NCBI GenBank assembly: GCA_026994915.1
Contig: JALWPY010000169.1
Location: 1 to 41,228, forward strand
Reading direction: 5' to 3'
Origin: Campylobacterales bacterium
GTDB lineage: Bacteria; Campylobacterota; Campylobacteria; Campylobacterales; QNZT01
Length of the DNA stretch: 41,228 nucleotides
In this document: positions 1 through 41,228 of the stretch, piece by piece
How the letters are laid out: the number at the start of each line of letters is the position of its first letter
How positions within the stretch are numbered: position 1 is the first letter of the stretch
The notes under the pieces: model-generated
Told to the model about the DNA's origin: nothing
What the model saw: the letters and a program-made list of their open reading frames with translations, nothing else
Databases searched by the model: none
Made by a program: the position numbers and the translations under genes

Positions 1-513
1 ATCGAGCCGCTCCGCCGCCGCGCTCATGTTCTGGCCCCAGGAGGTGACCTTCTTGACCCCCTCCTCGTTATAGTACCAGATGGTGACCCAGTCCTGGTCG
101 TTCAGGTTGCCGAGGAACTCCTTATACCCCCGCTTGGAGGCCTCTAGCACATTGGGAGAGCCGGACTCCTTGTCCACGTAGGCGTACGCCTGATGCGCCG
201 CCACCAGGATAGCGATCGACACCGGCTCGTCCGCCTCGCGCACGGTCTCGAGCGACCACTTCCCCTTGATCTCCTTGTCGTCGACGAAGACCTTCACATC
301 CCGGATGCCGTCCTTCGGCACGACCCCGAAGTTGTCATCGAGGACGTCGACGAAGAAGCGGACGTCTCCACCGCGGTCCTTGTCGACGAAGTTCTCGGTG
401 TCGAGGTAGTCGAAGAGCACCTTGGCGGCCAGCGACGGCGTGCTGAGACCGACGATCAGCCCAAGTAATCCCAGGGCAACCAGAAAGCTAAAGAGATATT
501 TTAAAAATTTCAA
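1..513 (-). CDS. Secreted VWA-like protein, partial (C-terminus beyond window edge)
   Basis: The reading frame is open from a TTG at 513-511 to the window edge (171 codons). The TTG overlaps the stop of the upstream ABC ATPase gene (TTGA) and has an AGAGGA Shine-Dalgarno about 8 bases upstream. Residues 1-30 look like a signal peptide: lysines, a long hydrophobic core, then an STPSLAA cleavage region. Residues 97-160 resemble a von Willebrand A fold: a hydrophobic strand (VSIAILVA), a helix (EASKRGYKEFLGNL) and a second strand (DWVTIWYYNEE). The metal-binding DxSxS motif expected after the first strand is absent and reads AHQAYAYVD. Codon use is GC-richer than in the neighbouring genes. Function is unknown. 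The VWA assignment is an inference from fold-like pattern, not a firm domain hit. Confidence 0.72.
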   Translation of the reverse strand, partial: MKFLKYLFSFLVALGLLGLIVGLSTPSLAAKVLFDYLDTENFVDKDRGGDVRFFVDVLDDNFGVVPKDGIRDVKVFVDDKEIKGKWSLETVREADEPVSIAILVAAHQAYAYVDKESGSPNVLEASKRGYKEFLGNLNDQDWVTIWYYNEEGVKKVTSWGQNMSAAAERLD

Positions 514-1202
514 CTGCGTTTTCCTCTGTATTTGAAATTGGATGCGATCAGCTTTTTCGCATACTCTGTCTGCGGATGTGTCAGCACCTGAGACACACTC
601 CCCTCTTCGACAATTCTACCTGCTTTTAGAATTGCGATTTCATCACAAAGCATTTTGGTGGAGTCGATATCATGCGTCACATAGAGCAACCGGTATCCAA
701 CCTGCTCCTGCAGCTTTTTGATCAGTTTCAGAATACTCTCTTTGGTGCTGCTGTCGAGTGCAGTAGTCGGCTCATCCAGAAGCAGCAGTTTCGGCTCGCT
801 CGAGAGCACCATCGCGATGATGACACGCTGCAACTGTCCGCCGCTCAATTCTGAAGGATAGCGAAAAAGGAGATTTTTATCAAGTTCGACATGTTTGAGA
901 AATCGCTCCGCGACTGCAACAGGCTTGAAGAACTGATCCATGATGCGTGTCAGCGGAGAGAGTGCGGTAAAAGGATTTTGCGGTACGATCGAAACCGTCT
1001 TCCCCTGCTGCAGGGTGAAATCGCTCTCGATCTCCATCTCGGCACCCAGCTCCGCGGGCAGCATACCAAGCAGCGCTTTGAGCGTCAGGCTCTTGCCACT
1101 GCCGCTCTGCCCCACCAGCGCGAAGGATCTCTCAATCGTAAAAGCGATATCCACCAAAGTCGTACCCGACGCTTCGATGCGAAGCTTTTTGACCCTAAAC
1201 AT
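510..1202 (-). CDS. ABC transporter ATP-binding protein, oligopeptide/nickel type
   Basis: A 230-residue ATPase with all the expected motifs: Walker A GQSGSGKS (31-38), Q-loop Q75 in VPQNPF, signature LSGGQ (119-123), Walker B LLLLDE (139-144) and switch histidine H177 in VTHD. The PQNPFTAL and SGGQLQR patterns are typical of the DppD/OppD/NikD group, although it is shorter than DppD/OppD (about 320 residues) and lacks their C-terminal extension. It should energise a membrane importer or extruder. No permease or binding protein is next to it, so the substrate cannot be named. Its ATG overlaps the end of the bioF-like gene by 8 bases, and its stop overlaps the start of the secreted VWA-like gene, so it belongs to a translationally coupled operon. 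Confidence 0.88.
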   Translation of the reverse strand: MFRVKKLRIEASGTTLVDIAFTIERSFALVGQSGSGKSLTLKALLGMLPAELGAEMEIESDFTLQQGKTVSIVPQNPFTALSPLTRIMDQFFKPVAVAERFLKHVELDKNLLFRYPSELSGGQLQRVIIAMVLSSEPKLLLLDEPTTALDSSTKESILKLIKKLQEQVGYRLLYVTHDIDSTKMLCDEIAILKAGRIVEEGSVSQVLTHPQTEYAKKLIASNFKYRGKRS

Positions 1203-2289
1203 CGTGCTCCTTCAAAAGAGTAAAGAGCGCTTCGATCTCTGCCAGAGGCACATTTGCACGTAGGATGATCCGCAGCATCGGGGAGTCGACGGTGGGCGGG
1301 CGGATCGCACCGATCAGAAACCCCGCCTCTTCGGCAATCCGCTTCAACTCCAGCGCCCGTACCGAACTCTCGACCGGGATCTTCAGAATGGGCGATGACA
1401 CATCCGTACCAAAAAAGTCCCGGGCAAGCACCATCCTGCGATCGAGTGCGTCGCGCAGTGGCGCCGCGCTTTCCTGTGTACGCATGAGGGCGGCATGGGC
1501 GAGCGCCGTATCGAAGAGCGACGGTGCGGTGGCGTAGATGATCGCTTTGGCCCGGTTTTGCAAAAAGGTGACGATCTCGGCGTCGGCCAGTATGTAGGCG
1601 CCGTAACTGCCCATCGCCTTGCCCAGTGTTCCCATCTTGATGTGGCGGGGACCGGGGGTGATGCCGTAGTGTTCGAAGACACCCAGCAGCTTCTCCCCGA
1701 CCACACCGCTGCTGTGCGCTTCGTCAACGATCAGCAGTGCACCGTATCTCTCGGCGACGTCAAAGATCTCCGGATGGAGCAGATCCCCCTCCATCGAGTA
1801 GATCCCCTCCACAGCCACGATCGCACGCCGGTACCCGCCTGCTTTCAGAATCTCCTCCAGTGCGGCAGGATCGTTGTGTGCGAAGGTACGTACGTCGGCA
1901 TCGACCAGTTTCGAGGCGAGCACACCGCTGGCATGATACTGTGCGTCGAGTATGAGCAGATCTCTTTTACGCGGCAGCGCTTCGATCAGCGAAAGGTTGG
2001 CCAGAAAGCCGCTCCCGACCACGATCCCCGCCTCGAAACCGTTCAGATCGAAGAGCGCTTTTTCAAACTCGGCATGCAGCGGATGGTAGCCGTTGACCAG
2101 CTGGGAGGCGCGGGGTGCATGATAGCGGTACTGTTCGACCGCCTGCACTGCCGTATCGAAGAGTGTTTTATCCTCAGCAAACCCGAGGTAGTCGTTGGAA
2201 GCGAGATCGGTCAGCGCTTCGTCGAAAAGCGGCCGCTCACGAAACCGGTTCGCTTTGCGCAACGCCTCCAGCTCCTGTACGTACATCAT
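1195..2289 (-). CDS. bioF: 8-amino-7-oxononanoate synthase family PLP enzyme (BioF-like)
   Basis: An alpha-oxoamine synthase of 364 residues. Family members condense an acyl-CoA or acyl-ACP with an amino acid; BioF makes 8-amino-7-oxononanoate for biotin. Visible features are the N-terminal LASNDYLGF motif (29-37), the VDEAHSSG motif with the PLP-binding aspartate (D189) and the Schiff-base lysine K224 in TLGKAMGS. I chose the ATG at 2289 because it overlaps the maf stop (TGATG); an upstream in-frame start would add 11 residues running back into maf. No other biotin gene is adjacent, so a different family activity (for example 2-amino-3-ketobutyrate ligase-like) remains possible, although BioF is the better match in length and motifs. 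Confidence 0.85.
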   Translation of the reverse strand: MMYVQELEALRKANRFRERPLFDEALTDLASNDYLGFAEDKTLFDTAVQAVEQYRYHAPRASQLVNGYHPLHAEFEKALFDLNGFEAGIVVGSGFLANLSLIEALPRKRDLLILDAQYHASGVLASKLVDADVRTFAHNDPAALEEILKAGGYRRAIVAVEGIYSMEGDLLHPEIFDVAERYGALLIVDEAHSSGVVGEKLLGVFEHYGITPGPRHIKMGTLGKAMGSYGAYILADAEIVTFLQNRAKAIIYATAPSLFDTALAHAALMRTQESAAPLRDALDRRMVLARDFFGTDVSSPILKIPVESSVRALELKRIAEEAGFLIGAIRPPTVDSPMLRIILRANVPLAEIEALFTLLKEHDV

Positions 2290-2834
2290 CACCCCAGAAA
2301 CGGTAGCAGCTTCTCCACACAAAGCCCCATCGCCGTACTCTCATGCCCGTAGACACGGTCGATATACTTTCGGCAAAAGCCCTCGACCATGCAAGCGCCC
2401 GCCTTGCCTTCCCATTCGCCGCTCTCCAGATAGGCTTCCAGATCGTCGGGATCGAACGGTTTGAAAAAGTAGTCGGTCGCGGAGATGTCGAGCAGGGTCA
2501 GTTTGTGGGAGACATACTTCATGCAGGTAACGATCGAAACCTTCTCCCCGCTCTGCGTGAGCAAAATCTCTCGTGCATCCTCTTTGTCCCGCGCCTTGCG
2601 CAGAATCTTCCCTTTTGCCGTGACGACGGTGTCGGCCACGAGTATCGGAATATTGAGACCGAACTCCTTCTCACACACCTCATATTTGCCCAAAACCGCC
2701 TGATAAACGAAGTTTTTGGGTGAAGTCGCTTCGATCCGCTCCTCGTCGAAATCGCACCCTTTCTGGATGAAGGCGATTCCGTACTTCTCCAGCAGTGCCG
2801 CACGTGTCATCGAATTTGAAGCAAGCAGTATCAT
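2289..2834 (-). CDS. maf: Maf family nucleotide pyrophosphatase
   Basis: A 181-residue Maf/YhdE-type protein. The family hydrolyses non-canonical or selected nucleoside triphosphates to the monophosphate and pyrophosphate, and was first linked to septum formation. It starts with the family signature [11 protein letters not shown] (S8 and R11 correspond to the SxxR substrate loop) and has the catalytic-base region LVADTVV (D68) and a [11 protein letters not shown] segment matching the conserved GKAGxYxIQG block. The ATG overlaps the speD stop (ATGA), and its own stop overlaps the bioF-like start, so it sits in the middle of a coupled operon. Its position next to bioF-like is a context feature without an obvious biochemical link. 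Confidence 0.92.
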
Positions 2835-3208
2835 GATCTCTTCCCTCCTAGTGTCGGTAAACCGAGTTGTCCGCGCTGGACAATCTGATATGTGGCGTTT
2901 TGCGTTCTGAAATGCTCCTTCAGATAGTCAAACGCCACCATCGGGTCGACATCGTCGCCGCATGTGAAGATATCGACCGCCGCATAGGCGTATTCGGGCC
3001 AGGAGTGAATCGCCAGATGGCTCTCGCTGATCACCACCACACCGCTGACGCCGTAGGGTTCGAAGAGATGGAAAGAGCTGCCGATCACCGTCGCTCCCGC
3101 CTCCTTCGCCGAACGCAGCAGTGTCTCTTCCACCAGACGGACGTCATTGATCGCGTCGGTGTCACACTCGTAAAACTCCGCCAGTATATGTCTGCCCAAA
3201 GCCTCCAA
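2831..3208 (-). CDS. speD: S-adenosylmethionine decarboxylase proenzyme (class 1B)
   Basis: A pyruvoyl enzyme of 125 residues that makes decarboxylated SAM for spermidine synthesis. It is synthesised as a proenzyme that cuts itself between Glu62 and Ser63 in the motif [12 protein letters not shown], Ser63 becoming the pyruvoyl group. His68 and Cys83 (DIFTCGDD) occupy the processing and proton-donor positions known from the Thermotoga maritima enzyme, and the length matches that short class. The start is a TTG at 3208 immediately after the stop of the CopD-like gene; an AAGGAG ribosome-binding site lies about 8 bases upstream. No spermidine synthase is in the window. Confidence 0.95.
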
Positions 3209-3697
3209 CTATACACTCCTTAAAATATATCCGAAATAGACCGCACAAAATCCCAGCAGCGACGCGATCCCGAAGATGTAGTGGGCGATCAGTTTCACAT
3301 TGTCTCTGGCATGCTCGCTGTCACTGGCCAGACAGCGTGCCCTGGCCTCTTTGATCTTGTACCATGCATAGAGCCACAGAAGCACCATAAAGAGCCAGAT
3401 CAGCTCTTTGGAGGTGACCACGACAGACATGACCGGATCCTGATGGGCGTAATCCTTCCCGCCCGCCATCACAAAACCGCTGATCCCCGACATCAGCGCC
3501 ACGGGCACGAGCAGTTTGAAAAAGCGGTTGAGCGTCCTGAGCGACGTGCGCACCGCCATCTTTTCGTTGGGTATCTGCATGACGGAGGGGTAGACGGTGA
3601 GCGAAAACGCGACCATCCCCCCGATCCAGATGATTGCACTGAAAATATGCACGGCAAAGATCAGCGGCAGATAATCGACGTAAAACGCTCCCAACAT
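3209..3697 (-). CDS. CopD-like integral membrane protein
   Basis: A 162-residue protein with four predicted membrane helices (roughly residues 8-30, 55-78, 92-115 and 133-158). The first carries a histidine in VHIFSAIIWIGG and the last region another in LIAHYIFG, a pattern seen in CopD/HemJ-like small membrane proteins that may bind haem or copper. The ATG at 3697 overlaps the alaS stop (TGATG); a longer ORF starting inside alaS is less likely. It lies between alaS and speD in a tight operon, which says little about its job. The exact family cannot be settled from motifs alone. Confidence 0.75.
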   Translation of the reverse strand: MLGAFYVDYLPLIFAVHIFSAIIWIGGMVAFSLTVYPSVMQIPNEKMAVRTSLRTLNRFFKLLVPVALMSGISGFVMAGGKDYAHQDPVMSVVVTSKELIWLFMVLLWLYAWYKIKEARARCLASDSEHARDNVKLIAHYIFGIASLLGFCAVYFGYILRSV

Positions 3698-6249
3698 CAG
3701 CCCTGAAGCGCCTCTTTGACCCACGCTCCGGCCGCTTCGATCGCCTCGCTTAGTTTCGATGCGTCCTTGCCGCCCGCCTGCGCGAAGTCGTCACGGCCAC
3801 CGCCACCACCGCCAAGGATCGGTGCGATCGCTTTGATCCATTCACCCGCTTTGACAGGGGCGTTTTTGACACCGGCCGCCAGTAGCACTTTGTCTCCCTT
3901 TTTCTGAAAGAGCATGACTGCGACGGAGGGTTTCTGGTTCTTGATCTCATCGATCATCTGTTTGATATCGCCCGCTTCGACTATCTCGACCGCGACTTCG
4001 GTGTCGCCGATCTTTTCGAAACGGAGCTCTTTTTTCTGTCCCTGTGCGAGGGATTTGAGCTCGTTTTTGAGTGTCGCGATCTCCTCTTTGAGCCGTTTGA
4101 TCCCCAGCAGCGGATCTCTGTTTTTGACCGCTTCGCTGACGGCCGCTACCGTAGCGCGATACGCTTTGGCCAGTTCGATCGCACTGCGACCCGCCACCGC
4201 CTCGATCCGCCGCACCCCCGCACTCACACCGCTCTCACGGGTGATGAAAAAGGCGCCGATATTGGCCGCATTGTCGACATGGGTACCGCCGCAGAGCTCC
4301 ATGCTCACCTCCCCCATCGAGACGACACGCACCTCATCGCCGTACTTTTCACCGAAGAGCGCCATCGCCCCCCGCTGCTTCGCTTCGTCGATCGCCATCA
4401 CCTCGGTCTGCACCGGCACCCCTCTGGCGATCACTTCGTTGACATAGTTTTCTATCTTTTCGATCTCCTCTTTCGTCAGCGCTTTGGGATGCGAGAAGTC
4501 GAAGCGCAGCCGGTTCGCTTCGACGAGACTTCCCGCCTGGTTGACATGCTCTCCGAGGATCTTTTTGAGCGCACTGTGCAGCAGGTGTGTCGCGGAGTGG
4601 TGCTTGGCAATCTCGAAACGGCTCTCGTCCACTTTCGCATGTACCTTGTCTCCGATATGCAGCGGAGCTTTGGTTTTGATGCGAGAAAGGTTCAGATCGA
4701 AAAACTTCTTCGTATCGAGCACTTCCGCAATCCCTTCGAGTTCGCCGACATCGCCGCACTGTCCTCCGCTTTCGGCATAAAACGGCGTACGATCGAGCAG
4801 CACCCACCCCTCGGCACCTGCCGGCAGTCTCTCGACACGCTTGAAAGAGGCATCGAGCAGTGCCAGTACGTTTGCATCGCATTCGGTCGTTTCGTAGCCA
4901 ACAAAGGTGTTGGTCCCGAATGTTTCCAGCAGCGCTTTGAAATCGCCCTCGACCGCGGCGTCACCACTCCCTTTCCAGGCTGCTTTGGCACGCTCGCGCT
5001 GTGCTTTCATAAGCTTCTCGAATCCTTCGATGTCGACCGAGATCCCCTTCTCGCGCAGCATATCCTGCGTCAGGTCGAGCGGGAAGCCGTAGGTGTCGTA
5101 GAGTTTGAAGGCGACTTCGCCGCTGAAGGTTTTACCCGTCTTTGCCAGCTCCTTCTCGAAGAGCTCCAGCCCCGAAGCGATCGTTCTGAAGAAGCGCTCC
5201 TCCTCCATGCGGATCTGCTCTTTGACAGTGTCGGCCTTTTCGACGATGTAGGGATACTGTTCACCCATGATCTCGCCCAGTGTATCGACCAGGCGATACA
5301 TGAAGGGTTCACGAATACCCAGCAGATAGCCGTGGCGCACCGCACGCCGGAGGATACGGCGCAGGACATAGCCCCGTCCCTCTTTGTCGAAATTGACCCC
5401 CTGAGCGAGCAGAAAGGTGACCGCGCGGATATGATCGGCGATGACGCGAAAGCTCGCCCCCTCTTCGTAGATATAGGGTTTGCCCGAAATCTCGGAGACC
5501 TTTTCGATCAGCGGCATGAAGAGCGAAGTATCGTAGTTGCTGAATTTCCCCTCTTTGATCGCCGTGACACGCTCGAGCCCCATACCGGTGTCGATAGATG
5601 GTTTGGGGAGCGGCGTCAGGTTTCCTTCGCTGTCACGCTCGTACTGCATAAAGACGAGGTTCCAGATCTCCAGAAAGCGGTCCCCTTCGCCGCCCATTTT
5701 ATCTTCGGGAGAGTGGAAATGCTCCGCACCCTGATCGTAGAAGATCTCCGAACAGGGGCCGCAGGGACCGGTATCGCCCATCTGCCAGAAGTTGTCTTTG
5801 TCACCGAAACGCATAATACGGTCTGCGGCGATATGTTTCTTCCAGATCTCCTCCGCTTCGTCGTCACTCTCATGTACGGTGACCCAGAGCTTTTCGACCG
5901 GCAGCTCCAGCACTTCGGTCACAAACTCCCATGCATAGGCGATCGCCTCTTTTTTGAAGTAGTCGCCGAAAGAGAAGTTGCCCAGCATCTCGAAAAAGGT
6001 GTGGTGGCGGTTGGTGTAGCCGACGTTTTCGAGGTCGTTGTGCTTGCCGCCCGCGCGAATACATGTCTGCGAACTCGCCGCACGCGGCGGATTGGGTACG
6101 GGGATCTCTCCGGTAAAGATGCTTTTGAAGGGCACCATCCCGGCATTGGTAAAGAGGAGAGTCGGGTCGTCGGGTACCAGCGGAGCGCTCGGGTAGATCT
6201 TGTGTCCCTTGCTTGCGAAATAGTCCAAAAATGCTTTACGAATATCCAT
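3697..6249 (-). CDS. alaS: Alanine--tRNA ligase
   Basis: A full-length 850-residue class IIc synthetase. The N-terminus [16 protein letters not shown] and the motif-2 region with the [10 protein letters not shown] stretch are typical. The editing domain shows HSATHLLH (around 550) and CGGTH (around 652), together the zinc-binding HxxxH and CxxxH. The C-terminal C-Ala/DHHA1 domain ends in a glycine-rich [15 protein letters not shown] segment. It charges tRNA-Ala and clears mischarged Ser/Gly. A Shine-Dalgarno AAAGGA precedes the ATG by about 9 bases. It is the first gene of the minus-strand run reaching the window start, and a 274-bp inverted-repeat element lies 56 bases upstream of its start codon. 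Confidence 0.98.
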
Positions 6250-6360
6250 ATCAACAATTCCTTTATAAACTGGAGATATTTTATCTGAAAATATTTAAAA
6301 AGGCGTTATCACCGCACCAATAAACATACATAATTTTTGAGAGTACGGGAAGGAGTGAGA

Positions 6361-6419
6361 TGTGTGTCAAAAAAACTGAAGGACTAGCCGTAGCTAATTC
6401 GAAGTTTTTTTGGCATACA
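6361..6419. repeat. Hairpin C: 17-bp stem, 25-nt loop with conserved core
   Basis: Arms 6361-6377 and 6403-6419 pair over 17 positions, two of them G:U in RNA. The loop (6378-6402) contains the 19-base core AGGACTAGCCGTAGCTAAT, which itself can form a small TAGC-CGTA-GCTA hairpin. The loop is the exact complement of the loop of hairpin D, so in a single transcript the two could pair. Confidence 0.7.
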
Positions 6420-6476
6420 GATCGCTTCTTCCCGTGCTCCCCGAAGGGTGCAGTGCTTTTGTCCATACTCTGCATT

Positions 6477-6517
6477 AGATTTTCTTGCATTAGCTACGGC
6501 TAGTCCTACGAAAATCT
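6477..6517. repeat. Hairpin D: 8-bp stem, loop complementary to hairpin C
   Basis: Arms AGATTTTC (6477-6484) and GAAAATCT (6510-6517) enclose a 25-base loop holding the reverse complement of the hairpin C core (6489-6507). The stem sequence has no similarity to that of hairpin C although loop length and loop core are the same. Confidence 0.65.
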
Positions 6518-6591
6518 GCCTTGATTATGAACAAAATCACTGCATCAAAATTTACGTATGTTTATTGGTGCGGTGATAAGTTTAAAGCGGC

Positions 6592-6616
6592 CCGGAGCCC
6601 GAAACTGCGGCTCCGG
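6592..6616 (-). terminator. Hairpin after murG, possible terminator
   Basis: Directly after the murG stop the minus strand can form an 8-bp stem CCGGAGCC / GGCTCCGG with a 9-base loop. It is followed by GCCGCTTTAAAC rather than a U-run, so it is a weak intrinsic terminator candidate. Confidence 0.45.
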
Positions 6617-7633
6617 TCAATAACCGAGGTAGTCGACGATTCTGGCGGCACCGTCGGGGGCGATGGTACCCCGGAGCCCCTCACTCATGCGGGCGATATC
6701 CGCATCCAGCACCATCTCCAGATGTTCGGGTGTCAGGGCATCCTGCCGCACGACGAAAGAGAGCCCTTTGTCGGCGAGATATTTGGCGTTGTAGTACTGG
6801 TGATCGCCCGCTGCGTAGGGATAGGGCACGTAGAGTGCGGGCAGCTGCGATGCCGCCAGCTCCCAGAGCGTGCCCGCGCCCGCACGGCAGATCGCGAAAT
6901 CGGCCTCCGCGATCTTTCGGTAGAGTTTTTTGTCGAAGGCGAAGAGATCGGCATCGATACCCTCTTCGTCGTAGAATTTTCGCAGCGCTTCCAGATCGCG
7001 GTTGCCGCTCTGGTGGATGATTTTGATCCCTCTCTCATGCAGGGTGCGTGCGACACTTTTGGCGAACTCGTTGATGGCGGTGGCGCCCTGTGAACCGCCC
7101 AGGAAGATGATCGTTTTGATCTCCTTACGCACCCGTGCGTTGCGAAAAAAGACTTCGCTGACGAGATAGTCTTTGACGGGAGAGTCTTGCATGTAGGCGG
7201 AGAAGATCGCGTTGGCACGGCGGGCGAAGAGTGCGTTGAGGCGTCCCATGACGGCGTTTTGCTCATGAATGTAGAAAACTTTTCTCTGCCAGATCGCGGC
7301 GAGTGTCGCGGGTGCTGCGGCATATCCTCCGACCGAAAAGATCGTTTCGACCCCCTCCTCTTTGAAGATTCTTCCCGCTTCGCGCGCCGCTGTGATGATC
7401 TTCGCCATACTTTTGAGTTTGCCGACGGCCCCTTTGTCGACCACGCTTTCGATCTCGAAAAAGTGTCGGGAAGCGAACCCCTCGTCCTCTCCGAACCACA
7501 TCCTGTCCTGCCCCGTCGCCGAGCCCAGAAAGATCGGTTTGATACCGCGCCTGTTGAGCTCTTCGCGAATCGCCCGCGCGATACTCAGATGCCCGCCGGT
7601 GCCTCCGCCCGTAATCGCTATCTGCTTTTTCAA
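6617..7633 (-). CDS. murG: UDP-GlcNAc:undecaprenyl-PP-MurNAc-pentapeptide GlcNAc transferase
   Basis: MurG, a GT28-family enzyme of 338 residues on the inner face of the cytoplasmic membrane, adds GlcNAc to lipid I to form lipid II. Residues 7-15 carry the TGGGTGGH lipid/nucleotide loop. Later come the HEQNAVMGRLN segment, the FLGGSQGATAIN loop and the C-terminal ICRAGAGTLWELAA UDP-GlcNAc region. The start is a TTG at 7633 overlapping the ftsW stop (TTGA), so translation is coupled to ftsW. The pair ftsW-murG is a cell-wall/division cassette. It ends 38 bases before the inverted-repeat element. Confidence 0.95.
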   Translation of the reverse strand: MKKQIAITGGGTGGHLSIARAIREELNRRGIKPIFLGSATGQDRMWFGEDEGFASRHFFEIESVVDKGAVGKLKSMAKIITAAREAGRIFKEEGVETIFSVGGYAAAPATLAAIWQRKVFYIHEQNAVMGRLNALFARRANAIFSAYMQDSPVKDYLVSEVFFRNARVRKEIKTIIFLGGSQGATAINEFAKSVARTLHERGIKIIHQSGNRDLEALRKFYDEEGIDADLFAFDKKLYRKIAEADFAICRAGAGTLWELAASQLPALYVPYPYAAGDHQYYNAKYLADKGLSFVVRQDALTPEHLEMVLDADIARMSEGLRGTIAPDGAARIVDYLGY

Positions 7634-8790
7634 TACTTCACCTTTTTGCTGATCATCAATACCATACCGATCGCCACGGCATGCGCCATCAGAGAGCTGC
7701 CTCCGTAGCTGAGAAACGGCACCGCCAGCCCCTTCACCGGTGTAATCCCCGTCACACCGAAACTGTTGATAAAGAAGGTCGTCGCGAACATGATCGCGAT
7801 ACCGAGCGCAAAGAGTGAATAGACCCTGTTTTCACTCCTGTTTGCGATGCGGAGCATGCGGTAGATCAGGATGAAAAAGAGCAATACCACCGCCAGTACA
7901 CCCACCATCCCCAGTTCCTCCGCAATTCCCGCCAGGATAAAGTCGGTATGCACTTCGGAGAGGAACCCCAGCTTCAGCGTACCGTTGCCCAGCCCCACTC
8001 CGAAGAGGCCGCCATGCTGGATCGCATCGTAGGCATTGGAGACCTGGTAGGGTTCGTAGGCATCCGAAACCCGCAGTTTGGCCGCGACGGAGTCGGGGAG
8101 AAAGGAGAGGACCACATTCTGGATATTGCTCCACCATGACTTGACCCGAAGAACCCGGTGTTCGGACCCGACGATGGCAAAGACCACAACCGCGATGATC
8201 CCCAGCATGGTCCATGCAAAGAAGCGGGTACTCGTCCCCGCCATCGAGCCCATCACCACCAGTGCCAGTGCAAGCACGATCACCTGCCCGATATCGTTTT
8301 GCATGATGGCGATCAGATAGGTGACGACACCAAACACCAGCAGATAGGGCCAGAAGACCCTGAACTCCTCCTTGAGGGTTTTGGGTGTTTCGTCAAGTTT
8401 GCGCGAAAAACTCCACGCCAGAAAGACGATGAAGCCTACCTTGAAAAACTCAACCGGTGCCAGAGAGAGAAACCCGAGCCTGATCCAGCGCTTGGCCCCA
8501 CCGATCTCGGTGACGATCGACGTGGGCAGGAAGGGCATTACCGTCATGAGAAAGAGGAAGATGAAAAAGAGCCCGAATCCAAGCGGCAGAAACCATCGGT
8601 CGGGATCGAGCTGCGATATCGCCCAGATCAGAAAGATCGAAAAGATCCCCACCCCGAACTGCCGTATGAAGAAGTGAAACTCGTTGCCGTAGGTGTTGAG
8701 GCTGACAAAGGTGGTGAGTGAGAGTGAAAAGATGATGCCCAGCGCAATTAATATGACACTGACATAGAAGATCGTTTTATCTGCCTGCAA
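7630..8790 (-). CDS. ftsW: SEDS-family peptidoglycan glycosyltransferase FtsW
   Basis: A polytopic membrane protein of 386 residues. SEDS proteins polymerise lipid II at the septum together with a class B PBP. The C-terminal signature VKGLAVPFLSYGGSSLMAHA (about 350-370) and the FGVGLGNGTLKLGFLSEVHTDF region identify the family. Its pairing with murG and its divergence from flgB/fliE/ftsI support FtsW over RodA, matching the order known in Helicobacter pylori (HP1556-HP1560). The start is TTG at 8790, with TAAGG about 9 bases upstream; an ATG six bases upstream is out of frame and meets a stop. Confidence 0.93.
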   Translation of the reverse strand: MQADKTIFYVSVILIALGIIFSLSLTTFVSLNTYGNEFHFFIRQFGVGIFSIFLIWAISQLDPDRWFLPLGFGLFFIFLFLMTVMPFLPTSIVTEIGGAKRWIRLGFLSLAPVEFFKVGFIVFLAWSFSRKLDETPKTLKEEFRVFWPYLLVFGVVTYLIAIMQNDIGQVIVLALALVVMGSMAGTSTRFFAWTMLGIIAVVVFAIVGSEHRVLRVKSWWSNIQNVVLSFLPDSVAAKLRVSDAYEPYQVSNAYDAIQHGGLFGVGLGNGTLKLGFLSEVHTDFILAGIAEELGMVGVLAVVLLFFILIYRMLRIANRSENRVYSLFALGIAIMFATTFFINSFGVTGITPVKGLAVPFLSYGGSSLMAHAVAIGMVLMISKKVKY

Positions 8791-8852
8791 CCATCAAACC
8801 TTAGACTGAAAGATATTTCGATTCTACAAAAATTTTGGTTAATGGATATTTA

Positions 8853-8861
8853 TGTTATAAT
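8853..8861 (+). promoter_or_regulatory. Candidate extended -10 promoter in ftsW-flgB spacer
   Basis: TGtTATAAT forms a perfect extended -10 in an AT-rich stretch about 95 bases before flgB. No clear -35 is visible, as is common for vegetative promoters in this group. It could give basal flgB expression in addition to the sigma-54 site. Confidence 0.3.
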
Positions 8862-8908
8862 TATTTAAATAATTTTAATTTTTTACTCTAAGATGAAATT
8901 ATTGATTT

Positions 8909-8924
8909 TGGTATAGCTTTTGCT
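8909..8924 (+). promoter_or_regulatory. Sigma-54 promoter of flgB operon
   Basis: TGGTATAGCTTTTGCT contains the GG and GC dinucleotides with exactly ten bases between them, matching the RpoN -24/-12 consensus TGGCAC-N5-TTGCA/T. It ends 33 bases before the flgB ATG. In Campylobacter and Helicobacter the rod genes flgB, flgC and fliE belong to the RpoN/FlgSR-dependent flagellar class, so the position fits. Confidence 0.8.
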
Positions 8925-8956
8925 GCTTCCAAATCGATCAAGACAAGCAAGGAGTC

Positions 8957-9388
8957 ATGTTGGGTCTGCATATCAGCAAATCACTGCCGCTGGCGATCGA
9001 AGCGCTCGACTTCCGTGCGATGCGTCAGAAGGTGATCTCGGGCAATATCGCCAATGTCGACACGCCCTACTACCGGGCGCGGGATATCCGTTTCGAAGAT
9101 CTGCTCGCCAAAGAGGCGCAGACGCTTCGCAGTGAAGGTCCCGTTCTCGAGATGGCACTTACAAACCCCATGCATCTGGACCCGATCGATGCGCGGGAGA
9201 GCGGACGGGCGAAGCTCTTTTTCAGGGGCACACACCCGACGCGAAACGACGGCAACAATGTCGACATCGACATCGAGTCGACCGAGATGAGCAAGAACGC
9301 CATTATGTTCGAGGCGCTCACCAACGGGATCAAGAAGCAGGCGATGATCTTCAAAAGTGTCATCGATGCTTCCGGTAAGGTGCAGTAA
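8957..9388 (+). CDS. flgB: Flagellar proximal rod protein FlgB
   Basis: 143 residues, the usual FlgB length. The N-terminal rod motif SGNIANVDTPYYRAR (28-42) and the C-terminal helix with MSKNAIMFEALTNGIKKQ are diagnostic. FlgB is exported by the flagellar type III system and forms the proximal rod with FlgC and FliE. A strong AAGGAG lies only two bases before the ATG, so the adjacent TTG codon (8960) with better spacing could also be used; the product would lose one residue. A sigma-54 promoter lies just upstream. Unusually, flgC does not follow directly: 331 non-coding bases with two long hairpins intervene. Confidence 0.95.
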   Translation: MLGLHISKSLPLAIEALDFRAMRQKVISGNIANVDTPYYRARDIRFEDLLAKEAQTLRSEGPVLEMALTNPMHLDPIDARESGRAKLFFRGTHPTRNDGNNVDIDIESTEMSKNAIMFEALTNGIKKQAMIFKSVIDASGKVQ

Positions 9389-9431
9389 CGCACTGTAAAT
9401 AACTATCAACAAACAGAGACGGAAGTGATAA

Positions 9432-9506
9432 GGTATGTTTGTCAATTAAAAAAGAGGCTCAGACCAACGGGAGGATTTGCCCTCTTTTTTAATTGACAAA
9501 CATACC
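9432..9506. repeat. Hairpin A: perfect 26-bp stem in flgB-flgC gap
   Basis: Arms 9432-9457 and 9481-9506 are perfectly complementary over 26 bases and enclose a 23-base loop (9458-9480). Read on the minus strand, the loop side contains AAATCCTCCC, five variable bases and TCTGAGCCTC; the same pattern appears on the plus strand in hairpin B. There is no U-run after either arm, so it is not a standard terminator. The 331-base gap 9389-9719 holds this hairpin, hairpin B and otherwise no gene. Confidence 0.85.
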
Positions 9507-9561
9507 AACCAAGTCAACCACGGTTTATAAAATCAAAGTCGGAACTTAGTCCGGCAGCTCT

Positions 9562-9669
9562 TTTTTTGCGGCTTCAAAAAGAGGACAAAAGTAGCGAATA
9601 GCGGTTGCGAAGCAAACTTTCCGCGAAATCCTCCCTTCGATCTGAGCCTCTTTTTGAAGCCGCAAAAAA
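9562..9669. repeat. Hairpin B: perfect 23-bp stem, inverted relative of hairpin A
   Basis: Arms 9562-9584 and 9647-9669 pair perfectly over 23 bases around a 62-base loop. The 3' end of the loop (9626-9650) reads AAATCCTCCC, TTCGA, TCTGAGCCTC, matching the minus strand of hairpin A except for the central five bases. The outer stem (GCGGCTTC / GAAGCCGC) is unrelated to hairpin A's (GTCAATT / AATTGAC), yet each is paired with its own partner. The loop also has an internal GCGG...CCGC pairing. Confidence 0.82.
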
Positions 9670-9719
9670 GGAACATACAATGTTCAATCTGAGCGACTGC
9701 TGAGTAAGAGAGCGGGCGG

Positions 9720-10211
9720 ATGCCATGTCTGAACGGTTTCGATATCCGCGGCTACGGCCTCTCGGCGCAGCGCTTTCGTATCAACCTCATCAGCTCCAAC
9801 ATCGCAAACGCCAACACCACCCGAACCGACGAAGGGGGCCCCTACCGCAGACGGGAAGTGATCTTCAAAGCGGTCGACTTCTCCGACCTCCTCTCACAGA
9901 AGATGAAAGAGGCCGGCTACCTCAAAGACGAGAACCCTATCGACGACCCCGCAGCGACCCCCTTCCCCGAACCGCCGCTGATGAGCGTGCGTGTGGACAA
10001 AGTGATCCGGGACGACTCGCCCTTTAAATTACGTTTCGACCCAACCAATCCCGATGCGGATGAAAATGGCTATGTCGCCCTCCCAAACGTTAATCCCGTC
10101 ATCGAAATGGCCGATTTAATAGAAGCGACACGGGCCTATCAGGCAAACGTCGCAGCATACCAAAGTACGAAAACGATGGCACAAAGTTCCATCGATCTGT
10201 TGAAAGGATAA
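9720..10211 (+). CDS. flgC: Flagellar proximal rod protein FlgC
   Basis: 163 residues, normal for FlgC. The N-terminus FLGC-type GFDIRGYGLSAQRFR (6-20) is followed by SSNIANANTTRTDEGG (25-40) and the C-terminal NPVIEMADLIEATRAYQANV helix that mediates rod assembly. The ATG at 9720 places the expected short leader before GFDI. The ribosome-binding site is poor (GAGCGGGCGG), perhaps because a repeat insertion replaced the original flgB-flgC junction. fliE starts four bases after its stop. Confidence 0.95.
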   Translation: MPCLNGFDIRGYGLSAQRFRINLISSNIANANTTRTDEGGPYRRREVIFKAVDFSDLLSQKMKEAGYLKDENPIDDPAATPFPEPPLMSVRVDKVIRDDSPFKLRFDPTNPDADENGYVALPNVNPVIEMADLIEATRAYQANVAAYQSTKTMAQSSIDLLKG

Positions 10212-10215
10212 CTGA

Positions 10216-10524
10216 ATGGCACAGGCATTACAATCTATATCTCCACTCTCCATCGCCGGTGTCAACAACAAGACACCCCAAACCTCCGATGAAAACCGGC
10301 AGGGAGGCGACTTTCTGAGTATCCTCAAAGCCTCGCTGGGGGAAGTGAACGACATGCAGATCAAAGGCGACGAAGCACTCAGAGATATCGCGACCGGTCA
10401 GGTCAAAGACCTCCATCAGGCGGCGATCGCCATCGACAAGGCGGAGATCAGTATGAAACTGATGCTCGAAATCCGCAACAAAGCCCTCAGCGCTTACAAA
10501 GAGATTCTCCGAACCCAAATATAA
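10216..10524 (+). CDS. fliE: Flagellar hook-basal body protein FliE
   Basis: 102 residues, the typical size. The C-terminal half, with DLHQAAIAIDKAEISMKLM and a final RNKALSAYKEILRTQI, is the conserved FliE signature. FliE joins the MS ring/export gate to the rod. It is preceded by flgC at four bases spacing and followed by a 191-base spacer and then ftsI, the same order (reversed in map sense) as flgB-flgC-fliE-ftsI of H. pylori. Confidence 0.95.
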   Translation: MAQALQSISPLSIAGVNNKTPQTSDENRQGGDFLSILKASLGEVNDMQIKGDEALRDIATGQVKDLHQAAIAIDKAEISMKLMLEIRNKALSAYKEILRTQI

Positions 10525-10529
10525 TCCTC

Positions 10530-10679
10530 TGAAAAATGCCGCTTCACTCAAACGGCTTCACGGTGGGGCCCCAAAATCTCTGTGAGATTTTGACCCTTCC
10601 GCTGCAGATGTTATTCGTGAATCACATTTTTCAAAGGACTCAAGTTATGAAATCATCTGCATGAAAGTGCGGATGATTT
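10530..10679. repeat. Cluster of nested inverted repeats between fliE and ftsI
   Basis: The spacer contains several pairings: TGAAAAATG (10530-10538) with CATTTTTCA (10625-10633); CAAAATCTC/GAGATTTTG (10572-10580 and 10584-10592, loop of 3); TGCAGATG (10603-10610) with CATCTGCA (10654-10661); and AAATCATC/GATGATTT (10650-10657 and 10672-10679). None has a proper U-run on the plus strand. They may terminate or attenuate the flagellar operon before ftsI. No shared loop motif with hairpins A-D was seen. Confidence 0.55.
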
Positions 10680-10715
10680 TCGTCCTCTTAACCATTCATT
10701 GATTATAATGGATGC

Positions 10716-12482
10716 ATGAATCCATCCGAAAACAGACAGATCAAAATCGCCATCATCTTTTCGATCATGCTTATCTTCTTCGCGATTTTGATCGGGGCCC
10801 TCTTCAGGATTCTCTCCCACAAAGATGACGAACAGCGGCTCTATGCCCATGAACGTGACCGGGCGATACGCGGCGAGATACTGAGCAAAAACCGCTTCAC
10901 CATCGCCACCAGTCGCAAACTCTACACCGCGCAGGTCGACACACGCTGCATCGATCCTGACAAATTCGACCTCTTCGTCAAACTCTTCGCGATCTTCAGC
11001 AATCTCGACCCCTACTACATCAAGGAAAAGCTTCGGTCCAACTTCGGGTTTGTCAACATCTCTACCCGGCTCGACTCCAAATCGGCACGCTATCTCAAAC
11101 AGCTGCGTTACAACCTGAACCGTTACCATGTCTTTCGCAAATATACCGACGAACACGGCCGCACGCTCGACCACGGACTCAGCATCTTCGAAACGGGTGA
11201 ATACCGGGACTATCCGCTGGGAAACACCTTCTCCCCCTATATCGGGTTTATCCGCAGGTCCCTGCAGAACAACTACCAGACCGTCCGGGGCATCTACGGA
11301 CTGGAGAAGTACTACAACGAACAGCTGGAGGGGATACAGAACACCCTGATCGAGGGACGCAGGGACGTGCGGGGGAACATCATCCTGGATGAGCACAGCG
11401 AAGTGAAAACGCGTATCGACGGTTATGACGTTATCACGAGCATCGACCTCAAGTTGCAGAAAGCGGTCGAGGAGATACTGGACCGCTACCGGGAGTCGCT
11501 GGGTGCCAAAGAGATCATCGCCGCAGTGATGGAGAGCAAAAGCGGCAACATCCTCAGCGTGGCAAGTTCACGCCGCTACAATCCGGGACACATCACGAGT
11601 GAGGATGTCCCCAAAACTAACATCTCCGCCATCCGCTACGTCTTCGAACCGGGATCGGTTATGAAGGCGATCACCTTCTCGCTGCTGCTGCAGGAGGGGG
11701 GCGTCAGGCCGCATGATATCATCAATGTCGAGAACGGCCGCTACCGGCTCGGCAACCGGATCATCACCGACGAACACCGCTACGACTATCTGAGTGCCGA
11801 AAATATCATCGTCCACTCCAGCAATATCGGTATGGCGAAACTCTCCGCCCTGCTCGATACGATCTCCTTCTTCAAAGGGTTGCGCGACTTCGGCTTCTCC
11901 CGTCCCAGCGGTATCGATCTGAGCGACGAACTGAGCGGCTCCATCCCCAACATCCATCAGTTCGAAAACAGCGTCTTCAAAGCAACCGCCTCCTACGGGT
12001 ACGGCATGCGGGTCAACTTCTTTCAGCTACTCAAAGCCTACAACGCCTTCAACAACGGCGGCATCATACTCCGACCCACGATCGGAGAGTTTTACGACCC
12101 GCACACGCTCCCCATCCGAAAGATCTACCGTAAACGTGCCAAGCGGGTACTCGATCCTCAGGTCGCCGAGACGATGCGCAGCATCCTCGTAAAAACGGTC
12201 AACGAAGGTACCGGCAAGGCCGCCATCACACCGGGTATCGAGGTGGGCGGCAAAACGGGTACCGCGCAGATCGCCGTCAGGGGTGTTTATGAGAACATCT
12301 ACAACAGCTCCTTTTTCGGCTTCGCAAACGATACGGAACACCGCTACACGATCGGCGTGACGGTGATCGAACCCGATCCCACCCGCAAACGCTACTTCGC
12401 TTCACAAAGCGCCGTACCCGTATTTAAGGCGATTGTCAACATCATGATCGAAAACGGCCAGCTAACACCGTCGCAGAATTGA
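10716..12482 (+). CDS. ftsI: Penicillin-binding protein, class B (FtsI/PBP3-like)
   Basis: A peptidoglycan DD-transpeptidase of 588 residues that cross-links septal wall with FtsW. It has one N-terminal membrane anchor (about 10-30), a PBP dimerisation region and the transpeptidase domain with all three active-site motifs: SVMK (Ser314, Lys317), SSN (Ser368, Asn370) and KTGT (Lys513). Position beside fliE and opposite ftsW supports FtsI rather than MrdA (PBP2). The ATG at 10716 has only a weak ribosome-binding site. It may be co-transcribed with the sigma-54 flagellar operon, but the hairpin-rich spacer upstream could separate it. Confidence 0.92.
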   Translation: MNPSENRQIKIAIIFSIMLIFFAILIGALFRILSHKDDEQRLYAHERDRAIRGEILSKNRFTIATSRKLYTAQVDTRCIDPDKFDLFVKLFAIFSNLDPYYIKEKLRSNFGFVNISTRLDSKSARYLKQLRYNLNRYHVFRKYTDEHGRTLDHGLSIFETGEYRDYPLGNTFSPYIGFIRRSLQNNYQTVRGIYGLEKYYNEQLEGIQNTLIEGRRDVRGNIILDEHSEVKTRIDGYDVITSIDLKLQKAVEEILDRYRESLGAKEIIAAVMESKSGNILSVASSRRYNPGHITSEDVPKTNISAIRYVFEPGSVMKAITFSLLLQEGGVRPHDIINVENGRYRLGNRIITDEHRYDYLSAENIIVHSSNIGMAKLSALLDTISFFKGLRDFGFSRPSGIDLSDELSGSIPNIHQFENSVFKATASYGYGMRVNFFQLLKAYNAFNNGGIILRPTIGEFYDPHTLPIRKIYRKRAKRVLDPQVAETMRSILVKTVNEGTGKAAITPGIEVGGKTGTAQIAVRGVYENIYNSSFFGFANDTEHRYTIGVTVIEPDPTRKRYFASQSAVPVFKAIVNIMIENGQLTPSQN

Positions 12483-12539
12483 ACTCTCTGCATCTTTGGT
12501 CTTAAATATTACTTAATTTAAGTGAATTATAAGCTTTTA

Positions 12540-12545
12540 TATACT
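12540..12545 (+). promoter_or_regulatory. Candidate -10 box for rplM-rpsI
   Basis: TATACT in an AT-rich spacer about 37 bases before the rplM start codon, within a composition shift from ftsI. No convincing -35. Confidence 0.35.
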
Positions 12546-12581
12546 ACACTCCCCTCTCATAAAAATTGAAAAGGTACGATT

Positions 12582-13016
12582 GTGAAAACAACAAGAATGA
12601 TAAAAGCCGATGAGGTAGAGAGAGACTGGATCGTCATCGATGCAAGCGGTAAGAAGTTCGGTCGTGTTTTGACCGAGATCGCCACGCTTCTGAGAGGGAA
12701 ACATAAGCCATACTATACACCAAACGTTGACTGCGGTGATTATGTCGTCGTCATCAATGCAGACAAAGTGGAAGTATCCGGCACCAAGATGGATACCAAG
12801 ATGTATCACAGACACACCGGTTACTTTGGCGGTGTCAAAAGCGAGAAGTTCGGTGAGTTGCTCCAGAACAATCCTGCCAAACTCTTCAAGCTCGGTACCA
12901 GAGGTATGCTGCCAAAAACCAACCTCGGTAAAGAGATGCTCAAAAAACTCAAAGTCTATGCAGGGAGCGAACACCCTCACACAGCCCAAGTAAGTAAATC
13001 AAAAGGTACGAAATAA
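12582..13016 (+). CDS. rplM: 50S ribosomal protein L13
   Basis: 144 residues. The start is a [19 protein letters not shown] matches the standard L13 opening, so the ATG five codons later would truncate it. The region [19 protein letters not shown] and the [14 protein letters not shown] segment are family hallmarks. L13 is an early-assembly large-subunit protein. AAAGG lies about 8 bases upstream. Its stop overlaps the rpsI ATG (TAATG), the usual rplM-rpsI coupling. Confidence 0.98.
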
Positions 13017-13405
13017 TGTCTAAAATCTACGCTACAGGAAAAAGAAAAACGGCAATTGCAAAAGTATGGCTCAAGCCAGGAAGCGGTAAAATGGCCATCA
13101 ACGGTCAGAGCCTCGACGAGTGGCTCGGCGGTCTCGATCTGCTGAAAAAGCGTGTCATGCAACCGCTGAACCTCACGAAGCAGGAGCAGTCTGTCGATAT
13201 TATCGCTACGACACAAGGTGGCGGTGTTTCTGCACAGGCAGACGCAGTACGTCACGGTATCTCCAAAGCACTGGTCGCTTACGATGCGGAGTTCCGCGCA
13301 ATCCTCAAGCCACAGGGTATGCTGACCAGAGATGCTAGGGTCGTCGAAAGAAAGAAATACGGAAAAAGAAAAGCGAGAAGAAGTCCACAGTTCTCAAAAA
13401 GATAA
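13016..13405 (+). CDS. rpsI: 30S ribosomal protein S9
   Basis: 129 residues, complete. It begins [19 protein letters not shown] and ends in the basic tail [16 protein letters not shown] that reaches the P-site tRNA. The [19 protein letters not shown] stretch is conserved. It is coupled to rplM by a one-base overlap. Confidence 0.98.
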
Positions 13406-13425
13406 TCACTTCTTCCCTCTGCCCG

Positions 13426-13441
13426 GCCGCGATCGCGCGGC
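13426..13441 (+). terminator. GC-rich hairpin after rpsI
   Basis: A 6-bp stem GCCGCG / CGCGGC with an ATCG loop lies 20 bases after the rpsI stop. There is no U-run, so it may be an attenuator or partial terminator. Confidence 0.3.
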
Positions 13442-13468
13442 TGTGGCATACTCTCCAAAGGCTCACCC

Positions 13469-14287
13469 ATGAGTTCCTCACTGAAATATATCCTTCTGTT
13501 ATTAGTCATCTCAACACTCATATTTATCGCTTATAAAACGTACGATACGGAGAGAGACTCTGTCCTGTTAACCCAACAGATATCTGCCGAAAGCGATACC
13601 AGCAAAACAGTACAGAAAAAAATCGATAAAATTTTGGAAGATCTGACAATCGGTCTCTATGCCAACTATTCCAAAAATGAGGCAAAGATAGAGGCATTGG
13701 AGAACAAAGCAGCACTTTTGCACCGTAAAAGTATCAGCTATCTTTACTATTTTTTCGCCACATTCACACTCTTTGCGCTCCTCTTTTATCTGCTCGATTT
13801 TGAGCTCTTTGTCATCTTTATCGGTATTACCGCGTTAATCAGCCTGATAAGCGCACTATTTACACCACTGGTGGTGATGACCGTCTACAAAATTTTTCCG
13901 ATATTGGGCGAAGTGACGCTCTCCTATGAGAGTAAGACACTTTTGGGGACCATCACCAAACTCTTTGCGCAATCCAACTATCTAATCGGTATACTGGTAC
14001 TGCTCTTCAGCGTTTTGATACCGCTCTTCAAATCACTGTTGATCATCATGTACGGATTTTTCAAAGAGACGGGATTTGGCAGAGGGAGTGTCAAAGTGAT
14101 CGAAAAGATCGGAAAGTGGTCGATGGCTGATGTTTTTATCGTGGCGCTACTCGTAGTGCTCTTTTCTACCAAACAGGATATACATACCAGTCTCAGGGTC
14201 GAAACGGGACTCTATTTCTTTATCGGATATGTCCTGCTATCGATGCTGGGATCGTCACTGTTGCCCGTCAGTCGAAAGTGTTCCTGA
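13469..14287 (+). CDS. PqiA-like (paraquat-inducible protein A family) membrane protein
   Basis: 272 residues with about six hydrophobic segments (near 5-21, 92-110, 113-140, 170-196, 219-234, 246-264). The sequence GKWSMADVFIVALLV (215-229) is the characteristic PqiA-domain motif. In E. coli PqiA works with the MCE protein PqiB in envelope lipid transport; here a single PqiA half is present and no MCE protein is adjacent. Between the first and second membrane segments lies an unusual charged, coiled-coil-like stretch (about 25-85) not part of the core family. It follows rpsI by 63 bases and converges with carA. Confidence 0.75.
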   Translation: MSSSLKYILLLLVISTLIFIAYKTYDTERDSVLLTQQISAESDTSKTVQKKIDKILEDLTIGLYANYSKNEAKIEALENKAALLHRKSISYLYYFFATFTLFALLFYLLDFELFVIFIGITALISLISALFTPLVVMTVYKIFPILGEVTLSYESKTLLGTITKLFAQSNYLIGILVLLFSVLIPLFKSLLIIMYGFFKETGFGRGSVKVIEKIGKWSMADVFIVALLVVLFSTKQDIHTSLRVETGLYFFIGYVLLSMLGSSLLPVSRKCS

Positions 14288-14308
14288 CAGCAGCATAGAC
14301 GCTTGCCC

Positions 14309-15439
14309 TCAAAGGCTTCGGGCAAACTCTTCAAAGATATATTTGCTGTCATGCGGCCCCGGACTCGCTTCAGGATGGTGCTGCACCGAAAAGATCGGTT
14401 CGTCATTGTAACGCACCCCTTCGATCGTCTGATCAAAAAGGTTGATATGCGTTACCGTCGCGATGTCGCAGATAGAATCGGGGACATTGTAGTTATGATT
14501 CTGCGCCGTAATTTCTACTCTTTTTGTGCTCTGGTTCGCTACAGGGTGATTGCCGCCATGCTGACCAAACTTGAGTTTATAAGTTTTGTGTCCATGAGCG
14601 ATGGAAAGAAGCTGATGTCCCAGGCAAATGGCAAACATCGGCACTCTGGCATCGATCAGTTCTTTGATCTTGGCAGCCTCTTCGGTGAGGATCAACGGAT
14701 CGCCCGGACCGTTGGAGAGAAAGACACCTGCGATCTCACGCTTTTGATAGCGTTCGATCAGGTGCTGTACGTCGAAATCATGCGGTATCACTTCGACAGT
14801 AAGGCCGGTCTGCCGTAATTCGTTGAGGATATTTCGCTTGACGCCAAAATCGATAACAACAATCTTCTTTCCCAGAGAGATCGGGTCACTATAACACTGA
14901 TTAAGAGGATCCCAGCTGCCACTCTCATGCTGATAGACCTTTTTCGTACTGACCTCTTTGATATAATTGACTTCTTCGATACGAGGCGCATCGGCCAGCA
15001 TCTCTTGAAGCCTCTCTTTGTCAGAGATCTCAGTCGAGGCGATCATCATCTGCGGCCCTTTGCTACGAATCAGTTTCGTCAAAAAACGGGTATCGATGTC
15101 GCAGATACCAAGACTCTGATGTGCTTTCAGAAAATCGCCCAGTGACTCTTCGCCGCGAAAATTCGAGAAGCGTTCCTGATAGTTTCTGACGATGGCACCG
15201 CTGCTGTAGACTTCTCTGCTCTCCATATCATCAAGGTTGCAACCGACATTGCCGATTTCAGGCATCGTAAAGACGACGAACTGTCCGGCGTAACTGGGAT
15301 CACTCATGATCTCCTGATAGCCGCTCATCGAAGTATTGAAGACGATCTCACCGGTTTTGGTCCCTTCAAAACCGAAACTCTTCGCTTCGATATAGGTACC
15401 ATCCTCCAGACAGAGCCATATTTTGGAAAGTTTTTTCAT
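14309..15439 (-). CDS. carA: Carbamoyl-phosphate synthase small chain
   Basis: The 376-residue glutaminase subunit that feeds ammonia to CarB for arginine and pyrimidine synthesis. The N-terminal CPSase domain contains FNTSMSGYQEIMSDPSYAGQ-type sequence. The class I amidotransferase domain has the oxyanion LSNGPGDP motif, nucleophile C272 in FAICLGHQ and the HPE pair (H355, E357) in SVQHHPEASPGP. Its ATG overlaps the stop of the DUF507 gene (TAATG). carB is not in the window, as is usual in this group. A short GGGCAA/TTGCCC inverted repeat spans the 3' end without a U-run. Confidence 0.97.
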   Translation of the reverse strand: MKKLSKIWLCLEDGTYIEAKSFGFEGTKTGEIVFNTSMSGYQEIMSDPSYAGQFVVFTMPEIGNVGCNLDDMESREVYSSGAIVRNYQERFSNFRGEESLGDFLKAHQSLGICDIDTRFLTKLIRSKGPQMMIASTEISDKERLQEMLADAPRIEEVNYIKEVSTKKVYQHESGSWDPLNQCYSDPISLGKKIVVIDFGVKRNILNELRQTGLTVEVIPHDFDVQHLIERYQKREIAGVFLSNGPGDPLILTEEAAKIKELIDARVPMFAICLGHQLLSIAHGHKTYKLKFGQHGGNHPVANQSTKRVEITAQNHNYNVPDSICDIATVTHINLFDQTIEGVRYNDEPIFSVQHHPEASPGPHDSKYIFEEFARSL

Positions 15440-15990
15440 TACATCATCCCTCGCTTGCGCAGCTCTTCACGGTAGAGTCGCTCAAATACGACATTGTACT
15501 CGTCGGTTCCGGGAATCAGCTTACGCTGCATTTTGTCGATTTTTTCGATAACATTGTCTTCGATCTCCTCGAAACTCTGAATATAATTCTCGATAGCGGT
15601 ATAGATGACGTTTTTGACGACATTTTCACTGACACTGTAGTTGATCAGGTCTTCATCGTAGAGTTTGTCGAGGATCTCATGTGCCACTTTGTTGAAGCGA
15701 TCTTCATAAGAGAGGATCACATCATACTCTCTGGCCATCTTCTTTTTGACGAGCCAGAACATATTGCGCCTGTCTACACGCATGAACTCCATCTCATCTT
15801 CGTTCTCTTCAAGTATCTCATTGACACGCTCTTCGAGTGCCAGCTCTTTTTTCAGATCTTCTGTCAATACCTCTTCGGCTTTCTGTGCCACGATATCGAC
15901 GCCTTCGGTAAATGTGACATACCCGGAGTTGAGCAGATCGATAGCGATTTTTCGGGCGATATAAGGCGCATGCGGTAATCTTATCTTCAT
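15439..15990 (-). CDS. DUF507 family protein
   Basis: 183 residues from the ATG at 15990, which has GAAGG seven bases upstream; a longer frame adds 24 residues without a ribosome-binding site. The N-terminus MKIRLPHAPYIARKIAIDL and the following NSGYVTFTEG are typical of DUF507 proteins. It is soluble, acidic and helix-rich, with two DUF507-like halves (about 1-95 and 96-183). No biochemical role is established. It is coupled to carA by a one-base overlap, an arrangement also common in Campylobacterota, but a link to carbamoyl-phosphate synthesis is unproven. Confidence 0.88.
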   Translation of the reverse strand: MKIRLPHAPYIARKIAIDLLNSGYVTFTEGVDIVAQKAEEVLTEDLKKELALEERVNEILEENEDEMEFMRVDRRNMFWLVKKKMAREYDVILSYEDRFNKVAHEILDKLYDEDLINYSVSENVVKNVIYTAIENYIQSFEEIEDNVIEKIDKMQRKLIPGTDEYNVVFERLYREELRKRGMM

Positions 15991-16115
15991 CAGAGTGCCT
16001 TCGTGTAGTAATATTTTGGATGCAATCCGCTGCATCGTTTGTTTCTCGAACAAATTCCGCAAAGGTTTCGATTGCTATAATTTTCTAGTGTAGCAAATTT
16101 TTAGTAAAGAGTGAA

Positions 16116-16646
16116 TTATTTGGTCAGGTTCTGATCGAACGGCGGTCCCTTGGTCAAAAGGGCAGTTACTTCAGATGCAATATCGGGATCCATCTTGGCC
16201 ATAACTTTCGCGATCTTTTTGGGAGTGAGGTTGAAAAGAATACGGGCTGCTTCCGTGCGGGGCATCGCATCTAAAATGGCTGCAGCTTTGGAATCTTTCA
16301 TCTTCAGATAGGAGGCGGTGATCTTGTCGTCTTTGGCTTTTTTGATCTCTTCGAGCAGCTTTTTGTTCTTTTCGTAGAGCTCCAGGATCTCCTTTTTTGT
16401 TGCAGTCACCTTCTGCAGCGTGGCGTTGACTTCGGCCAGTTTCTGCGCTAGTTTCTTCTCCTTTTTGGCGATCAGATCGAGCTGTGCCTCTTTGTAGATC
16501 TCGAATGCCTGCTGCTCCTCATCGAGTCGGTCGAGCTCTCTGAGTATCTCCCCTTTGCGCTGTTCAAATACAGCATTGCAGTCGACCAGATCTTTCGCAT
16601 AAGTCATACCTGTCAGCAGTGTAATGATAACTATAACTGACTTCAA
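16116..16646 (-). CDS. Periplasmic MgtE_N/MotE-like coiled-coil protein
   Basis: 176 residues. A hydrophobic N-terminus (1-17) ending TYAK looks like a signal peptide. Residues 30-112 are a long charged coiled coil; residues 115-165 (DAMPRTEAARILFNL, KIAKVMAKMDPDIAS) match the MgtE N-terminal helical repeat found in MotE-type motility proteins. The closest context match is Campylobacter jejuni Cj1496c, a periplasmic protein encoded beside a FliJ-like gene and purA. The start is a TTG overlapping the stop of the FliJ-like gene (TTGA). A role as a flagellar motor or motility accessory protein is inferred. Confidence 0.8.
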   Translation of the reverse strand: MKSVIVIITLLTGMTYAKDLVDCNAVFEQRKGEILRELDRLDEEQQAFEIYKEAQLDLIAKKEKKLAQKLAEVNATLQKVTATKKEILELYEKNKKLLEEIKKAKDDKITASYLKMKDSKAAAILDAMPRTEAARILFNLTPKKIAKVMAKMDPDIASEVTALLTKGPPFDQNLTK

Positions 16647-17071
16647 ACGGTTCCTTTCTGTTTACGCAAAAAGAGCTGTCCTGCAATCTCATCGAGCCGT
16701 TTGGCTTCCTCTCTTTTTTGTGCTTCCAATATCTTCTCTCTCTCCAGAGCATTCAGATGTTTGATCTTCTCATACTCAAGTGAGACTTCTTTGTAAAGAA
16801 TATTTATATTATTGATCTCTTGATCATAATATTTTAACATATTTTCTTTTTGGGGTTTATCGCGATAAAGATAATCTTTTTGTGCAAATGCCATACGCAT
16901 GGCATTGAAATCACCGCTTTCGGGTATCTTGAAGTGTTGAATCTGCGAGTCTATCTCTGCTATTTCCGTTAGTGTCTGCGCTTTCTGAGCCCGAATCGAT
17001 GCCAGTTTACGCTCAATCTCGGAGACTTTTTGTTTTCTGACTTTCAAAAGTTCCGAGAATTTTGTCTTCAT
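16643..17071 (-). CDS. FliJ-like coiled-coil protein
   Basis: 142 residues, almost wholly charged and helical, beginning MKTKFSELLKVRKQKVSEIE as FliJ-family proteins do, with a long heptad pattern through residues 5-45 and 75-135. FliJ is the central stalk of the flagellar export ATPase FliI. Similarity is by pattern only, because coiled coils are low in information. It lies between purA (six bases away) and the MgtE_N-like gene (overlap), as in other Campylobacterota. Confidence 0.7.
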   Translation of the reverse strand: MKTKFSELLKVRKQKVSEIERKLASIRAQKAQTLTEIAEIDSQIQHFKIPESGDFNAMRMAFAQKDYLYRDKPQKENMLKYYDQEINNINILYKEVSLEYEKIKHLNALEREKILEAQKREEAKRLDEIAGQLFLRKQKGTV

Positions 17072-17077
17072 AAGCTC

Positions 17078-19179
<2,102 letters not shown>

Positions 19180-19209
19180 TCTCTGTCCTCATATAAATAA
19201 CTGTTACTC

Positions 19210-19215
19210 AGTATA
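19210..19215 (-). promoter_or_regulatory. Candidate -10 box upstream of hisZ-purA
   Basis: TATACT on the minus strand about 31 bases before the hisZ start, downstream of an A/T-rich ACAAAACATTTGT stretch. No clear -35. It would mark the start of the hisZ-purA-fliJ-like-motE-like unit, separate from the polysaccharide operon upstream. Confidence 0.35.
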
Positions 19216-19247
19216 ACAAATGTTTTGTAAAAGCGGGGAAAGTGGAC

Positions 19248-20378
19248 TCAGAGCCATCCCATTTTGATCGCAATCACCCAAACGATCAGGAGTATCAGAA
19301 CCGGAAAAATTATATATTTATTGAGGTGTTTCTTAATAAACGTCACACCTGCTTTACGTATTTTCGTAATGATGGTACGTTCTCTTGCTACTGCACGCTC
19401 GTCCAGAAAAGCGAAGGCGAGAATCAAAATGATCGCGAAAATAAAAAATACGATATTGTCCGGTTGACGTCTCAGTGCCAGCCCCATAATCGAAAAGACC
19501 AGCTGAATGAGAACAATGATTACAACGGCATTGTCTACACCACCTTTCCAGCGTAATACTTTATGGTGGAGATGCGTTTTGTCAGGATTGAAGGGGGAAA
19601 GCCCACGCTGAATACGGCGTATCATCACAGTCAGTGTATCGATAATCGGGATTGCCGTCAGAAAGAGTACGGAGGTGATACTGATATACGCTATCGACTT
19701 GATCGCCACGACAGAAATCGTAAAACCCAGTACCAGTGAGCCACTGTCTCCCATAAATATCTTTGCCGGATGCCAGTTGAAAAAGAGAAAAGCGACAATC
19801 GCCGGAATCATCAGCAAAGAAACCGTCATGATAAAAGCATCATGATACACCAGTCCGATATAGTAAAATGCTCCGAAGATGACGATCGATACACTGCCGG
19901 AGAGGCCATCCAGGCCATCGATGAGATTGAGTGCATTGGTAAAGCCGACAACGGCGATGATGGTCACGATCAGGGAGAAAAACAATGGTAACGTCACTTC
20001 ATGTCCAAACCAGACTCCAAGTGTATCGATTCTCAAACCATCGATAAAAAAAATCAGCAGTGTCGCAATGGTGATGCCGATAAATTTTGCTTTCGGTTCC
20101 ACGCCCCGATTGTCGTCATAGACACCGATCACGAAAATAATCAGTGATGCGAGTATAAAACCTTTATATTGCATGGCCAGGGAGGTGTAGCAGCAGAGCA
20201 AGACTAAAAAATAGGCGAGAAATATCGCGACACCGGCCCCCCTGGGAATGGGATTGAGGTGCGCGCTGCGTTCGTTGGGGACATCGATCATCCCCATCTT
20301 CGCTGAAAGTTTTGTGATACTGTATGTAAAAAAGAGTGAGACCAGGAAAGTTAACAGAACATCTATATTTTCAACCAC
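19248..20378 (-). CDS. wecA: Undecaprenyl-phosphate HexNAc-1-phosphate transferase (WecA/MraY family)
   Basis: A 376-residue polytopic membrane enzyme with about ten helices. Family motifs: DVPNERSAHLNPIPRGAG (about 33-50), the catalytic DD in GVYDDNRG, NALNLIDGLDGLSG, FMGDSGSLVLGF with the metal-binding aspartate and the final DKTHLHHKVL histidines typical of WecA/TagO. It would start polymer synthesis by moving GlcNAc-1-P or a related sugar phosphate to undecaprenyl phosphate. The start is GTG with GGGGAGAG upstream. It is the last gene after wza-wzc. Sugar specificity is inferred. Confidence 0.88.
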   Translation of the reverse strand: MVENIDVLLTFLVSLFFTYSITKLSAKMGMIDVPNERSAHLNPIPRGAGVAIFLAYFLVLLCCYTSLAMQYKGFILASLIIFVIGVYDDNRGVEPKAKFIGITIATLLIFFIDGLRIDTLGVWFGHEVTLPLFFSLIVTIIAVVGFTNALNLIDGLDGLSGSVSIVIFGAFYYIGLVYHDAFIMTVSLLMIPAIVAFLFFNWHPAKIFMGDSGSLVLGFTISVVAIKSIAYISITSVLFLTAIPIIDTLTVMIRRIQRGLSPFNPDKTHLHHKVLRWKGGVDNAVVIIVLIQLVFSIMGLALRRQPDNIVFFIFAIILILAFAFLDERAVARERTIITKIRKAGVTFIKKHLNKYIIFPVLILLIVWVIAIKMGWL

Positions 20379-20406
20379 CTGACTCTCCCCTTTTTAGATT
20401 TGTCTC

Positions 20407-22749
20407 TTATTTATAGGTATAACTGTACTTGAAAAAGCTCTGAGACATATTCTTAGGCTTTACTGCATTGAGTACGATACCAACATTTTTAATCTGATAT
20501 GATTTTACCATATCTTCGAGTGATTTCAGATACTCTTTCTCAGAATATTCGGATCTGAAAACGATCAGCGAAATATCCGCCAGCTTCATCAGCAGCAATG
20601 CATCAGTGACCATACCCATCGGCGGTGCATCGATGATGATATAGTCATACTCTTTACGCAGCTCTTCGATGATCTTGTCCACTTTGCCCGACTGCATCAG
20701 TTCGGAAGGATTTGGCGGAATCGGTCCCGATGTGATGATATCAAGATTTTTGATCTTTTTATGCTCCCAGATTACCTCTTTGAGAGTGTTATTTTTGGAA
20801 AGTACAGTACTCATACCAATCTTGTTGGTCAGACCAAATACCCTGTGCAGCATCGGGCGTCTCATATCGAGAGAGAGGACGATCGTCTTCTTGTCACTCA
20901 TACCGAATACCGCTGCCAGGTTGGTCGCAATCGTCGTTTTACCTTCACCCGGCACGGTCGAGGTGACGACGATCACTTTACTCTTGTTCTCGGTCGGAAT
21001 GAACTCCAGGTTGGTACGGATCAGCCTGAGCGCTTCACTCGCTACCGATTGCTGATCTTCGATCGTAAACATCTTGTCCGCAGCCTTGACCTGTGGAACC
21101 ACACCATAGAATGGAATTCTCGTATTGCTGACAATATCTTCTCTTGTTTTAATCTTGTCATCGAGCAACTCTCTCAGGTAGGCTACGATCATCGCCGTCA
21201 GGAAACCAAGCAACAGACTCGTCAATAAAATCATCGGAACATTCGGCTTGACTGGTTTAGTCGGTAATACTGCACGATCGAGCACTCTGTTTCCGGAGAC
21301 GGTCGAAGCCTTGTTGATCGACATCTCTGCCTGTTTCTGGAGCAGGAACTCATAAGTCTGCTCGAGGACTTTATATTTACGCTCCAGGGCTGCAAGCTCA
21401 CGCTCTTTCTCAGGGAACTTCAGCAGCGTCGTTTCACTGTTGTAGAGTGTGTCTTCGAGTGATCTGCGCTTCTCACTGAGCGAGTCGCTGATACTTTCGA
21501 TAGCACTCTCTAACGCCATACGAATATCATCGATCTCTTCGTCAACTTTTTGCACATCGGGATGCTCTTCTGTAAATTTGGACAACATCGCAATTTTTTT
21601 GGACTTTGCTTTCTGCAGGTCATCCAGCAAAGAAGCGAGTACCGGATAATCTTTGGCCAGGGAAGAGACAGCACCATAGTTACCGGTTTTGAACTCGTTG
21701 TAGAGTGCATTGAACGCACTCTCCTGGACTTTGACTTTCTCCAGTTCTCTTTTGACCTGGCTGCGATTTGTCAAAATCACCTGAGACTCTGTCTTGATGT
21801 CTACAAGATTGTTCTCTTCTTTAAAGTTCTCCAGTTTGATCGCCGCTTCCTGAAGTTTTTTACTCACTTCGAGCAGCTGTTTGTTAACGAAACCAAGCGC
21901 AGTCGAGGCCTTGGAAGTCTTTTTCTGGACACTCTGTTCGAGGTATTTGTCTACCAGATGATCGAGAAAGTCTTTGGCCCGCTGTGCCACACTGTCCTGA
22001 TAGATCAGCTTGATCACTGAACCATTTTTTGATACAGGAAAGACACTCAGATTTTTGGCTACTTCATCTACAGCACGATCTTTATTGAGTATGACAAAAG
22101 CATATTTTGCATTCGCCAGCTCTCCTTTTTTCTGAATAACCATAGAGAAATAACTGTTGTCGATCTTTTCGTTATATGTGAACTCTCCTGAAAACTGTAA
22201 CTCATGAGACTGTTTCCCAAGAAGCGAAGAGAGGGATTTCTTGACTGAACTCAAAATACCACCATGATCGACGTAGAGTTTGAACTTATCTCCGCCCATC
22301 GGTTCGACGACAAATTTCGTACCATATACAAGCGGATTTTTAACTTTCAACTCTGTGATTTTGATTGGTGTATCTTTGTAGAGCTCAATCTGTTTATAGT
22401 TATTGAAGGTGAAGTATCGGATCTGAAACCCTACATCTTCCAGCGCTTTCTCAATCAGTGATCTCGATTTGAGTATTTCAACTTCGGTATCGATCAGTGT
22501 CGCTTCGTTGTTGACGTTACCGCCACGTACGACATTATCAAGGCTGAGGTCCAGATTGTCGTTGCTGACCTCTATTGTCGCATAGGTTTCATATACCGGC
22601 GGCGTGAAGTAGGCATAAAAGAGCCCGCCAATAAAGAAAAGCGAGACGATAAAGAGGCTAAGTGCCTTGTTCTTACTGAATATTGCAAGTACTTTCTTGA
22701 TGTCTGCTGCATCTTCGAGTTTAGACAATGTCTTTTTTCTGTTTTCCAT
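20407..22749 (-). CDS. Polysaccharide copolymerase with BY-kinase domain (Wzc-like)
   Basis: 780 residues. Two membrane helices (about 28-48 and 505-525) enclose a periplasmic Wzz domain with a long coiled coil (285-480) and the PxxPxxP-type motif PTKPVKPNVP. The cytoplasmic bacterial tyrosine kinase domain has Walker A STVPGEGKTT (597-606), Walker A' LSLDMRRP (625-632) and Walker B YIIIDAPP (703-710). The C-terminal tyrosine cluster is short: Y775, Y777 and Y779 in KYSYTYK. It controls chain length and export of the polymer with Wza. No Wzb-type phosphatase is in the window. Start ATG 18 bases after wza. Confidence 0.92.
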   Translation of the reverse strand: MENRKKTLSKLEDAADIKKVLAIFSKNKALSLFIVSLFFIGGLFYAYFTPPVYETYATIEVSNDNLDLSLDNVVRGGNVNNEATLIDTEVEILKSRSLIEKALEDVGFQIRYFTFNNYKQIELYKDTPIKITELKVKNPLVYGTKFVVEPMGGDKFKLYVDHGGILSSVKKSLSSLLGKQSHELQFSGEFTYNEKIDNSYFSMVIQKKGELANAKYAFVILNKDRAVDEVAKNLSVFPVSKNGSVIKLIYQDSVAQRAKDFLDHLVDKYLEQSVQKKTSKASTALGFVNKQLLEVSKKLQEAAIKLENFKEENNLVDIKTESQVILTNRSQVKRELEKVKVQESAFNALYNEFKTGNYGAVSSLAKDYPVLASLLDDLQKAKSKKIAMLSKFTEEHPDVQKVDEEIDDIRMALESAIESISDSLSEKRRSLEDTLYNSETTLLKFPEKERELAALERKYKVLEQTYEFLLQKQAEMSINKASTVSGNRVLDRAVLPTKPVKPNVPMILLTSLLLGFLTAMIVAYLRELLDDKIKTREDIVSNTRIPFYGVVPQVKAADKMFTIEDQQSVASEALRLIRTNLEFIPTENKSKVIVVTSTVPGEGKTTIATNLAAVFGMSDKKTIVLSLDMRRPMLHRVFGLTNKIGMSTVLSKNNTLKEVIWEHKKIKNLDIITSGPIPPNPSELMQSGKVDKIIEELRKEYDYIIIDAPPMGMVTDALLLMKLADISLIVFRSEYSEKEYLKSLEDMVKSYQIKNVGIVLNAVKPKNMSQSFFKYSYTYK

Positions 22750-22766
22750 CGTTAGTTCCCTTTCCC

Positions 22767-23603
22767 TTATTGTGCCGGCACATATGGTGCTGCATTTGCA
22801 TCGGCCGCATTATTAACATTGAACAGATGTGTATTTGTCAGGTATTTGCCTGTATAGAGCACACCCAGAATTTTCGCTGCCAGATCGATACCCGGCATCG
22901 CCTGATTGATCGACATATTTCTCTGTCTCTCTTCGTTAGGCATAACATAGATCACATCATTTGGATAGAGTCTCAACCCACCGCTTGTCAGAGCAGTGAC
23001 CGAAGTAAGATCAATTGTATTGACAACAGGTTTTTGTGCGGTACCACGGATAATCAAAATCTTGTCGCGCTTGGCGTAGTCGGTAAGTCCTCCACTTCTG
23101 CCCAGTGCTTCCAGTACATTGGTCGTATCTTCAATAATGTCGACTTTTCCGGGTTGTTTCACCTCACCAAGGACAATCACACGCTTGTTGAGTACTTCAA
23201 CGGTGACATGCGCGTTTTTCAGATATCTGGCATATTCACGTGTCAACAGATCGGCACACTCACGCTCAGTTAGCCCCGCAACACGCACTACACCGATCAA
23301 CGGCAAGCTGATCGTACCATCACCGGCCACCAGTGCACCACGCTCATCGGCAGGTGCCACTTGTGCACGAACATCTCTTGTACTGAGTTCAGGATGATTG
23401 AAAATCAAAATTGAGAGCCTGTTGTTCGGCATGATTTTGTATTCGTAATGTGCGTTCGTCAGATTATTGTTCAAATCCGTTGTGCAGTTTGCAAGTTTCT
23501 GATTGTCATTGAACAAAACATACTGTTTGGACTTACCGCTACAACCACTCATCAATACCGTGACCATTACCAGTGATGCTGCTGTCAGATGTTTAGATCT
23601 CAT
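22767..23603 (-). CDS. Polysaccharide export outer-membrane lipoprotein (Wza-like)
   Basis: 278 residues. The signal sequence ends with lipobox LMSGC, lipidated at C21. Residues 55-150 match the Poly_export domain (YKIMPNNRLSILIFNHPELS and GTISLPLIGVVRVAGLT), and about 157-230 one SLBB domain with ITLGEVKQPG-like VIVLGEVKQPGKVDI. It is shorter than E. coli Wza and has one SLBB repeat instead of two. It forms the outer-membrane channel for the polymer assembled by the genes around it, first gene of the wza-wzc-wecA unit. Confidence 0.9.
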   Translation of the reverse strand: MRSKHLTAASLVMVTVLMSGCSGKSKQYVLFNDNQKLANCTTDLNNNLTNAHYEYKIMPNNRLSILIFNHPELSTRDVRAQVAPADERGALVAGDGTISLPLIGVVRVAGLTERECADLLTREYARYLKNAHVTVEVLNKRVIVLGEVKQPGKVDIIEDTTNVLEALGRSGGLTDYAKRDKILIIRGTAQKPVVNTIDLTSVTALTSGGLRLYPNDVIYVMPNEERQRNMSINQAMPGIDLAAKILGVLYTGKYLTNTHLFNVNNAADANAAPYVPAQ

Positions 23604-23637
23604 GATTTAATACCTTTGATATTTTTTTATTAATTTT

Positions 23638-23643
23638 ATTATA
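23638..23643 (-). promoter_or_regulatory. Candidate -10 box for wza-wzc-wecA
   Basis: TATAAT on the minus strand 34 bases before the wza-like start, in a 214-base, very AT-rich spacer (23604-23817). The whole spacer has no gene; several other TATAAT-like hexamers make the choice uncertain. Confidence 0.35.
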
Positions 23644-23790
23644 CAAGACAAATATTATTTTAAAATTAAAAGGTAAATATTTATTTAACTTTTAACACAA
23701 TTTACTTGCAACATTACACATACGAAAGCGATATAATTTAAATAAAGCTTACGTAATTATTGTATAATTAAATATATTAACATTTACTTT

Positions 23791-23816
23791 ATAAAAATTA
23801 AAAATATAATTTTTAT
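23791..23816 (-). terminator. AT-only hairpin after heparinase gene
   Basis: A perfect 10-bp stem ATAAAAATTA / TAATTTTTAT with a 6-base loop sits one base after the heparinase stop. Being all A/T it is weak; it could aid termination or be chance in AT-rich DNA. Confidence 0.3.
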
Positions 23817-23817
23817 T

Positions 23818-25434
23818 TTATACTGCCAATTCAATTAAAGTCTCCAGCTCCTTTTCAAAGCTGAGCCTGACTCCTTTGGATTTCACCAGATGGTTATACC
23901 CTTTTGCAATATGAATATCGACAATTTTTAAACTTTTTAAACCCTCAAAAGTCAAATATGCATATTTTGTGATGATTTGATTCTTTTCATTGAGAGTAAT
24001 CTCCACTTCCGGTGCAAAATGCAAAAATGCCACCGCTTCATGAGACTGTGCATTAGATGATTCTACAATATCCTTGATTTTTATGTTTCTGTCACTCATC
24101 TCAAATTGTCTTGTATGCAGCACACCGATTCGGGCATATCCATCATGCGTAGCACGGATACTCTTTTCAAGCTCCTGTAACTGAACAATCCGTGCCCTTC
24201 TGGCGACACGAAAACTCGACCATACTTCTGACTGATCCAACCCGTCGATCATCACTGTGTTATGGGCCCTGGTAGAGCGTTCGAGTTTTCTTCTCGCATT
24301 GTTTTCATACGTACTGATGCCCGTATCGACGATAAAAGGCTGCGCTGCGACAGAGAGTTCAAAGTTGAACGTATCACTGTGTGCATGTCCGGGAATGTAA
24401 TCAGGACCGATATTTCCTACATCTACGACCAGCTCGTAACGATCCGTGACATATTTTCGATAACCACTCTCCCGCAAAGGCCGCTTTTCTATCGGGATAT
24501 CCAATCTTTTGGCATAAGCAAGGAGTTGTGAAGTCGTCGGGGCGATACCGTCGGCAGAATCGTTCAGATGTGGAATCGAACCGTTTTGACATGTGATATT
24601 CTCCAGCCAGCCCAGCATTAAAGAGGCTTTCACTCTGAGAAGCTGCATCAGGTCCGGTTCTGAGAACTGTTGATTGTTTTGCATGAGATTGTAACAGTCC
24701 AGCACCCTGTAGAGCATGATCTGATGGTACATCGGTGAGAGTTCAAAGTGTGCACCGTCCGGTAAAATCTGCTCCTGAAGTTCCTCTGTCAGGATCTCTT
24801 TCGCTTTTGCAAACAATCCGCTATCGGCAAAATAGTACCCTCCAAACAGCAGGGCAAAACCGTTTTCCAGCAGATGGTTGCCCAGGAGATGGTACTCCAG
24901 ATTGTCCATCAGAATATCGTACTGGGCACGGAGTGAACTCTCTGTTGTAGGATGTTGTATAGCATGATCACTTAAAAATTTGATCCAGTTGATAGCACGG
25001 AGTGCGATAGGAAAAGGCTCGAGACCATCTTTGCTTTTTTCGATTTTTGCAATAAAGTCTTCAATCAAAGCCATACCCGTCTTGCTCTCCATACCAGGTT
25101 GATTCAAAAAATCGAAATAGTTGAGATTATATGTCCAGAGTTTACCGTGACCGGAAAAGTTCCAGTCGATGGTATCGATACTCGCAAATGTGTGGGGCAG
25201 ATTGAGGAAAGTAAACCGGTATCCCTCATTTGAAACCTTTTTCAAACTCTCTTCCGCAGGTATAGACGCTTGCATTTGCACCGATACACCTTCTGCTTTC
25301 CTGAATAAAGGGGGCCGGTAGTGTCTCATTTTTCTGATGCGATTGCGCAAGACGTAGTAAAGCCTGTATCGTATCTGCTTGCTTTTCATATACCGCAGTG
25401 TATGAAAATAGACGCCAAGTTGTTTCAGTTTCAT
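23818..25434 (-). CDS. Heparinase II/III family protein
   Basis: 538 residues. The N-terminal alpha/alpha-toroid domain (about 70-330) includes WTYNLNYFDFL and AINWIKFL. The C-terminal beta domain holds GHAHSDTFNFELSV and VDTGISTYE, followed by RAHNTVMIDGLDQSEVW, the heparinase II/III signature with catalytic-type His and Tyr residues. Family members cleave uronic-acid-containing polymers by elimination. A role trimming or releasing the locus' own uronate polymer is inferred, and fits the ManNAcA-forming wecB/wecC. No signal peptide is apparent at the N-terminus. The ATG overlaps the upstream glycosyltransferase stop (ATGA). Confidence 0.85.
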   Translation of the reverse strand: MKLKQLGVYFHTLRYMKSKQIRYRLYYVLRNRIRKMRHYRPPLFRKAEGVSVQMQASIPAEESLKKVSNEGYRFTFLNLPHTFASIDTIDWNFSGHGKLWTYNLNYFDFLNQPGMESKTGMALIEDFIAKIEKSKDGLEPFPIALRAINWIKFLSDHAIQHPTTESSLRAQYDILMDNLEYHLLGNHLLENGFALLFGGYYFADSGLFAKAKEILTEELQEQILPDGAHFELSPMYHQIMLYRVLDCYNLMQNNQQFSEPDLMQLLRVKASLMLGWLENITCQNGSIPHLNDSADGIAPTTSQLLAYAKRLDIPIEKRPLRESGYRKYVTDRYELVVDVGNIGPDYIPGHAHSDTFNFELSVAAQPFIVDTGISTYENNARRKLERSTRAHNTVMIDGLDQSEVWSSFRVARRARIVQLQELEKSIRATHDGYARIGVLHTRQFEMSDRNIKIKDIVESSNAQSHEAVAFLHFAPEVEITLNEKNQIITKYAYLTFEGLKSLKIVDIHIAKGYNHLVKSKGVRLSFEKELETLIELAV

Positions 25435-26537
25435 CGGTCTTGAAGTTTCTGTTTGTAGAGATCGTAATATCTTTGTGCCGTAATTTCAATAGAATAATTT
25501 TTGTCAAATGTATCAATAATATGCTTTTTATCCAGACTTTCGGACGAGAGAAAACGTTGCATCGCTTTCAGATAGCTGTCGGGAGTGAGATCGTTGGCCA
25601 GAAAACCGTTTTTTCCCTCTTCGATGATATCCGGAATACCGCCGACCGGAGTCGCGATAGTGGGCAACCCGATCGACATCGCTTCGAGTATCGTCATAGG
25701 CATCCCTTCATGACTGGATGATAGACAAAAAGCATCGGCATTTAGCAAGTAGTCGGAAACATTGCTCTTTTCGTCCAAAAAGTGAATATTTTCGGGATGG
25801 CGCACCATCGCTTCACACTCTCTGGCATATTCGGGAACAATTTTCCGGGAACCGATAATCAAAAGATGTGCATCAACACCCTCATCTAAAAGAGAGTCAA
25901 ACGCTTCAATAAGCAATTTTTGATTTTTGACCGGATAGACACGTCCGATATTGACAAAGATTTTTGAGTCGTTCGCTTTTTTCAAAGCTGCAATCTCCTG
26001 TTTTGTCTCCTCGATCAAAGATGTTGCCTCGAGTCTCTGGACGCCATTGTCTATCTGGATGTTATACACTTCTCCGTACTCTTTCTGCACAGACTTCAAA
26101 ACTTCTGTACTGATCGAGACCGGCGTAAAATTGAAATATCGATATAACAATGCATAAAATTTACGTTTACCTGCAGTAGTCTCTTTATAGGCGAGGCTAT
26201 GTACTGTGTGAATATTGGGTATTTGATTGGCGATGAGGCCAAACGCGGCATAGACCTGCGCGCGCAGATGGGTATGGGTAATATCCGGCCGGATCTCTTT
26301 GAGCATCTTATAAATGTCAAACATCAATGTTGGATGTTTTCCTACCTTGTTCATCGATAAAAAATGGACTTTTTTGTCGATCTTTTTGTACATGATCTGC
26401 TGTCTCTCATTCAACTTTTCCAATGAGCAGAGGTAGACTTCATTTTCGGGATTTTTAGAGAGCTCGTTACAGATATCGATACAAAATTTTTCAGCCCCAC
26501 CGGTATAAAGGCTAGGCAGGATATGCATGATCTTCAT
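25431..26537 (-). CDS. Glycosyltransferase, GT4 family
   Basis: 368 residues from the ATG at 26537, which has AAGGAG six bases upstream and overlaps the polymerase gene by 26 bases. N-terminal HILPSLYTGGAEKF is the acceptor-side glycine loop. C-terminal half: NIGRVYPVKNQKLLIEAF and LSSSHEGMPMTILEAMSIGLPTIA (split: SSSHEGMPMTILEAM) is the EX7E nucleotide-sugar site, followed by TPVGGIPDII. It is a GT-B retaining cytoplasmic enzyme adding a sugar to the lipid-linked repeat unit; donor and acceptor are unknown. Confidence 0.9.
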   Translation of the reverse strand: MKIMHILPSLYTGGAEKFCIDICNELSKNPENEVYLCSLEKLNERQQIMYKKIDKKVHFLSMNKVGKHPTLMFDIYKMLKEIRPDITHTHLRAQVYAAFGLIANQIPNIHTVHSLAYKETTAGKRKFYALLYRYFNFTPVSISTEVLKSVQKEYGEVYNIQIDNGVQRLEATSLIEETKQEIAALKKANDSKIFVNIGRVYPVKNQKLLIEAFDSLLDEGVDAHLLIIGSRKIVPEYARECEAMVRHPENIHFLDEKSNVSDYLLNADAFCLSSSHEGMPMTILEAMSIGLPTIATPVGGIPDIIEEGKNGFLANDLTPDSYLKAMQRFLSSESLDKKHIIDTFDKNYSIEITAQRYYDLYKQKLQDR

Positions 26538-27702
26538 CACTCTCTCCTTCCTCTTCAGACCATACAACCAGAGTCACATGCGACAAGAGCCCCAAAAAGA
26601 GCCAAAAATACTTCTCGTATGTCATCGACAGTGTCAGGCCCATCAAAATCGTTGAAAGTGCAGCTATGTAGATCCAGAAATAATCGCTGTACAATATCGT
26701 TTTGATTTTATATGTAAAAAGTACAAACAAAAAGGCTAACAGTGCCAAAAATGGGAAAATACCGTTCTCTCCAAGCATTTTGATCAAAAAATTGTGTGGC
26801 GCGAAAGAGCCTTCGGCAATAAAATCCGTCGCATATTCACGCGCATGTTTTTCATACTGTTCTGCACCGACACCGGTAAAAAAGTTATCACGTGCCATGC
26901 GTATACCCGCGTTCCAGGAAACGAATCTTGTTTTCGCCGTTCCACTGGACTGTGCTCTCTCTTCCAGTCCCTGTACGGCAGTCGATTGTGTAATATCGAG
27001 CATATAGAGACCAAAGCCGATTACTAAAATCGCTACGATTGCCTTCAAAGAGAATAGTTGTCGGAGCAAAAATCTAAACTTGACGAGGATGGAAAATGTA
27101 ACCAAGAAAGCCAGTGTCAAAAAAGCGGATTTTGACCCTGCATATAACAACGCATAGGAAAAAAGCCCCAAAGAAGGCCACAGGAAAAAATGATTGCGGT
27201 TTTTATAAAAGAGATAGACGGTAATTGCCATCGCCACCAGGATATGGCTCGAAAACTCATTTGGATCGCCTGTACCACCGGTACGCCTGAATGTCCATTG
27301 GCTGATAGGCTCACTGAATACGAGTATGATGGAAGAGACAACGACACTTGCCCAGACAAAATAAAGAAGCTTCTCGAAGGAGTCATAGTAGCTGACAAAA
27401 ACGAATATAGTCAGCATCGGGATCATAACAAAGAGGGCCTGAGTCAGTGTGATCACTTCAAACAAGACATTTAGTAACGAAACAGCACCAAAAACAAACA
27501 CCAAAAGATAAAAAAACTTCATAACGCTATTTTTAGGACTCAGCATCGCGACTATAATATCTTTGGCATAAACTACCAGGAAAAAGCCCAGAATAATTTT
27601 GAGTGCATTTTCTCCGGCCACTTTATCGACCACGAAGTCATCATTGATGATACCAAAGACCAGTAAAAAGAGTGCCAGATCTCTGATGAACCTAAAAAGC
27701 AT
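26512..27702 (-). CDS. O-antigen polymerase/ligase family protein (Wzy/WaaL-like)
   Basis: A 396-residue protein with about ten membrane helices. A large periplasmic loop near residues 250-310 carries the Wzy_C/WaaL pattern: an arginine and RFVSWNAGIRMARDN, then FFTGVGAEQYEKHA and a conserved histidine in FAPHNFLIKM. Given the wza/wzc neighbours, it is most likely the polymerase that joins repeat units in the periplasm, although ligases share the domain. The acidic C-terminal tail (SEEEGESDEDH) is unusual. The next gene starts inside its last codons. Confidence 0.85.
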   Translation of the reverse strand: MLFRFIRDLALFLLVFGIINDDFVVDKVAGENALKIILGFFLVVYAKDIIVAMLSPKNSVMKFFYLLVFVFGAVSLLNVLFEVITLTQALFVMIPMLTIFVFVSYYDSFEKLLYFVWASVVVSSIILVFSEPISQWTFRRTGGTGDPNEFSSHILVAMAITVYLFYKNRNHFFLWPSLGLFSYALLYAGSKSAFLTLAFLVTFSILVKFRFLLRQLFSLKAIVAILVIGFGLYMLDITQSTAVQGLEERAQSSGTAKTRFVSWNAGIRMARDNFFTGVGAEQYEKHAREYATDFIAEGSFAPHNFLIKMLGENGIFPFLALLAFLFVLFTYKIKTILYSDYFWIYIAALSTILMGLTLSMTYEKYFWLFLGLLSHVTLVVWSEEEGESDEDHAYPA

Positions 27703-27729
27703 ATCTATCCTTCAGTGTTTTCAACAAAA

Positions 27730-28953
27730 TTACGCAACTGGAACTTTTTGCTTCACATCGAGCTTACAAAATGTCAATATCTTTTTATCCGCATCAATTT
27801 CAAGATCTTTAAACTCTTTATGGCTGACTAAAAATGCGATGATATCTGCCTCTTCAATCGCTTTGCGATAATCCACTATCGGAAATTCATCAAAAGTTTG
27901 GATATTTGGCTCTACTGCCAAAACATCGATATTGTCCGCTACCAGTCTTCTTGTGATATAGAGTGCCGGAGACTCTCTCAAATCGTCGATATCGGGCTTG
28001 AACGCCAGTCCCATACATGCAACTTTGGGTTTGCGGCCCTTCTCTTTTTCAAATGTCAGGGCGACATTCTTCACTTTTTCAACCACCCACTCCGATTTAT
28101 AGTCATTGACTTCTCGTGCCGTTTTGATCAGTCTGGCGTCTCCTTTGGCCGCATCGACGATAAACCATGGATCGACTGCGATACAGTGTCCGCCGACACC
28201 ACAACCAGGCTGGAGAATATTTACACGCGGATGTCGGTTTGCCAGTTCGATCAACTCCCAGACATCGATACCGAATTTGTCACAGAGAATGGAGAGCTCA
28301 TTGGCGAAAGCGATATTGACATCTCTGAAACTGTTCTCAGTCAATTTGGCCATCTCGGCAGTTCGCGCGTCTGTCTGCAGGACTTCACCCTTGACAAATG
28401 ACTTGTAGAAATCAGCGGTCACACGTGTCGCTTCCGGTGTCGTACCCCCAACAATTCTGTCATTGTGTACCAGTTCATGCATGATTTTGCCGGGCAGGAC
28501 CCTCTCAGGACAGTGTGCAAAATGGATTTTCGAAGTATCCACACCCTCTTCTCTGAGCGTCTTTTCCATCAAATCGGTCGTACCTACAGGTGAAGTAGAC
28601 TCCAGGATCACGATATTACCCTCTCTCACATACGGAGCGATACTCTTCGTAGCAGCGACGATATAATCGACATTGGGTACATGATTGGCTTTGAAGGGCG
28701 TCGGTACCGCAATGATGAAGATATCCGCCTCTGTCGGTTTCGTATCTGCTACAAGATTTCCAGAATTGACAGCAGATTGTACAAAAGTATCCAGATCAGG
28801 CTCGACGATATGAATTTTACCTTGGTTGATAATATCTACAGTCTCCTGCACAACATCTACGCCATGCACCTGATATCCTCTGTTTGCCAGAAGTGAAGCA
28901 GTGGGTAATCCAATATACCCCAGTCCCATAACACAAATCTTTTGCTTACTCAT
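27730..28953 (-). CDS. wecC: UDP-N-acetyl-D-mannosamine dehydrogenase
   Basis: 407 residues of the UDP-glucose/GDP-mannose dehydrogenase family. The N-terminal Rossmann motif VMGLGYIGLPTA is followed by STSPVGTT, the central LTENSFRDVNIAFANEL, and QPGCGVGGHCIAVDPWF with catalytic C257; the C-terminal domain has GLAFKPDIDDLRESPA. It oxidises UDP-ManNAc to UDP-ManNAcA. The WecC subgroup is favoured by VGGHCIAVDPWF and by wecB directly upstream (no gap). The product gives the polymer acidic residues. Confidence 0.92.
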   Translation of the reverse strand: MSKQKICVMGLGYIGLPTASLLANRGYQVHGVDVVQETVDIINQGKIHIVEPDLDTFVQSAVNSGNLVADTKPTEADIFIIAVPTPFKANHVPNVDYIVAATKSIAPYVREGNIVILESTSPVGTTDLMEKTLREEGVDTSKIHFAHCPERVLPGKIMHELVHNDRIVGGTTPEATRVTADFYKSFVKGEVLQTDARTAEMAKLTENSFRDVNIAFANELSILCDKFGIDVWELIELANRHPRVNILQPGCGVGGHCIAVDPWFIVDAAKGDARLIKTAREVNDYKSEWVVEKVKNVALTFEKEKGRKPKVACMGLAFKPDIDDLRESPALYITRRLVADNIDVLAVEPNIQTFDEFPIVDYRKAIEEADIIAFLVSHKEFKDLEIDADKKILTFCKLDVKQKVPVA

Positions 28954-30087
28954 CTATTTTTCCTTTAAAAACGCTACGATTCGCGCACATGCTTTCCCAT
29001 CCCCGTAAGGATTGTGTGATTTCGACATCGCTTCGTAAGCTACTGCATCATTGAAAAGTCTGTTGCAAGCTTCAATAATGCGCTCTTTATCCGTTCCAAC
29101 GAGTTCGACAGTTCCCGCTTCAAGTGCTTCAGGACGCTCTGTCGTATCACGCATGACCAGTACAGGTTTTCCAAGGCTCGGTGCCTCCTCCTGTATCCCA
29201 CCGCTGTCAGTGAGGATAAAATGGGCATGATCCATCAGATAGACAAAGGGCTCATAATCGAGCGGATCAATCAGATAGACATTATCTACATCCGAAAGGA
29301 TCTCTTTAACCGGTTTTTGCACATTTGGATTCAAATGCACCGGATAGACGATATCCGCTTCCGGGTGTGCTTTGGCCACCTCTTTGAGTGCTTCACATAT
29401 GTTCAGAAAACCCTGTCCGAAATTTTCTCTGCGATGCCCTGTAACAAGCACGAGTTTTCTCTCTTTATCTACCCGATACCCTTTTTGAGCAATAATATCT
29501 TTTAGTTTCTCTTCTAAAGATTGATCATCTTTGATTTTTGAACCTACACTTACGAGCGCATCGATCACGGTATTGCCTGTGACGATGACATTTTCTATAT
29601 CGACATTTTCTTTCAAAAGATTAGCGCGGCTCTCCTGCGTTGGTGCGAAATGGTAGGTTGCCAGTCGACCTGTGACCTGACGGTTTCCCTCTTCCGGCCA
29701 GGGAGAGTAGACATTTCCTGTACGAAGCCCTGCTTCCACATGTCCTACCGCTATCTGTTGGTAAAAGGCTGCCAGAGAAGTCGCAAGTGTCGTCGTCGTA
29801 TCTCCATGCACCAGAACAACATCAGGTTTCGCCTCTTCCAGTACCTCTTTGAGCCCCAGCAGAATATTGCTGGTCACTTCATAAAGATTTTGTCCCGGTT
29901 TCATGACATTGAGGTCGTAATCCGGCTCTATCTCGAAAAGGTCGAGTACCTGATCGAGCATCTCACGGTGCTGTGCCGTGACACAGACGATCGTTTCAAA
30001 ATCTTTATCCGCTTCAAATGCCTTGACAAGAGGTGCCATTTTGATCGCTTCAGGTCGTGTTCCGAAGACCAGCATCACTTTTTTCAT
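28954..30087 (-). CDS. wecB: UDP-N-acetylglucosamine 2-epimerase, non-hydrolysing
   Basis: 377 residues. [19 protein letters not shown] is the family N-terminus; [22 protein letters not shown] carries the conserved HxEAGLR motif (here [10 protein letters not shown]), and [13 protein letters not shown] and [19 protein letters not shown] ([10 protein letters not shown]) complete the set. It interconverts UDP-GlcNAc and UDP-ManNAc for WecC. I chose the ATG at 30087 because it overlaps the galE stop (ATGA); an ATG five codons upstream is less likely. Confidence 0.95.
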
Positions 30088-31064
30088 ATCTTTTTTTCCC
30101 ACTCCAGTCCGGTTTTGCAGATCAGTTCGAGATCGTCATATTGTGGTGTCCATCCCATCTCTTCTCTGATTTTGGTATTGTCGGAAATCAGAATTGCAGG
30201 ATCACCCGGACGTCGCTCTTTGATTTCAACCGGAAAATCAACTCCGCTTACTTTTTTCATCGTCTCCAGAACCTCTTTGACACTGAATCCATGCCCATAA
30301 CCACAGTTGAAAACACCACTTTTCTCTTTTTCCTGCAGATAGTCAAGTGCTTTGATATGTGCTGCCGCCAGATCTTCCACATGAATATAATCTCTGATAC
30401 ATGTCCCATCAGGAGTTGGATAGTCATCACCAAAAATATACATTTTTTCACGTTTGCCCAGTGCTGCTTCTGCCGCAACCTTGATCAGAAGTGTCGCATC
30501 TTTGGTAGACTGACCGATTTTTCCGTCAACACTGGCACCTGCAACATTGAAATAACGCAAAGCGATATAGTTGAAATCTTCATACGCAAACGCCGTATCT
30601 TTGAGTACTGTTTCACTCATCAACTTGCTGCTCCCATAGGGATTGATCGGAGCAGTTCGACTCTCTTCTGTCACAGGAACTTCATCAGGAGCAGGTTCAC
30701 CATACGTTGCGGCAGTCGAGGAGAAGATAAAATTTTTGACACCGTTTTCGACACATTGTTTAATCAGATTGGCAGTATTTGCCGTATTGTTAAGATAGTA
30801 TTTCAATGGATTTGAGACACTCTCCGGAACCACCAGGCTGGCAGCAAAATGAATGACCGCATCGTATTTGCCCTCTCTCATAATTTTTGCAATCTGATCA
30901 AAATCACTCAAATCGGCTTCAATAAAATCGCCATATAATACCGCTTCCCTGAAACCTGTCACCAGATTGTCCAGTACTGTGATATTGTGCGATGTCTGTT
31001 CTCCAAGCTGCTTGACGACATGACTGCCTATATAACCGGCACCACCGGTGACCAATATATTCAT
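30084..31064 (-). CDS. galE: UDP-glucose 4-epimerase
   Basis: A 326-residue extended short-chain dehydrogenase. NAD-binding [11 protein letters not shown] (5-15), active-site S116 in FSSTAATYG and the Y143xxxK147 pair in NPYGSSK are present, with the conserved [10 protein letters not shown] and the [12 protein letters not shown] motif. It interconverts UDP-Glc/UDP-Gal and perhaps UDP-GlcNAc/UDP-GalNAc, providing galacto-sugars for the polymer. The ATG follows the upstream stop directly, with AGGAGAAA as ribosome-binding site. Confidence 0.94.
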
Positions 31065-32210
31065 TTATTTCTCCTGTAATAGTCTCTCTACAATATCGAC
31101 CATTTTCTGACTTTGTTTCTCTCTGATAAAGTTATTTGATACAAAATCTCTGTTTTTTTGTGAAATTTGTAATGGTGCCTCTTTATATTTGCGTATCGCT
31201 TTTTCCAGAGCATCAACATCACCGGGGTCTATGACAGTACAATTTTCCAGCTTTTCGACAAAATTTCTCGCCACCCCCAGACCGGCATAGATAATAGGAA
31301 GTCCGGTTGATGTATACTCATACAGCTTGGAGGGCATCGCCGCTTTGAACTTCTCATCGAGCTGTGCAAAAAGTACCGAACTGTTCTGGTAAAAATCGAT
31401 AATCTTGTCCCTGTGCACTTTACCAAAAAAGGTGATATTGTTGATCCTGTGCTGTCTCGCATACTCTTTGAGTTCTTTGTATTTATTTCCCTCACCGATA
31501 ATGTTGATCTGAATATCGGGTATTCTTTTAGCAATGTCGACCAATACTTTGATATTCTGGGCAATACCTACATTGCCTATGTATGTCAGGGTAAAGGGTT
31601 TGATCTCCCTTCTCTCAATGGCATTAAGCTCTTCAAATTTGAACCATTCGATACCATTGGTGATTTTTTCTATCTTTTTGCCCGCACCTCTGACATGTTT
31701 TGAGACCCATTCGTATTCATGATTGTTCGTCACCGTGATAAACTGGAACCTTGCTATTGCGTACTGCATTAGCTTGGTAATAGAAAATTTAACTACTTTG
31801 GTATAGAGAGATCTGGCATCGATATATTCCCAGACCAGATCTCTGATATCGATGATTTTTTTACCCCTGGCAAAGAGTCCCGCAGCAGGGATGATAAACA
31901 TCTGCGGAGATGTCGCTATCACGATATCCGAAGGAAATTTATTCGATTTAAATGCCAGTTGTACCGCATAGAAGAGTTCATGCACCGCTCTGGTATAGAA
32001 TTTTTCACTATCATACTCTTTTTGATAGATATAATATACTTTAATATTTTCACTAAATGCAAAATCATTTGGTTTTTTACCTTTTTCACTGATGCAAATT
32101 ACATTAATTTTATATTTTTTCTCAAGCTCTTTGACCAATGCGAGGATGCGATTGGTCCCTGCACAATTTTCAGGGATAAAATTCCCTGTCAAAAAATTAA
32201 TTGTTTTCAT
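31065..32210 (-). CDS. Glycosyltransferase, GT4 family (WbuB-like)
   Basis: 381 residues. The N-terminus FLTGNFIPENCAGTNRILAL and IVIATSPQMFIIPAAGLFARGKKI (SPQMFIIPAAGLFAR) are typical of WbuB-type transferases, as is DIRDLVWEYIDA. C-terminal YIGNVGIAQNIKVLVDIA and the MPSKLYEYTSTGLPIIYAG nucleotide-sugar site follow. It likely adds a second sugar, such as a FucNAc or ManNAcA analogue, to the lipid carrier; the donor cannot be read from the sequence. First gene of the seven-gene run down to the heparinase; the 223 bases upstream are AT-rich, holding the tkt terminator and probably this operon's promoter. Confidence 0.88.
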   Translation of the reverse strand: MKTINFLTGNFIPENCAGTNRILALVKELEKKYKINVICISEKGKKPNDFAFSENIKVYYIYQKEYDSEKFYTRAVHELFYAVQLAFKSNKFPSDIVIATSPQMFIIPAAGLFARGKKIIDIRDLVWEYIDARSLYTKVVKFSITKLMQYAIARFQFITVTNNHEYEWVSKHVRGAGKKIEKITNGIEWFKFEELNAIERREIKPFTLTYIGNVGIAQNIKVLVDIAKRIPDIQINIIGEGNKYKELKEYARQHRINNITFFGKVHRDKIIDFYQNSSVLFAQLDEKFKAAMPSKLYEYTSTGLPIIYAGLGVARNFVEKLENCTVIDPGDVDALEKAIRKYKEAPLQISQKNRDFVSNNFIREKQSQKMVDIVERLLQEK

Positions 32211-32390
32211 CAGTACTTCGTTATCCTTATCTAGACAAGCTGAACTTTCATATTTAAAAGTTAATTAAAATATATTATTAAAAAGTTTCTTTATTTATGT
32301 TTAGAAATTGAAATTTCATCAATAGATTGACATTTTATTTTTTTATTACACAAGGTGGATGATTTTTTTGACTTAGAATAGTCTGGAGAG

Positions 32391-32424
32391 AAAAATAACC
32401 GAAACGGAATCTTTCGTTTCGGTT
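32391..32424 (-). terminator. Intrinsic terminator of the nifU-tkt operon
   Basis: Ten bases after the tkt stop the minus strand forms a 10-bp stem AACCGAAACG / CGTTTCGGTT with an 8-base loop, followed by ATTTTT. This is a standard rho-independent terminator. The rest of 32211-32433 is AT-rich with no gene. Confidence 0.9.
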
Positions 32425-32433
32425 AAATGTCAA

Positions 32434-34416
32434 TTAGATGTTACATTCCGATGCACTACTTCCCGGATACACCTTGCCCAGTAATTGGTAAACTGCTTTT
32501 TGGACACCTTCGATACTAAATCCGAAATGTTTGAATAGCTCATTTGCATCTCCGCTCGCACCAAAGCTTTGCATACCAAGCACCGCATCTGCATAGCGGT
32601 ACCATTCTGCACCGCTCGCAGCCTCTACAGCCAATACTTTCGTATTTGGATCGATCACATGTTGACGATACGTTTCATCCTGTGCATTGAAGATCTCCAT
32701 ACACGGTACACTCACAATATTTGCCATAATGCCGGCATTTTCCAAGTGACATCCTGCCTGCAAAGAGAGCATCACTTCACTGCCTGACGCAAGAATCGTT
32801 ACAGTAGCATTCTCTCTTTTTTTGATCAGATATCCGCCATTTTCCGCAGATCCATAATCTGCTCCCTTTTTCAGCGTTTTCAACTTCTGTCGGCTCAGGA
32901 CAAAAGCACTCGGACCGTCATAGGCAAGTGCAGCTTGCCAGCAAGCTACATTTTCTGAGGCATCTGCCGGTCTGAATACCATCAGGTTTGGCAATGCACG
33001 GAACTGACTCAGGTGCTCGACAGGCTGATGCGTCGGACCATCTTCTCCTACGCCGATACTGTCATGGGTCCAGACGAAAAAGGTCCTGAGCTTCATCAGT
33101 GCCGCCAGTCTTACCGCCGGTTTCATATAGTCACTGAAAACGAAAAATGTTGCACTGAAAGGGATAAAAAGTCCATAAAGACTGATTGCATTACATATCG
33201 CTCCCATTGCATGTTCGCGAATGCCAAAATGGAAGTTTTTACCGTTTGGAAAATCGCCCATGTTTTCCAGATAGGTTTTGTTTGATGGAGCAAGGTCTGC
33301 ACTCCCGCCCACAAAGCCGGGAATCGCCCTGGCGATAGCATTGAGAACTTTATGGTTACTGTCACGTGTGGCGACCATACTACCCTCTTCAAATGCAGGC
33401 CACTGAATTTTTGCAAAATCGGGATTTTCCAAAGCTTCAAGTGCCGCATTTTGCTCCGCCAGTGGTGCTTCTGTCAGGAGTTTCTTCCACTCTCTCTCGT
33501 ATAGTTCACCCTTCTCGACTGCACAACGAAAACGAAGCAATACATCCTCAGGAATAATAAAGTGTTCGTTTGGATCGAATCCTGCCTTCTCTTTGGATTT
33601 TTTGATCTCCTCTTCCCCCAGTGGTGCACCATGTGTATGAGGATCTCCTTCCATCGTGGCTGATCCTTTGGCGATGATCGTACTCGCGATCACCAGACAA
33701 GGCTTCGTCTGTTCTGTTTTGATCTCGCTCAGGACAAGATCGATCTCATTGAAATCATGCCCGTTGATTCTGTATACCTTCCATCCCTGAGCTTCAAAAC
33801 GCTGTTTGATATTTTCGCTCAATGCAATCTCTGTATCACCTTCGATCGTAATCTCATTGGAGTCATAAATGAGTACCAGATTGTCCAGTGCATGGTGTCC
33901 GGCAAGTGAACAGGCTTCGTAACTGATTCCCTCTTCCAGATCTCCGTCACCACAAAGGCAGTAGACTTTATGATCGATGATCTTCGCTGTTTCACTGTTC
34001 AACAGCTTCGCTCCATATCTGGATGCCATCGCAAAACCTACCGCATTGGCCACACCCTGTCCCAATGGACCTGTTGTGATCTCGATACCCGGAACTTCCG
34101 GATATTCTGGATGTCCGGGTGTTTTGGAACCAAACTGTCTGAAGTTCTTGAGGTCCTCCAGGGAGATATCATATCCCCACAGATGCAGTAATGAATAGAT
34201 CATGGTACTGACATGCCCCCCGCTAAATACCAGCCTGTCACGGTTGAGCCACTTGGGATTTTTGGGGTTGTGTTTCAGGTGCAATCCCAGAACTGTTGCA
34301 ATATCTGCCAACCCCATCGCAGCACCCGGATGGCCACTGTTTGCCCGCTGTACCATATCTGCAGCCAAAAATCTAATCGTATTGGCCATTTTTGTCAACA
34401 TCTGTTTATCTTCCAA
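32434..34416 (-). CDS. tkt: Transketolase
   Basis: A full-length 660-residue thiamine-diphosphate enzyme of the pentose phosphate and Calvin pathways. ANSGHPGAAMGLADIA (about 21-36), the ThDP/Mg motif CGDGDLEEGISYEA with NEITIEG, the GIREHAMGAICNAI glutamate motif and THDSIGVGEDGPTHQPVEHL are all present. It ends the housekeeping operon nine bases after ispA and is followed by a strong terminator. Confidence 0.98.
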   Translation of the reverse strand: MEDKQMLTKMANTIRFLAADMVQRANSGHPGAAMGLADIATVLGLHLKHNPKNPKWLNRDRLVFSGGHVSTMIYSLLHLWGYDISLEDLKNFRQFGSKTPGHPEYPEVPGIEITTGPLGQGVANAVGFAMASRYGAKLLNSETAKIIDHKVYCLCGDGDLEEGISYEACSLAGHHALDNLVLIYDSNEITIEGDTEIALSENIKQRFEAQGWKVYRINGHDFNEIDLVLSEIKTEQTKPCLVIASTIIAKGSATMEGDPHTHGAPLGEEEIKKSKEKAGFDPNEHFIIPEDVLLRFRCAVEKGELYEREWKKLLTEAPLAEQNAALEALENPDFAKIQWPAFEEGSMVATRDSNHKVLNAIARAIPGFVGGSADLAPSNKTYLENMGDFPNGKNFHFGIREHAMGAICNAISLYGLFIPFSATFFVFSDYMKPAVRLAALMKLRTFFVWTHDSIGVGEDGPTHQPVEHLSQFRALPNLMVFRPADASENVACWQAALAYDGPSAFVLSRQKLKTLKKGADYGSAENGGYLIKKRENATVTILASGSEVMLSLQAGCHLENAGIMANIVSVPCMEIFNAQDETYRQHVIDPNTKVLAVEAASGAEWYRYADAVLGMQSFGASGDANELFKHFGFSIEGVQKAVYQLLGKVYPGSSASECNI

Positions 34417-34425
34417 AATCTATCC

Positions 34426-35289
34426 TTATTTTAAATAGTATGCAATCATAGAGTCGAGTCGCCTTTTAAGAAGAGGATCGACTTCTCCCAGCATCGTCTC
34501 TATCTCCGAGATCAGCTTCTCTTTCTCAACCCGTGCTCCTTCAACACCAAGAAGGTTGGTAAAAGAGTTTTTGACGGTGTCATTTTGTGTCGGTTTGCCG
34601 GCCTCTTCGCTGCTCAATGTCGCATCGATAATATCATCTTGTATCTGAAACAAAAGGCCTATCTTCAGTCCAATCTCATAGAGCAGATTTTGAATTTCAG
34701 GTTCCAGATCGGAGATGATCCCTCCCATCTTCAGACTCGCGGCGATCAGTTTTGCTGTTTTATTGAGATGCAGAAATGAGAGTTCATCGAGACTCAGTTT
34801 GCGCTCCTCAAAAAAACAATCTATCGCCTGGCCCAGTACCATCCCCTCTGCACCGCCATTGGTTGCCAGCTCTTTAATCAGTGCGATTTTGATATCACTA
34901 GCCAGAGGGGCATCCGCGATCATATAAAAACTGTGCGAGTTAAGTGCATCTCCAACCAGTGTCGCTGTTACTTGATCATATGTCACATGCAGTGTCGGAT
35001 GACCTCTTCTGAGATCAGCATCATCAAAAGTTGGCAGATCATCATGAATCAGTGAATAAGTATGTAACATTTCGATGCCAGCTGCAACATGATTAGCTGC
35101 AGGTACAAGCAGGGGTGTATAAGTATCAACGACTTCCAGCAGCAACTGAGGTCTGAAACGTTTCCCGCCTGCGTGAAACATCTCTGTTAAAGCGTTTTGG
35201 TAATGAGGATGAAAACTCTCTGTCTGAGGTAGATTGTTTTGTAAAAAATTCTCAAAATCTTCAAGCAGTTTTTTGCTTCTGTTTTGCAA
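34426..35289 (-). CDS. ispA: Polyprenyl diphosphate synthase (farnesyl/geranylgeranyl type)
   Basis: 287 residues. First aspartate-rich motif DDLPTFDD (83-90), with the two-residue insertion usual for bacterial short-chain farnesyl synthases; second motif DDIID (218-222). The GGKRFRP motif (41-47) binds isopentenyl diphosphate. It makes FPP for undecaprenyl phosphate and quinone chains. Exact chain length is inferred. It is nine bases before tkt. Confidence 0.93.
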   Translation of the reverse strand: MQNRSKKLLEDFENFLQNNLPQTESFHPHYQNALTEMFHAGGKRFRPQLLLEVVDTYTPLLVPAANHVAAGIEMLHTYSLIHDDLPTFDDADLRRGHPTLHVTYDQVTATLVGDALNSHSFYMIADAPLASDIKIALIKELATNGGAEGMVLGQAIDCFFEERKLSLDELSFLHLNKTAKLIAASLKMGGIISDLEPEIQNLLYEIGLKIGLLFQIQDDIIDATLSSEEAGKPTQNDTVKNSFTNLLGVEGARVEKEKLISEIETMLGEVDPLLKRRLDSMIAYYLK

Positions 35290-35312
35290 AAAGGTTTCCT
35301 AATGTGAAAGTA

Positions 35313-35630
35313 TTAAAATTTTCCGGTAAATCCGCCAAGTCCACCCAACATCTGAGTGGCTGCATGTTTTTTATCTTCTTCAATCATCTGTAAAACATCA
35401 TTGATGGCACTGATAAGCAAGATCTGCAAAGCGTCTTTATCCTCCATCAGAGAATCATCAATCTCTATATCGATAATTTCACCTTTGCCGTTGCCAGTCA
35501 CTTTGAGAAGGCCCCCACCGCTTTTGGCTGTAAACTCTTTCTTTGCACTCTCTTCCTGCATCTTCCTGGCTTCTTCCTGGGCTTTTTGTAACATTTCACC
35601 CATTTTGCTGAAGTCCATATTCTCAAACAT
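35313..35630 (-). CDS. ybaB: YbaB/EbfC family nucleoid-associated protein
   Basis: 105 residues from the ATG at 35630, which overlaps the panD stop region by 8 bases; a start five codons earlier is less likely. [20 protein letters not shown] is the coiled-coil N-terminus, and [22 protein letters not shown] the conserved beta sheet ([15 protein letters not shown]). It dimerises into a DNA-binding tweezers fold. The C-terminus is glycine-rich ([10 protein letters not shown]). Confidence 0.93.
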
Positions 35631-35988
35631 AGTCTCTGATCTCATCTATATTGTTTTCGCTGTCTAAAAGTACAACATGCGGTTTAAAATGGTCCGCCTC
35701 TTCAAAACTCATCGACGCATAAGCGATGATGATAATCACATCACCGATCTCCGCTTTACGCGCCGCTGCACCATTGAGGCAGATATCACGTTTGCCTTTT
35801 TCGCCTTCAATCACATAAGTCGAGAAACGCTCACCATTGTTGATATTGACGATATCGACCTTTTGACCGATCCTCAACTGCGCGGCATCCATCAGTTCAC
35901 GATCGATCGTGATAGAACCGACATAGTTAAGGTTGGCATCTGTTACAGTAGCACGGTGCAGCTTGCTATATAACATCGTGATGTTCAT
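35623..35988 (-). CDS. panD: Aspartate 1-decarboxylase proenzyme
   Basis: A 121-residue pyruvoyl enzyme making beta-alanine for pantothenate. It self-cleaves between Gly24 and Ser25 in NYVGSITID, and has the conserved K9, the Y58-equivalent in the [22 protein letters not shown] segment ([19 protein letters not shown]) and DVIIIIAYA. The length is typical. It is four bases after the ferredoxin gene and overlaps ybaB. Confidence 0.97.
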
Positions 35989-35992
35989 AAGG

Positions 35993-36367
35993 TTATCTTC
36001 CTGCCATCTTCATCGCTTCCATCGGTGAAAGCGCTTCATCCCAGAACTCTTCGGGTATCAGATACTCTTCTACCACTTTGCCACCTATGATATGTTCATC
36101 GATAATTCTTGTGATCTTCTCTTTTGTCAACCCCACATACATATGGTGTCCTGGTTCAACAAGCATAACCGGTCCCTGCTGGCAACGGTTGAGGCATGAT
36201 GTTCTTACAGGCTGTACGGTTGCGATGAGTCCTTTTTGCATCAAGGTCTGTCCAAGATGCTGGAACAGGTCTCTCGTCTCGTCATTTACACAGCTCGGTT
36301 TTGGCATACCCGGAGGTGATGATTGCTCACATTTGAAGATGTAAAATGCTGGTTGTGGTATTCCCAT
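35993..36367 (-). CDS. Thioredoxin-like [2Fe-2S] ferredoxin domain protein
   Basis: 124 residues with four cysteines in the order C13, C26, C58, C62, i.e. C-x12-C and C-x3-C ([10 protein letters not shown]), the pattern of thioredoxin-fold [2Fe-2S] ferredoxins and of the NuoE subunit. It is a single domain with a C-terminal acidic helix. Electron partner and pathway are unknown. It lies between murE and panD in the operon, neither of which needs an iron-sulfur protein. Confidence 0.88.
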
Positions 36368-36409
36368 AAATTTCCCCTATATCATTGAATTGGTAGTCAT
36401 TTTATTCTA

Positions 36410-37714
36410 TTATCTATTAAATTTTTCTTTGATAACAGATCTAACTACTTCCCTGTCATCAAAGGGTATCTTTTCACTGCCTATTTCCATATACGTTTCA
36501 TCCCCCTTGCCCAAAACCAGCAGAATCTCTTCCTCTTCAAGTTCATCGATCGCTGTTTTAATCGCCGTGTAGCGATCTGGAATGATCCTAACGTTCTCTT
36601 TTTTCTCGATACCGGCATAGATATCTTCAATAATCTGTATCGGTACTTCGTCTCTTGGATTGTCATTGGTGAGATAAATCTTTTTACCGTAGCGATTGGC
36701 CACTCTGCCCATATGTACACGCTTCGAACGGTCACGATTACCACCCGCACCAAAAACCACAGAGAGCTTCTTCTCTTTCAGAGAATCGAGAACCTTATCC
36801 ATACCATCCGGGGTATGGGCAAAATCGACAATGACCAACGGTCTCTCACTGACCACTTCCATCCTGCCACTCACACCACCAAACGATTCCACAGCCTGAG
36901 CAATCTCTTTCAGGCTGTGATCTGTCAGGAGTTTCACAGCACCCATTGCCGCTGTAATATTGTATAGATTGAAAAAGCCGTAAAGTGGTGAAAAGAACTC
37001 TTCCTGTGTCTCAAAGTGTTTGATCGCTGCTGTCAAACCGTCATTGAGAGAATAAGCGACTATATTAAACGATGCCGGTACATCGAGTGCATATGTATAG
37101 GCGTTTTTAGTATTGAAATCTATCTTTTTGGCGTCTTTGTTTATCAACTTGAGAGTATCATCACTGAAAAAACTGCTTTTAACCCGCCAATACTCTTCGA
37201 AACTGCCATGATAATCCAGATGATCCTGTGTGATATTGGTAAAGAGCTTTAGCGCAAACTTCAGACTTTCAATACGTTTTTGTGCAATCGCATGCGAACT
37301 GACTTCCATCACGAAGTATTTTGCCCCTGCTCTTTTTGCCAGTGCCATATTGTATAGTGTCTTTAAAATCGGAGGGGTTGTATGTGTTTTCCCCTCAATG
37401 CGTTCATCGTTAATCAGCAAGCCACGCGTTCCCTGAAAAGCCGCTTTTTCTTCCAGATCAAGCAGTATCGAATAGATAGCAGCTGCAGTCGTTGTTTTGC
37501 CATTTGTACCTGTCACCCCGACAATTTTCAGATCTCTGACACCATAAATATCTTGTAAAATTGCAGGGGATATGATCGCTGCAGCACCACGTGACTTCGC
37601 ATCTTCCAGATAGTTCTTGTTCTGCTCGGTAAGTAAAAATGCACACTTTGCATCACACTCTGCTGAGTTATCGGTAATAAACGGTATATTTTTGTAATTG
37701 AGGGTATATTTCAA
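36410..37714 (-). CDS. murE: UDP-MurNAc-L-Ala-D-Glu:meso-diaminopimelate ligase
   Basis: 434 residues, somewhat shorter than E. coli MurE. P-loop GVTGTNGKTTT (66-76), the EVSSHA motif, the lysine-containing ADP-binding region and DNPR (351-354), which marks meso-diaminopimelate rather than lysine specificity. It adds the third amino acid of the peptidoglycan stem in the cytoplasm. The N-terminal domain is reduced, as seen in other Campylobacterota. Three bases after the TPR gene. Confidence 0.96.
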   Translation of the reverse strand: MKYTLNYKNIPFITDNSAECDAKCAFLLTEQNKNYLEDAKSRGAAAIISPAILQDIYGVRDLKIVGVTGTNGKTTTAAAIYSILLDLEEKAAFQGTRGLLINDERIEGKTHTTPPILKTLYNMALAKRAGAKYFVMEVSSHAIAQKRIESLKFALKLFTNITQDHLDYHGSFEEYWRVKSSFFSDDTLKLINKDAKKIDFNTKNAYTYALDVPASFNIVAYSLNDGLTAAIKHFETQEEFFSPLYGFFNLYNITAAMGAVKLLTDHSLKEIAQAVESFGGVSGRMEVVSERPLVIVDFAHTPDGMDKVLDSLKEKKLSVVFGAGGNRDRSKRVHMGRVANRYGKKIYLTNDNPRDEVPIQIIEDIYAGIEKKENVRIIPDRYTAIKTAIDELEEEEILLVLGKGDETYMEIGSEKIPFDDREVVRSVIKEKFNR

Positions 37715-37717
37715 ATT

Positions 37718-38287
37718 TCAGATACTTTCCAGTCTTTTGAGCAGTTCGTAAAAGTAAGCGTCATCAGGATAGAGCATGAGGGCATTTTCAATATAGTTAT
37801 ATGCCATCTGTTCAAATCCATTTTCCATCAGAAGGCCGATCAATTCAACAAAATCTTCCTTCCGGGAGATAATAATCTTACTGCTGAAAATAAGATCTTC
37901 AATCGCTTCTCTTGCATTTTCCCGACTTGTGATATGAGCTATGAATTCATGAAAGAGAATTCCCTCTTCTATGTTATTCAGTCGGTTTTCGATCAGATCC
38001 ATAAATTGATCGATGCTGTTGCTCTCCTGATCGACATTTTCGATCAGTTTCTCTATCGTCTCTTCCGCATCCTCGGTACCGACAGCTTTAGTGACTTCAT
38101 AATATTCAAAAAGTGCGATCGCTTCATCCTCTTTTTCAAAAGCAAGGTCCGCAAGTAAAGCACCTATTTTAGCCTCTTTGTCATCTGGTACTTCTTTAAG
38201 CGCAAGGGAGTAGTTCAACAGTGCACTCTTGAAGTCTCTTTGAAAAAAACTGTTATTTCCTAACTCTTTATATCTGTTCATATTCAA
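37718..38287 (-). CDS. Tetratricopeptide-like hypothetical protein
   Basis: 189 residues, acidic and helical. Residues 4-40 (YKELGNNSFFQRDFKSALLNYSLALKEVPDD in two pieces: GNNSFFQRDFKSALLNYSLA, then LKEVPDD) form one clear TPR, and the C-terminus another partial one (YIENALMLYPDDAYFYELL). It is cytosolic, with no signal peptide. Function unknown; it probably binds a partner protein. The TTG at 38287 overlaps the nifU stop (TTGA); an ATG two codons later is equally possible. It precedes murE by three bases. Confidence 0.8.
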   Translation of the reverse strand: MNMNRYKELGNNSFFQRDFKSALLNYSLALKEVPDDKEAKIGALLADLAFEKEDEAIALFEYYEVTKAVGTEDAEETIEKLIENVDQESNSIDQFMDLIENRLNNIEEGILFHEFIAHITSRENAREAIEDLIFSSKIIISRKEDFVELIGLLMENGFEQMAYNYIENALMLYPDDAYFYELLKRLESI

Positions 38288-38568
38288 CTTTTTGCGATCT
38301 CTTCCATCATGTGTTCCATCCCCTCTGCAAGATTGATTACTTCCAATTCAGGATGGATATCCATTCGCAATTGTCTCTCAATACCATACTTTAATGTCTG
38401 GTTACTGGCAGAACACCCTACACAGGCACCCTGCAGTTGCACAAAGACTTTGCCATTTTTTACACCAAGCAATTTCATACCGCCACCATCCAGTGCAAGC
38501 ATAGGTTTAACTTTTTCGATTGATTGCTCGACAGCAGGTAACAGCTCTTCGTCTGTAAACGGTATCAT
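38284..38568 (-). CDS. NifU-like C-terminal domain protein (Nfu-type Fe-S carrier)
   Basis: 94 residues, a lone Nfu domain. Conserved LALDGGGMKLL (25-35) and the cluster-binding C49xxC52 in GACVGCSAS are present. It carries or delivers [4Fe-4S] or [2Fe-2S] clusters. It is the first gene of the operon that includes a [2Fe-2S] ferredoxin and, in other Campylobacterota, lies next to murE. Confidence 0.92.
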   Translation of the reverse strand: MIPFTDEELLPAVEQSIEKVKPMLALDGGGMKLLGVKNGKVFVQLQGACVGCSASNQTLKYGIERQLRMDIHPELEVINLAEGMEHMMEEIAKS

Positions 38569-38628
38569 CTATATTCCTTAAAGATATCTGTTTATGTACA
38601 TACTTCATATGCACATCAGTTAATATAA

Positions 38629-38637
38629 ATTGTAGCA
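38629..38637 (-). promoter_or_regulatory. Extended -10 promoter of the nifU-tkt operon
   Basis: On the minus strand TGCTACAAT is an extended -10 (TGnTACAAT), preceded by an A/T-rich AAACAATTTT run and located about 60 bases before the nifU-like start. No clear -35. Confidence 0.45.
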
Positions 38638-38680
38638 AAAATTGTTTAATAGAAGAGTAACAGGTGGATTTTTATTGGAG

Positions 38681-38707
38681 AAAGAGAGAGGCGCGTAACG
38701 CCATCTC
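38681..38707 (-). terminator. Terminator of the alpha ribosomal operon
   Basis: Eight bases after the rplQ stop, GAGA-T-GGCG and CGCC-TCTC pair (one bulged base, loop TTACG) and are followed by TTTCTCC on the minus strand. A plausible intrinsic terminator with a short U-run. Confidence 0.55.
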
Positions 38708-38714
38708 CCAACTT

Positions 38715-39065
38715 TTATACGAGTTCGATAAATGCCATTTCAGCAGCATCTCCGCGTCTGATTCTGGTACGGATGATTCTGGTATAACCACCCTTTCTCT
38801 CTTTATATTTCGGTGCAATTTCATTGACAAGCTTTTTGGTGCTCTCTTTGTCTTGCAGTGCAGCAAATACTGCTCTGTGAGCATTGAAATCACCAACGCG
38901 AGCTTTAGTAATCAGCTTTTCAAAATAACTTCGTAACTCTTTTGCTTTTGGCAATGTGGTTTCGATTTTACCACTGTTAATCAAAGCGATAGAGAGATTT
39001 TTCAAAAGCGCTTTTCTATGGCTTGAAGTTCTCCCCAGTTTTCTATATCCATGTTTATGTCTCAT
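38715..39065 (-). CDS. rplQ: 50S ribosomal protein L17
   Basis: 116 residues beginning [20 protein letters not shown], the invariant L17 start, with the conserved [21 protein letters not shown] segment ([19 protein letters not shown]). Last gene of the alpha operon, one base after the rpoA stop. It lies around the peptide-exit side of the large subunit. Confidence 0.98.
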
Positions 39066-39066
39066 G

Positions 39067-40080
39067 TTACACTTCCCCAGTTTCTGTTTTTAATTCTTCT
39101 AATTTTTTCTTCAATACCGACAGGAATTCATCATCAAACTTATATCCTACCGGGAAACCTATAGACTCCAGTTTACTGGTAATCTCTTCAAAGGATTTCT
39201 TCCCAAGATTCTTCAGCCCTTTCAATTCTGCTTCACTCATCATAGAGAGTTCTGCAACGTGTTTGATATTCGCACGATCCAGGCAGTTGAAACTTCTGGC
39301 ACTGAGTCCCAGATCTTCTACATTTTGCAGAAGTTTCTTCATCTCTGCCGAATTGGCATAGTCATCCTGCGGAATTGAAACATCTATATCGATCGCTTTA
39401 GAGAAGATAGAGATCTGTTCATTCAAAGCTTCGATCGCTTCTTTAAATGCCTGTACAGGAGGAATTTGCCCATCTGTCTCGATGTCGAATACGATCTTTT
39501 CAAAAGTAGGATCATCTTCCACAAGCATGTTTTCGATGTTGTAAACTGCTTTTCTGACCGGCGTAAAGAAGGCATCGATACCGATATACTCTTCAGCAAT
39601 ATTTTCTCTCAACTCTTCACTTGGAACGTAACCTATACCTTTTTCAATGACGATTGAGAAACTCACTTCCGCATCTTCATTGATTGTCGCAAGATGAACG
39701 TCAGGCGTTACAACTTCGACCAGATCACTTTCAAGATCACTGCATTTGATCTCTTTGTATCCTGTAAAATGATAATTCACTTCTGCTTTGTTGGATTCAT
39801 CCTTGATTTTAAAACGAACATTTTTTAGATTCAGGATAAACAACGAAACATCTTCGAGCATACCTCTTACAGAGTCAAACTCATGTTTCACGCCCTCGAT
39901 CTTGAGTGCGGTAACTGCATATCCAGCTGAAGAGCCGAGCAGCAGACGACGCAGCGGGTGCGCAACTGTCACTGCAAACCCGCTTTGAAAAGGATAAGTA
40001 TAGATCTTTACCCTGTTTTCGTCCACTTTTTCGATCTCGATCTCATGTGGCATATACAAAGATGTAGTAATCTTTTTCAT
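39067..40080 (-). CDS. rpoA: DNA-directed RNA polymerase subunit alpha
   Basis: 337 residues. The N-terminal domain (to about 235) has [21 protein letters not shown], the dimerisation/beta-contact region; the C-terminal domain (about 255-320) carries [19 protein letters not shown] and [16 protein letters not shown], which bind UP elements and activators. It begins [18 protein letters not shown]. Start and position between rpsD and rplQ are canonical. Confidence 0.98.
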
Positions 40081-40095
40081 CTTTTTCCCTTATGC

Positions 40096-40722
40096 TTATT
40101 TAGAGTAAAGCTCTACGATGAGTCTCTCTTCTACTGGTATGACGACTTCTTCTCTTTCTGGCAATCTTGTAAAGATACCGAATTTCTTCTCAACATCAAC
40201 ATCCACCCATGGTACGATTCCAGTCTGAGCTGTCAATTCACCCGCTCTGACAATCTGAGGATTGTTTTTGGATTTTTCTTTGACTTCAATCTTCTGTCCA
40301 GGCTTGACACGATAAGATGGAATATCCACTTTTTTGCCATCTACCAGGATGTGACCATGCGTCACCAGTTGTCTTGCAAAACTTCTTGTCGTAGCAAAGC
40401 CCATTCTGTAGACAGCATTGTCAAGACGTCTCTCAAGCAGCGTAATCAGGTTTGCACCTGTGTTGCCTTCCATTCTGTTAGCGTCGGAGAAGAGTCTTCT
40501 AAACTGTTTTTCACTGACACCGTACATGAACTTCGCTTTCTGTTTTTCACGCAGCTGTGTACCGTACTCACTCACTTTTGTTCTTCTTTGACCATGTTGT
40601 CCTGGAGGGTAAGGTCGCTTGTCGAGTGCACTTTTACCTGCCAGTCTTCTCTCACCTTTCAGTGCGAGTGAAACGCCGAGTCTTCTTTCAATTTTTTCTA
40701 CTGGTCCTCTATATCTTGCCAT
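40096..40722 (-). CDS. rpsD: 30S ribosomal protein S4
   Basis: 208 residues. [19 protein letters not shown] opening and the S4 RNA-binding domain ([21 protein letters not shown] in part: [20 protein letters not shown], then [13 protein letters not shown]). No cysteines occur in the N-terminal region, so it is the zinc-independent form. It nucleates 16S rRNA 5'-domain assembly and in many bacteria represses its own operon. Confidence 0.98.
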
Positions 40723-40731
40723 CTCTTACCC

Positions 40732-41124
40732 CTACACTCTTCTTCTTTTTGGAGGTCTGCAACCATTGTGAGGCAATGGTGTAACATCCTTCAAAAACAG
40801 TACTTTGATGCCTTCGATCGCACCGACACTTTTCACCGCTGTTTCACGACCGGATCCCGGTCCCTGTACTTTGATACCAACCTCTTTGATCCCATGTTCC
40901 ATCGCTTTGGCCATAGCATCTTCAACAGCTTGCTGTGCAGCATAAGGAGTAGATTTTTTACTTCCTTTGAAGCCCAGTCCACCAGCACTGCTCCATGCAA
41001 TCGCATTGCCCATTTCATCTGTGATTGTGATCATCGTGTTGTTAAATGTAGCAGCGATATGTACGATACCTCTTGCTATATTTTTCTTAACTACTTTTTT
41101 TCTTGTAACTTTTCTTTTTGCCAT
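40732..41124 (-). CDS. rpsK: 30S ribosomal protein S11
   Basis: 130 residues starting [19 protein letters not shown]. Two ATGs are adjacent; I chose the second (41124) because GGAG sits seven bases before it and the family usually begins with [30 protein letters not shown] and the C-terminal [13 protein letters not shown]-type tail ([15 protein letters not shown]) are invariant. Platform protein of the small subunit. Confidence 0.98.
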
Positions 41125-41136
41125 CATCTCGCTCCG

Positions 41137-41228
41137 TTACTTAGCTGCTGAACCGACAGTCTTTTTACGACCTTTTCTGGTTCTTGCATTTGTTTTTGTT
41201 TTTTGACCACGTACAGGAAGTCCACGTC
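41137..41228 (-). CDS. rpsM: 30S ribosomal protein S13, partial (C-terminus)
   Basis: Only the last 29 full codons and the stop lie in the window; the 5' part is beyond the edge. The readable residues, RGLPVRGQKTKTNARTRKG followed by RKKTVGSAAK, are the conserved basic S13 tail that contacts the P-site tRNA. Position before rpsK matches the alpha operon. Confidence 0.97.
   Translation of the reverse strand, partial: RGLPVRGQKTKTNARTRKGRKKTVGSAAK

Follow-up and report, generated by a model that had tools for sequence, protein, structure and literature searches.

Hairpins of the window and their setting

The 41,228 nt of DNA analysed here (the window) make up contig C169 of G000. This draft genome measures 2.2 Mb, is 87% complete and has relatives which, according to the named records, are Campylobacterota metagenome assemblies. 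Hairpins C and D are located in the gap between alaS and murG, and hairpins A and B in that between flgB and flgC (genes identified by NCBIfam). A further hairpin of a third family lies downstream. Their coordinates are collected in Table 1.

Table 1. Positions of the hairpins and their component parts in the window
Feature	Start	End	Strand	Description
C/D element	6306	6579	+	274 nt, four arms, mobile; holds hairpins C and D
Outer stem, left half	6306	6340	+	inverted repeat with 6545-6579, 94%
Hairpin C	6341	6439	+	arms 6341-6377/6403-6439, 81% complementary
Central small hairpin	6440	6448	+	CCC-GAA-GGG, from the sequence; helix 4
Arm with hairpin D	6449	6544	+	inner stem short, 6477-6484/6510-6517, read from the sequence; helices 5-7
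Outer stem, right half	6545	6579	+	pairs with 6306-6340
Hairpin A	9432	9506	+	arms 9432-9457/9481-9506, 26 bp, 100%
Hairpin B	9559	9672	-	arms 9559-9584/9647-9672, 26 nt, 96%; A/B family
Nested insert in hairpin B head	9585	9625		motif ACCGCTATTCGCTA..TTT
Third-family hairpin	10525	10638	+	between fliE and a penicillin-binding-protein gene

A sequence-only reading of this DNA had proposed the four hairpins A to D, and their arms and inverted heads were all recovered from the sequence. The head of A occupies positions 9454-9484 (GAGG-CTCAGACCAACGGGAGGATTTGC-CCTC) and that of B extends on the minus strand from about 9650 down to 9626, with a nested insert of ~40 nt inside; together they form a common 33-nt inverted repeat (88%). 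The head of C (GGACT-ministem-AATTC, ~6380-6398) is conserved, the head of D is its reverse complement, and the two loops constitute a perfect inverted repeat of 19 nt (6380-6398 / 6489-6507). As had also been proposed, the loops of A/B are not related to those of C/D, and both pairs have one architecture; the hairpin at 10525-10638 represents a third family of this kind.

At a stem score of at least 14 and a loop of at most 60 nt, C and A are the only hairpins in the 41-kb window (0.04 in Markov shuffles). An automatic scan of the window for hairpin pairs with reverse-complementary loops returned 0 pairs at the thresholds used, and 0 in 100 shuffles. It is blind to the known pairs since the stem of D is short and B includes the 40-nt insert, and support for the hairpin pairs therefore rests on comparison between genomes. 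Against Rfam 15 the window gave no match above the gathering score and, under relaxed conditions, just miRNA look-alikes below threshold.

A conserved head on a variable stem: the A/B family

A DNA search of G000 with the A/B stretch of the window gave 39 matches. Over the aligned matches the core reads GAGG-CTC-AGA-CC-RNM-GG-GAG-GATTTGY-CCTC, and nearly each copy has its own stem sequence, which is yet paired. By pattern search there are 21 copies in G000 and 15 carriers (G000 counted) among 59 genomes, mostly metagenome assemblies; a reversed control pattern had 0 matches in the genomes searched. The carriers include a complete genome, G036, with 11-12 copies. Among contigs of GTDB species at least 108 carry the family, and each of the records listed is labelled Campylobacterota. 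It is chromosomal, with no copy in viral contigs and no similarity match in plasmids or phages, and reaches several families of the order, which excludes an origin by local template switching in one strain, a possibility left by the sequence-only reading. Close pairs of copies are inverted in six of six cases, in addition to A and B themselves, and thus form inverted doublets as in REP/REPIN sequences. Hairpin A has an ortholog in G006 with another, still paired, stem, and hairpin B is absent there; the flgB-flgC gap of G002 is empty (14 nt), and B-like copies with an insert occur in G002 (C222) and G006 (C34).

The copies have in common a structured head of 27 nt. Their stems, of 20 bp or more (about 22-26 bp), pair in ~97% of cases, and an arm scores a median of 23 with its own partner against 7 with the arms of other copies. 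Between copies, stems show a mean identity of 37% and heads 91%, so that the conserved stem typical of REP/REPIN sequences is not found. Among 101 copies with regular stems, selected to have 20 or more of 24 positions paired, stem positions 8-24 are 95-100% paired and all four Watson-Crick types occur at each of them, one position excepted. The free triplet of the head follows a strict rule (A..C 59, G..A 59, A..A 33, G..C 0; p=2e-18), which points to a non-canonical closing pair in the head strand. Such triplets may close DNA mini-hairpins via sheared pairs. With regard to the GTAG/GGAG-type tetranucleotide at the 5' foot of REP/REPIN sequences, no base of the foot is conserved over all copies; on inspection, only Sulfurimonas copies commonly show TAG ahead of the stem and CGG behind it, and those of the genus of G000 do not.

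Stem mismatches distinguish the two strands. On the head strand G.T exceeds A.C (62 vs 12, p=3e-9), and on the mRNA strand the bias is the reverse (G.U 7 vs A.C 30). At loci whose two neighbouring genes both lie antisense to the head strand, the G.T to A.C ratio is 26 to 1; at loci with the head strand sense to both, it is 6 to 4, an excess which is not significant. Since a strand-blind process should leave equal numbers, the fold that is maintained is that of the head strand, which is usually not the mRNA strand. The head strand is also the C-rich strand in 95 of 153 cases (third-position skew, p=0.003) and in 11 of the 12 copies of G036, a moderate bias linked with either replication or the direction of genes, the two being confounded.

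In a simple ORF-based orientation, A/B copies are found both ways round with respect to genes, and a riboswitch or 5'UTR reading was dropped for this reason. The head strand might nevertheless be transcribed, the functional object being a small hairpin RNA (an sRNA, an antisense RNA or a processing signal) with a protein-binding head. Tolerance of G.T and covariation are classic signs of RNA, and RNA and single-stranded DNA look alike by sequence alone. We regard this as possible but rather unlikely: besides the mixed orientation and the opposite bias of the mRNA strand, no promoter signal was detected upstream of the head strand, where the -10 motif is not enriched compared to the other side, no Rfam family is matched, and heads invert between orthologs (see below). 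Folding of the head strand together with tolerated inversion would favour single-stranded DNA over RNA.

Orthologous copies were collected by searching the coding flanks of eight G000 sites in seven congeners and then reading the gaps, a sample drawn without regard to the head. Ten copies with a head were obtained, flgB-flgC counted, two of them from one genome; at L024 the G000 copy is itself decayed. Their heads show 6 changes in 240 positions (97.5% conserved), and their stems are identical at 129 of 220 positions (~59%; 9-16 of 22 per copy relative to G000). Orthologous copies in general are not independent, which makes p-values too small. Flank identity between species is 66-86% at orthologous sites with conserved heads. 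Loci fetched by the exact head pattern, a sample biased for the head, present one site and one head with another stem in many species. Many orthologous gaps are empty, and A/B sites are gained or lost between genomes. The idea that the stem is copied from target DNA during insertion was also considered; the one-armed remnants seen at L024 in G006 and G007 fit insertion and deletion equally.

The head is inverted between orthologs at L016 (in G007) and at L021 and L024 (both in G003), and about 6 of 22 ortholog groups contain such an inversion. At L079/L163 (flank identity 77-83%) the shared stem can still be recognised, and the head orientation is opposite. Two overlapping contigs of G006 cover site L017 with 2 mismatches in the left flank and 0 in the right, and their stems and adjoining bases are wholly different; the pair looks like two haplotypes, or possibly an effect of assembly. 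Known effects of template switching at inverted repeats are that the two arms become alike and that the spacer is turned round (PMC8604942; PMC8794818), and in-place inversion of the head therefore supports the earlier idea that one arm is copied onto the other.

Head inversion and block-wise stem change are indeed the products expected if the hairpins were simply old palindromes kept perfect by template switching alone, with recent spread mimicking conservation of the head. This purely mutational account is unlikely. If strand-blind, it should yield G.T and A.C in equal numbers, which is the case neither here nor in the C/D element (see below); heads are conserved in spite of the divergence of their flanks; and the head triplet rule needs structural selection.

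No enzyme could be linked to the A/B copies. Y1 proteins occur in many relatives, and no Y1 match was obtained in the carriers G036, G006, G007 and G009, while the Y1-rich genomes G011 and G045 are without A/B copies. Reverse transcriptase is absent in G000, G003, G006, G014 and G036. Integron integrase exceeds the cut-off in G006, G007 and G010 only, with none in G000, G002, G003, G014 and G036. Y1/RAYT, reverse transcriptase and integron integrase were all rejected as the A/B enzyme, since their presence does not track the copies. The Y1/RAYT link raised in the sequence-only reading is thus not borne out, and it is very unlikely that the hairpins are REPIN-type elements whose mobility depends on a Y1/RAYT transposase, since lost or overlooked in some genomes: short extragenic palindromes, inverted doublets and the Y1 proteins of relatives would suit such an element, but carriers with no Y1 match (one of them complete), Y1-rich genomes with no copies and unconserved stems would not. 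Conserved heads in G036, where neither Y1 nor reverse transcriptase is detectable, hint at retained use and not only at recent spread. A Pfam scan of 148 flanking proteins revealed no common theme, no recurrent transposase and no regulon, and a particular function close to essential or flagellar genes, also envisaged earlier, is not supported.

The C/D element and the third family

Hairpins C and D, initially taken for a free-standing pair, are real, but they are the inner arms of the larger element listed in Table 1. The fold maintained is that of its plus strand. In the left outer stem the outermost ~15 bases, with the end TTATCACCGCRCCAAY, are conserved, and the middle varies with compensation. 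We aligned 34 copies, from at least 8 genomes of the family. Pairing holds in 98.2% of cells, compared to 87.3% in shuffles and 40-46% in slid controls, and 57 pairs are changed on both sides, compared to 31 in shuffles; in helix 2 (hairpin C) this applies to 20 of 34 pairs. Mismatches on the plus strand comprise 250 G.T and 27 A.C, several G.T pairs being fixed in all 34 copies. Covarying pairs and a strand-specific G.T excess, in A/B as in C/D, support the suggestion of selection for folding. The description "loop conserved, stem not" applies strictly to A/B; C/D stems are largely conserved between copies, like the loops (mean column identity 84%), and most changes fall in hairpin C and in the middle of the outer stem. 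By simple ORF-based assignment, the element shows no preference for either orientation relative to genes. The alaS-murG gaps of G002 and G006 are without the element.

C/D could be supposed to be a common MITE belonging to a DDE transposon, with A/B as the decayed relic of another. The 35-nt inverted ends, found in the 34 aligned copies, suit a MITE, as do the constant length and the many copies. This is likewise very unlikely: visual inspection of the flanks of the 34 copies, which are old, showed no evident target-site duplication, no transposase ORF lies between distant outer ends in the stretches examined in G004, and the inner arms covary in a strand-specific manner. The outer stem is also observed alone in G004, as a 59-nt hairpin, and in G006 it encloses the third hairpin family.

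The third-family hairpin of the window has the foot CCTCTG/CAAAGG and the head CTCAAACGGCTTC..CGCTGCAGATGTT. The family is also present in G003, G006 and G007 where, in the copies seen, the mid-stem differs and foot and head are largely conserved. A D hairpin of G006 (L363) also contains the ACCGCTATTCGCTA..TTT motif of the insert in B. Hairpin units behave as nestable modules.

A proposed class of REP-like hairpins and its relation to known systems

We estimate at about one half the probability that A/B, C/D and the hairpin at 10525 represent distinct families within a single, so far undescribed class of extragenic REP-like repeats of Campylobacterota, characterized by single-strand folding. 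The literature searched (open papers) contained no account of such a class, in line with what had been supposed from the window. Its unit would be a hairpin with a conserved structured head and a stem of approximately fixed length and largely free sequence. Some families would add a conserved foot, A/B units may form inverted doublets and units may be nested. The acting molecule would be the head strand in the form of a single-stranded DNA hairpin, in which a putative protein would recognise the head (and the foot), the stem serving as a spacer of set length. Stems would stay paired both by selection against unpaired variants and by template switching between arms during replication, which would copy arm onto arm and also invert the head. 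A more tentative extension is that the hairpins are genome-wide ssDNA recognition sites of a Campylobacterota system which reads head, foot and stem length, whatever the sequence of the stem, with several head types in parallel; such a system could, for instance, carry out attC-like recombination or be tied to chromosome replication.

In the usual bacterial palindromic repeats it is the conserved stem that is recognised. Here this is reversed, with the head conserved and the stem free, and in A/B the fold of one strand is moreover maintained and the orientation of the head is reversible. The pattern points to a putative hairpin-reading protein. Repeat finders keyed to conserved stems would miss such repeats. 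Dozens of orthologous sites also provide a natural record of stem rewriting under pairing, which bears on the long-standing question of template switching versus compensatory substitution.

Among known systems, REP/REPIN sequences with their TnpA-REP (RAYT) are similar in being short dispersed extragenic palindromes in dozens of copies (PMC3733652, PMC6006769), in forming inverted doublets and in the folding of a single strand. Two types, the GTAG and CGTC repeats, are known in a Sulfurovum strain (PMC3733652). In these, conservation extends to the stem, which has 6-13 bp in GTAG repeats, and to a terminal tetranucleotide (PMC3733652, PMC6006769), whereas in A/B it is the head that is conserved, the stem of 20 bp or more is free in sequence and a Y1 transposase does not track the copies. 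Integron attC sites share a folded single strand, strand preference and sequence-variable stems (PMC2727003, PMC6393395). In contrast to attC, A/B copies do not form cassette arrays and are single, between unrelated genes; the RYYYAAC ... GTTRRRY arrangement is not seen in the outer arms, as judged from the lack of a conserved outer box, and only part of the carriers have an integrase, the complete genome G036 not being among them. C/D resembles MITEs and other small mobile intergenic repeats, which are small and non-coding with inverted ends (PMC10969869, PMC2229807), in its many intergenic copies and empty orthologous sites. It differs in its four arms, its strand-specific covariation and its fixed G.T pairs, and neither a target duplication nor a transposase was found in the flanks and G004 stretches examined. 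Finally, template-switch hairpins, described in yeast genes and in RNA genes, likewise have inverted repeats with homogenised arms and an inverted spacer (PMC8604942, PMC8794818), but A/B occupies dozens of sites with one conserved spacer, and the folding of one of its strands is under selection.

Additional hairpins and a nested insert

A third hairpin built like A/B and C/D lies in the window, and further copies of it, which differ in their mid-stems, are present in three related genomes (G003, G006 and G007). Hairpin B of the A/B family carries a nested insert whose motif recurs within a G006 D hairpin, an inner arm of the C/D element (locus L363, about 170–220). Where G007 has its counterpart of site L023 (L344, G007:C88:14320-14840), a hairpin bears the A-family inner motif GCGACGAGAGGCAGGAGT and lacks the central core; it looks like the product of a central-core deletion.

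Coordinates of hairpin features and recombinase genes
Feature	Location	Remarks
Third hairpin, built like A/B and C/D	window 10525-10638	fliE/penicillin-binding-protein gene intergenic
Insert nested within hairpin B	window 9585-9625	motif ACCGCTATTCGCTA..TTT
Integron-integrase-type recombinase	G006:C25:15347	TIGR02249 over cut-off
Integron-integrase-type recombinase	G007:C281:437	TIGR02249 over cut-off
Integron-integrase-type recombinase	G010:C9:18800	TIGR02249 over cut-off
Integron-integrase-type recombinase	G010:C33:82186	TIGR02249 over cut-off

Hairpin variation and contig ends in G006

The end of G006:C183 overlaps the start of G006:C84 with nearly identical flanks and different hairpins, and these hairpins may therefore be polymorphic within a population. 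Contig ends in this assembly frequently lie close to hairpins. At one contig start (L059, G006:C76:1-700), the beginning of a single gene, which reads as argG, occurs twice around a hairpin, in opposite orientations and with slight sequence differences. This is either a genuine inverted duplication or an assembly chimera caused by the hairpin.

Head orientation and recombinases

In the complete genome G036 (C1), 11 of 12 A/B-family copies have the head oriented according to replichore, as inferred for each copy from local GC skew. Some carrier genomes of this family (G006, G007 and G010) include integron-integrase-type recombinases.
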